DNA from: Planctomycetota bacterium
Lineage (GTDB): Bacteria; Planctomycetota; UBA1135; GCA-002686595
Direction: 5' to 3'
Assembly: GCA_022446815.1 (NCBI GenBank)
Contig: JAKVCD010000019.1
Coordinates: 2,012-66,011 of the forward strand
DNA length: 64,000 nucleotides
A model generated the notes under the pieces. That model made no database searches. It had not been told where the DNA came from and saw only the letters and a program-made list of their open reading frames with translations. Of this stretch, positions 1 through 64,000 are shown in pieces (positions within the stretch are counted from its first letter, which is position 1; each line of letters opens with the position of its first letter). The translations under genes and the position numbers were made by a program.

Positions 1-461
1 CTGCTCCCCGGCTACGCGACCGCCCCTGTTGGGTTTGACGTCGCCCCCTAGCCCGATCCCTGAGCGCGGGCACACGAGGCCCGCCAGGGAGACGACGGCG
101 AGGATCTGCGGCGAGGCCGGGCTGCTGGCCCCGACGCTTCGCAAGACGCGTCTGGAAGAAGACGCATGACGCTAGATCCAACACACGACGCCCCCTGACG
201 GGTGTCCTCGCTGTGTGCTGGATCAGATTTTGGGCTGATGTATGGCTATCTCTGAGCTCTGGGGGATTGTGGGGAGCGGGTCGCCCAGCGCTCGAGGCCA
301 GCCCCAGGAACCGCAGCCCACGGCTCCTGCGCCTCGAACACTCGGCCGATCCGCAGTTATCTCTCCGACGGGCCGCTGCGCGAAGCGCGTAGGGCCCCTT
401 CCAGGTCAAGAGGTCCGTACTCTCGGTTCCTGGGACACCAAACTCAAAAAAAAATTTGAGG
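1..461. other. Left-edge region without a supported gene
   Basis: No convincing gene is visible here. The + strand frame starting at base 1 is open only to a stop at 49-51 and could be the last codons of a gene lying outside the window, but it is too short to judge. The rest holds a long nested inverted repeat (175-224) and, just past the stop of the following minus-strand gene, an A/T-rich palindrome at 443-460 (CTCAAA, six A, TTTGAG). Confidence 0.5.
175..224. terminator. Long nested hairpin, possible terminator
   Basis: An outer stem pairs 175-186 (GATCCAACACAC) with 213-224 (GTGTGCTGGATC) with one mismatch, and an inner stem pairs GACGCCC with GGGTGTC using one G-U pair. On the + strand it is followed by AGATTTT, a weak T tract. 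It could end a + strand gene lying to the left of the window. Its activity is an inference from structure only. Confidence 0.3.
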
Positions 462-1106
462 TCAATCTGTGTAAAGAAGACGCGCCTCGGAGAGCAAGGT
501 CCCGTCTACCGCACCCGGCTGCGGCCAGCGAACCCATTCAGGCTCTAGGTACAGAGCTAAAAGCTTGTCTCCGGGCCTCAAGAGGTGAGGGTCAAGCATC
601 ACAGTCATAGAAGCCACGGTAGAGCTCGCCCCCCTGTATGGGTGACCTATGAGCTCCCCTTGATCTAAACCATAGCTGGGCCGGATGACCTCTAGGGTGA
701 GCTCACGCTCTAGGTCGAGCTCGTCTGGATGCAGCCACTCAGGGTGGTAGTAATCACCGACACCTAGCAGCGCCCCGCGAAGAGAGATACGAGGGGTCGC
801 AGGCTCACCGATAGGGAAGTCGTCTCTAACAGCCCAGCTGAGCTTCAGCTCCAGCGTCCCTGCCCGATCCCACTCAGAGGGCAGTGAGAGGAGCACGCTC
901 CCAGCCGGAACCTTCCGCATCCCCTCCGGCTCATATTCATCCTCGATGTAGAAATCGGTCGGCTGGCTGAGCGTCACGGAGTGCTCTACGAAGCCCGCCA
1001 GCTTTGCTGACAACGCGACTGCACTAGGCTCCCCTCCAGCCTGCAGTCCTAGCCCCAAGCAAAGCCCCAAGGCCACCCATCCGCTCGTCTTGCTGCTCGT
1101 CATCAT
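462..1106 (-). CDS. Exported protein of unknown function
   Basis: I do not recognise a family. The protein is 214 residues with a signal peptide: a short polar start, then a hydrophobic run (VALGLCLGLGLQAGG) followed by a plausible cleavage region around residue 25. The mature part is rich in beta-prone and acidic segments and has no transmembrane helix, so it is probably periplasmic or secreted. The first two codons are both ATG. An AGAGGA stretch abuts the first, so initiation at the second Met (1103) has better ribosome-site spacing. It follows the beta-helix gene on the same strand after a gap of about 140 bases. Codon use is like that of its neighbours. Confidence 0.6.
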   Translation of the reverse strand: MMTSSKTSGWVALGLCLGLGLQAGGEPSAVALSAKLAGFVEHSVTLSQPTDFYIEDEYEPEGMRKVPAGSVLLSLPSEWDRAGTLELKLSWAVRDDFPIGEPATPRISLRGALLGVGDYYHPEWLHPDELDLERELTLEVIRPSYGLDQGELIGHPYRGASSTVASMTVMLDPHLLRPGDKLLALYLEPEWVRWPQPGAVDGTLLSEARLLYTD

Positions 1107-1249
1107 TCCTCTAGGCCCCCGCCCAAAGGACCTGAGCCCAGCCGAGCAGGATTCGGAACGCGCTTCAGGCAGAATCCGCCGGGCGCAGACCCGCCCTAGG
1201 GTGAGAGCGGGCCCTTAGTAGGCCAAGAGGCCCTTTCAGCGGAAGCTGC

Positions 1250-2635
1250 TTAGGGGATGACTGTAAAGCTGACAGCGTCAGAGAGGGCGATGCCTGTCCC
1301 GTCCGCGTTGTCCGGATCCCTATACCAGTACTGCGCCGTCACACGAGTCCCAGCGAACAAGAGGCGCCCCGCCATATATGGCTGGGAGAAGCCCGAGTGG
1401 AGGTTTCCGCTGCAATCAGTGACTCCGCTAGCGTCACCGTTTGTGAACTGGACACGCTTACGGATGACCGGCGGCTGAACACAGAGACTCGCGTTCACAT
1501 AGGGGATGTTCGCCTCGGCGTACCCCCAGATGAGCGCGCCAAAGTTCCCGTTGATGAGCTCATTGCAGCCGAGGTGAAAGTCATCTGTCCCAGTCAGAGT
1601 CGGAGTCCCGGTCCAGAAGATGTCAGCCTCGCAGCCAGCCGAGTTGACCTTCGCTCCGCAAAACACGCTGAAGTCACCTGCACCCATGGAGTAGTTGATC
1701 CCTGCCCCTTGGTCCGAGAAGCTACCGTCTCGGTCCGGAGCGCTGACAGGGTCCCCAGAGTCCACGCATGGGGAGCTGTCCCCAAGGCGGAAGTCTTGTC
1801 CGTCGAGGTCCTTGAACATCGGATCTACGTCCTGGTTCCCTACGCCGACCCAGCCGCCGCCGATGTCCGAATAGCTCACGCTGATCGCTCCCACTCCCAG
1901 CCAGGCAGGCGCTCCTAGGTCGAGCCCCTCGTTCCCCCAGAGGATCGACTCGTGGATCTCAGCCGTCGCCCCGGCGCCAACGACGACGCCCGAGACTCCT
2001 CCGCCGGCGGCGCCCGCGTGGTTGTTTGCGATGGTCGCGCTCTCGACCTGTAGGTGCGCGCCACCGACCGCAGCGACCCCTCCGCCGCCCAAGCGCGAGC
2101 CGTTTCCGTGGATGACGCAGTCCAAGAGCTCGACCCGGCTCCCGGCGCCGTGCACATAGACTCCGCCGCCGAGGTCTACAGTTGCGTGACCGTTTCCAGC
2201 GATGACGCAGCGCTCCAGCTTCAGCTGAGAGTCATCCGAGACCAACACGCCTCCTCCTACAGTGAGCGGGCTCCCCAAGTCAGCGCGGAGCTCACCGACC
2301 CCACCGCGGATCGCGAAGCCAAAGAGCGATGAGCCAGCGCCCTCTCCAGAGGCCGCTCGCACGACAGGAGCGCCCTGGAGGGTCGCGTCTAGCACGGTGA
2401 ACTCTGCGCCGGCGACCGCGATGAGCTCGAGCCGCTTCCCGCGGAGGTCCAGCGCCTCAAGATAGAGCCCCTCATGTACAAGGATTCGATCTCCATCGGC
2501 CGCGAGCTCGATCGCAGCTTGGATGGACTCACCTCCCAATACGACGTGGTCACTCGCAGTAGCGGTCACAGTGAGAGCGGCCGTCAACGACAGGGTGAGG
2601 CCTGAGTTCATCAGGCCTCGAGCAAAGCTGATCAT
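1250..2635 (-). CDS. Secreted right-handed beta-helix protein
   Basis: A 461-residue exported protein. Residues 1-27 form a signal peptide ending near TATAS. Residues 30-290 form a parallel beta-helix of the DUF1565/PbH1 type: the segment begins GGESIQAAIELAADGDRILVHEGLY and continues with repeated G-rich turns such as GGGV and a DxGDP turn near the end. Residues about 315-461 form a Cys-containing C-terminal domain ending in a YWYRDP segment and a SDAVSF strand. I know this arrangement as a recurrent C-terminal module in secreted planctomycete proteins. The ligand is unknown, though beta-helices of this kind often bind polysaccharide. The start has a strong AGGAGG six bases upstream. No catalytic residues are recognisable. 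Confidence 0.75.
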   Translation of the reverse strand: MISFARGLMNSGLTLSLTAALTVTATASDHVVLGGESIQAAIELAADGDRILVHEGLYLEALDLRGKRLELIAVAGAEFTVLDATLQGAPVVRAASGEGAGSSLFGFAIRGGVGELRADLGSPLTVGGGVLVSDDSQLKLERCVIAGNGHATVDLGGGVYVHGAGSRVELLDCVIHGNGSRLGGGGVAAVGGAHLQVESATIANNHAGAAGGGVSGVVVGAGATAEIHESILWGNEGLDLGAPAWLGVGAISVSYSDIGGGWVGVGNQDVDPMFKDLDGQDFRLGDSSPCVDSGDPVSAPDRDGSFSDQGAGINYSMGAGDFSVFCGAKVNSAGCEADIFWTGTPTLTGTDDFHLGCNELINGNFGALIWGYAEANIPYVNASLCVQPPVIRKRVQFTNGDASGVTDCSGNLHSGFSQPYMAGRLLFAGTRVTAQYWYRDPDNADGTGIALSDAVSFTVIP

Positions 2636-2831
2636 GGTGTCCTCCTGGACGCGGCTGGGGATCCTTCCAACTCGTGGACAGCGCGTCGTCCTATGAGGAT
2701 TTCATCGTCAACACGGGAAAACTAGCGGACGCCAATACGCTCTAGATCAACGCGATTCCCGCATCGGCGCCTCGGACTCCTGAGCGTAGCCTGACAACAA
2801 ACGGCTTGAGTAAGGCAGCGCGAGCGCGCAC

Positions 2832-5768
2832 CTACTTGGACGCTGCGAAGAGCACCCTCGAGAGCTCTTGCCCCTCGTCCGTGGGGTCGTAATCACGGAA
2901 GAACTCGGCCATGGTCGCCTTGGTCACCTTCAAGCTCTGGTCATGACGGTAGTAGGGGTTCCCCAACATAGGGACGAACTCTCTCGCGACCACCCTGAAC
3001 CGCGCGAGGATCTCTGGGGTCTCATAGGCCTCGGGGTGATCATGGAGCCACCCACCGAGCATCCTGATTTCGCTCGCGGCCTCGTAGTCCATATAGCCGA
3101 GGTCGAGATCCGCCTGCGGCTGGAAGGCCGCCCCGTCCTTAGCCTTGGGTAAGTGCTGCGCCGCCACCCTCTCAAACTGCGACTCCACAGCGCCGAGCTG
3201 CTCTAGTGCGACCTCTCGAATGAGCATGTCAGCCTCCTCAAGCTCCCCTCGCTCAAGGAGTACTCCTACATAGTCACGCTGCACCTCACAGACACAGCGC
3301 AGGCTGATCAGCGTTGAGTGATTCAATCGGCCCAGAGTGGCGCGCTTGCGCTCAAGAGTGCCGCGCGCCAACTCCAAGGCCTCTTGGTGCCGACCCATGC
3401 GGTACAGCAAGACTGCAAACCCCGTCTCCGCTTGGAGAGTGTTCAAGTTGTTCTCTGGGTAGGCCTCTCGCATACGCATGACAGCTCCGGAGTACATCTT
3501 GAACGAACGCTTTGCGAGCTGATCCTTTAGCTTTGGCTCTAACTCCCCATCCACAGTGAAGTAATACTCAAGGAAGGCCCACCCGATCCGCCACTCAGGG
3601 ATCAACGTGTTCACTCCATACTCACCCGGCTTGAGGTTGGTCATCCGCTCCCACCAAGCTAAGACCTCTCGCATCTCAGCGTTCGCTTTCTGGAAGTCGC
3701 CTGCACGCACCATCATCCTGGCCTTCTCAAGCTGCAGCTCCCTCGTCAACGGGTGATTCTCTCCCATCAAGCTGCTCGTACGCGCCAACTCGTGCTGGCT
3801 TGAGAAGAGCTCGAGCGCCTCGCTCCACTGCAGGTGGTGAACCAAGAAGAGGCCTCTCGCGAGCTTGCACCTCATCAAGCGTGGATCCGAGGCTGGGAGC
3901 GTCTCGCTCAAGCGCTCTGCTTGTTCCATCAGCCAATCCACAGGCTCAAGCCCAAACCTTCTCCTGAACTTAACGAGATCTCTCTCGAGGCCGCTCCGAA
4001 GCGCAGCGATTAGGAGGTCCGTGAACACGTTGTCTCGCCGTTCTCTCAGGTCCTTCAAGAACCCCTGAGCCTCCCGCCTGTCACGCGCGGGGGCGCTCAA
4101 ATCCTTAGACGCCTGCTGCAGCAGAGTGACTCGCTCTTCGTAGTTCGTCTGCCAACCCCAGAAGCCCCTCAGGGCCTTCAGGAACTCCCCCTTCTCAAGC
4201 TCGATGAGGCTCCGGTAGTAGACCGGGAACTCCCTCAGGTAGAGGTCTGTCATCTCGGGCTGACCGGTGTCTTCCAGGAGCTTCGACACCTCATCAAGCA
4301 AGACCTCCGCGTTCTCATGCAGGTAGTACTCGATGTACCCTTCGATCAAAATCTTATACCCCTGCACCCGCTGCTCCAAAGGAGCACCTGATCCCCGGCT
4401 CAGCTTCTCAAGTGATTGCCCTAGCTCATTTAACTGATAGAGGGGCTCCCCTGCAGGAGCTTCCAAGTCAAGCTCAATGACGCTGGCTTGAACCTCATAA
4501 TCTTGAAGCAGGCGCTCGAGTTGGAGTTCCTTATCCAGCGCCCGATTTTGAGCAGAGAGAGCGATCCCCAACCCGACGAGCAAGAGCGCGATCACCATCC
4601 CCACACCGACGCCTAGGAGCAGCTGAGGCCGGCGGCGGAGCCAACGCCAACTCTGCTGCGCGCGGGTCGGCGGCATCGCTTCGATAGATTCACCGGCGAG
4701 GAACGCGTCTAGATCAGCAGAGACAGCCTGCATGTCCTTGTACCTATGCGCAGGGCTCTTCTCCGTCATCTTCCTCACGATTGTCGCGAGGTCGAGAGGT
4801 ACGAGCGCTCGAACAGAGCGCGGGTCGGGGATGTCATCCCCTTCGACCTTCTTTCGCACGAGGTCGATAGAGTCTGCAAAGAAGGGACGCTGAAGAGTCA
4901 ACGTCTCATAGAGCGTGACGCCGAGGGAGTACATGTCGCTCTGAGCGTCGGTCTGCCCGCTGAACTGCTCTGGCGACATATACATGGGCGTCCCTAAGAG
5001 CGCACCGTCCTGTGAGATGTCGAGCTGATCGTCCATCTGACCGAGGCCGAAGTCGATCAGCCGCGCGCGCCCATCGCCACCGATCAAGATGTTCGCCGGC
5101 TTGATGTCGCGGTGATAGATCCCCTCCCTGTGGACCTCTGCCATCGCTTGGGAGATATCTAAGAACCACGCTGCCACCTTGCGATCGTGTTGCTGGTCGG
5201 GCTTACTGCCCCCCCCCTCCGCGAGCTCTTCTTGATTTTTGAGTAGCACGTCGAGAGGGCAAGAGCCCTCGATGTACTCAACGGCCAGATAAGGGATGTC
5301 CCGATAGATCCCCCTGGCAAAGACCGCGACGAGACCAGGGTGCCTGATCCCCCCCATGATCCGACCCTCGCGATCGAAGCGCTCGCGGGCCTGATCAGAG
5401 AGCAGCGCTAGGCTGAGCTGCAGGAACTTGATCGCGACCCGCCGGTCAAGCGAGCGCTGGCGCGCCTCCCACACGACGGAGGTGCTCCCTACACCAAGCT
5501 CCCTCAACAGCTCGAACTCGCCGTCGACCAGGACGCCAGCTGTGATCCGCTGATCTCTCTTCTCGAAGATCTGCGCGAGCCTGAGGTGCTCACGGATGCG
5601 CTCCTCAAGCTCCGATCGAACCTCCGGAGGATACAGAGTGAGGAATTCACCTACTGAGGTCTCATCCCCTTCTCGATACCTCTCAAACCAGTCGGCGTAT
5701 GCGGCGTCTACACGGGTCTTGAGCGGCATCGCCCGCTCATCACCAAGTCCTCTCTCTCCCTCACTCAT
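2832..5768 (-). CDS. Membrane-anchored Ser/Thr protein kinase with large C-terminal sensor region
   Basis: A 978-residue kinase. Residues about 20-75 resemble the short helical preamble common before planctomycete kinases. The kinase domain is about 85-360 and appears complete: glycine loop GVGSTS, ATP-site Lys in VAIKF (about residue 114), catalytic HRDIKPAN (about 219-226), DFG (about 239-241) and SPE in place of APE. One transmembrane helix lies at about 383-405. The remaining 570 residues are helical, TPR-like and without a clear catalytic motif, and probably act as an extracytoplasmic sensor or scaffold. A GTG directly precedes the ATG at 5768; I take the ATG. It follows an ECF sigma factor and a small membrane protein on the same strand, which suggests a signalling operon. 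Its substrate is unknown. Confidence 0.9.
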   Translation of the reverse strand: MSEGERGLGDERAMPLKTRVDAAYADWFERYREGDETSVGEFLTLYPPEVRSELEERIREHLRLAQIFEKRDQRITAGVLVDGEFELLRELGVGSTSVVWEARQRSLDRRVAIKFLQLSLALLSDQARERFDREGRIMGGIRHPGLVAVFARGIYRDIPYLAVEYIEGSCPLDVLLKNQEELAEGGGSKPDQQHDRKVAAWFLDISQAMAEVHREGIYHRDIKPANILIGGDGRARLIDFGLGQMDDQLDISQDGALLGTPMYMSPEQFSGQTDAQSDMYSLGVTLYETLTLQRPFFADSIDLVRKKVEGDDIPDPRSVRALVPLDLATIVRKMTEKSPAHRYKDMQAVSADLDAFLAGESIEAMPPTRAQQSWRWLRRRPQLLLGVGVGMVIALLLVGLGIALSAQNRALDKELQLERLLQDYEVQASVIELDLEAPAGEPLYQLNELGQSLEKLSRGSGAPLEQRVQGYKILIEGYIEYYLHENAEVLLDEVSKLLEDTGQPEMTDLYLREFPVYYRSLIELEKGEFLKALRGFWGWQTNYEERVTLLQQASKDLSAPARDRREAQGFLKDLRERRDNVFTDLLIAALRSGLERDLVKFRRRFGLEPVDWLMEQAERLSETLPASDPRLMRCKLARGLFLVHHLQWSEALELFSSQHELARTSSLMGENHPLTRELQLEKARMMVRAGDFQKANAEMREVLAWWERMTNLKPGEYGVNTLIPEWRIGWAFLEYYFTVDGELEPKLKDQLAKRSFKMYSGAVMRMREAYPENNLNTLQAETGFAVLLYRMGRHQEALELARGTLERKRATLGRLNHSTLISLRCVCEVQRDYVGVLLERGELEEADMLIREVALEQLGAVESQFERVAAQHLPKAKDGAAFQPQADLDLGYMDYEAASEIRMLGGWLHDHPEAYETPEILARFRVVAREFVPMLGNPYYRHDQSLKVTKATMAEFFRDYDPTDEGQELSRVLFAASK

Positions 5769-5870
5769 CACTTCGTAATCACTTTAGCAACCCAAAGAAT
5801 TCGGATGGAAACGACGTCTTATACCCCCATCACATATAGGTGCAACCTGAGATAGCGAGCAATTCAGCAT

Positions 5871-6125
5871 CTAAATGATGAGAGATAGGACGAGGATCAA
5901 TATCGCCCACACGGGCAATGAGAGCGCCAACGCCACCGCTGCCCCCAGCGAGGCCGCTCCTTCTTCAAGCAGCTCCCCAGAGGAGAGCTCACGGAAGACA
6001 CGGCCTCGTGGAAGCGCTCCTCCCTGGGGCTGCCTACGGAGTGGCGCGAGCTCCTCGCATGAGCGCTCACCTTCATGGATGAGCGCTGCGGAAGGAGAGA
6101 CTTGAAGAACTCGTTCGTTATTCAT
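5871..6125 (-). CDS. Small single-pass membrane protein between sigma factor and kinase
   Basis: An 84-residue protein of no family I recognise. The first 55 residues are polar and charged. The last 25 or so are strongly hydrophobic (ALALSLPVWAILILVLSLII) and run to the C terminus, so it looks like a tail-anchored protein. It begins 18 bases after the sigma-factor stop with a good AGGAGGAG ribosome site, and the kinase gene follows after about 100 bases. The position suggests an anti-sigma factor or a membrane tether for the sigma/kinase circuit. That is inference: no zinc-binding anti-sigma motif (HxxxCxxC) is present. Confidence 0.6.
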   Translation of the reverse strand: MNNERVLQVSPSAALIHEGERSCEELAPLRRQPQGGALPRGRVFRELSSGELLEEGAASLGAAVALALSLPVWAILILVLSLII

Positions 6126-6143
6126 CTCTCCTCCTGACCTCCC

Positions 6144-6878
6144 TCATGAGCGTTTTGAGCCACCTTGGGCCCGCTTGGCAAGTTCGAGGTGTTCCCGCGC
6201 GTGAATCAGCGCGCGCTGCAGCGCTTTCCTAGCGCTCTCCAACGAGAGATCGTGGCTCTGAGCGAGCTCTTCGATCGTGTGCCCCTCGAGATGCTCCATG
6301 ATGAGCTTCCGCTCACGCTCGATGGGCAAAGCCATGATGGTCTTGATGAAGAGCTCGTGATCCTCTTGATGCATCAGCTCGGCGATCGGGCCGCGCTCGT
6401 CGCTCGGTCCTTCGAACTCACCGACGTCAAGATCTACCCGAGCGTCCTCCGAGCGCTTCTTGCGCTTGAGATCACGCCCGCGGTTAGAGGCCTTCCAACT
6501 GAGGCGCTGGATCACCATCGAGAGAAACTGCGGAAAGGTCGTAAACTCGAGCTTGCTTACATCACTCCAGATGTTGCCTAGGACGGAGTTCGCGAGGTCT
6601 TGAGACTCTATGTGGCGCTGGAAGTCAGGCGCGATGCGGCCGTGTGAGCGCGCCTCAGCATGAGGGAGAAGGAACCTGAAGAACTCCTCCCCCAGCTCGC
6701 TGTCCGAGTCCGGCCTCTTCAAGGCGTCGAAGACCGCTCCCAAGACGACGTCTGTGAGCTCTCCGCCCTCTTCAGCTCTACGGAGGACGTCCTCCTGCCC
6801 TCGCTCTGACTGAACCAAGCGATAAGAGGCAGGGCCGAGCTCCCTGGCTGCGAAGGCCTGATACTCGTCTCTACTCAA
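6144..6878 (-). CDS. ECF-type RNA polymerase sigma factor
   Basis: A 244-residue protein. Region 2 is about residues 85-145 (helical, ending in a basic segment with KRKKR that fits DNA or core binding), and region 4 is about 175-235, a helix-turn-helix around TIEELAQSHDLSLESARKAL. An unusual N-terminal part of about 80 residues precedes region 2. The start is TTG with an in-frame TAA directly before it, so no longer protein is possible. It heads the sigma, membrane-protein and kinase set. Sigma factor plus Ser/Thr kinase neighbours are a known planctomycete arrangement. It probably directs transcription in response to a signal passed through the kinase. Confidence 0.85.
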   Translation of the reverse strand: MSRDEYQAFAARELGPASYRLVQSERGQEDVLRRAEEGGELTDVVLGAVFDALKRPDSDSELGEEFFRFLLPHAEARSHGRIAPDFQRHIESQDLANSVLGNIWSDVSKLEFTTFPQFLSMVIQRLSWKASNRGRDLKRKKRSEDARVDLDVGEFEGPSDERGPIAELMHQEDHELFIKTIMALPIERERKLIMEHLEGHTIEELAQSHDLSLESARKALQRALIHAREHLELAKRAQGGSKRS

Positions 6879-6916
6879 TTACGGGTACCCCTCTAGGAAA
6901 AGCTCTCAACCGGTAC

Positions 6917-6929
6917 GTCCATCATGGAC
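6917..6929. promoter_or_regulatory. Perfect palindrome upstream of the sigma-factor gene
   Basis: GTCCAT C ATGGAC forms a perfect 6-bp inverted repeat with a one-base centre, about 40-50 bases upstream of the TTG start of the sigma-factor gene. The position suits an operator for a dimeric regulator. No matching promoter hexamers could be fixed with confidence. Confidence 0.3.
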
Positions 6930-6992
6930 ATAGAGCTAAGCCACACGCCGCAAAGACATCAAACTTCAAAATTTGCCGACCGGACACGAGAT

Positions 6993-7022
6993 CGGCCCCC
7001 CCGACCGAGGTCGAGGGGGCCG
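6993..7022 (-). terminator. GC-rich nested hairpin downstream of the propionate operon
   Basis: An 8-bp outer stem (CGGCCCCC with GGGGGCCG) encloses a 4-bp inner stem (GACC-GA-GGTC). It lies about 150 bases past the stop of the last gene of the carboxylase operon and before the sigma-factor operon. There is no T tract, so if it stops transcription it may rely on other factors. A hairpin of the same design lies at 21492-21522. Confidence 0.35.
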
Positions 7023-7141
7023 AATCCTCGAGAAGAGTCGGATCCCCAGCGCAGCTCTCGCTGCAAATGTGTGAGCCAGACGGGGCCGCCGATCGAACGC
7101 TGCAGCGCAGAAAAATTTCGAGCGCAGGCCTCCGACCCATC

Positions 7142-7161
7142 AGGGGCACTTTTGAGCCCCT
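7142..7161 (-). terminator. Short hairpin just after the carboxylase operon
   Basis: A 6-bp stem, AGGGGC with GCCCCT, encloses an 8-base loop. It begins 12 bases past the stop codon of the biotin carrier gene. No T tract follows on the minus strand, so it is a weak candidate for a terminator or RNA 3'-end stabiliser. Confidence 0.3.
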
Positions 7162-7172
7162 AGGGGCAGAGA

Positions 7173-7691
7173 TCAGGCCTCTTCCGCAGCCTTTAGGTCC
7201 ACCAGCTTGGCGCCGGCGCTGACTGCCTCGCCCTCGCTAGCGTGAATTCGAACCACGGCCCCAGCGACTGGCGCGACGATCTCGTTCTGCATCTTCATCG
7301 CCTCGAGGACGAGGAGAGGCTGGCCCTCTTCCACCTCATCACCCTCAGCGACCAGGAGGGAGACGACGACACCCGGCATAACGCTCTTCACGGAGCCGCC
7401 ACCTGCCCCAGCCGCACGGGCCGCGGCGTGAGCGGCGCGCTCGCGCTCGTCCTCGATCTCGATGTCGTAGAAGTGTCCAGCGATCGTGATCCCAGCTCGC
7501 TGTGAGTCCCCTTCGATCGAGACGCCGAAGGCTGCGCCCTCGCCGGTGATCGCGAGGACCTGCCCTAAGGAGTCGACCTCTTCATAGACGATGTCCATCG
7601 GCTCCCCATCGACCTCGACCAAGAGCTCGCCGAGTCGCTCTGTGAGCACGACCTCGTGATCGTGTCCGTTCACCTTGACGAAGTACTTCAC
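7173..7691 (-). CDS. Biotin carboxyl carrier subunit of an acyl-CoA carboxylase
   Basis: A 172-residue protein. Residues 100-168 form a biotinyl domain with the diagnostic EAMKM motif (biotinylated Lys 133) followed by the usual NEIVAPV stretch. Residues 1-85 form a separate small beta domain, as in free carrier subunits that attach to decarboxylases or propionyl-CoA-type carboxylases. It carries CO2 as carboxybiotin from the biotin carboxylase to the carboxyltransferase in the cytoplasm. It is the last gene of the operon and its start overlaps the biotin carboxylase stop by 4 bases, consistent with translational coupling and balanced subunits. Confidence 0.93.
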   Translation of the reverse strand: MKYFVKVNGHDHEVVLTERLGELLVEVDGEPMDIVYEEVDSLGQVLAITGEGAAFGVSIEGDSQRAGITIAGHFYDIEIEDERERAAHAAARAAGAGGGSVKSVMPGVVVSLLVAEGDEVEEGQPLLVLEAMKMQNEIVAPVAGAVVRIHASEGEAVSAGAKLVDLKAAEEA

Positions 7692-9211
7692 GCGTCACCT
7701 CCTGCAGAGGGGCGCCCAGCGGCCTGAGAGTAGGCGCTCGTCATCGCCCTCGAGCGCTCGCGCCATCCCTTGCGCGCCGCGCCGCTCACAGCGAGGGCGC
7801 GGTCCGCGGCGCGATGTCTTCGATAGATTGCCGCGACCGCAGCGGCGAGCTGCTCCTCATTCCCGTGCGGCTTGGAGAGGTCCAAAGCCTCGAGGAAGTG
7901 CGTGTCGAAGTCACCCTCTTGGAAGGCGCTCTCTTCCAAGACCGCGAGCGCAGCGGGCGCGCTGATGCGGACACCAGAGACGTTCAGCTCCTCGAGCACG
8001 CGGCGCATGCGTCGGATCGCAGTGTCTCGGTCGTGCGCGTGCACGATCACCTTGGCGAGCATCGGGTCATACGCGAGCCCGACCTCCATGCCCCGGTAGA
8101 GGCAGGAGTCGATGCGCACTCCGGCGCCGCCAGGGAAGCGGAGGTTCTTGACCGTCCCGACCGAGGGGACAAAGCCCGCGGCGGTGTCCTCGGCGTTGAT
8201 GCGCACCTCGATAGAGTGACCCCGCATCTCGATCGCGTCTTGGCCATACCCCAAGGGCTCTCCTGAGGCGACGCGGAGCTGCTCCCGAACGAGGTCGATG
8301 CCCGTCACCATCTCTGTCACGGGGTGCTCGACCTGGAGCCGGGTGTTCATCTCGAGGAAGAAGAACTCTCCCCCGGACCACAAGAACTCGACCGTCCCTG
8401 CGCCCTCGTACTTCACGGCGTGGCCGGCCTGGAGCGCGACCTCTCCCATCTTCTCTCGCATCTCCTCGTCGATCACGACAGAGGGACACTCCTCGATGAG
8501 CTTCTGATGCCGCCGCTGGATCGAGCACTCACGCTCGCCGAGGTGTACGGCGTCGCCGTGCGCGTCGAAGAGCACCTGAATCTCGATGTGCCGGGGCTGG
8601 TCGAGGTATCGCTCGATATAGAGGCGGCCATCACCGAAGGCGCTCACCGCTTCGCCAGAGGCAGTGCGGAAGGCCGTGTCCATCTCGGCGGGGTCACGGA
8701 CGATCCGGATCCCCTTCCCACCGCCACCAGCGGCAGCCTTGATCGCGACGGGGTAGCCGATCTCTTCAGCAGCGGCGATCGCCTCAGCGACGTCGTCCAC
8801 GGCGTCCGTCAACCCAGGGACGAGCGGGACACCCGCGTCCTTCATCGCGCGGCGACTGATGATCTTGTCACCCATGACCTCGATCGCGTTCGGAGGAGGC
8901 CCGATCCAAGCGAGCCCGGCGTCCATCACCGCTTGCGCGAACGCAGCATTCTCCGCTAGGAAGCCGTAGCCGGGGTGGATCGCCTGCGCCCCGGAGCGCT
9001 TCGCAGCGTCGAGGATCTTCTCTCCGACGAGGTAGCTCTCGCTCGGGAGCTCACCGCCGAGGGCGATCGCTTGGTGCGCCATACGCACGTGCAGCGCGCG
9101 CTGGTCGAAGTCCGAGTACACAGCCACGGTCTCGATGCCCATCTCCCGCGCAGTGCGCAGGATCCGAAGGGCGATCTCGCCTCTGTTGGCTACGAGGATT
9201 CGATCGAACAT
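7688..9211 (-). CDS. accC: Biotin carboxylase subunit of an acyl-CoA carboxylase
   Basis: A 507-residue ATP-grasp enzyme that carboxylates biotin with ATP and bicarbonate. The N-terminal fold has ILVANRGEIALRI (5-17). The glycine-rich ATP loop GGGGKGIRI lies at 162-170, and the catalytic segment MNTRLQVEHPVTE at 288-300 contains the essential Arg. The C-terminal biotin-carboxylase domain ends near residue 440, and the last 65 residues are variable. The separate gene for the carrier, rather than a fusion, makes this a three-part carboxylase. Neighbouring mutase and epimerase genes point to propionyl-CoA as substrate, although the biotin carboxylase itself does not set specificity. It starts 11 bases after the carboxyltransferase stop. 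Confidence 0.93.
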   Translation of the reverse strand: MFDRILVANRGEIALRILRTAREMGIETVAVYSDFDQRALHVRMAHQAIALGGELPSESYLVGEKILDAAKRSGAQAIHPGYGFLAENAAFAQAVMDAGLAWIGPPPNAIEVMGDKIISRRAMKDAGVPLVPGLTDAVDDVAEAIAAAEEIGYPVAIKAAAGGGGKGIRIVRDPAEMDTAFRTASGEAVSAFGDGRLYIERYLDQPRHIEIQVLFDAHGDAVHLGERECSIQRRHQKLIEECPSVVIDEEMREKMGEVALQAGHAVKYEGAGTVEFLWSGGEFFFLEMNTRLQVEHPVTEMVTGIDLVREQLRVASGEPLGYGQDAIEMRGHSIEVRINAEDTAAGFVPSVGTVKNLRFPGGAGVRIDSCLYRGMEVGLAYDPMLAKVIVHAHDRDTAIRRMRRVLEELNVSGVRISAPAALAVLEESAFQEGDFDTHFLEALDLSKPHGNEEQLAAAVAAIYRRHRAADRALAVSGAARKGWRERSRAMTSAYSQAAGRPSAGGDA

Positions 9212-9222
9212 CGCTCAGGCTC

Positions 9223-10770
9223 CTAGAGGGGGATATTGCCGTGCTTGCGGACGGGCTTCGCCTCGTGCTTGGAGCGGAGGAGCTCCAGCGAGCGGATGAG
9301 GTAAGGCCTGGTGGTCCGGGCCTCAATGACGTCGTCCACGAAGCCGCGCGCGGCGGCCTTGTACGGGTTGTTGAAGGTCTCCTCGTACTCCTGAGTGCGC
9401 TTCGCCTCTTCTGCCTCGGGGTCATCTGCAGCAGCGATGTCCCGTCGGTGGATGATCCGCGCAGCGCCCGCGGCCCCCATCACAGCGATCATGGAGCCGG
9501 GCCAGGCGAGGTTGACGTCTGCCCGCACGTGCTTGGAGGCCATGACGTCATAGGCCCCGCCGTAGGCCTTACGGGTGATGACAGTGAGCTTCGGCACCGT
9601 GGCCTCACAGTAGGCGTAGAGGAGCTTCGCGCCGTGGCGGATGATGCCGGCGTACTCCTGCTCGGTGCCTGGCAAGAAGCCCGGGACGTCCTCAAAGGTG
9701 ACGACAGGGATGTTGAAGGCGTCGCAGAAGCGGATGAAGCGCGCACCCTTGACCGAGGCGTCGATGTCTAAGCAGCCTGCTAGGACCGCAGGCTGATTAG
9801 CGACCACGCCGACGACGTGCCCGCCGAGGCGTGCGAAGCCTGTGATCATGTTCCGCGCGTAAGCCTCCTGAACCTCAAGCCAGGAGCCCACGTCCACGAC
9901 GCGGCTGATGACCTCGTTCATGTCGTAAGGCTTCTGCGGATCCTCGGGCACGAGGTCATCGAGCGCGGGCTCTTCTCGATCCCGCGGATCATCAGTCTCG
10001 ATGAAGGGCGGGTCCTCTGCGTTGTTGAGGGGCAGGTATGAGAGGAGCGTGCGCAGGAGCGCCATCGCGGTCTTCCCGTCAGGGGCCGTGAAGTGGCTGA
10101 CGCCAGAGCGCTCGCTGTGGATCGCAGCCCCGCCGAGCTCTTCGCTCGTGACCTCTTCGTGGGTGACAGTTTTCACGACGTCAGGTCCGGTGATGTGCAT
10201 GTAGGAGTTGCCCTCCACCATGCAGATGAAGTCTGTGATCGCGGGGCTATAGACAGCGCCGCCAGCGCAAGGCCCGGTGATCGCTGAGAGTTGAGGGATG
10301 ACCCCTGATGCTTGAGTGTTGCGCCAGAAGATCTCTGCGTAGCCGCCGAGGCTAGAGACGCCCTCCTGGATCCGTGCGCCCCCAGAATCGCAGAGGCCGA
10401 CCACCGGGACGCCGACCTTCATGGCCATATCCATGATCTTGCAGATCTTCTCGGACTGCGTCTCCGAGAGAGAGCCACCGAAGACAGTGAAGTCTTGGCT
10501 GTAGAGATAGATCGGCCTGCCGTCTACGAGGGCGTGACCCGTCACGACCCCGTCGCCGAGGATCTTGTTCTCCTCCATGCCGAAGTCGGTGCAGCGATGG
10601 GTGACGAAGCGGTCGAGCTCTACGAAGGAGCCCTCATCCACGAGGAGGTCGATGCGCTCACGGGCGGTGAGCTTGCCCTTCTCGTGTTGGGCGGCGATCC
10701 GTGCTTCACCGCCGCCGACGAGGGAGGCCTCGCGCATGCGGCGGAGTCGTTCGAGGGGAGTCTCAGTCAT
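9223..10770 (-). CDS. pccB: Propionyl-CoA carboxylase-type carboxyltransferase subunit
   Basis: A 515-residue crotonase-fold carboxyltransferase carrying both halves (CoA-binding and carboxybiotin-binding) on one chain. Typical features are the LTARERI segment near residue 35, the GGSLSE and [13 protein letters not shown] regions, the [10 protein letters not shown] loop and a C terminus ending KHGNIPL, which is characteristic of propionyl-CoA carboxylase beta chains. From memory, the Asp in GGAYDVM sits where actinobacterial studies place a residue separating propionyl- from acetyl-CoA preference, and it is the propionyl form here. Reading frame continues 25 codons upstream, but the ATG at 10770 starts the conserved MTETPLERL-like N terminus and is preferred. 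The product is (S)-methylmalonyl-CoA. Confidence 0.92.
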
Positions 10771-10805
10771 GGGGTCTCTCGAGCTGGGGTGGGGTCCGGG
10801 GCGTC

Positions 10806-11249
10806 TTATCTTGCCGAACTGGAGGGGTCCTCCACCAGTTCGCACAGCACGCCGCCGGTGGCGCGTGGATGTAAGAAGGCGATGGTTGTGCCGTGGGAGC
10901 CGGGCCTAGGGGCCTCGTCAATGAGCTCTAGCCCGCGCTCCTTGGCTGCCTCGATAGCGGCCGCGCAGTCTCGCACTTCAAAGGCGAGGTGATGGAGCCC
11001 TGGGCCGCGCTTCTCGAGGAAGTTAGAGACCGGCGAGGTCTCTGAGGCGGGCTCGACCAGCTCGACGCGCTGGCCAGCGATCGTGCAGACGAGCACGTTC
11101 ACGTCCTGATCCTCGATGTACTCAGGCTCGGCGCTGGCGAGGCCTAAGGCCTCCCAGGCAGAGCGCGCCTCTGCGATAGAGCGCACCACAATGGCGACGT
11201 GGTGCAGGTCGTGGGCGATGCCAGCGAGCTCTCGGGGTGTGTCCGTCAT
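10806..11249 (-). CDS. mce: Methylmalonyl-CoA epimerase
   Basis: A 147-residue protein of the vicinal-oxygen-chelate fold, the normal size for the family. Two paired beta-alpha-beta modules carry the expected metal ligands: HHVAIVV near residue 16, GLHHLAFEV in the middle and a Glu in CELVE close to the C terminus. It interconverts (S)- and (R)-methylmalonyl-CoA, linking the carboxylase to the mutase. Its start codon shares one base with the mutase stop (TGATG), and the carboxyltransferase gene follows about 35 bases later. Context and motifs agree, so confidence is high. Confidence 0.93.
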
Positions 11250-12910
11250 CAGATGCTCTCCACTGCGCGGTGATCTCCAAAGACCCCCTGGAGGACGCTA
11301 GAGATCTCTCCGAGGGTCGCATACTTCCCGACCGCCTCGACGAGGGCGGGCATGAGGTTCTCATCGCTCTGCGCGACGCGCTTCACAGACTGAAGGGCGC
11401 TCTCGACAGCCGCGGCGTCTCGCTCAGCGCGCACCTCTTCGAGGTCCCTCAAGACCTCAGCGCGCTGGCTCGGGTCAGGCCTAGAGATGCTCGGCGGCTC
11501 CTCCTCTACCTGGTATGAGTTCACGCCAACCACAGGCCGCTCCCCCGCCTCAACCTCCCGCTGCCATGCGAGAGCGCTAGCGTGGATCTCGCGCTGTACG
11601 AAGCCCGAGGCGATGGCATCGACAGCTCCCCCGCGCTCATCCACCTGCGCCATGAGCTCGAGCACAGCCGCCTCCAGCTCATCGGTCAAGGCCTCAATCA
11701 TGGGCGCTCCACCGAGCGGGTCCACCACGTCCGCGACGCCTGACTCGTTAGCGAGGATCTGTTGGGTACGCAGCGCGAGGCGCGCGGCCTCAGCTGTAGG
11801 TAAGGAGAGCGCCTCATCTCGGCCGTTCGTGTGCAGGGACTGCGTCCCGCCGAGGATCGCAGCGAGGGCCTGGATCGTCACACGCACCACATTGTTGTCC
11901 GGCTGCTGGCTCGTCAGCATCGAGCCTGCGGTCTGTGTGTGGAAGCGCATCGCCGCTGAGCGGTCGTCCTTCGCGCCAAACTCTTCGCGTGCGATCTTCG
12001 CCCACATCCGCCGCGCACAGCGGAACTTCGCGACCTCCTCAAAGAGATGATTGTGCGCGTTGAAGAAGAAAGAGACTCGCGGGGCGAAGGTGTCGACGTC
12101 CAGGCCCGCTGCGACCGCAGCTTGGAAGTAGGCGCGAGCATTCGAGAGGGTGAAGGCCACCTCCTGCACCGCCGTCGCTCCGGCCTCTCGGATGTGGTAT
12201 CCGGAGATTGAGATCGTGTTCCAAGAGGGCACCTCTGAGGCGCACCAGGACATCAGGTCCGTGGTCATGCGCATCGAGGGCTCTACAGGGAAGCGGTAGT
12301 TACCGCGCGCTGCGTACTCTTTGAGGATGTCGTTCTGCACGGTGCCGCGCAGCTTCGACGGGTCGACGCCACGCTTCGCGGCGAGGGCGACATAGAGGGC
12401 GAGGAGGATCGGGGCCGTCGCGTTGATCGTCATTGAGGTCGAGACCTCATCGAGCGGGATGCCGTCGAAGAGACGCTCCATGTCGCGCAGGCTGTTGATC
12501 GGCACGCCGACGTTCCCGACCTCGTCAATCGCGAGGGGGTCGTCGGAGTCGTAGCCGAGCTGAGTTGGCAGGTCGAAGGCCACAGAGAGGCCTGTCTGAC
12601 CGCTCTCAAGGAGGAGACGGAAGCGCTCATTCGTCTCTCGCGCGCTCGTGAAGCCCGCGTATTGGCGCATCGTCCAGAACCTGCCGCGGTACATGGTGGG
12701 CCGGATGCCGCGCGCAAAGGGCCACTCCCCAGGCATACCACCCGCTGCCGCGTCGCCGTAGACGGGCTGCAACGGCAGCCCCGAGGGGGTCGCGAAGGAC
12801 TCCTTGCGCTCAGGCGAGCGCTCTCTCGCTGGCTGCCAGAGCTCGGCTAGCCACCGGTCTAGGTCTCTGTTGGCGTGCTCAGCGCCTCCTTGGCTGCCTT
12901 CTTGGCTCAT
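11249..12910 (-). CDS. Methylmalonyl-CoA mutase, large (catalytic) subunit, split type
   Basis: A 553-residue TIM-barrel catalytic chain that rearranges (R)-methylmalonyl-CoA to succinyl-CoA using adenosylcobalamin. Conserved segments include RQYAGF near residue 80, SMRMTTDL, the ISGYH segment and [12 protein letters not shown]. The Tyr in RQYAGF and the Arg in SMR match methylmalonyl-CoA mutase; isobutyryl-CoA mutases have Phe and Gln there. The chain stops after the barrel and lacks the C-terminal cobalamin-binding domain with DxHxxG, so it needs a separate small subunit, which is not in this window. ATG at 12910 has GGAGAG eight bases upstream; an in-frame start 11 codons earlier is possible. 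It is the first gene of the operon. Confidence 0.93.
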
Positions 12911-13222
12911 CGCAGGTCTCTCCGTGACGGGGCCTCCCGTCAACTGCGCGGGATTCTACCAGTACGAGCGAAGCTCGCGCCCAAGAAGCTCCTCACGCCT
13001 CCTAGAATGCTCTGCAGTCCGCTGCGTAGTAGCAATCAGGGCCGCTCCCCTAGGCCACTAGGCCAATCTAGGATCCTCGCGTTGGTCGAAGACGACCGTG
13101 AGACAACAAGCCGGTGAACCACCGCGGACAAGACGAGCGCAACGTCCGCCTACGCTTCCGTTGAAACCCGTAGGATCTAGCCCCGAAGAGACCCCCTCAA
13201 AAGCGAAGCTCTTGAACCTCAA
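12911..13222. promoter_or_regulatory. Divergent intergenic region, promoters for both sides expected
   Basis: About 310 bases separate the minus-strand propionate operon from the plus-strand repeat-protein operon, so both promoters should lie here. I could not fix a convincing -35/-10 pair on either strand and see no cobalamin-riboswitch-like conserved box upstream of the mutase. A TTGAAA at about 13162 is a possible -35 for the + side but lacks a good partner. Confidence 0.35.
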
Positions 13223-16200
13223 ATGAAACGCGCCTTCCCCCTCCTCGTCCTCGTCATCGCCCTCGGGGGCGTCGCGATCACCCTCCTGAACTCTGGCGGA
13301 GACACTCCCGCCCTAGAGCTCGAGCCCACTCCGACTGTCCAAGGTCCCTCACAGAACGTTGCCGAGCTCCCAAGAGAAGAGCCTGAGCTCTCCGCGCTGC
13401 CGGCGATACCTGCCCGTCGTGACGCTGGTGACGCCGCCGCGAACTCTGCCGGGATGGCCGGAGTCGAGACCCGCACGCTGGAGGGTTGGATCTCCCTCCC
13501 TCTCGGGACGCCCGCTGATCCGAGCCTGCGCGTCGTCGCCATCAGCATCGAAGGTGATGAAGAAGAGGCCTTCGTAGAGAAGCTCAAGGAGATCGGTGAG
13601 ACAGACCCGGAGCTGATGCGCGAGCTCGCGCTGGAGTTTCGTGAGAAGATGGAGACCGAGCCATACGAGGGGCGCCCCTTTGAGCGCGTCGAGGTCGAGG
13701 CCAACGGCGAGTTCTCCTTCGAGGTCACCGAGGCTGCCGACCGGGTGGAGCTCCGCATAGAAGGACGCTACCTCTACCTCGAAGACCTCTTCATCCAAGA
13801 CGTTGAAGAGGGGCAGCGCTACGAGCTTGAGCCGATGCTCGGAGCTCGCCTGGCCTTCCGCGTCAGCCCCCCCGTTGCTGCAGACGCAGCAGAGAAGCTT
13901 GAGGCGATCGAGCGCTTCGAAGTGAGCGTGCGCGGCTCTGAGTCCGGAGGGATGATGGGGATGTGGAGGTCCTCTGAGACCATCGATCTCGAACATCTAG
14001 GGGACGGCCTCTTCGAGGCCCGCGCCCTCCCCACCGAGCTGTTCTGGCTCGGTCGTGTCGAGAGCCCTGACTACATTGACGCGCGCACTGACGCCACGAA
14101 GCTCGAGCCAGGCGAAGACCGAGAGCTCTCTGTCGCGCTAGAGCTAGGCGCGCGCCTGAGCGGCCGCGCCATCAATGAGCAAGGAGAGCCCATCGAGGGT
14201 GTCGAGGTCAGCATCCGCCCCACCAACGACACTCGCTTTTGGATGAGTGGAGGCAGCGCGCAGACAGACCAGAGTGACGCTGATGGCCGCTTTGAGCTGC
14301 GCGGGATCCCCGCGGGCGAGGTCCGCCTGACGGGCAGCATCGACGGGCTGAAAAACCCCGAAGCGGTCGAGCTCGAGCTCGGAGACCGCGACACCCGCAC
14401 CGAACAAGAGCTCATCTTCATCGACGGCCTCTCGATCCGCGGCCTCGTGCTCTGGAGCGACGGAGCCCCCGTCGAGGGCGCGCGTGTCGGGGTGGAGACC
14501 GGCGACAGGCCTCAGACGCAGCGCTGGGGGCGCTCGAATGAGCAGCTCTGGGTCACGACCGACGAGACAGGCGCGTTCTCTCTGACTGGGCTCGAGACTG
14601 GCGCATACAGAATCCGCGCGAACCAAGAGTCTCCTGAGGGGAGCGAAGACAAGGGCCGCTGGCGCGGCGTGAAGGATGAAGTCAGCGCTGGAACGAGCGG
14701 TGTTGAGATCAGGTTGGAGGAGCCGGGTGTCGTCCGCGGCCGTGTCGTGAACGCGAGCGGGACGCCCTTTACGGGAGAGGAAGCGGACGAAATCACAGTC
14801 GTGTTGAACACTGTTCGAGAGCGCGACGCCTCTGTGCAGAGCGCCCACGGAAGCATCTACCAACGCGGTGAGGTCGAAGCCGACGGAAGCTTCCAAGTCT
14901 CTGGCATCTTCCCCGCCGAGTATGAGGTAGATCTCAGCTCCGATGTCTTCGTGCACACTGAGCCTGACCAAAAGTACATTCACCCAGGGAGCGAGCTCAT
15001 CGTCCGGGTCAGCCGTGGCGCTAGCATCACTGGCCTCGTCCTCGACCCCAGCGGCGCTCCCGTAGCTGGCTGCGAGGTCACAGCGAGCACCGGTGACCCT
15101 AGCCGCGGTCGCTGGGGCGGCGGCTCTTCGGAGTCTGAAGAGGCCGTCAGCGAGGCAGACGGGTCCTTCAGCATCCAAGGGCTGAAAGAGGGAAAGTACA
15201 AGCTCTCCGCTGAATCCGAGGAGTGGGCCGGCAACATGGCTCTCGAGGTCCAAGTCGCCGAAGGTGAAGCAGTTGCAGGCGTCACCGTCCAGCTCTTGCG
15301 CGGCGGCACGATCGTCGGGACGGTCTTCGGCGAGAATGGGCAGCCTGTCGCTGGCCGTTCGGTCATGGTCTCCCAAGGAGGCTTCATGGGGATGGGCGGC
15401 AATATGGGCGGAGAAGAGACCACAGATGGAGCCGGTCGCTTCGTGGTGGAGCGGGTCACGCCTGGCTCTTACCAGGTGATGACGCAGCCCACGATGGAAG
15501 AGATCAGCGAGGTCTTCGAAGACGGAGACCGCGAACCTGGCTTCGCAGACTTCATGACGCTCGTAGAGACGGTCTCTGTGGATATTGCAGACGGAGAGAC
15601 CGTAGAGGTCGTCCTCGGCGCGCCTCCGGCTGCGCCCGTCGTCGTTTCAGGGCGCGTACTTGATGGTGACCAGCCCATCACGACCGGTAGCGTCCTCGCC
15701 GTGGCCGACGGCCAAGGCTTTATGGAGGGCAGTGAGACAGCCAGGATCGATGGCTCCGGGCGATACGAGATGACCCTCGATGCGCCCGGCGACTACGTCT
15801 TCTTAGTCCAAGGTGCTGGCGAAGGCTTCGGTGGCTTCGGCGTGGACTTCCCCGTCACTGTCCCCGAGGCAGAGCGCTTCAACTTCGACATCACGATGCC
15901 TTCCTCTGGCATCAGGGGTGTCGTCATTGGCTCGGACGGCGCTCCGCGAGGCAGGATCGCTGTCTCCCTCCGTCCCGTCTCGAACATGGCAATGAGCGGC
16001 GTCTCAGGCATGCGCTATGAGAACGCTGGAGAGGACGGCGAGTTCTCTTTCCTTCGTCTGCGGCCGGGCAGCTACATCGTCCAAGCTGGCGGCCGAACCT
16101 GGCGCAGTGAGCCTACAGGCGCAGTCAGCACCATCGTCAACGTAGGGGATGGGGAGCTCTCCGAGCTCCGCCTCGAGCTGCAAGACCCTGGGACGGTCGA

Positions 16201-16735
16201 GGGGATCGTCCGCGCGCAGGACGGATCGCCGGTGGAGGGCGCGAGCGTCTTCTTCCGCACCGCCGCTGGCACAGTCCAGACCTCTCGTCAGCCGGTGATC
16301 AGCGGCAGCGACGGCAAGTTCAGGCACAACGGGCTCGCCCCAGGCCCTGTCACCGTCATAGCACGCAGCACGAGCGGCTCCACTCAGGAGAGCGCCACCG
16401 TCGAAGTGCGCGCGGGTGACATCTCGACGGTGGAGCTTCTCCTTGAGGAGGGCACGACCCTGCTCTGTGTCTGTGAGGGCTCTGACGGCGAGCCGCTCCG
16501 CGCCTCGATCAGCGTCCTCGATGAGGCTGGTCGTGAGCAGACCAGCCTGAGAACTCGCGAGCAATGGATGGAGGTCTTCACCGGCGGCGGCGAGCAGCGT
16601 GAGACGCGCGTCGGCCCCCTCCCTCCCGGGAAATACGAGGTCATCTTCACCACCGACGACGGCGAGACCGCTCGAAGGGTTGTACGCCTGACCGGAAGGC
16701 CCGAGCGCAAAGTGCGGGTCAGGATCAGAGACTGA
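13223..16735 (+). CDS. Membrane-anchored protein with 8-9 carboxypeptidase-regulatory-like repeats
   Basis: A 1170-residue exported protein. Residues 1-25 are a hydrophobic signal or anchor (KRAFPLLVLVIALGGVAITLL), followed by a Pro/acidic linker. From about residue 312 to the C terminus, eight clear and one degenerate Ig-like beta modules of about 95 residues repeat the same plan: a G-x-V strand, a dG-x-Pv-x-gv turn, then DGxF and a GxY strand. This is the carboxypeptidase regulatory-like (CNA-B-like) fold, seen in surface adhesins and in Ser-rich planctomycete proteins. There is no enzymatic domain. Its role is presumably structural or adhesive at the cell surface. The sulfatase-fold lipoprotein gene follows after 11 bases, so the two are likely cotranscribed. 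Confidence 0.8.
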   Translation: MKRAFPLLVLVIALGGVAITLLNSGGDTPALELEPTPTVQGPSQNVAELPREEPELSALPAIPARRDAGDAAANSAGMAGVETRTLEGWISLPLGTPADPSLRVVAISIEGDEEEAFVEKLKEIGETDPELMRELALEFREKMETEPYEGRPFERVEVEANGEFSFEVTEAADRVELRIEGRYLYLEDLFIQDVEEGQRYELEPMLGARLAFRVSPPVAADAAEKLEAIERFEVSVRGSESGGMMGMWRSSETIDLEHLGDGLFEARALPTELFWLGRVESPDYIDARTDATKLEPGEDRELSVALELGARLSGRAINEQGEPIEGVEVSIRPTNDTRFWMSGGSAQTDQSDADGRFELRGIPAGEVRLTGSIDGLKNPEAVELELGDRDTRTEQELIFIDGLSIRGLVLWSDGAPVEGARVGVETGDRPQTQRWGRSNEQLWVTTDETGAFSLTGLETGAYRIRANQESPEGSEDKGRWRGVKDEVSAGTSGVEIRLEEPGVVRGRVVNASGTPFTGEEADEITVVLNTVRERDASVQSAHGSIYQRGEVEADGSFQVSGIFPAEYEVDLSSDVFVHTEPDQKYIHPGSELIVRVSRGASITGLVLDPSGAPVAGCEVTASTGDPSRGRWGGGSSESEEAVSEADGSFSIQGLKEGKYKLSAESEEWAGNMALEVQVAEGEAVAGVTVQLLRGGTIVGTVFGENGQPVAGRSVMVSQGGFMGMGGNMGGEETTDGAGRFVVERVTPGSYQVMTQPTMEEISEVFEDGDREPGFADFMTLVETVSVDIADGETVEVVLGAPPAAPVVVSGRVLDGDQPITTGSVLAVADGQGFMEGSETARIDGSGRYEMTLDAPGDYVFLVQGAGEGFGGFGVDFPVTVPEAERFNFDITMPSSGIRGVVIGSDGAPRGRIAVSLRPVSNMAMSGVSGMRYENAGEDGEFSFLRLRPGSYIVQAGGRTWRSEPTGAVSTIVNVGDGELSELRLELQDPGTVEGIVRAQDGSPVEGASVFFRTAAGTVQTSRQPVISGSDGKFRHNGLAPGPVTVIARSTSGSTQESATVEVRAGDISTVELLLEEGTTLLCVCEGSDGEPLRASISVLDEAGREQTSLRTREQWMEVFTGGGEQRETRVGPLPPGKYEVIFTTDDGETARRVVRLTGRPERKVRVRIRD

Positions 16736-16746
16736 GGGTCTAGCCC

Positions 16747-18291
16747 TTGACGCTCCGCTCAGTACGAGGCCTCCTCGCCGCGCTCACACTCCTCAGCGCC
16801 TGCGGCGGGGCACCGCCGAGGCCTAACGTCCTCATCGTGGTAGTCGACACCTTGCGCGCCGACCGCCTCTCTTGCGCCGGCTATGAGCGCGAGACAACCC
16901 CCAACCTCGACCGCTTCGCCGCCGAGGGGCTCCGCTTCACACACGCTCAGACGCCTCGAGCCAAGACGAGCCCCGCGGTAGCCTCGATCTTCACTGGACT
17001 CTATCCCCACGGTCACGGCGTGAGGGATCTGTTGACCCCCTTAAGCGAAGAGGTCCCTGTCCTGGCAGAGCGCTTCCGAGACGAGGGCTACGCGACCGGC
17101 GCGATCATCGCCAACTTCGTCCTGAGCGACGCCTTCTCCGCAATGAGCAGAGGCTTCGACATCTGGGTCGAGGACTTCCCTAGCTCACACGGCGTCTCGC
17201 CCAACCACACCCCACAGCGCCTCGCCGGCTCGATGACCGACGGGATCCTGAGAGCCGTCGGACTCTCCAGTGATGAGACAGATGGGGCTGGCCCCGCCCA
17301 GCCAATCGCCCAGGAAGGGCAGCCTTGGTTCCTCTGGGCGCACTACATGGATCCGCACGGCCTCTACGCTCCGCCCGCTGGTCACGACCGCTTCCGGAGT
17401 GCAAAGCCTGAGAAAGTCGCCCTGGAGCCAGAGCGCCGCGAGGGCGCACTCACCGAGCCCTGGGTGGGTCGCTACAACCTCAAGCCCACAGACCTGATAG
17501 ACGAGAGCAGCTTTGACGCTGCGCGCGTCCGAGATCGCTACGACGGCGAGATCAGCTATCTAGACGCAGAGCTCGGCCGCCTCTTTGACAACCTGCGCGA
17601 GGACGGCCTGCTCGAGAACACCCTGATCATCGTGGTCGCTGACCACGGCGAGAGCCTCGGCGAGCACGACTACTGGTTCGAGCACGGACGCCACACCTAC
17701 GAGGCGACCTGCAGGGTCCCGCTCCTCATCAGGCTCCCCGACAGCTTCGAAGATCGCCCTCTCCCTGGCGTCCGCAGCGGTGACGTCTCCCTCGTAGACC
17801 TCGCCCCTACCCTCGTGGAGCTGCTCTCGCTCCAGCCCCTCACGCAGCCTGGGGCGGGCGTAGCAGCTGGACGCTCCTTCGTCGCGTTGCTCTCCGAAGA
17901 CCGCGAGAGCGACGGCCCGGTCTTCTCAGAGAAGGTCGAACGCACAGAGGTAGACGGCGCCATCCAAGCCAAGGCTGTGCGCTTGGGCGACTGGAAGTAC
18001 ATCCGTCGCTACGCCTTCACCAACGCAGAGTCAGAGGAGCCCGTCCTTCGCTCCCTGAGCGAGGAGCTCTATGACTTGAAGAGCGACCCCAACGAGCGAG
18101 TGAACCTGATCTCCTTCGATGTGAACATGACCTCCGTGCCGCCTCTCGACAGGCTGCGCGCGGAGCTCTTGGCCTTCTGTGCCGAGGACGTGCGCTTCGA
18201 AGAGCTCGCGAGAGAGCTTCAGGCACGGCGCGACAGCCTCGAGCTCTCTGACCCGGAGACCCTCCGCATCCTAGAGAGCCTCGGCTACTAG
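16747..18291 (+). CDS. Sulfatase-fold hydrolase lipoprotein with Thr at the nucleophile position
   Basis: A 514-residue protein of the alkaline-phosphatase/sulfatase superfamily. A lipobox (LSAC, Cys 19) predicts a lipoprotein. Metal-site and fold motifs are intact: VVDTLRAD (33-39), an HYMDPH segment (199-204) and VADHGESLGEHD (298-308). At the position of the formylglycine Cys/Ser of true sulfatases (CxPxR), it has Thr 74 in TSPAV, and the Arg is absent. Thr nucleophiles are typical of phosphoethanolamine transferases and phosphodiesterases in this superfamily, so a phosphoester or phosphotransferase activity is as likely as sulfate removal. Translation starts at TTG, 11 bases after the repeat-protein gene. 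Confidence 0.85.
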   Translation: MTLRSVRGLLAALTLLSACGGAPPRPNVLIVVVDTLRADRLSCAGYERETTPNLDRFAAEGLRFTHAQTPRAKTSPAVASIFTGLYPHGHGVRDLLTPLSEEVPVLAERFRDEGYATGAIIANFVLSDAFSAMSRGFDIWVEDFPSSHGVSPNHTPQRLAGSMTDGILRAVGLSSDETDGAGPAQPIAQEGQPWFLWAHYMDPHGLYAPPAGHDRFRSAKPEKVALEPERREGALTEPWVGRYNLKPTDLIDESSFDAARVRDRYDGEISYLDAELGRLFDNLREDGLLENTLIIVVADHGESLGEHDYWFEHGRHTYEATCRVPLLIRLPDSFEDRPLPGVRSGDVSLVDLAPTLVELLSLQPLTQPGAGVAAGRSFVALLSEDRESDGPVFSEKVERTEVDGAIQAKAVRLGDWKYIRRYAFTNAESEEPVLRSLSEELYDLKSDPNERVNLISFDVNMTSVPPLDRLRAELLAFCAEDVRFEELARELQARRDSLELSDPETLRILESLGY

Positions 18292-18297
18292 CAGCGC

Positions 18298-19002
18298 TCA
18301 GCCCACTCTGAGCTCAAGCTCCCACCCAGAGGCCGAGAGCTTGACCTCTGAGGAGAGGAGCTTGCGTGAGTCTGTCCGACGTGAGGGGCTCCAGCGGTCG
18401 GTCTTCTCCCGCACAGGGAGCCAGCCTGCCTCTAAGGAGCGATCGAAGAGGCGCTTGCAGACGTCATGTCCGCTCTCTCCATCAATGACGGGGATCTCTA
18501 GAGACTCCATGGAGCGGTGCCTCCCGCTTACGTCCGAGACGACGCCGTAGAACTCGAGCCTCCCAGCGCCGGGGGTCGGACTGGTGGGACGCAGGCTGAG
18601 CATGCCGAGCGGACGATCACAGAATGTCACGCTGGCTCCTGGCCCAGCGGGGAGGTCAACGCGAACGCTCGTGACATCTTCGATGAAGAGGTCACCTGTC
18701 TTATCAAGCGCTGTGGACTCAGTGACCCGCGCTCCATGCTCCTTCAGCCGCTTGGCCAAGAGCGTGGCGAGGGAGGCGCCCGTTGTCCCTGGCTTGAATT
18801 GTCCGATGAGGCTCGTCTCCACGAGCTCTTGCTCGACCCGATGAGTCACCGAAATCGAGACCCACGGGTGAGTGCGCTCCCCTACAACTCCATCCAGGCT
18901 GAGTTGACAGAGGGCTAGGCCGGACGCGCCCTCGAGCGCAGGCGTTGGCATGGCCCCCATGGCGAGGGAGCAGACGAGGGCGAGGGTGAGTGCGCGCTTC
19001 AT
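18298..19002 (-). CDS. Exported protein of unknown function
   Basis: A 234-residue protein with a clear signal peptide (MKRALTLALVCSLAMGAMPTPALEG). I recognise no family. The mature part mixes beta strands with a segment (residues about 70-100) that looks like the TTLAKxLKEHG helix of divisome or lipoprotein assembly proteins, but not strongly. The ATG at 19002 has a strong AGGAGG five bases upstream; the frame stays open further upstream through the tRNA gene, which is not a plausible start. It sits tail-to-tail with the sulfatase-fold gene, with only 6 bases between stops. Confidence 0.6.
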   Translation of the reverse strand: MKRALTLALVCSLAMGAMPTPALEGASGLALCQLSLDGVVGERTHPWVSISVTHRVEQELVETSLIGQFKPGTTGASLATLLAKRLKEHGARVTESTALDKTGDLFIEDVTSVRVDLPAGPGASVTFCDRPLGMLSLRPTSPTPGAGRLEFYGVVSDVSGRHRSMESLEIPVIDGESGHDVCKRLFDRSLEAGWLPVREKTDRWSPSRRTDSRKLLSSEVKLSASGWELELRVG

Positions 19003-19099
19003 GGAGACCTCCTGAGGGCTTGACGGGGGCTCTGACGAGCCAAGCCTAGACTTCTTCCACGAGTCTACAGAACCTCCACCCCACACCTCGAAGGGGTGA

Positions 19100-19174
19100 T
19101 GGTTACCCCGCCAGGACTCGAACCTGAAACGTCTGGACCAAAACCAGATGTGTTGCCAATTACACCACGGGGTA
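19100..19174 (-). tRNA. tRNA-Gln (anticodon TTG)
   Basis: Read on the minus strand, TACCCCG pairs with CGGGGTA as a 7-bp acceptor stem, followed by discriminator A and an encoded CCA. The D arm is short, GTGT...ACAC. The anticodon stem TCTGG/CCAGA encloses the loop TTTTGGT with anticodon TTG (Gln, codon CAA). The T arm carries TTCGAGT, and the variable loop is short. Length is 72 without CCA. It lies alone between cinA and an exported protein gene. Confidence 0.95.
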
Positions 19175-19244
19175 ACTGCGGCGCCTGGAGAACCCCGGCG
19201 CACGGGCGGAGAGCATAGCAACGCTAGCGGATGTGTCGAGGCCC

Positions 19245-20492
19245 TCAGCGCCCATCCCTGTAGGTACGCAACATGAGGTTGAGCATCGTGTTCGTCGCCC
19301 AAGCCTGAATATGGCCCCTGCCGCGCGATGAGAAGGTCCTCTGGTGCGTCCTGACGGCCCCATCCAGGCCCACCGCAAAGTGCACAGTCCCCACAGGTTT
19401 CTCTGGAGATCCGCCTCCTGGGCCCGCGATCCCGGTCACCGCGCCCACCAAGCGAGCCCCGCTTGAGCCGTGTAACCCTGTCGCCATCGCCTCCGCGACC
19501 TCATCTGAGACCGCGCCGTGGGCTTCGATGAGGTCTTCAGGCACCCCTAGCCGCGCGGCCTTAGCCTCGTTGGAGTAGGTCACCAGAGACTCCTTCAGGA
19601 CCGCGCTCACGCCGGGCACGGCGCAGAGCCGCTGAGAAATCTGCCCCCCTGTGCACGACTCTGCCACGGCTACGCTGCAGCCCTCCTCCAGGAGCTCTGC
19701 GACGAGGACGCTCGCGAGGTCGGCCTCGCTCTCGCTGAAGACCCACGGGGCCAGGAGCTCCCGCGCCTCCTCGACGCGCTCTTCAAGCCGCGCGAGGTCC
19801 GCTTCGCTCGAGCCCCGCGCTGTGAACTTCAGCTCCAAGACCCCACGTGAGGCGAGGACTCCAGAGACCGGATCCGCGTCGCGCGCCATCCACTCGCCCA
19901 CACGATCCGCTAGGTCGCTCTCGCTCACGCCGCAGAGGAAGAGCGTCCTGCGCTGGGGCGGTGCTGAGCGCTCCACTCGACTCAGGAGCTCTTCTCGCGA
20001 CACGCCTTGCATCTCACGGGGGGGCCCCGGTAAGCACGCGAGTCGCGCTCCTCCTGCCTCGACGAGGAAGCCCGGCGCGGTGCCGTGGGCATTGTCGAGG
20101 CGCAGCGCTCCGCTCGGTAAGAGCGCCTGGCGCCTGTTCGACTCAGGCATCGGCTCGCCACGGGTGCTCCAAAACTCTCGCAGCCCTGCCACAGTCTCTG
20201 CGTCCTCCTCGAGCTCGAGGTCACAGGCTGCCGCCGCCGCGTGGCGTGTGACGTCATCCAAGGTTGGACCGAGACCGCCCGTCGTGATGACGAGCTCATG
20301 CCCTGAGAGGAGGTCGCGGAGGGTCTCCGTGAGCTGCGCGAGGTCGTCACCGATGAGGCGCGCCTCTGACACTCTCCAGCCGCGTGAGGTGAGCTCTCGC
20401 GCAAGCCAGCCCAAGTTCCCTTCGGCCCTCTCCCCCGCGATGAGCTCATCACCGACTGCCACGAGCGCGGCGGCCCCCTCTCTCCCGGTCAT
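19245..20492 (-). CDS. cinA: CinA: nicotinamide-nucleotide amidase / competence-inducible protein
   Basis: A 415-residue two-domain CinA. Residues 1-170 form the molybdopterin-binding-like domain (GDELIAGE at 13-20, TTGGLGPTLDDVT at about 70-82) with the associated pyrophosphatase activity in many members. Residues about 255-415 form the PncC amidase domain with ESCTGG and the TGIAGPGGGSPEKPVG loop. Together they recycle the NMN formed by DNA ligase and other reactions. Its start overlaps the tatC stop by 4 bases (ATGA), so the genes are coupled. tRNA-Gln lies 70 bases past its stop. Confidence 0.95.
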   Translation of the reverse strand: MTGREGAAALVAVGDELIAGERAEGNLGWLARELTSRGWRVSEARLIGDDLAQLTETLRDLLSGHELVITTGGLGPTLDDVTRHAAAAACDLELEEDAETVAGLREFWSTRGEPMPESNRRQALLPSGALRLDNAHGTAPGFLVEAGGARLACLPGPPREMQGVSREELLSRVERSAPPQRRTLFLCGVSESDLADRVGEWMARDADPVSGVLASRGVLELKFTARGSSEADLARLEERVEEARELLAPWVFSESEADLASVLVAELLEEGCSVAVAESCTGGQISQRLCAVPGVSAVLKESLVTYSNEAKAARLGVPEDLIEAHGAVSDEVAEAMATGLHGSSGARLVGAVTGIAGPGGGSPEKPVGTVHFAVGLDGAVRTHQRTFSSRGRGHIQAWATNTMLNLMLRTYRDGR

Positions 20493-21379
20493 GTGGTGAG
20501 CTCAGTCGAGACGGCCTTGCGATGGGCGAGCCGCGCGAAGAGGTGCCCGACCTCATAAAGGACCGCCATGGGGATGGCCATCATGAGCTGGGTGAAGGGG
20601 TCGGGAGGCGTGAGGATGGCGGCCACGACCAGCGAACCGATCCAGAACATGCCCCGGTGCTTGGAGTAGCTCTTTGGGTCCACGAGCCCCACTCGCGAGA
20701 GCACCATCATCAAGAGGGGCAGCTGGAAGATGATCCCTAGAGCGAGGGTCAGGGTCGTCACGAAGGCGAGATAGTCCTCGACCTTCGGATCTGGACGCAT
20801 CTGCTCGAGCCCGTAGCCAAAGAGGAAGTAGCACCCGTACGGCAACATCATGAAGTAGCCGAACAGGACGCCCGTAAAGAAGAGCAGCGCGCTCATGGGG
20901 AAGATCCGATGGATCACCCGCCTCTCCTCTTTGTAGAGGCCCGCGGCGATGAACTGCCACAACTCCCAGAGGACGTAAGGGCCCGCGATGAAGAGCGCGA
21001 ACCAGAAGCAGACCTTCAGGTATGAGAAGAAGCTGCTAGACGCTCGGTCGTTGCGCGGCTGGAGGGGGATCGGATCTGCCAAGACCGTCTCACCGTTCAC
21101 CTCGCGGAAGTAAGCCTCCCTGCTGAGCTCAGGGTCCTCTGCGATGCGACGCTCATAGAGCTCGAAGAGGTCCTCATTGAGCCAAGTGACTGTGCGCTCG
21201 AGAGGATCAAGCACGATCTCCATCAAGGGCTGGTGGAAGGTCCAGCAGGCAAAGAAGGTCACGAAGAGCGCGACGGTCGAGCGCAGGAGCCGTCGGCGCA
21301 GCTCATCTAAGTGCGCACCCAAGCTCATGCGTGAGCTCTCTACGGGGTCTTCTTGAGGCTGTGTCTGGTCTACGCTCAT
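20489..21379 (-). CDS. tatC: TatC, core of the twin-arginine protein export channel
   Basis: A 296-residue membrane protein with about six transmembrane helices. The cytoplasmic N terminus has the hallmark HLDELRRRL motif (about 23-31). After the first helix comes an unusually long extracytoplasmic loop of about 60 residues containing an acidic stretch (RIAEDPELSREAYFREVNGE). The next loop reads NDRASSSFFSYLKVCFW, the usual substrate-receptor area. The C-terminal segment has the PDPFTQ motif. It recognises RR signal peptides together with TatB, then recruits TatA; tatA/tatB are not in this window. It is followed in coupling by cinA. Confidence 0.95.
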   Translation of the reverse strand: MSVDQTQPQEDPVESSRMSLGAHLDELRRRLLRSTVALFVTFFACWTFHQPLMEIVLDPLERTVTWLNEDLFELYERRIAEDPELSREAYFREVNGETVLADPIPLQPRNDRASSSFFSYLKVCFWFALFIAGPYVLWELWQFIAAGLYKEERRVIHRIFPMSALLFFTGVLFGYFMMLPYGCYFLFGYGLEQMRPDPKVEDYLAFVTTLTLALGIIFQLPLLMMVLSRVGLVDPKSYSKHRGMFWIGSLVVAAILTPPDPFTQLMMAIPMAVLYEVGHLFARLAHRKAVSTELTT

Positions 21380-21491
21380 GGAGAGTCTGCGCGCACCCGG
21401 GCGGCGGTTCTGGGGACGGCGCGGCCCACATCATGCCACGCGTCGGGGCCCGAGGTAGTGCGCGCCCGCGAGTTCAGCCTGAAACGCGAGA

Positions 21492-21522
21492 CGGCGACCC
21501 GGACCCGAGGTCCTGGTCGCCG
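21492..21522 (-). terminator. GC-rich nested hairpin downstream of the BRCT-like protein gene
   Basis: An 8-bp outer stem (CGGCGACC with GGTCGCCG) encloses a 5-bp inner stem (GGACC-CGA-GGTCC). On the minus strand it begins 27 bases past the stop of the upstream gene and is followed by TCTCGCGTTTC. There is no run of T, so factor-assisted termination or 3'-end protection is more likely than classic intrinsic termination. The hairpin at 6993-7022 has the same design. Confidence 0.45.
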
Positions 21523-21548
21523 CCAGTTCTAGCCGCGAGGGCGAGAGC

Positions 21549-22817
21549 TCAGTTGCGGAGGAAGTACTCGCGGATCTGCTTGATCGGGACGATCTGGACA
21601 CCCATGGCGACCGCGTTGCTGTAGGCGGGCTCTTCGCTGGGGCTCATAGGCTCCTCAAGGGGCTCACCGTCTTCGTCCGTGTAGATCTCAGAGCCGACGA
21701 TGAGGTAGTCAGTTGTCTTGTCGACGCTGTCCTGAATGTGGATGCCGACCTCAGAGAGGAGCAGGCGGAGCTCCTTCTCGTTCCAGGTCCCTGAGAAGCG
21801 ACCGACGAGGGCAGCGTTGCGCTGGGAGCTGGGGTCGTAGATCGGGTTGTAGATGATGTCGCCCGCCACGGGGGGGTCGAAGGGGTCAGCCTGATCGCTC
21901 AGGAGGACCTCAGCCATGCCTTCCTCGACGCGCGTGACAGAGCACCACGCCTTGACGCGGTCGTCTCCGGGAGTGCCGTCCACGATGCGGAAGCGGGTGC
22001 CACGCAGGAGGCGGTTCTTCTGGCCGATGTTAATCCACGCCAGGCCGAGCTCTTCGTTGACCGCGAGGACCTCGCCGTCGGCAGCCTCAGGCTCCTTCAG
22101 GAAGGCGAGCTTGCGACCCATCTCATCAAAGCGGGTCTGCATCGCCGCGCGCTCTTGAGAGTGCTGGCGGTTCTGGCTCTCCATGTCAGAGCGGGTCTTG
22201 CGCAGAGCTGACTCACGATCCGTCAGGCTAGTGCGCACGGAAGAGATCTGACCCTCGAGGTCGCTCTGGCGATCAGCCGCGGCCTGCTCAGCGTCTGAGA
22301 GCTGAGAGCGGAGGTCCGCGATGATGGCGTCCTTCTCGGCTCCGAGAGTGTTGATCTGGGAGGTCTTGGCCTGAACCTGAGCCTGGAGCTCGGTGATCCG
22401 AGTGTTGAGCTCTTGGATCTGGACCTTCTTCGCCCGGTACTCCGGAACGGCGCGTTGCGCGGCGCCCTGGAAATCGATCACGGCGGAGCCCATGTCGTCG
22501 AAGCCGTCCTTGAAGGCGGTGAGTGCGTCCGTAGCTGCCTCCACTGTGGACTCGCGTGTCGCGGTACCCTCTGGGTAGAAGCCGAGAACAGTAGAGATCT
22601 CGTAGATCTTGTTGATGTCGTTCTCGCGCTCAGCCTTGGCCTTGTCGCGCTCTGCCCTCATAGCATCACGCTCATTGCGCATCTCCTCGAGGTCTCCGCT
22701 CGATGCGATGGCGGCGACAAGCGCGACGATGAACGCGACGATGAGTGCGACGATCCAGATCAGAGAGTTGTTGGCGGCGCCGCGGCGGCTGAGATCGCTT
22801 TGTTGGAGCTTCTTCAT
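21549..22817 (-). CDS. Membrane-anchored coiled-coil protein with C-terminal BRCT-like domain
   Basis: A 422-residue protein. A short basic start precedes a transmembrane helix at 19-38. Residues 42-75 and 128-240 are long charged helices with heptad character (coiled coil). Residues 247-325 look like a small beta-barrel containing GLAWINIGQKN and RGTRFRI. Residues 335-420 match the BRCT pattern of NAD-dependent ligases: a G-x-F-S-G-T start, a central VDKTTDYLIVG, and a final A-x-x-x-G-V-x-I-V helix start. The central motif is the strongest evidence. The anchor and coils suggest dimerisation at the membrane with a soluble BRCT-like tip. I know of no named family with this domain order. It is transcribed alone upstream of tatC. 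Confidence 0.7.
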   Translation of the reverse strand: MKKLQQSDLSRRGAANNSLIWIVALIVAFIVALVAAIASSGDLEEMRNERDAMRAERDKAKAERENDINKIYEISTVLGFYPEGTATRESTVEAATDALTAFKDGFDDMGSAVIDFQGAAQRAVPEYRAKKVQIQELNTRITELQAQVQAKTSQINTLGAEKDAIIADLRSQLSDAEQAAADRQSDLEGQISSVRTSLTDRESALRKTRSDMESQNRQHSQERAAMQTRFDEMGRKLAFLKEPEAADGEVLAVNEELGLAWINIGQKNRLLRGTRFRIVDGTPGDDRVKAWCSVTRVEEGMAEVLLSDQADPFDPPVAGDIIYNPIYDPSSQRNAALVGRFSGTWNEKELRLLLSEVGIHIQDSVDKTTDYLIVGSEIYTDEDGEPLEEPMSPSEEPAYSNAVAMGVQIVPIKQIREYFLRN

Positions 22818-23172
22818 GAACTATGAGGTCTTCCGGGTGGCAGCCGGGCACGAGAATCGTGACCGCGCGAGCCGCTCGGGACAGTCTGGGGGATGGTGTG
22901 AGCCCGCTCGTCCTCTCCCTGGTGGTCCAGGAATGGGCGAGGGAGGCATGGTGATAACCGACAGAGAGGTATTCCGGCAAGTGTTTGACGCCTCCAGATC
23001 CCATGTTGATCACCTCGGAGGTGGTCTCTAGGGTGCTCTTGAAGTCCGCTTGAGGCCGCCGCTGGCGACCTCATCCCGGCCAGGAGGGGCTCCGAAGAAG
23101 CGTCAGACGGCCAAAAACCGCCCTAACGACCCCTATACCCGCCCTCAAGCCGCTAGTTTCACCCTTCAAGCG
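22818..23172. promoter_or_regulatory. Divergent intergenic region between BRCT-like gene and coaE
   Basis: A 355-base divergent region. Short reading frames on both strands lack ribosome sites and family features. Promoters for both sides are expected here, and the part nearest the minus-strand gene has a TTGCCG/TTATCA pair with 17-base spacing, which is a weak candidate only. No repeats or hairpins stand out. Confidence 0.3.
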
Positions 23173-23808
23173 ATGTCCACCCCCACCCACGAGAGCCAAC
23201 CACCCCTCATCCTAGGGGTCCTCGGAGGCATCGCCTCAGGGAAGTCTCGTGTGGCCCGAGTCTTAGCTGGGGCAGAGGGCGCCGTGATCGACGCAGATGA
23301 GCTGGCTCACGCCGTCTTGGCCTCACCCGAGGTCACTGAGCTCGTGGCTGAGGCGTTCGGCGGGGGCGCCCTCGGAGGAGACGGACGCCCTGATCGAGCG
23401 GCCCTCGCGGCGCTCGTCTTCGACGATCCCGAGGCGCGCGGTCGGCTGGAGGGGTGGATCCATCCGAGGGTTCGTGCGAAGATCCAAGCCGCCTTGGACG
23501 AGGCGAAGGCTCAGAACGTTGGGCCTGTGGTCTTGGACGTCCCCCTCCTCTTGGAGAACGACAGAGAGCACGGTCTCGTCGCACAGTGCGATCACCTGAT
23601 CTTCGTTGAGTCCGACCTCGAAGCCAGGGAAGAGCGCGCGGCCTCGTCGCGCAGCTGGACCCCGGGAGAGGTCGCGCGTCGAGAGCAATCTCAGCTCGCC
23701 CTGACGGAGAAGCGGGAGCGGGCAGACCACACGATCGTGAATCGAGGGACCCTCGAAGCGCTCGATCAAGCGGCCCAGCTCCTGCGAGACCAACTGCACA
23801 ACTCATAA
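23173..23808 (+). CDS. coaE: Dephospho-CoA kinase
   Basis: A 211-residue P-loop kinase, the normal CoaE length. The Walker A motif GGIASGKS lies at 18-25, the substrate segment DADELAHAVL follows at about 38-47, and the IHPRVR and DVPLLLE segments are typical. It phosphorylates dephospho-CoA in the last step of CoA synthesis. The ATG at 23173 was chosen because the frame upstream has no family similarity. It lacks a strong Shine-Dalgarno site. rho begins 17 bases downstream, and such a coaE-rho pair suggests co-transcription. Confidence 0.93.
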   Translation: MSTPTHESQPPLILGVLGGIASGKSRVARVLAGAEGAVIDADELAHAVLASPEVTELVAEAFGGGALGGDGRPDRAALAALVFDDPEARGRLEGWIHPRVRAKIQAALDEAKAQNVGPVVLDVPLLLENDREHGLVAQCDHLIFVESDLEAREERAASSRSWTPGEVARREQSQLALTEKRERADHTIVNRGTLEALDQAAQLLRDQLHNS

Positions 23809-23825
23809 CTCCCTAAGTCAGCGCG

Positions 23826-25304
23826 ATGACCGCGCCGACCGCACAAGCCCCACGAAGCATGGCGACAGCCCACAAGAAGCGCTCCAAGAAGAAACGCTCG
23901 CGCAAGTTCAAGCGATCCGGCCGCGGAGTCGTCCACGACGAGTCCTTCGCGCTCGACTACTCCAAGCTGCCGCAAGACCTCAACGAGGAGGAGCTCGCAG
24001 AGCTCGAGGGCGAGCTGCCCAAACCGAAGAAGAGCGCGAAGCCGGTTGAACACTCTGTCCTCTTCGATCTCACCGTGGGAGACATGGTGGAGGCCGCCGA
24101 GGGTGAGAAGGTCGACGTCCACGATCTGCGCACCCGTAACCAGATCTACGTCGCGCTCACCACCGCGCGCCTGCGCGAGGGCCTATCCGTGATCACTGAA
24201 GGAGTGATCGACATCGTCCCTGAGGGGCACGCCTTCCTGCGCACCTCCTCGAGCGACTACATGCCCACGGCTGAGGACGTCTTCATCCCCCCCTCCCTCA
24301 TCGCGAGCGCCGCCCTCAAAGAGGGCATGGTCGTCCGCGGCGCACTGCGGGCACCACTAGAGGGCGAGACCGTCTTCGCCCTCAAGTCAGTTGAGCTCGT
24401 AGACGGCGGCGACCCCGAGGAGGCCCATGGGCGCACCCCCTTCAAGGAGCTCGTCCCTATCTACCCCGAGGAGCGCATCCTCCTAGAGGGTTCTGATGAC
24501 AACCCGCTCGAGATGCGCATCGTCGACCTCATCACCCCGGTCGGCAGGGGCCAGCGCGGCCTGATCGTCGCGCCTCCCAGAACAGGCAAGACGGTCCTCC
24601 TGCAGATGCTCGCGCGCTCCATCGTGCGCAACGCGCCTGATGCGCACCTCATCATCCTGCTCGTTGACGAGCGGCCCGAGGAGGTCACCGACTTCAAGCG
24701 CAGCGTCCCTGGTGAGCGCGTGGAAGTCGTCAGCTCGACCTTCGACGAGCCCGCCGCACGGCACATCCGCCTCGCGGACATGGTCATCAAGAAGGCCAAG
24801 TCGATGGTCGAGTCCGGCGATGACGTGATCATCCTCCTCGACTCCATCACGCGCCTCGCGCGCGCGTGCAACACCGAGGCACCGAGCAACGGCAAGCTCC
24901 TCTCCGGAGGCCTCGAGGCGACGGCCCTGCAGTTCCCCAAGCGCTTCTTCGGCGCAGCGCGGAAGCTCGAGGACGGCGGCTCTCTGACGATCCTCGGAAC
25001 GGCTCTCATCGAGACCGGCTCCAAGATGGACGAGGTGATCTTTGAGGAGTTCAAGGGGACGGGTAACGCTGAGATCGTGCTCGACCGCCGCCTCTCCGAC
25101 CGCCGGATCTACCCCGCGATCGACATCAACGCCTCTGGCACCCGCAAAGAGGACCTGCTCTTCGACGAAGAGGAGATGCGCCGCGTCTGGATGTTGCGCA
25201 AGGTCTTGAACGAGCTCGACCCTGTCGAGGCGATGGAGATGCTCATCCAGAAGATGAGCAAGACCTCCAGCAACGGCCAGTTCCTGATGTCCATCGGCTC
25301 TTAG
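23826..25304 (+). CDS. rho: Transcription termination factor Rho
   Basis: A 492-residue hexameric RNA helicase that ends transcription at rut sites. RNA-binding domain: about 80-200. Motor domain: Walker A APPRTGKT at 249-256, the DERPEEV segment, DSITRLARA, and the [21 protein letters not shown] and EFKGTGN segments of the RNA-translocating loops. The N-terminal 40 residues are very basic ([14 protein letters not shown]), a lineage-type extension, and a second ATG at codon 12 is also possible. It follows coaE by 17 bases and is followed in turn, after 4 bases, by a glycosyltransferase gene that may be read through. Confidence 0.96.
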
Positions 25305-25308
25305 CCGG

Positions 25309-26565
25309 ATGAGACTCCTCCTCGGCTGCGAACGCCTCGACCTCGTCGGAGGTTCGGAGCGCTACGCTGCCGACGTCGCGGCAGGCCTCACAGCGCGCGG
25401 ACACGAGGTCCGCGTCGTGACGGGGCAGCGTGGACAGGAGGTCCCAGGGGAAGTGCCGGAGCTCAAGGGGCTCTTCGATCGCGAGCCCTCGCCTAGGGCG
25501 CTCTCCTCCTTCAAGCTCGGGCTCCGAAACTGGAGGCCGGACAGGGTCCTGCTCCTCTCCCGGGCTGCGCCAGCGGTCCTCCACGCCTCCTCAGAGCGCG
25601 CCCCCACCGCGCGCTTCGTCCAGGACCACACCCTCTTCTGCCCCGGGCTGAACAAGCTCCACGCCGACGGATCACCTTGCGCTGACCCCATGGGCACGGC
25701 CTGCCTCAAGCGCTTCTTCCTCACGAAGGGCTGCGCCGGCTATCACCGCGACGGCTGGCGTCCAGCGCTGCGCTGGCCCATCGGGAAGCTCAAGGAGCAC
25801 CAACGAGACCTCGCCGCCCACCAAGAGCTCGACCGCCTCTTGGTCGCCTCGGACTACATGCGCCGAGAGCTGATCCGCGCAGGCTGCGAGCCCTCACGCG
25901 TCGAGCGTGTCGGCTACTTCACGCGCCAAGGCCAAGACGCGACGCCCAAGAGTCCGCTCCCTGAAGAGCTCGCCGCCTCGCTAGCCAGCTCTAGCGCTCC
26001 CCTGATCCTCTGCTCTGCGCGGCTCGTGCACCCGGACAAGGGCGTCGACTTCCTGCTCACAGCCTTGGGCCAGCTAGAGACTCCCTGGCGCTGCGTCATC
26101 GCAGGCGAGGGCCCGGCGCGCGCGTGGCTCGAGGAGAAGGCGCGCGATGAGGGCCTCGCTGAGCGCGTTCACTTCACCGGATGGCTCGACGCCCCTGTCC
26201 TCGAAGAGCTCTACACCCGAGCCCAACTTGTCGCAGTCCCCTCAGTGTGGGACGAGCCCTTCGGCCTCGTAGGCCTCGAGGCGATGGCCCACTCCCTCCC
26301 TGTCGTGGCCTTCGATGTGGGAGGGATCTCGGAGTGGCTCGCTGGCGGAGAGACGGGGCTCCTCGTCCCCCGCCGTGACGCCCACGCCTTCGCTCAAGCT
26401 ACCGACTCAATCCTCAGCGACCCTGAGCGCGCTGCGCTCATGGGAGCCGCTGGACTCCGACACGTGCGAGAGCGCTACTCCCAGACCGGACACTTGAACC
26501 GCCTAGAAGAGGCGCTCGGGATGTCCTCATCCAGCGGCAATATGAGAGCTCTCCCGGCGTGTTAA
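25309..26565 (+). CDS. GT4-family glycosyltransferase
   Basis: A 418-residue GT-B enzyme that would transfer a sugar from a nucleotide donor to a surface glycan. The N-terminal half starts MRLLLGCERLDLVGGSERYAA-like and holds a CxHxx-type Cys cluster after FVQDH (C-x12-C-x7-C). The C-terminal half carries the donor-site pattern VDFLLTAL, then VPSVWDEPFGLVGLEAMAHSLPVV. Acceptor and sugar are not inferable. It begins only 4 bases after rho and its stop is 13 bases from the stop of the convergent GT2 gene. Two further genes with this Cys cluster lie at 45.5-48.3 kb. Confidence 0.88.
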   Translation: MRLLLGCERLDLVGGSERYAADVAAGLTARGHEVRVVTGQRGQEVPGEVPELKGLFDREPSPRALSSFKLGLRNWRPDRVLLLSRAAPAVLHASSERAPTARFVQDHTLFCPGLNKLHADGSPCADPMGTACLKRFFLTKGCAGYHRDGWRPALRWPIGKLKEHQRDLAAHQELDRLLVASDYMRRELIRAGCEPSRVERVGYFTRQGQDATPKSPLPEELAASLASSSAPLILCSARLVHPDKGVDFLLTALGQLETPWRCVIAGEGPARAWLEEKARDEGLAERVHFTGWLDAPVLEELYTRAQLVAVPSVWDEPFGLVGLEAMAHSLPVVAFDVGGISEWLAGGETGLLVPRRDAHAFAQATDSILSDPERAALMGAAGLRHVRERYSQTGHLNRLEEALGMSSSSGNMRALPAC

Positions 26566-26570
26566 TGGCT

Positions 26571-26597
26571 GATGCCAATCACCCCGGCTTCGGCATC
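26571..26597. terminator. Small hairpin between convergent glycosyltransferase genes
   Basis: GATGCC (26571-26576) pairs with GGCATC (26592-26597), with a loop of 15 bases. It spans the end of one convergent gene and the stop of the other, so it could serve both strands. No T tract is obvious. Support is weak. Confidence 0.25.
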
Positions 26598-27526
26598 ATG
26601 AGCGAGACCGCTGAGTGCTCGAGGGACAGCTCTTCAGTCCTTCGACGCGCCCTGAGCGCTTCTGGGAGCTGCTCAAGGGCCATCGTGAGCCACATGAGCC
26701 GCTCACGATCCTCAGAGGCGACTGCGTCGGCGAGCTCCTGACCCAAGCCGTCGAGGTACGCCTCGAGGGCCTCGCCGTCCAAGTGCTTCCATGCGAAGAG
26801 ATGACGGTTCTTCTCGATGCTCGCGCGCACCAACTTCTTCGAGACATGCGCGCCGATCGTGCCTCGGTTCGAGTGCTCTGCCACCGCACGAGGGTCGACG
26901 ACGACGCGGCGGCCGGAGCGCCACGCGCTCCAGCAGAGGTCCACGTCCTCAAAGTAGAAGGGCTCGAAGAGGGAGTCGAAGCCCCCCTGTGCGAGGAACT
27001 CACCTCGACGCACCAAGAAGGCGCCGCCCAGCGCGAAGGCGACCGGGTGTCCACCCTCATACCCCGGGGCGGGCTCACCAGGCTCAACCTGAGCAGCGCG
27101 GCGGATGACCACCGCCCCGTCCTCCTGTATGAGCTGCGGCAGCGACTCGGCAGTCTGCTCTCCGTCTCGCAGGACGAGGGGTGCAACCGCGAAGACATCG
27201 CTGGATTGGAGCTGTTCAAGGAGCGGCCCAAAGAAGCCAGGCTGAATACAGACGTCTGGATTCAAAACGCATAACACCTCGCCCTTAGCCTGCTCTGCCC
27301 CTGTGAGCGTCGCAGCCGCAAAGCCACCATTCACCGCTCGCTCTACGCAACGAGCGAGGGGGAACTCAGCCTCTAGCCAGCCTCGCAATGCCCCCGCGCC
27401 CGTGTCGTCGATGATGAGGAGCTCCCACTCGAGCCCCGTCGCAGCGGCCTCTGTGAGGACCGCCGGCAGCGACTCCTTCAAGAGCTCACGGTCATCGAGC
27501 GCGGGGATGAGGATCGAGAGCTTCAA
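26579..27526 (-). CDS. GT2-family glycosyltransferase
   Basis: A 315-residue GT-A enzyme. The N terminus reads MKLSILIPALDDRELL, with an LLIIDDTGAG acidic site, and a DVCIQPGFFG (metal/donor) motif around 90. The domain continues to a LGGAFLVRRGEF segment and an FYFEDVDLCWSAWRSG region typical of rhamnosyltransferase-like GT2 enzymes, and the C-terminal 60 residues are helical. It acts in the cytoplasm, probably adding a sugar to a surface polysaccharide. It starts 4 bases inside the end of the GT4/coiled-coil gene upstream, so both are probably translated together. Confidence 0.88.
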   Translation of the reverse strand: MKLSILIPALDDRELLKESLPAVLTEAAATGLEWELLIIDDTGAGALRGWLEAEFPLARCVERAVNGGFAAATLTGAEQAKGEVLCVLNPDVCIQPGFFGPLLEQLQSSDVFAVAPLVLRDGEQTAESLPQLIQEDGAVVIRRAAQVEPGEPAPGYEGGHPVAFALGGAFLVRRGEFLAQGGFDSLFEPFYFEDVDLCWSAWRSGRRVVVDPRAVAEHSNRGTIGAHVSKKLVRASIEKNRHLFAWKHLDGEALEAYLDGLGQELADAVASEDRERLMWLTMALEQLPEALRARRRTEELSLEHSAVSLMMPKPG

Positions 27527-29976
27527 GCGCGCTCCTCATCATCATCTACGCCGAGGGCGTCCACTGCCTCGCTCACTCGCCCTGCGATCTCGTCCGGCGC
27601 AGGCAGCTCCTCAATGGGACCTGAGATGGCGTCGAGCAGTCTCCGGAGCTCGCCACGCAACCAAAGCTCATGCTCAAGGAGCCGCTCTTGCTGGGTCGTT
27701 AGGCTCTCCATCTGGGCGGTCCAGCGAGCGCGCTCCTCTTCACGCGCCTGCACCTCCCCACGCAAGAAGCGGATCTCCTCTCGGAGCACCTCATGCGTCT
27801 CACGCAGCCACCTGACCTCCGCCGCCAAGTGCTTGTTCGTCTCCTCTGCACCGCGGCGCCTGCGACGCTCTTCAGCGACCTCTTCCTCTCGAGCTCGCGA
27901 CACCTCCGCTCTCCACGCAGCCTCTTCAGCCCTTAGCTCGCTGACCTCACGCTGATGCTCGCTCTCCTCCTGCGACGCGATCCGCGCGCGCTCAGCTTCC
28001 TCCAGCTTTCGCGCAGCGTGCGCCAGACGCCTGTCACGCTCAGCCAGCTGGCCTTCCAGCCACTCTGTCGCCCGCGTCCGCTCGCCCAGATCTCTCGTGA
28101 CGCTCTGCCGCTCCGCATCTAGGCGCACCACCTCTCTCTCATGGAACTCTAGCTGCCCCTTCAACCAGCGCGCCTCCGCGCCTGCGAGCTCGAGATCCGT
28201 CGCCACCTCCGCCCGCTCCCCTTGGACCTGCTCGTGCTCGGAGCGCGCCGCGTCGCGCTCACGGCCGATGGCCTCGACCTCACGCTCACGCGCGGAGAGC
28301 TGCTCTTGGAGCCAGCTCGCCTGCTCTGACAGCGCGCTCTGGGATTCCTCTTGCCAGCGCGCCCTAGCGTCGAGCTCCTCCTCTGAGCGCCGGGTGGCGT
28401 CGACTGTTTGACCCAGCCAAGCTCGGGCCCGCTCCCCCTCTGCCAAGCGCTCGCCTAACTTAGAGCCCGTGGTGAGAGCGCGCGTCAATCGCCGCGCGCC
28501 GGCATCACCGGACGAGAGCTCCGCACAGAGGCGCTCGTAGCCGCTGAGCGCGCTGTCGACGAGGGCCTTCCAGCTCATGTCACCCGCTGCCTCGAATGTG
28601 CGCGTAAGCCCCTCGAGATGCTCGAGCCGCGCGCGCGGCCCCTCGGTCGCGTTCAGCGCGAGCTCGCTATAGCGCTTGATGAGCGCGGCAGCCTGCTGAT
28701 CCACCGAGCGCGGCGTCTCCACTTGCCAGTCGACATGCTCGCTCACGAGCCTCCTCAGACATGCGCTGAGCGCAGCTACATCACCCGCCGGATAGAGCCA
28801 CCCATCCACGCCATCTCGCACGCTCTCCCGCATCGCGCCGACGTCCGCGGCGATGACCGGCACACCAGCTGCGAAGGCCTCCCGGATCACGAAGGGCGCG
28901 TTCTCTGGCCACTTGGATGGCACGACAACCACGTCTGTGTCGGCGAGGATCAGGGGCAGCTCCTCATGGGTGAAGGGTCCACACCAGTCTGCGCCCGCCG
29001 CCTCCGCCAGCGCGCGACAGCGCTCGGAGTAGGCTCGATCACTTGAGGCCCCGTGCACACGCAGCGCGATCCCTTCGAGCCCTGCGCTCGCCTCGAGGAG
29101 GTCATGCAGGCCCTTATGCTTTGAGACTCCACCCAAGAACGCGACCCGGAGCGGCTCACCTAGCGCGCGCGTTGCGCGTTCGAGGCCTTCAAAGGGCGAG
29201 AGGTCGATCCCGCAAGGCTCTACCTCTAGGGGCGCCTCTACGCCGCCGTCACGAAGGACCCCTGCAAGGAACTGCGTCGGAGAGAGGACGAGGTCGACCG
29301 CCCGCAAGGCCTCAAGCCGCGCGGCCCTCGCACGCAGAGCGCGCAGGCGCGTCCCCTCGATCTCCTCTGTGTCAAAGCCTGCCGTGCGCGGATCTCCCTC
29401 TAGCACGTCGGCTAGAAGAGCGCGGCCCTCGTCGCTTAGGTCCCGGTCGAGCACGAGGCCTTGGTGGTCTGCGTCAGGCAGCAGCCGATCAAGGAGCTTC
29501 CGCGCCAGAAAGACACGTCCGAGCGCCTCCGGCTCAGAGGGATCCAGCGCCACGAAGTCTGGGCGTAAGAGCCGATACTCCTCACACGCCAGCCAAGCGT
29601 CGTGGGCAGTGAAGACGAAGGGGATCCCGCGACCCTTGGCCTCAGCGATGAGGCCTGGACCGAGCCCGATAAGGTGTTGTGCGTGCACGAGGTGTGGGCG
29701 CTCCCGGTCGAGGTAGCGCCCGAAGGCCTCAGCTGCGCCAGGCTCGTTCCCCTCCTCGTCAGGGCGCCGCTCGCCCAGGGCGAGCCAGTGGACCTCGTAG
29801 CCGCTCCGCTCTTCCACGCGCTGCGCGAGTCGCCAGGTCCCCTCCAATGGACACGGCGCGAAGACCTGCACCTCACACCCCCCCCGCCCAAGCGCAGCAG
29901 CTAGCTGCGCAGTGTGATTCTCGACGCCGGTCAGCTCGTGCGGCGTGAGAGCGTGGGTGAGGAGGCAGACGCGCAT
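27523..29976 (-). CDS. GT4 glycosyltransferase fused to a long coiled coil
   Basis: An 817-residue protein. Residues 1-430 form a GT4 enzyme: an N-terminal start with GVENHTAQLAAAL, HAQHLIGLGPG, and the C-terminal pattern HKGLHDLLEA then VPSKWPENAPFVIREAFAAGVPVIA. Residues about 470-780 form an uninterrupted Glu/Arg-rich coiled coil with recurring WL/LEGQL heptad blocks, rather unlike ordinary GT4 enzymes. The coiled coil could build oligomers or link the enzyme to other surface-glycan factors. It lacks the Cys cluster of the neighbouring GT4 enzymes. Coupled to the GT2 gene by a 4-base overlap; the SDR gene lies 6 bases upstream on the same strand. Confidence 0.85.
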   Translation of the reverse strand: MRVCLLTHALTPHELTGVENHTAQLAAALGRGGCEVQVFAPCPLEGTWRLAQRVEERSGYEVHWLALGERRPDEEGNEPGAAEAFGRYLDRERPHLVHAQHLIGLGPGLIAEAKGRGIPFVFTAHDAWLACEEYRLLRPDFVALDPSEPEALGRVFLARKLLDRLLPDADHQGLVLDRDLSDEGRALLADVLEGDPRTAGFDTEEIEGTRLRALRARAARLEALRAVDLVLSPTQFLAGVLRDGGVEAPLEVEPCGIDLSPFEGLERATRALGEPLRVAFLGGVSKHKGLHDLLEASAGLEGIALRVHGASSDRAYSERCRALAEAAGADWCGPFTHEELPLILADTDVVVVPSKWPENAPFVIREAFAAGVPVIAADVGAMRESVRDGVDGWLYPAGDVAALSACLRRLVSEHVDWQVETPRSVDQQAAALIKRYSELALNATEGPRARLEHLEGLTRTFEAAGDMSWKALVDSALSGYERLCAELSSGDAGARRLTRALTTGSKLGERLAEGERARAWLGQTVDATRRSEEELDARARWQEESQSALSEQASWLQEQLSAREREVEAIGRERDAARSEHEQVQGERAEVATDLELAGAEARWLKGQLEFHEREVVRLDAERQSVTRDLGERTRATEWLEGQLAERDRRLAHAARKLEEAERARIASQEESEHQREVSELRAEEAAWRAEVSRAREEEVAEERRRRRGAEETNKHLAAEVRWLRETHEVLREEIRFLRGEVQAREEERARWTAQMESLTTQQERLLEHELWLRGELRRLLDAISGPIEELPAPDEIAGRVSEAVDALGVDDDEERA

Positions 29977-29982
29977 AGGCCC

Positions 29983-30777
29983 TCAGCTCATGAACGCTCC
30001 ACCGTTCATGTCGAGGGCCTGTCCCGTGACGCCGCGAGCGTCCGCGGAGATGAGCCAGTTCACAAAGCCTGCGACGTCTTCGGGTTCACTCATCCTGCCC
30101 ATGGGGACCTCGCTCATGGCCATCGCACGCGCCTCGTCAAAGCTGATCCCCATCGCCTGTGCCATGCCCTCGATGCCATCGCTCGCCATGCTGGTGTTCA
30201 CCCAGCCCGGACAGAGCGCGTTGACTTGAATCTCATCCGGGGCGAGCTCAGCAGCCATCGCGCGCACGAGACCGAGCAAGCCGGCCTTGCTCGCGCAGTA
30301 GCCGCTGTATCCAGGAACCCCGATCCGCGCGAGGATCGACGAGATCACGACGAGGTGTCGGGGACCCGCTGGCTCAAGGTGTGCCCTCGCTGCAGTGAGC
30401 GTGTTGTAAGTCCCGGTGAGGTTTGTATCGACGAGGTCCGTCCATCGGTCGCCCCCTTCGTCGCCTGGGCCGTTCGCTCCACCAAGCCCCGCGTTCGCGA
30501 CGCAGGCGTAGAGCGGTCCGCACGCAGCGGCAGCAGCCTCAACTGACGCGGCGACGGCTCCTGCATCTCTCACGTCACAGCTCGCGACAAAGTGCCCCCC
30601 CGCCTCAGGTGTCTCAAGCTTCAGCGCGACCTCATCCAAGCGCCCCTTATCACGGGCGAGGAGTGAAAGCCGCGCGCCCTCTGCTGCCAAGCGCGTCGCG
30701 ATGGCTGCGCCGATCCCCGTACCTGCGCCGGTGACGAGCACGTGACGACCCGCGAGGTTCTCTCTGTTTCCTTCCAT
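29983..30777 (-). CDS. Short-chain dehydrogenase/reductase
   Basis: A 264-residue Rossmann enzyme with all classical SDR landmarks: nucleotide-binding TGAGTGIG (16-23), NAG (95-97), the catalytic Ser (146/147), Tyr 160 and Lys 164 in YCASK, and a C terminus (GQALDMNGGAF) like FabG-type reductases. It reduces or oxidises a carbonyl with NAD(P)H; the substrate cannot be read from the sequence. An upstream in-frame ATG is rejected because the residues before MEGN lack similarity to the family. The gene leads into the glycosyltransferase pair, so a nucleotide-sugar or acyl precursor is plausible. Confidence 0.9.
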   Translation of the reverse strand: MEGNRENLAGRHVLVTGAGTGIGAAIATRLAAEGARLSLLARDKGRLDEVALKLETPEAGGHFVASCDVRDAGAVAASVEAAAAACGPLYACVANAGLGGANGPGDEGGDRWTDLVDTNLTGTYNTLTAARAHLEPAGPRHLVVISSILARIGVPGYSGYCASKAGLLGLVRAMAAELAPDEIQVNALCPGWVNTSMASDGIEGMAQAMGISFDEARAMAMSEVPMGRMSEPEDVAGFVNWLISADARGVTGQALDMNGGAFMS

Positions 30778-30833
30778 GCCTATATTTTGCCCGCGCAGGC
30801 CCCTGCAAGGCGAGGGGCACCCCAGCTTGGGTG

Positions 30834-30940
30834 GATTCAACGGAATCGCTTGAGGGCAGCGTCGCTCCAGGCCGATTCATGTAGAGACGGGCGCGAGCCC
30901 AGGCCGGGGGGCCTAGGCAGCACCGAGAATCGGGCGATTC
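30834..30940. promoter_or_regulatory. Cluster of GATTC/GAATC motifs upstream of the minor-pilin operon
   Basis: Five copies of GATTC or its complement lie at 30834-30838, 30843-30847, 30874-30878, 30927-30931 and 30936-30940. The first two and last two form inverted pairs with a 4-base spacer, and the last ends directly at the GTG start of the pilin gene. In a region this short about 0.2 copies are expected. They could be operators for a DNA-binding regulator. Only pattern evidence is available. Confidence 0.3.
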
Positions 30941-31495
30941 GTGGGCAGGATCCAGCGAAAGAGTGCGCAGGCAAGGCGCGGCTTCACCCTGGTAGAGGTC
31001 TGTCTCTCCATGGTGATCTTGATGGTCGGCGTGCTCGCCATCACCAGCAGCACCCTCGGCATCGACGCCCTCCGCCGCAGGAGCCACGAGTCAGCCAACG
31101 CCAACCTAGCCCTGCGTAGAGTGGCAGAGACCCTCCACGCCCACGCAGCTCTCGCTCGCAGCCAGAGCGACGGCGACGCGGCCAACACCTTCTCCGAAGC
31201 CTTCCTCTCTCTCGCCGAGTCGGACTTCGGCGCTGGCTTTGACGTGCCAGGGATGACCCCACTCCCAGGGCAGGAGACCGTGGGATCAGTCGAGCTCATC
31301 ACGAGCGAGGCGCAGACAGACGCGACGCTCGGCGTCTTGATGGGTATGCCTCGCGACCTGAACGGAGACGGTGACGCCTCGGACCTCGACGTCAGGGAGG
31401 ACGCGCGCCTCATCCCTGCGGTGATACGGCTCGCTTGGCGCGGGCCGAACGGTGACATGACGAGCGCGCAGCCAGTCTGGGTACAGGGAGACTGA
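30941..31495 (+). CDS. Prepilin-like minor pilin (PilV/GspI type)
   Basis: A 184-residue protein with a class III signal: GFTLVE at 14-19 with a cleavage site after Gly 14 and the Glu +5 needed for assembly, then a hydrophobic helix to about residue 38. A calcium-loop-like stretch DLNGDGDASDLD lies at 139-150. Starts with GTG. It would be processed by a prepilin peptidase (not in this window) and enter a type IV pilus or pseudopilus as a minor subunit. It is followed immediately, by a single base, by a second prepilin gene. Confidence 0.8.
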   Translation: MGRIQRKSAQARRGFTLVEVCLSMVILMVGVLAITSSTLGIDALRRRSHESANANLALRRVAETLHAHAALARSQSDGDAANTFSEAFLSLAESDFGAGFDVPGMTPLPGQETVGSVELITSEAQTDATLGVLMGMPRDLNGDGDASDLDVREDARLIPAVIRLAWRGPNGDMTSAQPVWVQGD

Positions 31496-31496
31496 A

Positions 31497-32579
31497 ATGC
31501 GGATCTACAAGAGACAAGCCGGAGAGCCTCGCCGTGGCAGCACCCTCATCGAGGTCACCTTCTCTGCTGCCATCCTGTCTGTCTTGCTCTTGGCGCTCTT
31601 CGGCGTCCTCGAACGCGAGGGGCAGCTAGGTCGCTCCACCTTGGCTATCGCCGTGGCAGAGAACCGAGCGATTGAGCTCTCAGGTCGCCTGCGCCGGGAG
31701 CTCGTGGGAGCTCGAGGAAAGCGGGTGCGCTGTGTCCTCACGCAGCCTCTCTCAGCAGGCGAGTCGGGGCCCGACTCGGAGGCCTTGGTCAGCACGACGA
31801 CGGGGTTCCCCCCCGCTGGGGCGCTCCTCGTCGACTCAGACTCGCTGAGCTTCGAACGTATCGCCTACGCCGGCCTGGACGCCGGAGAGCGCACCTTCCA
31901 AGAGCTCGCCCGCGGCCTCGGTGGCACCGCCTCGAGCTCTCACGCTGTCTCACCTGCGTGGGTGCTGTGGGCAGGTATGGCCGTCCCCATCGAGGGCGCG
32001 CCTGGCCCAAACGACGGCACAGCGCTCTGGAGTGGTCGTGAGATCCACTTCCGCGGTGACGGGGTCGGCTTCAGCTACAGAGTGCCCGTGGACCCGGACG
32101 CCTCCGTAGGTCTACCAGACTTCCTCGACGGCCTCACCCCCGCCTGGGGCGCGGTCACGCGCAGCGGCCCTCAGGGAGCCCTCGCACACAACACAGACGG
32201 CTGGTGCGTGATCGTCTATGAAGCGCAGCGTGAGCTCACGGAGGTTGAGCTAGGCACCGACCTCAACAGCGACGGGGACAAGACCGACGTCTTTGAGGAG
32301 GGTCGCCTCATCAAGCTCACCTGGGACACCCAGGACCCATCGGTCCCTGTCCACCGCCAAGCCCTCGGGCCCGCCTGCATCTTGCAAGAGCGCGACGCCC
32401 CAGCTGCAGACCTAGACGGTGACGGCTACGAGGACCCGCTCTTCCTGTGGGATGCTGACACGCGCGTTTTGAACCTGCGCATGTTCATCCTCGCACGAGG
32501 GCTCCCCGACCGCCCGACGACCCGCCGCGTCGAGGCCAGCATCTTCCTCCGCAACGCCTTCGAGGAGGTGTCCGAGTGA
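31497..32579 (+). CDS. Prepilin-like minor pilin (PilW/GspJ type)
   Basis: A 360-residue protein with a prepilin signal ending in RRG|STLIE (cleavage after Gly 14, Glu +5 kept) and a hydrophobic helix to about residue 38. The globular part ends with a stretch at 255-266, DLNSDGDKTDVF, followed by RLIKLTW, which matches the corresponding DLNGDGD...RLxxxxRLxW segment of the first gene. A second acidic loop DLDGDGYED lies at 305-313. Position and size fit the PilW/GspJ role in the tip complex. The stop overlaps the next gene by 4 bases. Confidence 0.8.
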   Translation: MRIYKRQAGEPRRGSTLIEVTFSAAILSVLLLALFGVLEREGQLGRSTLAIAVAENRAIELSGRLRRELVGARGKRVRCVLTQPLSAGESGPDSEALVSTTTGFPPAGALLVDSDSLSFERIAYAGLDAGERTFQELARGLGGTASSSHAVSPAWVLWAGMAVPIEGAPGPNDGTALWSGREIHFRGDGVGFSYRVPVDPDASVGLPDFLDGLTPAWGAVTRSGPQGALAHNTDGWCVIVYEAQRELTEVELGTDLNSDGDKTDVFEEGRLIKLTWDTQDPSVPVHRQALGPACILQERDAPAADLDGDGYEDPLFLWDADTRVLNLRMFILARGLPDRPTTRRVEASIFLRNAFEEVSE

Positions 32580-34948
32580 GGCCGCAGAACGCTCGCGTGA
32601 GCCGCCGGGGATCGACCATGATCCCTGTGCTGATCGTCCTCTCCTGCATGTCGGTCCTCTCATACGCCATGCTCACCGCGGCGCTCTCCGGGGCGCGCCG
32701 GACCAACCTCGATGGTGACGAGTACCGGCTCGAGAGCGCCGTCGAGAGCGTCGCGAGCCTCACGACCCAAGCCCTCTGGGGCGCCTATCTGCGGGAACAA
32801 GGTGGCGCGCCAGGGGACATCGACTCCTTTAGGCTCTTCTTGGAGACCCAGGGCATCTATGAGGCGGTCGGAGAAGGCGAGGACCCCGACGCTGCCTGGC
32901 CTCCCCCCCTCGGAGACCCGGACTGGACAGACCTCAAGAGGCTCGTTGGCCTCCCCTCAGACGGCACTGGCGGCGCGCTCTTCGACCACGTCCGAGTCGA
33001 CGCTGTCGACGTCGCTAGGCACGACGTAGGCGAGGGCACGAGCTTGCACATCGTCGTCTCAGCCAGCACGACACGCGGCGAAGGCCTCGCCAACCCAGTC
33101 ATCGATCGCGCCATCCAGGTCGTCTACACCATCGAACCAGCTCCCTTTGAGGGCTTCGACTACGGGGTCCTCGCCAACAACGTCAACTGCATCTTCTGCC
33201 ACACGGTCGTGGACACCACAGAGCGCTACTACGGGATGAGCACTGGAGATGACGGCTATGAGCGCGTCCGACTGGGGACGCTAGAGAGCCTGATGGTGAG
33301 AGACAACTTCTTCAATCAAGCCCCCTCGAGCGGCATCACCGATGGATACGCCGACTCCTGGATCGGCGGGACACTCTACGTTCGAGGCGTCGCGACGGAT
33401 CATGACGGATCCCCCATCACAGACTGGTCGAGCTCTGCGCTAGGCGCCCACTTTGGCTCCTTCGCCTTCAACGAGGACGGCTTCCTCGTTGAGGACATCT
33501 GGGGCAATCCAATCCCGACCCCCTTCTCACCTGCGGGGACACCGCCGGCGTCCGGGGAGAACCTCTATCTCGACTACCCCGTCATCGCAGAGGAGATGCC
33601 TGACGGCGCTCTCCCGACGAGCTTCCCTCCGCCCATCCCCGATGACGGGGGTGAGAGCGGCGAGGGAGCTGGAAACCGCGTCGTCGACACCGAGGAGTTC
33701 GAGGACGTCGCAGAGTCTGCTGACGGAGCTATCACGGCTGGAACGATCAACGTCACAGACGCGGGCGTGAGCATCGACACATACTCCGAGTACCTCACGG
33801 CGATCTCGTTGGGGAATCGCCGCTCTCTCGATTCATCAGTCACAGGTAACGTCATCCTGACTGGCACAGCACATCAGCCGGTTGTGATCGACGGGAAGCT
33901 CGCCATCGACGGCGACCTCGTCATCAACGGGGTCCTCAAAGGCGAGGGCTCGCTCTACGTCTCGGGAAACATCTACGTCCCCACTGATTTGGTCTACGCG
34001 GACGGGGTGACGCAGAGCGGTCAGCGCACCTTCGGAGTCGCGAGCGACGGGACGCGCAACGCGCTCGGCCTCGCAGCCGGCGGAAACATCTTGATCGGTG
34101 ACTATCTCCGGCCCCAAGCCTTCGTCGGCCCCGCGCAGTACGACATCGTCACAGGCGAGTATCCGGGCGCGGGGACGAGCAACTTGACCCGGAGACGCGC
34201 GTGGAACTTCGCTATCGCTGAAGCCGCGCTCTTCAACAGGGTCGAGTGGGCGCGCACTCAGCCCCTGCTTCCAGCACAGGGGGAAGACCCCGACGACCCC
34301 ACGAGCTGGACAGCACCAAACCCCACCTACGACCCGAACCACTACCCTCGCTACTACCACTTCGGAGAGGGAGACGAGATCCCTGTCTACAACAAGGGAA
34401 ACCTCTACTTCGACACCGCGACCGGCAGCTGGCACGGTGACGACGAGGTCCCCCTCAAGTGGACCGAGAACAAGCTCTCGATCTGGGACCCAGACGACAC
34501 GACAAACCCGGCCCTCTATGACCAAGTGACGGGCGAGCCTGTCGCGGCGATCTCGGCACTCGAGCCAGCCCAAGGCTGGCTCTCAGGGCCCATGCAAAAG
34601 CAAGCCATCGAGGACTTTGAGCTCGCTCACGCCTACGACACACCGCTGGAGATTGACGCGCTCCTCTACACGAACAACGCGATCTTTGGGATCGCTCATA
34701 AAGCCGACACGATGCGCGGTCAGCTCCTCGTGAACGGCGCCCTCATCTGCGCAGACCTCGGGGTGCTCGCGCCAGGGAGGAAGTACTGGGGCGGCTTCGG
34801 CGGCCCGACAAACGTGCCGGGCTCCCCTTACAAGGTCGGTCTACGCCTCAACTATGACCGCCGCGTACGCGGCATGATCGACGTTGAGAGCGACGACCGC
34901 GTGCGCCTGAAGCGGGTCCTCTGGAACCCGCGCGCCAGCTGGCTCTAA
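32576..34948 (+). CDS. Large prepilin-like protein (PilX/GspK position) with a CxxCH haem motif
   Basis: A 790-residue protein. The N terminus has RRGSTMIPVL, a class III signal cut after Gly 12, but the usual Glu +5 is Pro, as in PilX/GspK-like tip subunits. Residues 205-209 read CIFCH, a c-type haem attachment signature, in the context NNVNCIFCHTVVD. Residues about 400-480 have short hydrophobic strand repeats (VTGNVILTGTA, DGDLVINGVLKG) like the beta-helix of polymer-forming proteins. No other haem motif is seen. It could be a tip subunit that carries one haem, but a structural Cys/His site is an alternative. Third gene of the minor-pilin operon. Confidence 0.7.
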   Translation: MRPQNARVSRRGSTMIPVLIVLSCMSVLSYAMLTAALSGARRTNLDGDEYRLESAVESVASLTTQALWGAYLREQGGAPGDIDSFRLFLETQGIYEAVGEGEDPDAAWPPPLGDPDWTDLKRLVGLPSDGTGGALFDHVRVDAVDVARHDVGEGTSLHIVVSASTTRGEGLANPVIDRAIQVVYTIEPAPFEGFDYGVLANNVNCIFCHTVVDTTERYYGMSTGDDGYERVRLGTLESLMVRDNFFNQAPSSGITDGYADSWIGGTLYVRGVATDHDGSPITDWSSSALGAHFGSFAFNEDGFLVEDIWGNPIPTPFSPAGTPPASGENLYLDYPVIAEEMPDGALPTSFPPPIPDDGGESGEGAGNRVVDTEEFEDVAESADGAITAGTINVTDAGVSIDTYSEYLTAISLGNRRSLDSSVTGNVILTGTAHQPVVIDGKLAIDGDLVINGVLKGEGSLYVSGNIYVPTDLVYADGVTQSGQRTFGVASDGTRNALGLAAGGNILIGDYLRPQAFVGPAQYDIVTGEYPGAGTSNLTRRRAWNFAIAEAALFNRVEWARTQPLLPAQGEDPDDPTSWTAPNPTYDPNHYPRYYHFGEGDEIPVYNKGNLYFDTATGSWHGDDEVPLKWTENKLSIWDPDDTTNPALYDQVTGEPVAAISALEPAQGWLSGPMQKQAIEDFELAHAYDTPLEIDALLYTNNAIFGIAHKADTMRGQLLVNGALICADLGVLAPGRKYWGGFGGPTNVPGSPYKVGLRLNYDRRVRGMIDVESDDRVRLKRVLWNPRASWL
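33188..33202 (+). other. CxxCH haem-attachment motif inside the large prepilin-like protein
   Basis: Codons TGC ATC TTC TGC CAC encode C-I-F-C-H at residues 205-209 of the large prepilin-like protein. It is the only CxxCH in that protein. If the protein is exported and a cytochrome c maturation system is present, one covalently bound haem is expected. Confidence 0.6.
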
Positions 34949-35877
34949 GCGCCCTGGGCCTCGAGCCAGCGCTCGGCGTCGATCGCTGCCATGCAGCCAG
35001 TACCCGCCGCCGTGACGGCTTGACGGTACACGTGATCCATCACGTCTCCACAGGCGAAGACTCCGTCCACGGAGGTGTATGTGCCGTCGTGAACGACGAT
35101 GTAGCCGTTCTCGTCTCGGTCGAGCTTGTCCTCAAAGATCTGTGAGTTCGGGGTGTGTCCGATCGCGATGAAGATCCCATCGCACTCAACCTCCATCTGC
35201 TCGCCGGTCTGAGTGTCCTCCAAGAGCGCTGCGCGGACCTTGCCGTCCTCACCGGGGAGGATGTCGACAACGGCCTTGTTCAGGAGCCAATCGATCTTCT
35301 CGTTCGCCTTGCAGCGATCGACCATAATCTTTGAAGCCCGGAACTCCTCGCGACGGTGAACGATCGTCACCTTGCGGCCGAAGCGCGTGAGGTAGTTCGC
35401 TTCCTCCATCGCGCTGTCACCGCCACCGACGACGAGGATGTCCTTGTCCGGGAAGAACGCGCCATCGCAAGTTGCGCAGGCTGAGACGCCGCGGCCCATG
35501 AGGGCGGTCTCTGCCTCGAGACCCAAGAGCCTCGCGCTCGCGCCAGTAGAGATGATCACTGAGTGCGCCTGGAAGGTGTCGAAGTCTGTCTTGAGCGTGA
35601 AGGGGCGCGTGCTGAAGTCGACCTCAGTGATCTGCTCGAAGCGGATCTCTGTGCCGAAGCGCTCCGCCTGCGTCTGAAACTCCTGCATCATCTCAGGGCC
35701 CATGACCCCTTCCGGATAGCCAGGGTAGTTCTCGACGTCTGTAGTGATGGTCAGCTGCCCGCCAGGCTGCAGCCCCTGAAAGAGGAGGGGCTTGAGGTTC
35801 GCGCGCGCGGTGTAGATCGCGGCGGTGTAACCGGCAGGGCCGGAGCCAATAATGACGACGTTGCGTACTTCGCTCAT
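34945..35877 (-). CDS. trxB: Thioredoxin reductase
   Basis: A 310-residue FAD/NADPH enzyme. The FAD site is GSGPAGYTAAIY (about 11-22), the redox-active disulfide is CATC at 134-137, and an NADPH site VVGGGDSAMEEANYLT follows it. The C-terminal segment (FACGDVMDHVYRQ) is the conserved second FAD motif. It reduces thioredoxin in the cytoplasm. The ATG at 35877 starts at the conserved N terminus; the frame continues upstream for 51 codons without similarity. Its stop interlocks with that of the large prepilin-like gene (TAG and TAA share two bases on opposite strands). Confidence 0.95.
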   Translation of the reverse strand: MSEVRNVVIIGSGPAGYTAAIYTARANLKPLLFQGLQPGGQLTITTDVENYPGYPEGVMGPEMMQEFQTQAERFGTEIRFEQITEVDFSTRPFTLKTDFDTFQAHSVIISTGASARLLGLEAETALMGRGVSACATCDGAFFPDKDILVVGGGDSAMEEANYLTRFGRKVTIVHRREEFRASKIMVDRCKANEKIDWLLNKAVVDILPGEDGKVRAALLEDTQTGEQMEVECDGIFIAIGHTPNSQIFEDKLDRDENGYIVVHDGTYTSVDGVFACGDVMDHVYRQAVTAAGTGCMAAIDAERWLEAQGA

Positions 35878-35901
35878 GAGTGATGTGCCTCTCGTTGTTC
35901 T

Positions 35902-35919
35902 CGCGCTCACTTGAGCGCG
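35902..35919. promoter_or_regulatory. Perfect 8-bp inverted repeat between trxB and DUF2203 genes
   Basis: CGCGCTCA and TGAGCGCG are separated by 2 bases and sit 25 bases upstream of the trxB start, in a 123-base divergent region. The spacing suits a homodimeric regulator of trxB or both genes, but promoter hexamers could not be placed. Confidence 0.35.
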
Positions 35920-36000
35920 GCGAGCGAGTCTAGTACCCGCCGAGCCCTCGCGCCATGAGGGAGACTGGACCTCTGACCTCGCACGGGTTCTACTCTCAAT

Positions 36001-36417
36001 ATGGTCGGCCCCCGCGTCTACGAGCGTCACGAGGTAGACGAGATGATCCCCCAGCTAGAGGAGATCGTCTCGCGCCTAGATGAGCACCGCAGGGAGCTCC
36101 AAGCCCTCAAGATCCGGGTCAACGCTCTCGAGATGATCTGGGGTGAGGCGATCCGGGAGGAGTCCTGCGCGGACCACGGCGAGCTTCTGAGCCACATGGA
36201 GGAGATGGAGAAGGTCCAGGGCTTCTTCAAGCGCTGCGCTGACGAGATCTCCGAGCTCGGCGGTCAGGTGAAGGGGCTCGAGCCTCCCCTGATCGACTTC
36301 TACGGGGTCCAAGAGGGGCACCTCGTGTTCTGGTGCTGGACCCGCGGCGAAGAGCGGATCGACCACTGGCACCACCTTGACGAAGGCTTCGCCGAGCGAC
36401 ACCCCGTCGTGGAGTGA
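36001..36417 (+). CDS. DUF2203 family protein
   Basis: A 138-residue protein. Residues 7-100 are two long helices around an ALKIRVNALE region, and the C-terminal quarter has the DUF2203 core: GLEPPLIDFYG, HLVFWCWTRGEERIDHWHHLDEGFAERHPV. The function of the family is unknown. It starts 123 bases from trxB on the opposite strand and overlaps the next gene by 4 bases (GTGA), so the two are translationally coupled. Confidence 0.82.
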   Translation: MVGPRVYERHEVDEMIPQLEEIVSRLDEHRRELQALKIRVNALEMIWGEAIREESCADHGELLSHMEEMEKVQGFFKRCADEISELGGQVKGLEPPLIDFYGVQEGHLVFWCWTRGEERIDHWHHLDEGFAERHPVVE

Positions 36418-37442
36418 CCTTGACGGAGCAGCTCTCAGCGGGCCTCGAGCTTAAACATCTCGAGGCGCTCCTCGACTCCATCCGCGACGCGACTCGGGCG
36501 CGCCTCTCCTCCGAGGCGTCTATTCGAGGCCTGGCTCCTGCCGCGTTGGTCGTAGGAGAAGGTGCGGGAGACGTCACCTACGGGATTGACCTTGAGAGCG
36601 AGGAAGTCGTCACGAGCTGGTTTGAGGAGCGCGCGCGCGCTGGCGCGCTCTCCCTCTTCACTGAGGATATGGGCTGGCGCCACGCTGGCCCAACGAGCGG
36701 CGGCTGGGAGGAGCTCCCGGGCTTTGATCATGGCGGACCTCGTATCGCTATAGACCCAATAGACGGAACGCGGCCGCTGCTCGGGGACCTGCGCTCCGCC
36801 TGGACCTCGATCGCGGTCTGCCCGCCTGGCCCAGGAGAGCCCCGCGCCTCTGACGTGAGCGTAGGGCTGCTCGGAGAGCTGCCGACCTCCTCCACTGAGG
36901 CTTGGCGCGTGATCCGTGCGCAGCGCGGACATGGCGCCACGATCCAGCGCCAGAGCAGCGCACCCCCTGAGCGACCCCAGGAGCAGCCGCTCCTGGCCGA
37001 CACAGACGACCGCGCAGACTACGGCGTCTTCTCATTCTTCCGCTTCTCGCCGTGGCAACGCCCCCAGATCGCAGCTGTCGAGGCTGACTTCCTCGCCCGG
37101 ATCGAGGCGGCTGAGGGGGCTGATCTCATGCACTGCTACGACGACCAGTACGTATGCAACGTCGGCCAGCTTGTGCACCTCACCCTGGGCGCTTACCGAC
37201 TGATCGCAGATCTCCGCGGACACATAATGGAGCCAGGAGGAGAGTCCCCTGTCACCTCAAAGCCCTACGACCTCGCCGCAGCTCTCTTGGTCGCGCGTGA
37301 AGCCGGCTGCGTAGTGACGGCTCCTGACGGCGAAGCCCTAGATTTCCCGCTCGACGCAGAGACCCCTGTGAGCTTCATCGGATGGGCAAACGAGCCCACC
37401 GCGCGGCGCCTAGCACCGCACCTCAAGGCTGCGCTCAGCTGA
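36414..37442 (+). CDS. Inositol monophosphatase-fold protein
   Basis: A 342-residue protein of the inositol-monophosphatase/fructose-bisphosphatase superfamily. Metal-binding motifs are ED (84-85, in the position of the family's EE), DPIDGT (114-119) and a C-terminal YDLAAALLVAREAG segment carrying the last Asp. It should remove phosphate from a sugar or inositol phosphate, but residues beyond the core differ from FBPase and CysQ. It starts with GTG overlapping the DUF2203 stop. It ends 8 bases inside the convergent ABC permease gene. Confidence 0.8.
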   Translation: MTLTEQLSAGLELKHLEALLDSIRDATRARLSSEASIRGLAPAALVVGEGAGDVTYGIDLESEEVVTSWFEERARAGALSLFTEDMGWRHAGPTSGGWEELPGFDHGGPRIAIDPIDGTRPLLGDLRSAWTSIAVCPPGPGEPRASDVSVGLLGELPTSSTEAWRVIRAQRGHGATIQRQSSAPPERPQEQPLLADTDDRADYGVFSFFRFSPWQRPQIAAVEADFLARIEAAEGADLMHCYDDQYVCNVGQLVHLTLGAYRLIADLRGHIMEPGGESPVTSKPYDLAAALLVAREAGCVVTAPDGEALDFPLDAETPVSFIGWANEPTARRLAPHLKAALS

Positions 37443-39165
37443 TCGACCGCGAGACATCGTAGCGACGCAGCGCTGCGCCACCGACTGCGGTGAAGACCCA
37501 GCCCGCGATGAGGATCCCTAGGAAGAGGACCCAAGGCGCCACCCCCTCGACGAGCGTCGCGTCTAACCCGAAGAGCTCTGTCCCCCAATACAAGGCGAAG
37601 ATCACGAGCGCCAAGAGCCCACCCGCGACAGACAAGAGGATGATTCGAAGCAAGAGCAGCAAGAGTGATCGCCCGATGTGATGTACCGCGCCGTCCTGGC
37701 CTGGGACGTACTTCACCGGGAAGATGAGGAAGACCGCGTTGTCCAGTGAGACCCAGGCGTAAACGACGACAGGGATCAGCGCCAAGCACTGAATGAGCAC
37801 CGGGTGGAAGACACCCTTCACAACGAGGCTCGTGAAGACTCCGAGTAAGAGGAGCGCGGTGATGAGGAACACCTGCGGCAGCACCGTCGCGAAGAAGAGC
37901 TGCCCGGCTGGGACCGGCCAGCTCTTGATGCTCTCCATTCGTGAGAGGCTAGAGCGGAAGTCGAAGCGCATGGTCGTCCCCAGGTACATCGTCCCCAGGC
38001 CTGTGATGAGGAGGCTGCTCATCATCACCTGCTCCTTCGGCGTGCCGTCAATCTCCAGGCTCATCACGACAGCGAAGCCCACCACCGCGAGGCCGAGCAG
38101 GGTCGTAGCGAGCGAGAAGCGTGAGATCCCGACGAGCTGTGCCCACGCGATCGTCCCCACCTTGCCGTGACCAAAGAGACGCGGCAGCCTCCGCACTCTC
38201 GCGCCGGCCTTTCGCTCTGTGCGTCCCATGGCGGCCAGGCCTGTGTGGCCCCTACGCATCGCGCCGATGCGCTTGGCCAGAGCCTCCGAGGTCGTGAGGG
38301 TCGCCTCCCTGATCTCACCAACGCTGCGCGCGCAGAGCTCGAAGAGCGCGACGAGGATCGCGACGTTCACCCCAAGCCAGAGGAGGAATTGATCAGGCGT
38401 CTCTGCGACGACGAGCTCTGCGAAGGGGCGCAAGGGTGACAAGAGCGCCGTGAGAATCGGAGACTCTGCGGCTGACTCCAGGCGCGCTCTCATGTCCACG
38501 TCACCGCCGAAGAGCTCACCTGCGTTGTCCGCCTTGACCAAGAGTCCGATCATGGCCGCCCAGACCACCATCCCGACCGAGAAGCCGATCCGACCGAGCG
38601 CGCGACCGACGAAGAAGCGTCCTATCCAGAGGTTTGTGTTCCCAAGCGCGAGGCTGAACATCCGCCCGAGGATGGTGATCGCGAAGAGTGCGAGCAGGAT
38701 CCCAAAGACTCCGTAGCCGGGTGAGGGCAGCCGGTTCCAGAACAGCGCGACAAAGATGATCCCTGAGAGCGCTGTCTTTCCGCCGTCCACTAGGAGTCGA
38801 TAGCGCACCAAGTCAGCGCTAGAGATCGGCGCGGAGAGGAGGGCGTGCAGCTCCGACTTGGGCAGGTAGAGGCCCTTCGCGTTGAAGGCGCCCATCAAGC
38901 TGAGGAAGCCGAATGCAGCGAGAAATGCCTGCACCAAGAGGATCCGAACGGCTTCACTTTGACCCTCATCCCCCCAGTCAACTCCGCCTCCCCTCCCCGG
39001 GCCGAAGACCATGAGCCCGAGCCACCCGATAATGAGTAGGAAGCCGAGGAGACCAAAGAGGCAGCCTGAGGGGCTGCGCATCCGACGGAACTGCTTCCGA
39101 AAGCCCGCTCGCCAGTGAAGGCGCGCGAGGCGAAACAGGGTGAATAGGTCGTGGGATCGGCCCAC
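37435..39165 (-). CDS. ABC exporter membrane subunit
   Basis: A 576-residue integral membrane protein with roughly 12-13 transmembrane helices and short loops. The basic N terminus (RLHWRAGFRKQFRRM) resembles proteins annotated as putative ABC exporters (PF16962-like). The permease starts 5 bases downstream of the ATPase stop on the same strand, so they probably form one transporter. Its substrate is unknown. The C-terminal end overlaps the phosphatase-fold gene by 8 bases in tail-to-tail fashion. Confidence 0.75.
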   Translation of the reverse strand: MGRSHDLFTLFRLARLHWRAGFRKQFRRMRSPSGCLFGLLGFLLIIGWLGLMVFGPGRGGGVDWGDEGQSEAVRILLVQAFLAAFGFLSLMGAFNAKGLYLPKSELHALLSAPISSADLVRYRLLVDGGKTALSGIIFVALFWNRLPSPGYGVFGILLALFAITILGRMFSLALGNTNLWIGRFFVGRALGRIGFSVGMVVWAAMIGLLVKADNAGELFGGDVDMRARLESAAESPILTALLSPLRPFAELVVAETPDQFLLWLGVNVAILVALFELCARSVGEIREATLTTSEALAKRIGAMRRGHTGLAAMGRTERKAGARVRRLPRLFGHGKVGTIAWAQLVGISRFSLATTLLGLAVVGFAVVMSLEIDGTPKEQVMMSSLLITGLGTMYLGTTMRFDFRSSLSRMESIKSWPVPAGQLFFATVLPQVFLITALLLLGVFTSLVVKGVFHPVLIQCLALIPVVVYAWVSLDNAVFLIFPVKYVPGQDGAVHHIGRSLLLLLLRIILLSVAGGLLALVIFALYWGTELFGLDATLVEGVAPWVLFLGILIAGWVFTAVGGAALRRYDVSRSIS

Positions 39166-39170
39166 GGCCC

Positions 39171-39935
39171 TCAGCCTCCAGCCACGTCGTCTTGGTCGCC
39201 CGCGCCGGTCGCGCGGAGGAAGATCTCCTCGAGGCTACCTCCTCGCTCAGCGAGGTCGCTCTCCCGAGCCTCCGCTAGCGTCCCGCTGAACACCGCCCTC
39301 CCCGAGTCAATGATGAGCAAGCGATCCGCGAGCTCCTCGATCAACTTCAGGAGGTGGGAGGAGAGCACGATGGCTGCGCCGTTCGCCGCGACCTCTCGGA
39401 TCTCTCTCTTCGCAGCGCGGATCCCTAGGGGGTCCAGACCGCTCAGGGGCTCATCCATCAAGAGCACCTGTGGCGCGGTGATCCACGCCTGAGCGAAGGC
39501 GAGCTTCTGCCGCATCCCTCTCGAGAGCTCACTCCCAAGAGCATCGACCTTCTCAGTCAGGTCAAAGCGCTCTAGCAGACCCGTCGCCAGCTCAGACCAG
39601 TCTCGCACCCCGTAGACACCTGCGGTGAACTCCAAGTGCTCTAGAACAGTCAGGCTCTCGTCGGGCTGTGGATCGTCAGGGACCCATGCGAGGGCTGACT
39701 TGGCCCCGAGAGGATCCCGCTTGAGGTCCCGCCCAGCGACCGTGATCTCCCCAGACTGCACGGGCAAGATCCCTGCGATCGTGCGCAAGCTCGTCGTCTT
39801 CCCAGCGCCATTGGGCCCGACGAGTCCCAGGATCTCTCCAGGCCCGACCTCAAAGGAGAGCCCATCTACAGCTAAGACCGTGTCGAAGCGGCGCGTCAGA
39901 GCGCGGACGCTTAGGAGAGGGGGATGGGTCTCCAC
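39171..39935 (-). CDS. ABC transporter ATP-binding protein
   Basis: A 254-residue ATPase with all core motifs: Walker A GPNGAGKTT (about 39-47), a LSRGMRQKLAFAQA signature (about 138-151), and the Walker B LLMDEPLSGLD (about 157-167). It resembles exporters of the ABC-2/CcmA type. It starts with GTG. It is the first gene of the two-gene exporter, with the membrane subunit directly behind it. Confidence 0.92.
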   Translation of the reverse strand: METHPPLLSVRALTRRFDTVLAVDGLSFEVGPGEILGLVGPNGAGKTTSLRTIAGILPVQSGEITVAGRDLKRDPLGAKSALAWVPDDPQPDESLTVLEHLEFTAGVYGVRDWSELATGLLERFDLTEKVDALGSELSRGMRQKLAFAQAWITAPQVLLMDEPLSGLDPLGIRAAKREIREVAANGAAIVLSSHLLKLIEELADRLLIIDSGRAVFSGTLAEARESDLAERGGSLEEIFLRATGAGDQDDVAGG

Positions 39936-40093
39936 GGAGGCAGCTCTGGAGGTAGGGGGTCTTCGGTGAGGTCGGTCGTAAGCGAGACAGTCTCAGGGTC
40001 GGCGGTGTGCGTTGGCTCAACCTCGACTGAACGAGAGCCTAAGAGGATGCCAGACGCGAGAGGCCTGCGCACCCGCCTCTTGTGAGGCGCTCG

Positions 40094-40348
40094 CTAGAAG
40101 ATCCCGCCGCCTAGGAAGCAGCGGGCGGCAAAGACGATCCCTAAGACCGTGCCGACCACGAGGGAAGCGAAGTAGACACCCTGAGTCTCCTCACCATCAC
40201 GATCGGTGAAGAGACCGATCACACCGAGCACTGCCGCTAGCCCAGAGAGAGGAACAGAGAACCAGTTCAGCCAACCAGCACAGGGGAAGAAGCCCACGAA
40301 GCCAGTGATGATCGCGAACGCCAAACAAACTCCGGTCAATGTCTTCAT
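40094..40348 (-). CDS. Small membrane protein, about three helices
   Basis: An 84-residue hydrophobic protein of unknown family. Helices are around residues 5-20, 28-46 and 60-80, with a short charged loop (FTDRDGEETQ) between the last two. The ATG at 40348 overlaps the stop of the DUF2752 gene by 4 bases. The coupling suggests a partner for that membrane protein. Nothing shows an enzymatic role. Confidence 0.65.
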   Translation of the reverse strand: MKTLTGVCLAFAIITGFVGFFPCAGWLNWFSVPLSGLAAVLGVIGLFTDRDGEETQGVYFASLVVGTVLGIVFAARCFLGGGIF

Positions 40349-40686
40349 GATCTATCTCCGTGAGCCTTCCTAGGCGGGGTGAGCCTGCCCAGCACGAACG
40401 GGGTCGAGAGCGCGAGCGCCCAGCAGGCACCATACGTGGGTAGAAACAAGATATTCAGTTCCATCGAATCCCGCCAATCGCCCTGAGAGGCCAGCGAGAA
40501 GGCCCTTGAGAGGCCGCATAAGGCGCAGCCGGGGCATGGAGCCGTCTCTATTCCGAGCGAGCCTTGGATCGCGCCAGCCGCGACCTCAGCCGGGCTGAAG
40601 AGGAAGCTGATCGCCAAGACCGCGATCGAGAGCCCTCCGAGGATGGTGAAGACCCATCCGATCGTCCTCTGATTTGTGTCACTCAT
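40345..40686 (-). CDS. DUF2752 family membrane protein
   Basis: A 113-residue membrane protein with three helices. Between helices lies the family signature CPGCALCGLSRAFSLASQGD, that is, a CPxC and a following S/TRA segment, then ELNILFLP. Function is unknown; DUF2752 proteins are widespread small integral membrane proteins. It is coupled by a 4-base overlap to a small membrane protein gene. Its start lies 97 bases from the divergent glycerophosphodiesterase gene. Confidence 0.82.
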   Translation of the reverse strand: MSDTNQRTIGWVFTILGGLSIAVLAISFLFSPAEVAAGAIQGSLGIETAPCPGCALCGLSRAFSLASQGDWRDSMELNILFLPTYGACWALALSTPFVLGRLTPPRKAHGDRS

Positions 40687-40783
40687 CTCTGCAGACGGTA
40701 TAGCGCGCCGTACGTCACACGGGTTCGTCTGGCCCCGCAGAATATTTTCATCGCTGTCCTTCGACGCCCGCTACCGTGGAGAC

Positions 40784-41524
40784 GTGCACCCCCCGCCCGT
40801 TGTCGCCCACCGCGGCCTCGCCACGAGGTACCCGGAGAACACCCTCTCTGCCTTCCGCGCTGCCCTAGAGGCTGGTGCCAATTATTTAGAGCTCGACCTC
40901 CAGCTCTCGTCGGACGGCGTGGCGATCGTCCATCACGACTGGGACACCAGTCGGACCTGTGGCGTCCCCGGCGTCATCGGGGAGCGTACTGCGGCAGAGC
41001 TCTCCCACCTCAGAGCGTCCTACGCAGAGCGCTTCGGAGCGTCGTTCCAGGACGAGCCCCTCCCCACCCTCAAAGACGCCTGTGAGCTCTTCACTGCTTG
41101 GCCAGAAGTCACGGTGTTCTTGGAGATCAAGCCACACTCTGTCGAGCGCTTCGGAGCCGAGGTGGTGTTAGACGCCGTGTTGCCCCACGCAGAAGCGCTC
41201 GGAGACCGAGCGGTCTTACTCTCCTTCTCTCATGATGTCCTCGCAGCCGCTCGATCCCGCAGCGCCCTCCAGCGCGGCGTCGCCTGCGATCGTTATGGGG
41301 AGCTCAACCACGAGCTCTTCGACTCCATCGACCCTGCGCACGTGTTCTGCGATGTCGAAGAGCTGCCCGAAGGAGAAAACCTCGCGATCAAGGGCCGCAC
41401 CCTGACCGTCTGGGAGGTCGTAGAGCCTGCGCTAGCGAAGAGCCTCCTCGCGCGCGGCGTCGACCTCATCGAGACCTTCTCTTGTGACACTCTCATCCAA
41501 GCGCTCGCCCAAGATCTCGATTGA
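40784..41524 (+). CDS. Glycerophosphodiester phosphodiesterase
   Basis: A 246-residue TIM-barrel enzyme that cleaves glycerophosphodiesters to glycerol 3-phosphate and an alcohol. Catalytic features: AHRG at 8-11, PENT at 17-20, ELD at 36-38 and HHD at 50-52, then a FLEIKPH segment. No signal peptide is visible, so it is cytoplasmic. The GTG at 40784 (upstream GGAG) is preferred over an earlier in-frame ATG that would run into the divergent gene. It overlaps the next gene by 4 bases. Confidence 0.9.
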   Translation: MHPPPVVAHRGLATRYPENTLSAFRAALEAGANYLELDLQLSSDGVAIVHHDWDTSRTCGVPGVIGERTAAELSHLRASYAERFGASFQDEPLPTLKDACELFTAWPEVTVFLEIKPHSVERFGAEVVLDAVLPHAEALGDRAVLLSFSHDVLAAARSRSALQRGVACDRYGELNHELFDSIDPAHVFCDVEELPEGENLAIKGRTLTVWEVVEPALAKSLLARGVDLIETFSCDTLIQALAQDLD

Positions 41525-42693
41525 AGCCCGCAGAGTTTGACCTCCTCGTCGTCGGCGGCGGGATCCATGGTGCGGGCGTCGCGCAGTGCGCCGCCGCGAC
41601 AGGACGAAGCGTCCTCTTACTCGAGGCTCGTGAGCCCGCAGCAGGGACCTCGAGCCGCTCGAGCAAGCTGATCCACGGCGGCCTCAGATACCTCGAGTCC
41701 TTCGAGCTAGGCCTGGTCGCTGAATCGCTCGCGGAGCGCGACATCCTCCTGAAGACAGCACCCCACTTAGTTCGGCTTGTCGACTTCTTCGTGCCGATCT
41801 ACAAGCAGACCAGCCGACGGCCGTGGGAGCTCCGCGCAGGGCTCAGTCTCTACGCGCTCCTCGGACGGCTGAGTCCTCCGACGCGTTTCGAGCGTCTTCA
41901 GCGCGCCGCATGGGGCCAGCTCGACGGCCTCAAGACAGACGGACTCCAAGCTGTCTTCCGATATGCGGACGGTCAGACGGATGACGCCCGCCTCGTCCGG
42001 AGCGTGCTCGCCTCCGCGGAAGAGCTAGGCGCCGAGGTCCGCTTCCCCGCAGAGCTCCTCTCTGCCAGACGCGAGGAGCGCGGCTGGCTCGTCCGCTACA
42101 GCGCCGATGATGGTGAGCACGAGGTGCGCGTCTCTGCCTTTGTCAACGCCGCTGGGCCTTGGGTCGAGCGCGTCCGCCACCGGCTCAGCCCTGCACCTAT
42201 GGGGTGCCCAGTGAACCTCGTCGGCGGGACACACCTAGAGCTAGCAGGTCGACTCGAGCGCGGCGTTTACTACACCGAGGCGCCCAAGGATCGACGAGCT
42301 GTCTTCACCATGCCCTATGGAGATCGCACGCTGCTCGGGACGACTGAGCGTCCCTACAGCGGAGATCCAGCAGCACTCACTCCCACGCCTGCGGAGGTGG
42401 ACTACCTGCTAGAGACTTACTCCCACTACTTCCCCCGCACCCCTGAAGTGCTCGACTCCTGGGCGGGGCTGCGCGTGCTGCCGCGGTCGCAGAGCGACCC
42501 CTTTCACACGAGCCGCGAGACCCTCCTCTTCCACGACGAACCTGCCCTGCCTCGCTACACAGGGATCTACGGAGGAAAGCTGACTGGCTACCGCGCCACA
42601 GCCGAGCGAGTCCTTCGCACCCTACGAGCGGCGCTGCCGGTCAGGCCCCGCAAGGCAGACACCCGCACGCTGCGTCTGCCGAAGGTCAACTGA
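41521..42693 (+). CDS. glpD: FAD-dependent glycerol-3-phosphate dehydrogenase
   Basis: A 390-residue FAD enzyme. GGGIHGAGVA (12-21) is the FAD-binding site, and TSSRSSKLIHGGLRYLE (43-59) is the GlpD signature. Later motifs include RRAVFTMPYGDRTLLGTTE and a GIYGGKLTGYR segment. It oxidises glycerol 3-phosphate to dihydroxyacetone phosphate, passing electrons to quinone. It is shorter than typical GlpD (about 500-560) because it lacks the C-terminal helical domain. The TTG start overlaps the phosphodiesterase stop, so the two enzymes act in sequence. Confidence 0.9.
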   Translation: MKPAEFDLLVVGGGIHGAGVAQCAAATGRSVLLLEAREPAAGTSSRSSKLIHGGLRYLESFELGLVAESLAERDILLKTAPHLVRLVDFFVPIYKQTSRRPWELRAGLSLYALLGRLSPPTRFERLQRAAWGQLDGLKTDGLQAVFRYADGQTDDARLVRSVLASAEELGAEVRFPAELLSARREERGWLVRYSADDGEHEVRVSAFVNAAGPWVERVRHRLSPAPMGCPVNLVGGTHLELAGRLERGVYYTEAPKDRRAVFTMPYGDRTLLGTTERPYSGDPAALTPTPAEVDYLLETYSHYFPRTPEVLDSWAGLRVLPRSQSDPFHTSRETLLFHDEPALPRYTGIYGGKLTGYRATAERVLRTLRAALPVRPRKADTRTLRLPKVN

Positions 42694-42703
42694 GCTGAAG
42701 CCC

Positions 42704-43363
42704 TCAGGAGAGCCGCAGGAGCTCTTCCACAGTGCGCTCGATCCCCTCCGCAGCTTCAGAGATCGAACCAGCGAGCATATAGGCGGGTGAGGTGATGAGC
42801 TTGTTTGCCTCATCAACGCGGAACTCGACGACCGGGCACTCCTCATGGCTCGCCCCCATCGCCTCGATCGCGCCGGCCGTGTCAGCGTCTGTTCCGATCG
42901 TGAGGCTGCAATCGATCCCCGCATCTCGACAGATCGCTGCGATCAGGGCGGGCGCGATACACACCGCCGCGACGGGCTTAGATGCCCTCATCATCTCGAC
43001 GACGAGTCGAGCGACCTCGGGGTTTGGCTTGGCCTCGCTGCCAGCGACAGCGAAGTCGCAGAGGTTCTTCGCTGCGCCAAACCCACCGGGGAGGATCAGA
43101 CCATCAAGATCTTCCGCCTTCGCTGTCGCGACATCAGCGATCTCGCCACGCGCGATACGCGCGCTCTCGACGAGGACGTTCCGAGTCTCCTCGCTAGGCT
43201 CACCCGCCAAGTGGTTGATGACATGCATCTGGGCCACGTCCGGCGCGAAGCAGGCCGCCTTAGCGCCAGCTCGGTCGAGCGCCAAGAGCGTGATGACCGA
43301 CTCGTGTATCTCCGCGCCGTCAAAGACGCCGCAGCCAGAGAGGATGACGCCGATCTTCTTCAT
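42704..43363 (-). CDS. elbB: ElbB, DJ-1/PfpI-family glyoxalase-like protein
   Basis: A 219-residue protein of the class-I-amidotransferase fold. The ElbB N terminus GVILSGCGVFDGAEIHE (5-21), the central LPGGFGAAKNLCDFA (91-105) and the nucleophile Cys 135 in VCIAP are present. E. coli ElbB was linked to isoprenoid synthesis and to glyoxalase activity. It is preceded 6 bases upstream by a 2Fe-2S ferredoxin gene on the same strand, and ends 10 bases from the convergent glpD stop. Confidence 0.93.
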   Translation of the reverse strand: MKKIGVILSGCGVFDGAEIHESVITLLALDRAGAKAACFAPDVAQMHVINHLAGEPSEETRNVLVESARIARGEIADVATAKAEDLDGLILPGGFGAAKNLCDFAVAGSEAKPNPEVARLVVEMMRASKPVAAVCIAPALIAAICRDAGIDCSLTIGTDADTAGAIEAMGASHEECPVVEFRVDEANKLITSPAYMLAGSISEAAEGIERTVEELLRLS

Positions 43364-43369
43364 CGTGCC

Positions 43370-43651
43370 TTAGTCGAGCATGCGAACGGTGATGTCACCG
43401 TTCACCTTGAGTTGGCAGCCGAGGCGTGCGCCCTCGACCCCGCTGCACATCTCCACAGTCTCGACCTCGTCCTCCGAGGGCGGGTCGACGTTCTCTGCGC
43501 CTTCATCGAGAGCGCAGACGCAGGTGCCGCAGCTACCGACGGTGCAGCCAAAGTTGTGCGTAACGTCATTGGCTTGGCAGTACTCGAGGAAGGAGGTCCC
43601 CTCAGGGACTTCGTAGGTCTGACCGTTAGCGGCGATCGTGATCTTAGGCAT
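43370..43651 (-). CDS. 2Fe-2S ferredoxin
   Basis: A 93-residue adrenodoxin/plant-type ferredoxin. Cluster ligands are Cys 36, 41 and 44 (C-x4-C-x2-C) and Cys 79. Start is ATG at 43651; the frame is open further upstream but only this Met begins the domain (MPKITI). It transfers one electron in the cytoplasm. It lies 6 bases ahead of elbB, so the two may act together. Confidence 0.92.
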   Translation of the reverse strand: MPKITIAANGQTYEVPEGTSFLEYCQANDVTHNFGCTVGSCGTCVCALDEGAENVDPPSEDEVETVEMCSGVEGARLGCQLKVNGDITVRMLD

Positions 43652-43764
43652 AGCTCGTGGGCTCAGGTTCTGGATCGAAGAGAGAGTGCATGGATGTTCT
43701 TGAACCGAAGGCCTCGCCGCAAGCACTCCCTTCCGCCTTCGTAGATCGCTAGGGTCAGGGGAGC

Positions 43765-44454
43765 ATGAAGCTTCTCCTCCCCCCGCCCCGTCCAGAGGGC
43801 GCCGCTCAGCCACCCGCCCAGCCGCCCGCGCCCTCTAGCGGCACGAACACCAAGCTCTGGTTGATCCGGCACGCCGAGGTCGCGCAGGAGTTTCACGGTG
43901 TCGCCTACGGGTCGGCTGACGTCCCCTTGAGCGAGCGCGGGCGAGAGCAGAGCCGCGCGGTCGCCGCAGCCTTTGAGGGTGCTCGGGTCGCGCGGATCTA
44001 CGCATCTCCCTCTCAGCGCACGCAGGAGATGGCCCAGCTCCTTGCAGCCAGCACTGGCGCAGCCGTGACCACGCTCGACGGGCTGCGCGAGATAGACCGT
44101 GGCGCTTGGCAGGGCGGAACGAGGGAGGAGTTTCGAGCGTGCTGGCACGCTGAAGCAGCGAGCTGGTGGGGCGACCCCTGGCGCTGGAAGGCACCTGATG
44201 GTGAGTGCGATGAGGAGCTCTTCGCGCGCGCTTGGCCAGCGCTCCAAGGGGCGACGGCAGACGCGCCCGGTGACGTCTGCGTCTTCTGCACTCACGCGAA
44301 CACCATTCGGGCGCTGTTGACCGGAGCGCTAGGTATCCCGTCGATCGAAGGCTATGAGCTCGCGACAGACCCTGCCCACGCGAACCTCCTCGTTGACACA
44401 GAGGCGGGCTGGGAGCTGCGGGAGCGGAACCTCGCTCCTGGGACCGCTAGATGA
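43765..44454 (+). CDS. Histidine phosphatase family protein
   Basis: A 229-residue phosphoglycerate-mutase-fold protein. The Pro-rich N-terminal 28 residues precede LIRHAEV, whose His 36 is the phospho-acceptor; the usual RHG is RHA here. The middle YASPSQRTQEMAQLL segment supplies the second Arg, and CTHAN supplies the last His. It would dephosphorylate a small phosphoester (alpha-ribazole phosphate and PhoE-type substrates are alternatives). Its start has GGGGAG just upstream. The stop overlaps the next glycosyltransferase gene by 4 bases. Confidence 0.88.
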   Translation: MKLLLPPPRPEGAAQPPAQPPAPSSGTNTKLWLIRHAEVAQEFHGVAYGSADVPLSERGREQSRAVAAAFEGARVARIYASPSQRTQEMAQLLAASTGAAVTTLDGLREIDRGAWQGGTREEFRACWHAEAASWWGDPWRWKAPDGECDEELFARAWPALQGATADAPGDVCVFCTHANTIRALLTGALGIPSIEGYELATDPAHANLLVDTEAGWELRERNLAPGTAR

Positions 44455-45608
44455 GTCGGCCGCGGGTCCTCTTCCTGACCCCGACGGTGCCCTGGCCGGA
44501 GGACTCCGGCGGCCGCATCCGCACCTCTCAGCTGCTCCGCCGCGCAGGGCGTGACGCAGAGCTCACGCTGTTCTCCGTCGAGACCCCAGGGCAGAGCGCT
44601 CAGCCGCCGGCTCACCTCGAGTCTGCATGTCGAGAGATCCGGGTCTTCCCCCCTGCGCGTCCTGGGCTGCTCGCGCGCCTCGCGCTCCCTCAGCTCGAGC
44701 GCTCCTTCTATTCGCGTGCGCTCGCAGACGCGACCCAAGCCGCGCTCGCTAGCCAGGCCTTTGATGTCGTCCATGTAGACGAGCTCTCGGTCGCGCGCGC
44801 CCTAGGCTTTTCGTCTCAGACGCCCGCCCTCATTCATCACCACAAGCTCGACGCACACCTCCACGCCAAGCTCAGTGAGCACAAGCGAGGGGTGAGCGAT
44901 GGAGAGGTCGCCAAAGTGCGCGCGCTCGAAAAGAAGGTCGCGCGCGCTCACAGCGCACACGCCACCTGCTCTGAGGCAGAGGCTCGCCTGCTACGGGATC
45001 GCTATGGGGTCCGCTGCGCTGTCATCCCGAACGGCGTCGACGCCGACCGCTTCCAGCCCGCAGAGGCACCCCGCGAAGCTGAGACGCTGCTCTTCGTAGG
45101 CACGCTCGCCTACGAGCCGAACATCCACGGCTTAGAGTGGTTCGTCGCTGAGGTGATGCCTCGTCTGCTGCGAGAGCGACCGGAGCTGCGCCTACAGATC
45201 GCTGGTAGCGCTCCATCAGACCGCGCGCTGCGCCTCGCCGGTGAGGGCATAGATGTCCTAGGTCCGGTCACTGACCCGCTCCCCCTCCTCCAGCGCTCGA
45301 GCTGCTCGATCGCGCCGCTCTTCATAGGCGGGGGGACACGCATCAAGATCCTGGAGTCTCTCGCAGCAGGCTGCCCTGTGATCTCTACCCCGGTCGGCGC
45401 GGAGGGACTTGAGCTCCCTCCCGGCGCGCTCCCGATAGCCTCGACTCCAGAGGCCTTCAGCGCCGCGATCCTGTCTCAGCTCGCCGCCCCTGACGCTGAG
45501 CGTTCGCGCAGCACCTCAGCCTACGTGCGGAGCAGCTACTCCTGGGACGTGTCTGCGGCCGCGCTGCTCGAGGCATGGGAGTCGTGCGCGGCGAGCACCG
45601 CCTCGTAG
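44451..45608 (+). CDS. GT4-family glycosyltransferase
   Basis: A 385-residue GT-B enzyme. The N-terminal FLTPTVPWPEDSGGRIRT motif (8-25) marks the acceptor-side loop, IPNGVDADRF lies at the domain junction, and the C-terminal donor site reads PLFIGGGTRIKILESLAAGCPVISTPVGAEGL. It resembles sugar transferases of the PelF/exosortase-linked type. It is coupled to the histidine phosphatase. Its last 73 bases overlap the convergent glycosyltransferase gene on the opposite strand. Confidence 0.88.
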   Translation: MSRPRVLFLTPTVPWPEDSGGRIRTSQLLRRAGRDAELTLFSVETPGQSAQPPAHLESACREIRVFPPARPGLLARLALPQLERSFYSRALADATQAALASQAFDVVHVDELSVARALGFSSQTPALIHHHKLDAHLHAKLSEHKRGVSDGEVAKVRALEKKVARAHSAHATCSEAEARLLRDRYGVRCAVIPNGVDADRFQPAEAPREAETLLFVGTLAYEPNIHGLEWFVAEVMPRLLRERPELRLQIAGSAPSDRALRLAGEGIDVLGPVTDPLPLLQRSSCSIAPLFIGGGTRIKILESLAAGCPVISTPVGAEGLELPPGALPIASTPEAFSAAILSQLAAPDAERSRSTSAYVRSSYSWDVSAAALLEAWESCAASTAS

Positions 45609-46864
45609 ACACCAGCGAGCTCTTCGCACATCTCGTCGACGTCCACGAGCTTCGGCCGCTCGGACTCAGGGATGACGCCGAAGCAGTCTGTAGCGTCCAT
45701 CCAGCGCAAGGCACCGATGAGTCCGTCTGGATCACTACGACGTGCGATCACACCCACCGCGCCGTCTCGCCTGACCAGCTCGGGGAGCCCTCCGGCGTCC
45801 GAGACCAACACAGGCAGACCGACCGCAGAGGCCTCTCGAACGCTCAAGCCGAAGCCCTCCTCCCAGAGCGCGGGCGCAGCGACCGCGTCTAGAGAGGCGA
45901 GGACCTCAGGCAGTTGCTCCGGGGAGTAAGGGCCGCAGAGCTCGACAACAGGGCTCTCCGCCGCGAGGGTCTCAAGCGCCTCTACATATGAGGAGTCACC
46001 GTGGAACGGCAAGCGAGGCCCATGAACTCTCAGGCGGAGCCCTGGCAGCTCGCTCTCGACCACAGCTCGGGCCAGCTCGAGCACACCCTTCGTCGGTTGA
46101 ACCGCCCCGAGCACTCCGATGACGCGCTCCCCTCGCCTAGGCGCTGCGTCCCGTAACCGCTCCACCTCCTCAGCCAAGCCGCTGCACTCCACCCCGAGTG
46201 AGAACGCTCTGAGGCGCTCAGCTGGGACGCCGGCCGCTTCGAGGGTCTGCATCGCGGGCGCTGAGGGCGCGAGCAATACGCTCGCAGCCTTGAAGGCCTC
46301 TGCGGCGCAACGCGAGAGCGCCGAGACCTGCTCAGAGGCGTCTTCGCCCTCAGCAAAGAGATGCGGCCAAGTCGCTCGCAGGCACGGCGCGCAGCGCTCA
46401 GGACTCGGACCGCTGCAGACCTCATCGTCAGCGGTCCAGAGCTGACCTCTAGGGCAGATCGTCCAGTAGTCGTGCAGCGTGAGCACGATCGGCGCGCACG
46501 GTGCGAGGGTCGTCATGAGCCCGTGACCCCATCCGGTGAGGTGATGGATGTGCAAGAGGTCCACCTTGACCTCCTCTGCCCATTGCAGCGCAGCCGCCTC
46601 CATCTGCTCGTTCTTCCCAAGGTCTACGAGCGTTTCATGATCCTGATACCGATAAGCCACTCTGCGCACGCTCACAGCTCCGTCTCGCCCGTCATGCGTC
46701 TCGAAGGCTGCGCGCTCTGGGTCAGCGTCCATACAGAGGACCTCGACACGGACGCCGCGCGTGGCGAGCCAGCTCGCCAGCTGCCGAGCGTGAGTCTCTA
46801 CCCCCCCCACCTCTGGCCACCAGCGCGCAGTGACGAGTCCGATGGAATCGATGGCGGCGCTCAA
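45536..46864 (-). CDS. GT4-family glycosyltransferase with Cys cluster
   Basis: A 442-residue GT-B enzyme. The N-terminal GGVETHARQLASWL is the acceptor-side motif. A Cys cluster C-x12-C-x7-C-x2-C follows HDYWTI (about residues 136-162). The C-terminal half has QPTKGVLELARAV and ALWEEGFGLSVREASAVGLPVLVSDAGGLPELV. It should add a sugar to surface glycan. Its start overlaps the stop of the next upstream glycosyltransferase by 4 bases, and its 3' end overlaps the convergent gene by 73 bases. Confidence 0.88.
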   Translation of the reverse strand: MSAAIDSIGLVTARWWPEVGGVETHARQLASWLATRGVRVEVLCMDADPERAAFETHDGRDGAVSVRRVAYRYQDHETLVDLGKNEQMEAAALQWAEEVKVDLLHIHHLTGWGHGLMTTLAPCAPIVLTLHDYWTICPRGQLWTADDEVCSGPSPERCAPCLRATWPHLFAEGEDASEQVSALSRCAAEAFKAASVLLAPSAPAMQTLEAAGVPAERLRAFSLGVECSGLAEEVERLRDAAPRRGERVIGVLGAVQPTKGVLELARAVVESELPGLRLRVHGPRLPFHGDSSYVEALETLAAESPVVELCGPYSPEQLPEVLASLDAVAAPALWEEGFGLSVREASAVGLPVLVSDAGGLPELVRRDGAVGVIARRSDPDGLIGALRWMDATDCFGVIPESERPKLVDVDEMCEELAGVYEAVLAAHDSHASSSAAADTSQE

Positions 46865-48273
46865 AGCCCGACAGGCTCCAGCGCTGCGCCTTCCGACGCT
46901 GTGTCAGCTCGGGGCCTCGGACTCAGCACCGCTGGGCGCTCGCCGTACAGCCCCTCGATCACGTCTAGGTGATCGCTGTAGCGCATGATCGGATCGGACG
47001 CGTACCGGCGCGGCCCCGCTAAGAGCGCGGCGCGCATGGCATCTGCGAGAGCGCGCTCATCCCCAGGCGGAACCAAGCGCCCGTGCGCCCCGTCATCCAT
47101 CACCTCCCGGATGCCGCTAACATCGCTCGCGATGATAGGCACGCCAGCCGCTCGCGCCTGCAAGACGGTCAACGGGGCGTTCTCCATCCAGATCGAAGGG
47201 ACCACGAGCGCGTCTGTCTCGGCCATCACCCGGGGCGCCTCCAGCGGGGGGAAGCAGCCCGCGTCGATAACGCGACTCGAGCCGCGCACCAGCTCGAAGG
47301 CGTGACCTGCGTAGTGCTTATGACGACCGAGCGCGCCGTGCCCGTAGCAGCGCAAGCTCCAAGGCGAGACCGACTCGGGCAGGCGCGCCTCCATCAAGCG
47401 GACAGCCCCAAGCAAGGTCTCTAAGCCCTTGTGGGGCATGAATTGACCAAAGAAGGAGAAGCGGAAGAGTCCCTGAGCCTCCGGGACCGGCGGCACCTCA
47501 AAGGCGTCCTCACGGATCCCATAAGGCAGCGTGAGCGAGCCTTCGAGGGCGAGGCCATGAGCGTGAAACTCTGCCTCCAGCGCTCGCGTGGGAAAGACCC
47601 AACGGTCGACGAAGCCGACCGCCGCGGTGATCTCGGCGCGCCGCCGCTCTATGTCCTTGGTCACAACGATCTTCCCTAACCCGCCCGCCATCGCAGCAGC
47701 GCGCACGGCCGCGCGCCGCAGGACGAGCTCTGCAGCGGAGGCGTCATATCGCGACGGCTCTCGCACGCACCGCGCGCACTCGCTCGCGGACGTCGGCCCT
47801 GCGCATGCGCTGAGCTCTGCGTCAAAGAACTGCCCCTTATGACAGAGGAGCCCTAGATCTGTGACGGTCGCAACGACGAGCGCACCGAACTCTCTCGCGA
47901 GGCGGAGCATGCCGACAGAGAGGCCCCAGAGCATATGGTTGAAGTGGACAACATCAGGACGGAACTCTCGGAGGACCTCCGCGAAGGCCGCATCAACACC
48001 AGCGTTTAGATAGCTATCGTCAAAGCTCTTCTGAGGGTCTCCGCAGTTCACGAGCTCGAAGAGATCGAGGCCCAAGCGCGCGCTACGCTTCAGCGTGTAG
48101 CGCGCAGCGTTCGGGTCTCGAACTGGAAGGAAGACCGCGACCTCGCGGCCACGCTCCTGCAGGCCGCAGGCGAGCTGATGGGTGTAGAACTCGGTCCCCC
48201 ACTGCCCCTCTGGCGGGAACCCGTTCGAGACCAGCAAGACCCGCGGGGGGCCGCCGTCCTTCAACTCATTCAA
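46861..48273 (-). CDS. GT4-family glycosyltransferase with Cys cluster
   Basis: A 470-residue GT-B enzyme. The N terminus has VLLVSNGFPPEGQWGTEFYTHQLA, an Asn/Gly variant of the usual loop. The Cys cluster reads C-x12-C-x8-C-x2-C after TVTDLGLL (about 140-170). Donor-side pattern: MPHKGLETLLGAV then VPSIWMENAPLTVLQARAAGVPIIASDVSGIREV. The TTG at 48273 has GAGAGGTG seven bases upstream and is preferred; a TTG 13 codons earlier is also in frame. The gene overlaps the following glycosyltransferase by 4 bases; the sulfatase-fold lipoprotein lies 57 bases upstream. Confidence 0.88.
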   Translation of the reverse strand: MNELKDGGPPRVLLVSNGFPPEGQWGTEFYTHQLACGLQERGREVAVFLPVRDPNAARYTLKRSARLGLDLFELVNCGDPQKSFDDSYLNAGVDAAFAEVLREFRPDVVHFNHMLWGLSVGMLRLAREFGALVVATVTDLGLLCHKGQFFDAELSACAGPTSASECARCVREPSRYDASAAELVLRRAAVRAAAMAGGLGKIVVTKDIERRRAEITAAVGFVDRWVFPTRALEAEFHAHGLALEGSLTLPYGIREDAFEVPPVPEAQGLFRFSFFGQFMPHKGLETLLGAVRLMEARLPESVSPWSLRCYGHGALGRHKHYAGHAFELVRGSSRVIDAGCFPPLEAPRVMAETDALVVPSIWMENAPLTVLQARAAGVPIIASDVSGIREVMDDGAHGRLVPPGDERALADAMRAALLAGPRRYASDPIMRYSDHLDVIEGLYGERPAVLSPRPRADTASEGAALEPVGL

Positions 48274-48330
48274 GCGTTCACCTCTCTTCTCCTCACCCAG
48301 AGGATGCCCCAAGAGCCACTCCGCGCCAAA

Positions 48331-49896
48331 TCAGAATGCGCCAGCGCGCTCAAAGGACTCCCCATCGAGGGGAGCGATGAGGCCGCGGCGCTCGAGCTCG
48401 GCGCGCTCCTCCTCAGCTACTGACCGCTCTGCCCAGGGCGCATCTTGCACGTGATATCGAGCGCGCTCGATCCACTCGAACCACTCCTCTCCGCTAGCTC
48501 TCAGGCGCGCCTCGATCGCTGGCTCTGCGAGGCTCCGGGTGAGGTTACCCGGATCTGGCTGAGCCTCACGATCTCGCAGGTGGCGAGCGCGCGCATCGCG
48601 AGAGGGGTTCTGTTGGCCGAACCAAGAGCGAACCATAGAGGCCGGGCCGCGGCCTGCTGGCTCGAAGAGCTGATAGGAGTAGCGCTCATCTCTGACACCA
48701 AAGCCGCCATGCACCCCAAAGCGAGAGTAAGCGTACTCGCGCGCCGACTCGGACTCCCCCTTGATGACGGGGAGCATGCTCACCCCGTGCATACCCGCTG
48801 GCGGCTGCACCTCAGAGAGCTCGAGCAGCGTAGGCGCGACGTCTATGAGGCTCATCAGTCCATCGATCTCCCGACCACGGACGAGCTCAGCGCTCGTGGC
48901 TGGACGCAGGAGCACTGGGACGTGGAGGTCCACATCGGCGAGGCTCCCGTGGTCGATGATCAGTCCCGCCTCACCGAGGCCGAGGCCGTAACTGCCCACG
49001 ACGCAGACCGTGGTCTCTTCCCAGCGGCCCATAGCCTCCAAGCGCGCGAAGAGCTTGTGCAGCTCTGTGTCGAGCTTGAGCAGGGCGCCGTCGTAGCGCG
49101 CCTCATACTCGCCATAGCTCAAGAGCGCGCCTGGCCAGCGGCTGCGGGGCACGGCGAAGAAGGCCCGGTCTGATGATGAGGGCGCAGGGACCTCCCCTTT
49201 TTGAGGGTCTGGCCTGAAGAAGTTGTCGTACTCCGTATCCGGGAAGGACCAAGTCCGCTCCAGATCTCCCGCCGTGAGGTATGCGAACCAGTCCTGATCT
49301 TGCGGGAGCTGCTCGAGCCAGCCTTCAAGGCGGGCGCGCACCGCAGCCATGCCAAAGTCGCGGAGGACAGGTGAGCCGTCTGAGTTGAGCCCGACGGAGA
49401 CCGCGCCGCCCTCTCGGAAACCTCGAAACAGCTCGAAGCCTGATCGGAAGCCATAGACCGGGGAGAGCCAAGCGTGGTCCATGAAGGCTGCGGTTCGATA
49501 CCCCTCAGCCAAGAACTCCCGAGCGAGACGAGGCACTGCTTCTGGGATGAACCAGTCGGTCATCAGCGAGAGCGGCTCACCGCTCGGAAGCGGCGGTCGA
49601 CGCGCTAGGGAGGGGTCCGATCCTGTGAGGATTCCAGCGTGTGAAGGGATCGTGTCCGGCGCGGCGCTGAAGGCGTTCTTGAACCAGAGGCCTTCGGAGA
49701 CGAGCCCGTCTAGGTACGGGGTCGTCGCGCGAGGGTAGCCATAGACCCCGACATGATCAGCGCGAAGCTCGTCTACGACGATGAGCAGCACGCCTCTGCC
49801 GCCGCGGCCGCGGTCAGGCTCGCGCGCGCACGCCGCCAGCATGAGCCCCAAGGTGAGGCACAGGCTGAGCTTCAGGAGGATCGCTTGGCCCCGCAT
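48331..49896 (-). CDS. Sulfatase-fold lipoprotein, probably catalytically degraded
   Basis: A 521-residue protein with a lipobox (LAAC, Cys 23). VVDELRAD (41-47) and TIPSHAGILTG (82-92) show the alkaline-phosphatase/sulfatase fold, with Thr 82 at the nucleophile position. The later metal site is not intact: where the 16.7-kb homologue has ADHGESLGEHD, this protein has GSYGLGLGEAG, so Asp and His are Ser 302 and Tyr 303, and the HYMDPH segment is also missing. It may bind rather than cleave its ligand, or act through another mechanism. It stands next to three glycosyltransferase genes on the same strand. Confidence 0.75.
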   Translation of the reverse strand: MRGQAILLKLSLCLTLGLMLAACAREPDRGRGGRGVLLIVVDELRADHVGVYGYPRATTPYLDGLVSEGLWFKNAFSAAPDTIPSHAGILTGSDPSLARRPPLPSGEPLSLMTDWFIPEAVPRLAREFLAEGYRTAAFMDHAWLSPVYGFRSGFELFRGFREGGAVSVGLNSDGSPVLRDFGMAAVRARLEGWLEQLPQDQDWFAYLTAGDLERTWSFPDTEYDNFFRPDPQKGEVPAPSSSDRAFFAVPRSRWPGALLSYGEYEARYDGALLKLDTELHKLFARLEAMGRWEETTVCVVGSYGLGLGEAGLIIDHGSLADVDLHVPVLLRPATSAELVRGREIDGLMSLIDVAPTLLELSEVQPPAGMHGVSMLPVIKGESESAREYAYSRFGVHGGFGVRDERYSYQLFEPAGRGPASMVRSWFGQQNPSRDARARHLRDREAQPDPGNLTRSLAEPAIEARLRASGEEWFEWIERARYHVQDAPWAERSVAEEERAELERRGLIAPLDGESFERAGAF

Positions 49897-49914
49897 ACAG
49901 GGTCCAGCATGGCC

Positions 49915-50688
49915 TCACTCGTCCCCGCTCTCAAGCGGCGGCCTCGGGAGCTTGAGGAGCGCGTCCTCTGGCGCCCATCCCTTGACCCCATCGGTGGTCT
50001 CAATCCCGACCCAGCCGCTGAGACGGTCGACCTCTCGCCTCCGCGAGCCAGCCTCGGCGCGCTCGATGACCTTCGAGCCGCGCTTAGGCTCGCTCCGGAC
50101 AGCTACCCCCTTCTCTGAGACGACGTAGAGCTCCGCAGCGTCGTCAGTCTGGGTGTGCCAAAGGAGCGGGAGCGCAGAGATGACGGCGCAGAGCGCGCCC
50201 AGCCACGCCCCAGATCGAGCAGACCGACCTCCGCGCAGCGCCTCGAGGAGGAGCGTGACCAAGAGCAGCAAAGATCCACTCAAGGCGAGCCAGCGCGCCT
50301 CGGGCTCTGTCCATGCCGTGAGGAGCCTGCGCATGGTCGACCCGAGGTCGCCCCTGTCAGCGGGCTCCATACCCGCCTCCCTGCGCGCGAACTCGAGGTT
50401 CGTCCAGAGGTCGCTGTCCCGCGGCATCTCGCGCAGGGCCTCGGTGTAGTAAGCGACGGCGCGGTGCCAGCTGCCTGATCGCCCAGCTGCGTTCCCTGCG
50501 TTATAGAGGAGGCGGCCTCGCTCTCCCGTGTTGAGCTCAGCAGCGCCCAAGAGCTCACCCCAGCGCTCGAGCGCGAGCTCATACTCTCCAGCTCGGTAGG
50601 CCTCGACTGCGCCCTCATCGCTAGGCGCAGCTGCTTGGGCTGACACACATGGCGTCAGCGCGAGCGTGAGGATCGCTGCGAGGATCAC
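49915..50688 (-). CDS. batE: BatE-like TPR/SH3 membrane protein
   Basis: A 257-residue protein. A signal peptide (1-20) is followed by TPR repeats with GAVEAYRAGEYELALERWGELL and YYTEALREMPRD (about 25-110), two transmembrane helices near 133-175, and a C-terminal bacterial SH3-like domain (KGVAVRSEPKRGSKVIE...GWVGIETTDGVKGWAPEDAL). This order is BatE of the aerotolerance operon. It starts with GTG overlapping the batD stop by 4 bases. It is last in the operon, 19 bases upstream of the sulfatase-fold gene. Confidence 0.82.
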   Translation of the reverse strand: MILAAILTLALTPCVSAQAAAPSDEGAVEAYRAGEYELALERWGELLGAAELNTGERGRLLYNAGNAAGRSGSWHRAVAYYTEALREMPRDSDLWTNLEFARREAGMEPADRGDLGSTMRRLLTAWTEPEARWLALSGSLLLLVTLLLEALRGGRSARSGAWLGALCAVISALPLLWHTQTDDAAELYVVSEKGVAVRSEPKRGSKVIERAEAGSRRREVDRLSGWVGIETTDGVKGWAPEDALLKLPRPPLESGDE

Positions 50689-52412
50689 AGCCCACCTCCT
50701 GCCGCCTTATCGGCGACATCCATGATCCGAGCGCGGTCTAAGGCTACCCCCTCACGGGACCAGACCGCCTCATCGAGCTCTTCTAGGAGCGCAGCGAGTG
50801 CGCTCACAGCCTCTTCGCTCACCTCATCGCGAGCCTCTGCAAAGAGAGTCACGTCGCGCCCTTCCCAAGCTGTCGAGGCCTCGTCCGTACGGTCACCGAG
50901 GAAGGCCCGGAGCGCCTCTGCCTGCGCGCGGGCATCACCTGCTTGGCCGAGCCTGCGCTTTAAGCTCCGACGCGCGCCGCGCCTGCGCCTCGCCTTCGCG
51001 CTGGCAGGATCACCCCGCCTACGCACGCTGCGCCGCAGCGCGACCCAACCAGCGATCGTCGCCAACGGGAGCCCGAGGAGCATGAGGTCGCGCGGTGCAC
51101 CAGCTCCATCGCTTCCCACAGACGCGGTCTTGATGTCGCGAAGGTCTAGCCCGATGACCTCCCCTGCGCCCTCTAGCTCCAGCCCCACGAGCCCCTCAGG
51201 GACCCGAACTCGGATCGGGATAGGATTCGTCTCGACCTCTGTGTACTCCCCTTTCGAAGGGTCAAAGATGTTCAAGCGCACAGGAGGCAGCTCGCTCACA
51301 TCGGCGTTCTTCGGCGCTAAATCGTAGACCACGACACGGCGATCTCCGCTGAAGCGGTCCGTCGCGCCGTATGTTCTGAAACCGGCGAAGGCATCCTCAC
51401 GCCCGAGGTCCGGCGCCTCGAAGAACTCCAAGTTGCCAGTACCAGTCCACTCGATAGAGAGCTTGAGCGACTCACCGAGGTCTAGGCTGCGGCGGTCCAC
51501 TGAAGAGCGCGCGCTGAAGCGACCGACTCCCCCGGAGAAATCGAAGGGCCGCCCCTCCTCTGGGAGGGCCACGATCTCCATCTCCAGAGCAGGCCAGGCG
51601 ACGTAGTAGATCTCTCGGCGGCTCTCAAAGAAGCCGCGATCGACGCGCCCGAACTCGAAGTGACTCGCTGGAAACGAGAGGCTCCCTGTACGCGTCGAGA
51701 CGTATGTGCGCTTGAGCTCGAAGAGGCGGAGGTCGCGCTCCTCGATCGTCTTTCGTCCCAGCTCACGCACACGGACAACGCCGCTGTCATTTAAGGAGAT
51801 GTCGAGCTGACGCTGGCCCGCGCTCGGCTTGGTCTCTACCTCAAGGGTCCCAGGCAGGCGGCCCCACCAGGGCAGGATCAGGTTGGCGTGATTGAAGCGA
51901 GTCATCGCCCAGTCCCAGCCGAAGCGCAAGGTGACCTCAAAGGGCTCCCCCTCATAGACCTTCGTCGGCGCGTCGATCCACTCGAGGTATCCGAGGTTCT
52001 GACCTTGGAAGTCCTCCACGACTCGCAAGCTCATCCCCTGCGTCTGAACCTCCTGCCCATCGACCTCCAGCGTGAGCGGCGGGATCTCGAAGGAACCTTC
52101 GCGCTCAGGCCGCCAGTGTAATGTCCAAGACAGGGTCTCTGAGCGCACCCTGCGCCCGCGCGTGATGGACTCGAACACAGACCGCTTGGGGCCCGTCGCA
52201 CCGACGAAGTCGAGCCCATCGACGGGCGCGACCTCTCTCAAGAGCGCCTGCGTCGTCCCCTCCACTGTGACTTGAGCGACAGCTTGAGAGCCGAGCTTCA
52301 CAAGTCCGGTTTGCAGCTGAGCGCTCACAACAGGCTCGCCCTTCTGGGCCTGCACCTCAGGAGAGCTCGCCAACGCGATGATCGCGACGAGGGCTATGTA
52401 GAGATTCTTCAT
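50685..52412 (-). CDS. batD: BatD-like membrane protein
   Basis: A 575-residue protein with a signal peptide (KNLYIALVAIIALASSPEVQA), a long beta-rich extracytoplasmic region, and one transmembrane helix near residue 435-455 (LMLLGLPLATIAGWVAL), followed by an Arg-rich segment and a helical cytoplasmic tail. It matches BatD (oxygen-tolerance) proteins, with LSWTLHWRPEREGSFEIPPLTLEVDG near residue 95-120. Function in the VWA complex is not known. ATG at 52412 shares a base with the previous stop; a GTG one codon earlier is also possible. Confidence 0.8.
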   Translation of the reverse strand: MKNLYIALVAIIALASSPEVQAQKGEPVVSAQLQTGLVKLGSQAVAQVTVEGTTQALLREVAPVDGLDFVGATGPKRSVFESITRGRRVRSETLSWTLHWRPEREGSFEIPPLTLEVDGQEVQTQGMSLRVVEDFQGQNLGYLEWIDAPTKVYEGEPFEVTLRFGWDWAMTRFNHANLILPWWGRLPGTLEVETKPSAGQRQLDISLNDSGVVRVRELGRKTIEERDLRLFELKRTYVSTRTGSLSFPASHFEFGRVDRGFFESRREIYYVAWPALEMEIVALPEEGRPFDFSGGVGRFSARSSVDRRSLDLGESLKLSIEWTGTGNLEFFEAPDLGREDAFAGFRTYGATDRFSGDRRVVVYDLAPKNADVSELPPVRLNIFDPSKGEYTEVETNPIPIRVRVPEGLVGLELEGAGEVIGLDLRDIKTASVGSDGAGAPRDLMLLGLPLATIAGWVALRRSVRRRGDPASAKARRRRGARRSLKRRLGQAGDARAQAEALRAFLGDRTDEASTAWEGRDVTLFAEARDEVSEEAVSALAALLEELDEAVWSREGVALDRARIMDVADKAAGGGL

Positions 52413-53383
52413 CACCAGTCTCGGTCCACATTCTGACGTCCGATGCGCTGGAGAGCCTCCTGCACCTTCTCGCCTTCTTCCTCTATCTCTCGTAGAGCCT
52501 CTAGGAGTCGCTGCATCTCCTCTTGAGTGAGGTGCACTTCTTCGGGCTCGACCTCCGGCTCCTCCTCCTCTGCCTGCTGCTCTTCTGGCTCCTGCTCCTC
52601 CCCTTCAGGCTCCTGCGGCTCGCGCTCACCCTCTGCGTCCTCAGGGGTCTCTTCGCCCTCTTGCTGGTCGTCTTCAGAGGACTCATCGCCCTCTTCATCG
52701 CTCTCTTGGGGGTCCTCTCCCTCTCGCTGTTCTTCCTGATCCTGCTGCTCTTCCTCCTCACGCTGGCGCTCGATCTCATCAAGCTCTCGCAGGCGTCGCT
52801 GCACCAGCTCTGCGTTAGCGCGTGTGTCTACGTCCCTCCAGTCCAGCATCAACCGCTCCGCGAACCACTCCCGTGCCTTGAGGTAGCGCTTGCGCGCCTC
52901 CTCGAGCGGGTCCGGAGCCTCCTCGGCGTCAGCAGGCGCAGGGGACGGGCCAGCTTGCGTTCCGTTGATCTCAGGGATCAAGGCTCGGAAGCGCTCCCCC
53001 TCACCCAAGAAGAGAACGCCAAGATCGTAGGTCGCGTCCTGCCGGAGCTTACCGGGGCCCGCTTGAGCGCGCGCGACCTCAAACGCCTCCACAGCATCTT
53101 CAAGTTCGCCCGCCTGCATCTCCATCACAGCGCGCGCGTGGATCTGGAGCGCTCGGTCTTCAAAGCTCGCGACCGCGCCGCCCTGCAAACGTTCAAGCCA
53201 GCTCATCGGCTCAAGAGAGGCCACCGCCTCCTCGTGTGCGTCTAGACGCGCTCGCGCGGCTTCAAACTCCTCCGCCTCACAGAGCGAAGAGACCTCACGT
53301 ACGACCTCAAGCAGCGCCGCCCGTGAATCTGCGCGCTCTCCCTCAAGGGAAAGCAAGAGCGAGGCAAAGAGGAGAGAGATCAT
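52412..53383 (-). CDS. batC: BatC-like TPR protein with extreme acidic tract
   Basis: A 323-residue protein. After a hydrophobic start it has TPR-like helices (AVMEMQAGELEDAVEAFEVARAQAG, then YDLGVLFL), and residues about 205-295 are nearly all Glu, Gln and Asp, which suggests a disordered, strongly acidic linker. The last 25 residues are a helix (QEALQRIGRQNVDRDW). The TPR plus acidic stretch matches BatC in this operon position, but the length of the acidic tract is notable. It is coupled to both neighbours by overlaps. Confidence 0.75.
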   Translation of the reverse strand: MISLLFASLLLSLEGERADSRAALLEVVREVSSLCEAEEFEAARARLDAHEEAVASLEPMSWLERLQGGAVASFEDRALQIHARAVMEMQAGELEDAVEAFEVARAQAGPGKLRQDATYDLGVLFLGEGERFRALIPEINGTQAGPSPAPADAEEAPDPLEEARKRYLKAREWFAERLMLDWRDVDTRANAELVQRRLRELDEIERQREEEEQQDQEEQREGEDPQESDEEGDESSEDDQQEGEETPEDAEGEREPQEPEGEEQEPEEQQAEEEEPEVEPEEVHLTQEEMQRLLEALREIEEEGEKVQEALQRIGRQNVDRDW

Positions 53384-54393
53384 CGCTCCCCTCCGGACGC
53401 CTTGCGACGCTCACGCATTCCGAAGCCCGTAACCATGCACGCGAGAGCGATCACGAGGGGCCATTGGTAGCGATCGTGCGGAACCCGCACCTTGCCCGCC
53501 CAGAGGTCACGCGCGTCCAACTTCGAGATGCGCTTCTCATAGAGCTCTTCGAGAGGGAAAGGTGAGGTCTCGGCTGAGAGATACTCGCCGCCGGTGGCCT
53601 CAGCGATCGCTCGCAGCGTCTCGTCATTGAGGGCCGAGACGACCTCTTCTCCGGTCTCGTCACGAACGAAGCCACCCCCCAGCGGGATCTTGCCGCCGTC
53701 TCGGGTCCCCATCCCGACCACGTAGACACGGATACCTCGCTCTGCGGCCAGCTTCGCAGCTTCGAGCCCGCCGCCCTCAAGGTCCTCACCATCCGTCAAG
53801 AGGCAGATGGCCTCGTGCGAGCCAGTCCTCCCGTCGAAGAGCTCGAGCGCACGGTCGAGCGCGCCACCCACGTGGGTGCCGCCACGCAGGTTGTCCTTGG
53901 GTGAGAGCGTCTCGACAAAGTGCGTCAAGGTCTGCCGATCATGAGTCAAGGGTGCGACTAAGCGCGCGTCACCGCTGAAGGCGATGACGCCGACGCGATC
54001 TCCATCGAGGAGCTCGAGCAGCCCACGCATCTCGCGCTGCGCGCGTGAGAGCCGATCAGGCTTGAGGTCCTTCACCCACATGGATCGTGAGGTATCCAAG
54101 CAGAGCACGAGGTCCACCCCTTTGCGCTGCACCTCGCGCAGCGTGTAGCCGCGCACAGGACCGAGCAGCGCGAGCCCCATGCCTAAGGCACCGATCGTCG
54201 CTAGGACCACCCTCAGTCGCGCGCGACCGAGAGAGAAGTCAGGGAGGAAGCGACGCAGGTGGCGCTCGCTCACGAGGCGCGCGCGCGCGCGAGTCCGCCA
54301 AACCAGTGAGCTGACCCCGAGCACGCCGAGGACCGCTGCGAAGATGAGCAGCGGCGTAGCCCAGGGCCGCAGGAGCTCGAAGCCAGCGCTCAC
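53380..54393 (-). CDS. batB: BatB-like von Willebrand factor A protein
   Basis: A 337-residue membrane protein. Two transmembrane helices at about 10-35 and 60-80 frame a VWA domain (about 93-270) with MIDAS motif DTSRS (100-104) and TDGED. A third helix lies near the C terminus. The GTG at 54393 overlaps the batA stop (GTGA) and starts the common VWA-protein preamble; a longer frame is possible. With BatA, it probably forms a metal-dependent surface complex driven by MoxR. Confidence 0.87.
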   Translation of the reverse strand: MSAGFELLRPWATPLLIFAAVLGVLGVSSLVWRTRARARLVSERHLRRFLPDFSLGRARLRVVLATIGALGMGLALLGPVRGYTLREVQRKGVDLVLCLDTSRSMWVKDLKPDRLSRAQREMRGLLELLDGDRVGVIAFSGDARLVAPLTHDRQTLTHFVETLSPKDNLRGGTHVGGALDRALELFDGRTGSHEAICLLTDGEDLEGGGLEAAKLAAERGIRVYVVGMGTRDGGKIPLGGGFVRDETGEEVVSALNDETLRAIAEATGGEYLSAETSPFPLEELYEKRISKLDARDLWAGKVRVPHDRYQWPLVIALACMVTGFGMRERRKASGGER

Positions 54394-55436
54394 GGCAACC
54401 TCCTCGCCCACGTGAACTCCGAGGCCCAACCGAGGATCCAGGCGATGAAGGCCCAAATGAGGAAGTTGAAGTAGAGGTCGTAGTGCTCGACGAAGCGCTG
54501 CTCCTCCAGCGGCGTCTTCTCGAGCGCCTCGATCTCAGCGTAGGCCGCCTCGAGACCCTCCCGATCACGGGCGCGGAAGAAGCGCCCGTCCGTGAGATCG
54601 GCGATGCGCTTGAGGTCCGAATTCTTCAGCTGCTCAGAAGAGATGCGGCGCCCGAAGGGATCGAAGACGTATCGACCCGCGAAGACCGTGTAGACGCGGA
54701 TCCCCTCTTCAGCCGCCATCTCACCGGCCTCACTCGGTGTGATCATGGGCAAGTTGTCCTCACCATCGGTGAGCAGCACCACGACCTTCGACTCTGCCTC
54801 CGACTCTCGCAGCACAGCGACAGCCTTAGCGAGGGCGATCCCGATCCCTGTGCCGTCCTCTTCACGATGGCGTACGAGCTCGACCTCACCGAGGAAGCCT
54901 CGAATCGCGTCGACGTCGAGGGTGAAGGGACAGAGCTGGCTTGGAAAGCGAGCGAAGGAGAAGAGCGCGACATTATCGCTCGCCCCCTCTTCATCAGTCA
55001 TGCGACGCTCAGCGAAGTCTGCGACGACCTCCTTCACCACGTCCAGGCGGGTGCGACCGGGCTCGAGGTCATCAGCCTCCATCGAGCTCGAGCGATCTAG
55101 GACGAGGGCGATGTCCACTCCCTCGGTCTCAGTGCTGGTCTCTACGTCGCCTTCGAGGGGACGCGCGAGCGCAACAACGACGAGGACCACAGCAGAGCAG
55201 TTCAGCACGCTCGGGAGCCAGCTGACTCGCTGCCGCAGACTCAACACACGCTGAGTGGGCAGCGCCGGCACGCGCCCCGCGACCCCTCCGCCGCTGCGCG
55301 CGCGCAAGAGAAAGTAGAGGAGCAGGAGCGGCAGGAGGGCTAAGAACCACGGGTCTGCGAGGGAGATGTTCCCCCAGAGCTTCAGGCCCTCCTCTGCAGC
55401 AGACTGCACGGTGGCCTCTGCTTGTTGAGCGCTCAT
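54390..55436 (-). CDS. batA: BatA-like von Willebrand factor A protein
   Basis: A 348-residue membrane protein with two N-terminal helices (about 28-45 and 75-92) framing a VWA domain, MIDAS DRSSS at 114-118 and TDGEDN later, and a C-terminal helix followed by a short basic end. It probably forms a hetero-complex with BatB. It starts with ATG overlapping the previous stop by 4 bases, and its stop overlaps batB. Confidence 0.9.
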   Translation of the reverse strand: MSAQQAEATVQSAAEEGLKLWGNISLADPWFLALLPLLLLYFLLRARSGGGVAGRVPALPTQRVLSLRQRVSWLPSVLNCSAVVLVVVALARPLEGDVETSTETEGVDIALVLDRSSSMEADDLEPGRTRLDVVKEVVADFAERRMTDEEGASDNVALFSFARFPSQLCPFTLDVDAIRGFLGEVELVRHREEDGTGIGIALAKAVAVLRESEAESKVVVLLTDGEDNLPMITPSEAGEMAAEEGIRVYTVFAGRYVFDPFGRRISSEQLKNSDLKRIADLTDGRFFRARDREGLEAAYAEIEALEKTPLEEQRFVEHYDLYFNFLIWAFIAWILGWASEFTWARRLP

Positions 55437-56251
55437 GCTGCCACCTCCTCCGCGCTGCCCATGAGCGCGCGGGCGCGAGCGAGGGTCTCTTCGATGGCGA
55501 AGCGCGTCGGCCGTGCGCCGCCGTAACGCACAGCGGCACAGACCTCAAAGAGCGATCGAAGCTCCGCTCGCTGCTCCGCGCTGAGCTCAGCCCGCTCGAC
55601 CCACTCTTCGTCGCTCCAACCAGACTGATCGTCTCCGTGCGCTGCGCGTAAGAGGTGCGCGAGCTCGCCGTGCCAGTCCCCGACGCTCGGGTCATCGCCA
55701 TCCATCGGGCGCGAGAGCGCGGCGAAGCGTGTCGCGAGAGTCGGAGCCTCCGGCGCGTCAGCGGCGCGTCGCGCCAGCGCGCGCCAACCGATCAGCCCCG
55801 CCGCGAGCGCCACGAGCGCGGAGAGTATGAGCGGGAGCGCTGAGGTCCCCGTCCCTTCCAGCTCAGGAATGTAGAAGCCCCGCGCTGGGCGCGGCGAGTC
55901 CTCACCCGGGTCGAGGGCCGCCGCGACTGAGATGCTGGGCGCATCGAAGGTCAGCGCCTCGCCATCGAGTGAGAGGCTCGGCGTCGGGAGAGGGCCGGGG
56001 TCAGGCTCGAGCGCGAAGACGGTCCAGCGGAGCGAGCGCGCGCCCTCGGCGCTGCGGTGAACAGCCGGAGCCTCCGCCACGAACCAAGCGAGATCGGGAT
56101 CGAAGCTGTCGAGCTCGAGCGCGTCCCCTCCCACGTCGAGCTCGTCGAGCGCGACCTCACAATGGATCGGCTGGCCGATCTCGAAGGTCTCATCAGCGAC
56201 CAAGACCTGGAGGTCTGCCGCTACACAGAGGAGCAAGCACAGGCTCATCAC
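55433..56251 (-). CDS. Membrane protein of the Bat operon (DUF4381-like position)
   Basis: A 272-residue protein. A signal or anchor segment (1-12) is followed by a beta-rich outer region about 15-125, one transmembrane helix near 137-158 (LPLILSALVALAAGLIGW), and a cytoplasmic helical part. The place between DUF58 and BatA is where DUF4381-type proteins usually sit, but similarity was not checked and I do not recognise a motif. It overlaps both neighbours. Confidence 0.65.
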   Translation of the reverse strand: MMSLCLLLCVAADLQVLVADETFEIGQPIHCEVALDELDVGGDALELDSFDPDLAWFVAEAPAVHRSAEGARSLRWTVFALEPDPGPLPTPSLSLDGEALTFDAPSISVAAALDPGEDSPRPARGFYIPELEGTGTSALPLILSALVALAAGLIGWRALARRAADAPEAPTLATRFAALSRPMDGDDPSVGDWHGELAHLLRAAHGDDQSGWSDEEWVERAELSAEQRAELRSLFEVCAAVRYGGARPTRFAIEETLARARALMGSAEEVAA

Positions 56252-57180
56252 GCCCCTCCTCCCCGGCGCGCTTGTCGCCTGCGGAAGAACTCTTGGACTG
56301 GTTCGCCTAGGTCGCCGACCGTGGGGATCGAGAAGAGATCGACCCGCGCGCGCCCCAAGAGCTCCTCGATCTTCTCGCGACGCTCTGTCGCCTCATCCCG
56401 CCATCGCTCACGCACAGCGACCGCTGAAGCGTCGAGCTCTCGCTGCCCTCCACCCGCGATAGGCGCGAGGCGCACGAGGCCTGCAGGGGGGAGCTCCTCC
56501 TCTAGAGGGTCTACGACGCGGACCGCGATCACGTCATGTGTGCGAGCGAGCCGCGAGAGCTCATCGACGCACTCTTCGCTCTCCCCGTGGAGGAGACAGA
56601 GGAAGTCACTGACCAGGAACAGCACGCTGCGACCGCGGAGCGCGCGGTTCGCTTGCTGGAGCACAGCGAGGAGGTCTGTGCGCTCGCTCGCTTTAGGCGC
56701 GGTGAGGACCTCGCGCACGAGGCGGAGCGCGTGACCGCGCCCCTTATCAGCGCGCATGTGTGCGCCAGGCTCAGCGCCAAAGAGAGAGAGCCCGACACGA
56801 TCGGAGTGCCGCATGGCGACGAAGGCCAAGAGGCAAGAGAGCTGCGCGGCAGCCTCACGCTTTGACCAGCCTTGGCTTCCAAAGTCCATCGTGGCGCCGG
56901 TGTCTACGACGAGGTTCAAGGTCAGCTCACGCTCTTCGCGGAAGGACTTCACATAAGCCTCTCCAGCACGCGCCGTCACGTTCCAGTCGATCGAGCGCAC
57001 GTCGTCTCCCGGCATGTAGGGGCGCACCTCCTCAAACTCGAGGCCGGAGCCTCGAAAGGTCGAGCGGTAGCCGCCCGCGAGAGCCGTCGAGACGAGCCTG
57101 TGTGTCCGGATGTGGATCTGGTGCACCCGAGCCAAGAGCTCCGGTGAGAGGACCGCTGCATTGCGCTCTCTAGCTTCCAC
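56248..57180 (-). CDS. DUF58 family protein
   Basis: A 310-residue soluble protein with the DUF58 hallmark YMPGDDVRSIDWNVTAR in the N-terminal third and a VWA-like fold beyond it (LVVDTGATMDFG with degraded MIDAS, and LVSDF). It is the usual partner of MoxR and Bat proteins and may bind the MoxR ATPase. I place the start at GTG 57180, 20 bases past the MoxR stop; an in-frame ATG upstream would overlap moxR. A 4-base overlap joins it to the next gene. Confidence 0.87.
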   Translation of the reverse strand: MEARERNAAVLSPELLARVHQIHIRTHRLVSTALAGGYRSTFRGSGLEFEEVRPYMPGDDVRSIDWNVTARAGEAYVKSFREERELTLNLVVDTGATMDFGSQGWSKREAAAQLSCLLAFVAMRHSDRVGLSLFGAEPGAHMRADKGRGHALRLVREVLTAPKASERTDLLAVLQQANRALRGRSVLFLVSDFLCLLHGESEECVDELSRLARTHDVIAVRVVDPLEEELPPAGLVRLAPIAGGGQRELDASAVAVRERWRDEATERREKIEELLGRARVDLFSIPTVGDLGEPVQEFFRRRQARRGGGA

Positions 57181-57199
57181 TGAGCCGACGCTGAGGGGT

Positions 57200-58210
57200 C
57201 TAGGGGACGGGCACCGTCTCGAGAACGCGAGCGACGAGGGCGTCCGAATCGAGACCCTCGGCCTCCGCCTCATAGGTCGGGACGACGCGGTGTCGGAGGA
57301 CCTCCGTCGCCACGCTCTTGATATCTGTAGGCGTGACAAAGCTACGGCCGCTGATCAGTGCGTGCGCGCGCGAGCAGAGGGCGAGCCAGATCGTGGCGCG
57401 TGGGCTGCCGCCGTACTGGATGCGACTCGCAAGCTCAGGCATGTTCGCCGCCTCCGGGTCGCGAGTGGCGAAGACTAAGTCGACTAGATATTGAGCGAGT
57501 CGTGGATCGAGGGTGACGTGGTCGACGAGGCTCCTGGCCTCCTCCACCTGCGCGAGACTCACGACCTCACGCGCTGCCTGCACCTGCTTTGTGTTCGCCA
57601 TCCGCTCTAGGATCAGCGCCTCTTCCTCACGGTTCGGATAATCGACTACGACCTTCAGCGCGAAGCGGTCGAGCTGGGCTTCGGGGAGCGGATAGGTCCC
57701 CTCTTGCTCTAACGGGTTCTGAGTCGCGAGGACCAGGAAGGGTGTCGGGAGCGCGTGCGTCTCACCGCCGATGGAGACCTGCCGTTCCTGCATCGCCTCA
57801 AGCAGCGCTGACTGAACCTTGGCCGGAGCACGGTTGATCTCGTCTGCGAGGCAGAAGTTCACGAAGACAGGGCCCTTCCTCACGCTGAAGGTTCCGTCCT
57901 TTGCGTTGTAGATCTCTGTCCCGACGAGGTCGGAGGGCAGCAGGTCAGGGGTGAACTGGAGCCGAGTGAAGCTCCCCCCGACCGCGTTCGCGAGGCTTGA
58001 GACAGCGAGAGACTTCGCGAGGCCTGGGACACCCTCTAAGAGCACATGCCCGCCGGTCATGAGGGCGACGAGGAGAGAGTCAACGAGGCTGGTTTGGCCG
58101 ACGATCACCTCTCCGAGCGAGGCGCGCAGGTCCCCTAGCCAAGCGCAGCGCTCGCTGAGCTCGTCGCTGGCCGCAGTCGAAGATGAGGTCGGGGTGGGAT
58201 CTGTGGTCAT
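57200..58210 (-). CDS. moxR: MoxR-family AAA+ ATPase
   Basis: A 336-residue AAA+ ATPase. Walker A GVPGLAKS (about 60-67), Walker B DEINRAPAKVQSALLEAMQE (about 119-138) and the sensor segment ATQNPLEQEGTYPLPEAQLDRF are all typical MoxR. It is the ATP-driven chaperone of the VWA-complex operon and is the first gene. Its promoter should lie in the 110-base gap toward the MscS gene, where no clear hexamers are seen. Confidence 0.95.
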   Translation of the reverse strand: MTTDPTPTSSSTAASDELSERCAWLGDLRASLGEVIVGQTSLVDSLLVALMTGGHVLLEGVPGLAKSLAVSSLANAVGGSFTRLQFTPDLLPSDLVGTEIYNAKDGTFSVRKGPVFVNFCLADEINRAPAKVQSALLEAMQERQVSIGGETHALPTPFLVLATQNPLEQEGTYPLPEAQLDRFALKVVVDYPNREEEALILERMANTKQVQAAREVVSLAQVEEARSLVDHVTLDPRLAQYLVDLVFATRDPEAANMPELASRIQYGGSPRATIWLALCSRAHALISGRSFVTPTDIKSVATEVLRHRVVPTYEAEAEGLDSDALVARVLETVPVP

Positions 58211-58319
58211 CTGGATATGGGTCTTCAGTGCCTAGGCGTGCTTCAGGCTACGCTGCGAGGCCTGCCATGTTAGCGGGCACCTCAACTCAGGCCACGCCGA
58301 GGCGCAGCTTCAGCCAGGA

Positions 58320-60026
58320 TCAGGCCTCTGGGGTGAGCCCCTGCGCCAGCTCTCGGCCCCGTGCCCCAGCAGCCTCGCTAGAGGCCGGTGCGTCTGAGTG
58401 ATCTGGAGCATCCTCCGGCTTCATCATGTGGACCGTTTGCGTCGGGAACGCGAACTCCACCTTCAGAGCCTCAGCGAGCTTCAAAATGTCGAGGTAGAGG
58501 CGCTGACGCTCCTGGAGCTCGACCGAGCGATCCGTCGTCGCGATGTGGCATTGAAGAAGCACGTCGATGGAGTTGGGGCCGAACTCGTGTACGTAGACAT
58601 GGAAGGAGTCCTTACGCGTGTGCGGATGGCGCCTGATGAGCTCACGAACCCCCTCGCAGAAGGCCTCGAGCTTCGTGGCCGGCGTGTCATAGGTCAGGCC
58701 GAGCGTGGTCTTGATGCGCCGATATTGGCGCGCACCGAAGTTGTCGACGTCGGAGTTGATGAAGCGGCTGTTCGGGACAGTGATCAGCGAGTGATAGGAG
58801 GTGCGTACCCGCGTCGAGCGGAAGCCCACCTTCTCGACTGAGCCCTCCACCGAGCCCACTGAGACGTAATCACCGAGGGCGAAGGGTTTGTCGAGCAAGA
58901 CCGTGAAGGTCCCGAAGAGGTTCTCGATCGAGTCCTTCGCAGCGAAGCCGACAGCCAAAGAGCCGATCGAGAGGCCCGCGATGATCCCGTAGAGATCACC
59001 TGAGAGGAGGCTCGCGACGTACACCAGACCCACGATCGTGATCAGGATCTTCATCGTCCGCTCAAGGAGCGGGACGAGCATGTCGTCGAAGGTGTTCTCG
59101 GTGAGCGCTGCCTTGCTGTTCAGGTAGGAGCAGACGACGTCAACCACGCGGTAAGCTGTCCAGACCCCTGACACCGCGAGCACGAAGCCTGCCGCGAAGA
59201 GCAGGACGCGGTGATACTCGGGCTCAAGCCCTATCAGCGGGAGGGTCCAACGGAAGGTCGCGGAGATCGTGAGGAGCCCAAAGGGGCGCCTGAAGTTGCC
59301 GAAGATCTCTTCGTCAATAGAGACCTTCCCGGCAGCGCGTCGTGTCATCCGCGCGATCAAAGCCGAGACGAAGCGCTCTGCTAAGACGCCGAGGAATACG
59401 AGGGCCAAGATCCCGAGCCACTGCCAGTTCTCGAGGATGAAGGTCTCTGCCCGCATGCCCTGAGGGAGGCTGTTTCGGAACTCCCAGCGCTTGCGATCTA
59501 AAAAGGGCAGGTCGTCCAGAAACTCTCCTACCGGCGGCTGATCTTTCAGGGCGGAGTACCAAGACGCGACGTTCTCTAGCGTCTCTCCTGCGAGCGCCCA
59601 ACCATCCCCCTGCTTGGTGAAGACGAGCACAACCTCCATGTCAGGATCCGAGGGCGGGCTCTGCGCCCAGACCCAGCGTCCATCGGCGAGCGCAGCGTCA
59701 CCAGCTGCTGGGAACTCGTTGATATCAATGAGCGTCGTACGGTTGAGCACAGAGTAGAGCTCGTTCGCGACCCCCTCAGCGTCCTTCCGCTGCGCCCCCG
59801 CTCCGAAGGCCGCGAGCGCTCGGGCGTGCTCCGAGGAGTCGAGGAACTCACTCTGGTTGTAGGCCTTCATCCCAGAGAGGAAGTTGGAGATCACCCCCCT
59901 CGGATCGCTCTCTGAGGCGACGACTACGGACGACTCCTCAACTCCTCCGTCACCCTGAAGAGAGAAGGCGGGCACACTTAGGAGGAGGAGGAGGGGTGCG
60001 AGCCACCAGCGGCGGAGATCAGGCAT
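58320..60026 (-). CDS. MscS-type mechanosensitive channel with large periplasmic domain
   Basis: A 568-residue protein. Signal peptide 1-23, an extracytoplasmic domain of about 170 residues, then several transmembrane helices from about residue 205 to 380. The MscS pore helix and beta domain are present: GLSIGSLAVGFAAKDSIENLFGTFTVLLDKPF then GDYVSVGSVEGSVEKVG. It opens under membrane tension. The gene overlaps the preceding lytic transglycosylase by 8 bases, forming a three-gene envelope operon. Confidence 0.93.
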   Translation of the reverse strand: MPDLRRWWLAPLLLLLSVPAFSLQGDGGVEESSVVVASESDPRGVISNFLSGMKAYNQSEFLDSSEHARALAAFGAGAQRKDAEGVANELYSVLNRTTLIDINEFPAAGDAALADGRWVWAQSPPSDPDMEVVLVFTKQGDGWALAGETLENVASWYSALKDQPPVGEFLDDLPFLDRKRWEFRNSLPQGMRAETFILENWQWLGILALVFLGVLAERFVSALIARMTRRAAGKVSIDEEIFGNFRRPFGLLTISATFRWTLPLIGLEPEYHRVLLFAAGFVLAVSGVWTAYRVVDVVCSYLNSKAALTENTFDDMLVPLLERTMKILITIVGLVYVASLLSGDLYGIIAGLSIGSLAVGFAAKDSIENLFGTFTVLLDKPFALGDYVSVGSVEGSVEKVGFRSTRVRTSYHSLITVPNSRFINSDVDNFGARQYRRIKTTLGLTYDTPATKLEAFCEGVRELIRRHPHTRKDSFHVYVHEFGPNSIDVLLQCHIATTDRSVELQERQRLYLDILKLAEALKVEFAFPTQTVHMMKPEDAPDHSDAPASSEAAGARGRELAQGLTPEA

Positions 60027-60657
60027 CTTTCAACTCAGATGGTGTGGGGAGCCCCTCGCGGAAGGGACTGCGAGTCCGGAAGGTATCTCGGTAGGACAGC
60101 ACACGCCACGCATACGCCAAGGTAGGGCTGTTTCCACGCGCAAGAGCACGTTTTCGCCAGAGCGCGTAGCTGCCTTGCTCGTCGATCCAACGGCCGAGCC
60201 TCCCCCGCCCTGTGTTGTAAGCGACCAGCGCGCGCTCTAAGTCCTCGCCCTCCGCATCGAGCGTCCACGCCAAGTGCCTCGCGCCCAGCCGGAGGTTGAG
60301 GGCTGCATCAGAGAGGAGCTCTTCAGGCGTAGGCTCGGGGAGCCCGAGAGCCTTCGCCGCGTCGCTCGCGGCAGCCGGCATGAGCTGCATCAACCCCATC
60401 GCTCCTGCCTCGCTGACGACAGAGAGCCTCCCGGTGCTCTCGACATACACGATCGCTGCGATCAAGGCGGGCTCTAGGCTCTGCTCGAGCGCTGCTGCCT
60501 GGATCTCATTCGAATATTGCTCGACGCGACGGAAGCCCACGGCCTCTCGGAGCACGTCACGGACGGGCTCACGCAAAGATGGGACGAAGGCGAAGCCCCC
60601 GAAGACGACTCCGACGAAGATCAGCATGATCGCGCGCTGCGACCGCGCGCGATTCAC
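60019..60657 (-). CDS. Lytic transglycosylase
   Basis: A 212-residue protein with an N-terminal membrane anchor (11-26) and an SLT domain. The catalytic Glu 73 is in YVESTG, and GAMGLMQLMP (85-94) is the typical substrate-groove motif. A third landmark, AYNTGRGRLG, follows near 155. It cleaves peptidoglycan with 1,6-anhydro ends in the periplasm. It overlaps the HEAT protein gene by 4 bases and the MscS gene by 8 bases. Its presence also implies a peptidoglycan wall in this organism. Confidence 0.93.
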   Translation of the reverse strand: MNRARSQRAIMLIFVGVVFGGFAFVPSLREPVRDVLREAVGFRRVEQYSNEIQAAALEQSLEPALIAAIVYVESTGRLSVVSEAGAMGLMQLMPAAASDAAKALGLPEPTPEELLSDAALNLRLGARHLAWTLDAEGEDLERALVAYNTGRGRLGRWIDEQGSYALWRKRALARGNSPTLAYAWRVLSYRDTFRTRSPFREGLPTPSELKDA

Positions 60658-63584
60658 TCTCCGCCTCCGGACTCAGCGTGGACGCGCTCGACGAGCACCC
60701 GCGCTGACTCCAGCCAGCGCTCGAGTCCAGCGCTGTCTCCGGGAAAGTCCACGAGGTCGCCGCCGAGCATGCGCTCCAGCTCACGCCGCGCGCGCTCTGC
60801 CAAGTACGGCTCGCAGCGCTCGATCACTTGGAGGAGGAACTCGGAGGCCTCACGGCTCCCCTCCCCTCTGAAGGCAGCGCGATCAGGGCACGTTAGCTCT
60901 CGGCGCGCGGTCGCATCAACGAACCAACGCCAGGCGTCCTTGTCGCTCTGCGAGCGCAGCCAAGAGAGGTATTCAGCCGCAGGCTGCTCTGCCTTACGAA
61001 GGTCAAAGCAGGTCAAGATGGCGAGCTCACGCGAGATGACGGGGTCCGATCCCCCTGCTAAGAGGACTGCGAGTGGTTCAGCGACCGCTCCAACGCAAGC
61101 TTTCGAGAGGATGAGCCCAGCCTCCCGACGCGCCTTGTGCACCGACGACTCCGCGACACGTAAGAGCGCTGGGTGAGCCTCTGCGCCGAAGCTCCTCAGC
61201 GCATCCAAGGCGACCTCATATAGCTCTGAGTCTTCCCCTCGCTGCAGATACGAGACAAAGAGCGTGATCGACTCAGGATCAGCGAGGTGAGAGAGGCCCT
61301 TTAGGGCAGAGAGCTGAACCTCCTCAGCTCGCTCAGCGAGGCCGGACACGAGGGCTTGCCTGACACCTTCCCCGCCTAGGCGGCCGATGGCCTCGAGGGC
61401 GGCCAATCGGACTGCGCCCTCGCCGAAGCGCGCGCGTAACAGCAGCTCAGTCCGTGCTCCCTCAAGGCGCGCGTACCCCAAGGAGGAGACCGCGGCAGCC
61501 TCCACGGTGCTGTCCTCATCCTCTAAGAGCGCGAGCAGCACAGCGCGCTCCTCAGGGAGCTCGCTACCTCGGAAGTTCAGCGCGAGGAGGGCCCGGACGA
61601 GCGGGCGTTCATCGGCGGCCATACCCAAGCGCTGCGATGCGCTGCAGTCAGCAATAACCGCTGCCACAGAGGTAGCGCCACGGTCACCGAACCGCTCTAC
61701 AAGGATGCTGATCAAGCGCTCACGAGCCCGGAGCGCTGAAGCGGAGTCCCCCACCAAGAGTCCCCTTACGAGGTCGACGAGGCGACTGCAGCGGTCGGTA
61801 TAGAAGGACTCCTCAGAGATGAGGGTGAGGAGGGGCTCGAGGTCTGCCATTTTGGCGACGCCCTCTACGCCTAGGACGCGCTCAAGCTCCTCCAAACCGA
61901 GCTGTCGCTGGGAGGGCGGAGCCGCTTGTAAGTGCGTTATCAGCAAGCGCTTCATTCGCTCAGCGCGAGCTTGCTCGTCTCTCTCACCATCCCACCAGAG
62001 CGCCTCAGCCTCCCAAGGTCCTCGCTCCCCCTCAGGCTGCGGAGCGAAGAGCTGCCAACGCTGACGCTCACGCTTCTGTTCGAGCGCCGACATCACCTCA
62101 GTGAACCAAGCCTCGTCAGCGCCCTCGCCAAAGAGGAAGCGCTTCTCTCGATCGAGGACCCTGAGCGTGAGCTCTCGCTCTGACTCAGACCGCTTCCCAC
62201 GCACACCGGGGAGACGCGCAGCGGAGAGCACTCCAAAGCCGCGCAGCTCTGCGACGAGGTCCGCCATCTGCGTCGCTCCGATAAGGACCCGCTCCTCCGG
62301 TCCGCGAGGAGCGGGGGCGTCGAAGCCTGCGATCGAGTAAGCGCCGGATTTGTCGCGGTAACGGATGACCATCCGCGAGACCTCATGAAGCTCGACCGGG
62401 AAGCTCGCGCGGAGGGCGCGGAAGTTCCCGCGGTGAGCGGCCCACCAGTCGACCCACTCGCCGCCGTCCGTGCCAATTCGCTCGCCGGTGATGAGCTCGA
62501 TCCTTCGCATCGCACGAGGCTGTAGCGAGCCGTAGTCCGTGTGAAAGGAGGCCCCTGAGACCGAGGCGACGAGGTGAAGCGGGACGATATCGTCGACCCA
62601 GCTGGTCGCCTCGCTGTCCTCGCTGCGGAAGCCGATCCCAGCGAGAGCTGCAGCACAGGTCCCACGTACGAGGGGGTCGTTTGAATCGAGGCCTGATAGC
62701 AACGAGGGCGCGTGACGCTCGTCCAGGATCGCGCGACTCTCGAGATCCTCACGATCCATGACAGCTAAGAGCGCATAGGCTGAAGGGCGCAGAATCCAGC
62801 GGTCGTTAAAGGCGCGGCGTAAAAGCTCTACATCGAGGCGCTCATCCGTTGAGCGTGCGAGGTGGTCGAGGACTCTGCCGCAGACAGTGGGCGAGTTGTC
62901 GGCGAGGTGTCCGAGCAATAGATCGACGCTCGCGGGGCCCTCGATCTGGGCGATGAGATCCAAAGCCGCGGTCCGCGTCGAGCTGCGCTTCGACTGGAGT
63001 AAGGCAGAGAGCGGCGGGAGGAGCTCCAGCGATCGGTGGGCCTCTAGGTGCTTGGACGCCGCCTGCCTCATCGCGCCCTTGGGGTGATCCAAGAGCTCGC
63101 AGAGCAGCCTCGGCGAGGCGTGGACGGGGTCGACCTCGACCAGCCGGTCGAGGATGCTCGGTCCGATGCGACCTGGGAGCGGGTCCCTCAATCGCCGCGC
63201 CACGCGTTCGATCTCCGCGCCGCGCCCGCTCTCCAGCAGGATCTCAGCGCCAAATTGAATCAGCGCGGGGCGCTCGTCGCGGAGCGCGACATACCCTGCT
63301 CGGATGGCTTCTTCTCCCATCCCCTTCAAGTTGAGGAGCGCCTGAGCACGCATAGACGCGCTCGGTGACTTGGAGAGCTCTTCGAGGATGACCTGCGTCT
63401 GCTCTGACAAGGAGCCGGAGAAAGACGGGAGGTCCGGGGCGGAGGGCACCTCAGGCGAAGGAGCCGGCGCTGGCGTGACAGGCGCTACACGCCCAGCCCG
63501 ATCCGGGAGGTCGAGCTGCGCGGCGGCAGGAGCCGCGCTGAGAACGAAGGCCGCCAAGGCGTAGAGGAGCTTCTTCTGCTTCAT
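60654..63584 (-). CDS. Exported HEAT-repeat protein
   Basis: A 976-residue protein. A signal peptide (KQKKLLYALAAFVLSAAPAAAQ) is followed by a Pro-rich linker and then long runs of about 35-residue alpha-helical HEAT repeats, for example ASMRAQALLNLKGMGEEAIRAGYVAL and EVQLSALKGLSHLADPESI. A non-repeat segment at about 350-540 interrupts them. It probably acts as a scaffold in the periplasm. The ATG at 63584 starts at the signal peptide; the longer frame upstream is rejected. It is first in an operon with a lytic transglycosylase and an MscS channel. Confidence 0.85.
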   Translation of the reverse strand: MKQKKLLYALAAFVLSAAPAAAQLDLPDRAGRVAPVTPAPAPSPEVPSAPDLPSFSGSLSEQTQVILEELSKSPSASMRAQALLNLKGMGEEAIRAGYVALRDERPALIQFGAEILLESGRGAEIERVARRLRDPLPGRIGPSILDRLVEVDPVHASPRLLCELLDHPKGAMRQAASKHLEAHRSLELLPPLSALLQSKRSSTRTAALDLIAQIEGPASVDLLLGHLADNSPTVCGRVLDHLARSTDERLDVELLRRAFNDRWILRPSAYALLAVMDREDLESRAILDERHAPSLLSGLDSNDPLVRGTCAAALAGIGFRSEDSEATSWVDDIVPLHLVASVSGASFHTDYGSLQPRAMRRIELITGERIGTDGGEWVDWWAAHRGNFRALRASFPVELHEVSRMVIRYRDKSGAYSIAGFDAPAPRGPEERVLIGATQMADLVAELRGFGVLSAARLPGVRGKRSESERELTLRVLDREKRFLFGEGADEAWFTEVMSALEQKRERQRWQLFAPQPEGERGPWEAEALWWDGERDEQARAERMKRLLITHLQAAPPSQRQLGLEELERVLGVEGVAKMADLEPLLTLISEESFYTDRCSRLVDLVRGLLVGDSASALRARERLISILVERFGDRGATSVAAVIADCSASQRLGMAADERPLVRALLALNFRGSELPEERAVLLALLEDEDSTVEAAAVSSLGYARLEGARTELLLRARFGEGAVRLAALEAIGRLGGEGVRQALVSGLAERAEEVQLSALKGLSHLADPESITLFVSYLQRGEDSELYEVALDALRSFGAEAHPALLRVAESSVHKARREAGLILSKACVGAVAEPLAVLLAGGSDPVISRELAILTCFDLRKAEQPAAEYLSWLRSQSDKDAWRWFVDATARRELTCPDRAAFRGEGSREASEFLLQVIERCEPYLAERARRELERMLGGDLVDFPGDSAGLERWLESARVLVERVHAESGGGE

Positions 63585-63707
63585 GTCCGTGATGAGCGGT
63601 CGAGATACATATCTCTGCCGCCGCGACAGGATACGGGACCGGCCGATCAAACGGGCTGATCGGCTCACTTCACGCCAAAAAGACAAGGCGAGTGGCGTGC
63701 TTACCCC

Positions 63708-64000
63708 TCAGCGCCCCGTGATCTCGATGAGCTCTGTGTAGATGTCGACGAGCTCACGACCCAGCTGTACCCAGTCGTAGCGCTCGATCGCGAGGCCCCT
63801 GCCTGCGCGTCCCAGCTGCCGCGCTTGGGAGTCGTCCTCGAGGAGCTCCATGACCGCACCTGCCTGTTCAGCGGGAGTGTCAGCGATCCGGAGATGCTCC
63901 CCGTCCACGTACTCGATCCCTTCTGCTCCTAAGCTGGTCGAGACTACGGGCAACCCAGCAGCGAAGGCCTCAAAGAGCTTGAGGCGTGTCCCAGAGCCAT
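63708..64000 (-). CDS. GT4-family glycosyltransferase, C-terminal part (5' end outside window)
   Basis: The 3' end of a gene running beyond the right edge. The visible 97 residues begin GSGTRLKLFEAFAAGLPVVSTS, which is the donor-site motif of GT4 enzymes, and end with the usual C-terminal helix (ELVDIYTELIEITGR). This agrees with the other GT4 enzymes of the window. It ends 123 bases from the start of the HEAT protein gene. Confidence 0.88.
   Translation of the reverse strand, partial: GSGTRLKLFEAFAAGLPVVSTSLGAEGIEYVDGEHLRIADTPAEQAGAVMELLEDDSQARQLGRAGRGLAIERYDWVQLGRELVDIYTELIEITGR

Follow-up and report, generated by a model that had tools for sequence, protein, structure and literature searches.

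A membrane-anchored coiled-coil protein with a C-terminal BRCT domain, present in most Planctomycetota and a candidate envelope scaffold

The gene described here lies in a window of 64,000 nucleotides from a Planctomycetota genome, where it is flanked by tatC and cinA on one side and by the divergent genes coaE and rho on the other (Table 1). Residues 1-12 of its product are basic and are followed by a single hydrophobic segment that extends, by hydropathy, over approximately residues 13-41. An earlier note on this DNA had rightly counted one transmembrane (TM) helix, but its extent, given there as residues 19-38, had to be revised. The coiled coil and the beta-barrel-like segment of the same note were both recovered, the former as a long stretch and the latter as a conserved beta domain. 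A motif at the start of the TM helix, RGAAxVSxxW (window 22750-22800), was found order-wide and resembles prepilin-like or TadE/PilX leaders; its consensus across the order keeps R, G, A and W. The coiled-coil stalk was poorly conserved, with a mean column identity of 0.29-0.34 in the order alignment. Comparison with an 87%-identical homologue (L001) gave a dN/dS of 0.16 for the whole gene, a low value from which we conclude that the open reading frame (ORF) is a real gene. By region, dN/dS against the same homologue was 0.20 for the stalk, 0.00 for the beta domain and 0.05 for the BRCT region, so that the constrained part of the protein is the head made of its last two domains. The identity of the protein family and its domain architecture are near certain.

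Table 1 The family gene, its parts and its conserved neighbours in the window
Feature	Position	Strand	Basis
Whole gene, TM helix + coiled coil + beta domain + BRCT, 422 aa	21549..22817	-	ORF call, ATG start
Basic N-terminal flank with motif RGAAxVSxxW, plus TM helix	22695..22817	-	Hydropathy, flank charges, order consensus
Coiled-coil stalk, residues 41-240	22098..22697	-	SMC-type profile matches, residues 43-231
Beta domain, residues 244-332	21822..22088	-	Conserved in alignment; weakly FlgT_C/TsaP-like
C-terminal BRCT domain (family evidence), residues 333-420, without a conserved phosphate pocket	21558..21821	-	Family profiles
tatC, next gene, conserved neighbour	20489..21379	-	PF00902 2.1e-65, synteny
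cinA, overlaps tatC, conserved neighbour	19245..20492	-	PF02464 4.5e-45, synteny
coaE, divergent conserved neighbour	23050..23808	+	PF01121 4.3e-36, synteny
rho, divergent conserved neighbour	23826..25304	+	PF00006 and PF07497, synteny

When scored alone against the Pfam BRCT model PF00533, the window protein reached 13.7 bits, under the cut-off of 21.3, and its BRCT domain would therefore be missed by automatic annotation; the sole above-cut-off BRCT match of the genome in the Pfam scan was a LigA-type ORF, a separate frame of 708 amino acids. Among 52 aligned relatives, 45 matched BRCT individually, with a best E value of 2.5e-10, and many of the second BRCT ORFs detected in a scan of the phylum scored above the PF00533 cut-off. 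The comparison with LigA that the earlier note had suggested was carried out with hhalign, in which 47 BRCT regions from the order set against 16 LigA BRCT domains gave 96.8%, while the neighbouring beta domain, used as a control, gave 0.3%. A search of the PDB with a profile of the head aligned the whole domain to LigA BRCT structures at E values of 1.4e-9 to 4.5e-8 (1l7b at 1.4e-9) and to the RFC1 BRCT at 2e-7. AlphaFold2 models made from alignments of only 1-2 sequences had pLDDT values of 42 and 60; the order of elements in this low-confidence model, a1-b2-b3-a2-b4-a3, fits a BRCT domain with b1 not formed, and a Foldseek search with the poor model returned no significant match. Both the poor models and the low score of the single protein would suit an unrelated alpha/beta domain that is merely BRCT-like, but this reading is made very improbable by the individual matches among the relatives, by the above-cut-off ORFs of the phylum scan and by an hhalign match that the control domain failed to give. 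On such family evidence, the C-terminal region (residues 335-420 in the earlier note, 333-420 by family profiles) is confirmed as a BRCT domain at the level of sequence.

Other BRCT matches were placed outside the family, namely a MurC false positive, BRCT-MerR-TPR proteins and DnaQ-BRCT proteins. Three proteins (L130:4684-6132:-, L131:4583-5869:- and L141:5747-7267:+) combine an N-terminal BRCT with a MerR-like helix-turn-helix and TPR repeats, their domains apart from the BRCT being read by eye. A further protein of 169 amino acids (L137:5547-6053:-) consists solely of a TM helix and a BRCT domain.

The family is far from being a local oddity and is present in most Planctomycetota. Of 61 relatives, 60 have a homologue. 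When 59 genomes of the phylum were scanned with PF00533, most showed a second BRCT ORF, mostly of 390-510 amino acids. The protein with TM helix, coiled coil, beta domain and BRCT was encoded in 34 of the 40 loci that were fetched, 11 of these carrying tandem pairs. With a profile of the two-domain head (E<1e-15), approximately 246 of 292 phylum genomes were matched, a figure counted by hand from the table, in which weaker matches look like LigA alone. A second profile, built from the divergent branch, matched 127 of 198 genomes (E 1e-22 to 1e-90), with a single copy in all but one; overall, copy number is usually one per genome and sometimes tandem. No recognisable copy was found in families f49, f83 and f74, whose genomes are 85-100% complete. 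Among named genomes, a scan gave a single close relative, an ALOHA Planctomycetota MAG, and a search of plasmids for the family gave no match. The earlier note had also asked whether homologues share the domain order and conserved neighbours; the order was found to be common to homologues phylum-wide, and the proposal thus withstood this test. A single ancient duplication as the origin of every tandem pair was not supported, as on the tree copies 1 and 2 require 6 changes, close to the result for shuffled labels. At one locus (L117) a tandem pair is followed by a third coiled-coil gene, an ORF from 7602(+) of 324 amino acids with a weak match.

The adjacency to tatC reported in the earlier note was confirmed, tatC being the gene that follows immediately on the minus strand. 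In the window's order, a divergent upstream coaE was found in 40/40 loci with room and rho in 38/40, and same-strand tatC and cinA lay downstream in 38/38 loci with room; some neighbour distances were distorted by stop-to-stop ORFs. In a broader sample of the phylum, at least one of coaE, tatC and polA was kept in 21 of 34 loci and same-strand tatC lay downstream in 16 of 34. Here polA stands for the gene labelled c10, which was recognised by eye and not with a profile. A rho-coaE-polA block still adjoins the family gene in a complete genome of a distant branch (n=1). Family members persist where the conserved neighbours are absent, and mre genes were not found among the conserved neighbours. 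Linkage to coaE-rho-tatC-cinA looks ancestral and by itself says little on function. Further along the window, a tRNA-Gln (ttg) at 19100-19174 on the minus strand lies within the opening part of ORF 18298-19302, so that the start listed for this ORF is wrong.

The residues of the phosphate site were then compared with those of LigA. In LigA, T13 (before the strand-1 Gly), K55 and K58 are invariant. The corresponding Thr position was hydrophobic in nearly all of 52 family members, with Thr in only one (1/52), and the two Lys positions were variable and not conserved. The Ser/Thr before the strand-1 Gly and the Lys at the start of helix 2, which mark BRCT domains binding phosphopeptides or 5'-phosphates, were thus not conserved in these members, and because of this pattern a phosphate pocket for DNA ends or peptides is absent by sequence. 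Judged in this way, the BRCT core is kept and the phosphate pocket is lost. Phosphate-independent protein contact is a known use of BRCT domains (PMC10386641) and would be possible for the family BRCT.

In the loop between b1 and a1 of the BRCT, which is the loop of the pocket, 23 of 30 sampled distant-branch members carried the motif D-x-[DNST]-x-[DN]-G, of the DxDxDG calcium type, against an expectation of 0.065 per shuffled protein. Because the 30 members sampled for the loop (L177-L181, L183, L184-L213) include close relatives, the 23 carriers do not represent 23 independent events. The loop was found in 0/103 members tested from the window's own branch. DxDxDG calcium-type loops are usual in extracytoplasmic proteins.

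The side of the membrane on which the head lies was assessed from the charges flanking the TM helix. In the window's order, the net charge was +2.5 for the N-terminal flank vs -1.0 after the helix, and the N-terminal flank was the more positive in 54 of 57 members, with 1 reversed. The same direction was seen in 27 other members of the phylum vs 9 with the reverse, and in 25 members of the distant branches vs 2. Pooling the three samples gave 106 members with N-in/C-out charges vs 12. Such charges are a statistical guide, less marked among the other phylum members, and the start codons used for them were picked by script. Since the N-terminal flank is the more positive, the positive-inside rule would place the head outside the cytoplasm.

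The beta domain showed similarity to FlgT_C (PF16538), with weak matches in 18 of 52 members (best 3.8e-4), and its profile matched the TsaP structure 3jc8 at an E value of 0.003. These, its nearest named relatives, are both periplasmic. The family beta domain differs from them in staying below the Pfam cut-off, in having no LysM and in being followed by a BRCT domain. FlgT_C itself scored above the Pfam cut-off in 2 of 59 genomes, in matches not tied to this protein. A paralogue in the same genome (L146:829-1731:+, contig 40) has a TM helix, a coiled coil and a beta domain of the same kind without BRCT. Flank charges, the calcium-type loop and the likeness to periplasmic FlgT_C/TsaP, none of which is proof alone, together make it quite likely that the head is extracytoplasmic. 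To our knowledge, BRCT domains are nuclear or cytoplasmic, and a periplasmic one is unexpected a priori.

We propose, with a probability of about 0.55, that the protein is a stalk anchored in the inner membrane which carries its two-domain head in the periplasm and serves as a scaffold or tether of the envelope. The short basic N-terminus would stay in the cytoplasm, the single helix would cross the inner membrane and the coiled coil would form a periplasmic stalk, its probable dimeric state being inferred. At the tip of the stalk, the beta domain and the BRCT would make up the head, whose most likely ligand is a protein or wall partner in the envelope, and the protein would act as a constitutive scaffold or tether. 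The tether role, taken by itself, is tentative and somewhat short of even odds. Tandem copies suggest heterodimers in some lineages. Whether the family is a core ancestral envelope component of the phylum, in which an exported BRCT would serve envelope architecture and not the upkeep of the genome, with its pocket lost and in some branches exchanged for a calcium-type loop, is about an even bet. The family may resemble MreC-type envelope proteins in its layout of TM helix, coiled coil and periplasmic beta domain; it differs in showing no MreC profile among its Pfam matches and in having a BRCT tip.

The earlier note had instead proposed recruitment of DNA or phosphoproteins to the envelope, and a cytoplasmic head could likewise serve as a membrane anchor for DNA or for a replication/repair protein. 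Such an anchor would agree with the membership of other bacterial BRCT domains in DNA enzymes, with LigA and RFC1 as the best matches among solved structures, and with polA, coaE and rho lying divergently beside the gene in several broader-sample loci and in one complete genome. That neighbourhood may, however, be plain ancestral gene order, and the anchor is at odds with the lost Ser/Thr and Lys of the phosphate site, with the pooled flank charges and with a calcium-type loop at the same place in distant members, so that we consider it unlikely. The recruitment proposal is not supported: the phosphate-site residues are lost, and the flank charges favour a head outside the cytoplasm, where neither the chromosome nor cytoplasmic phosphoproteins are present.

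A further reading, somewhat less likely again, makes the protein an accessory of the Tat translocase, occupying the position that tatA/tatB have ahead of tatC in other bacteria. Like TatA and TatB (PF02416), family members have one N-terminal TM helix and are encoded immediately before tatC; a tandem pair with tatC behind it would look like tatA-tatB-tatC, the same-strand tatC downstream is the rule in the order and frequent in the broader sample, and the only TatA/B/E match of the genome lies elsewhere, on contig 41. The window protein itself, on the other hand, gave no PF02416 match up to E=1, which led us to reject membership in TatA/B/E (TatB); its flank charges are opposite to those of TatA, and it has a large coiled coil and two C-terminal domains. 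Members also persist without a nearby tatC, and other bacteria are known to manage with TatA-TatC pairs.

Compared with the LigA BRCT (PF00533), the family shares the conserved Gly positions and the hydrophobic core and finds its best PDB matches there, but the Thr and the two Lys of that phosphate site are not conserved in it, and the window's family has an insert before helix 2. Its BRCT is joined to a TM helix and coiled coil instead of a ligase, and no ligase catalytic domain was matched in the window protein by Pfam. In most bacteria, BRCT is found only in DNA ligase and a polymerase III subunit according to a review (PMC10386641), and our literature search found no account of this protein, nor of a BRCT in membrane proteins of Planctomycetota, in line with the earlier note, which knew of no described system with this order. 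We therefore regard the family as a known domain in a new setting: the BRCT is an old module that ordinarily serves DNA repair within the cell, and what is new is its setting, phylum-wide. Planctomycetota have unusual envelopes in which several standard wall and division genes are dispensable, and names are lacking for many of their conserved and essential genes (PMC10632474). With its conservation across most of the phylum and a familiar domain in an unaccustomed place, this protein offers a concrete target. The large set of Ser/Thr kinases remarked on in the earlier note is real, although nothing ties it to this protein; 13 kinases scored above the Pfam cut-off in the 3.2-Mb genome, one of them in the window at approximately 4719-5516 on the minus strand.
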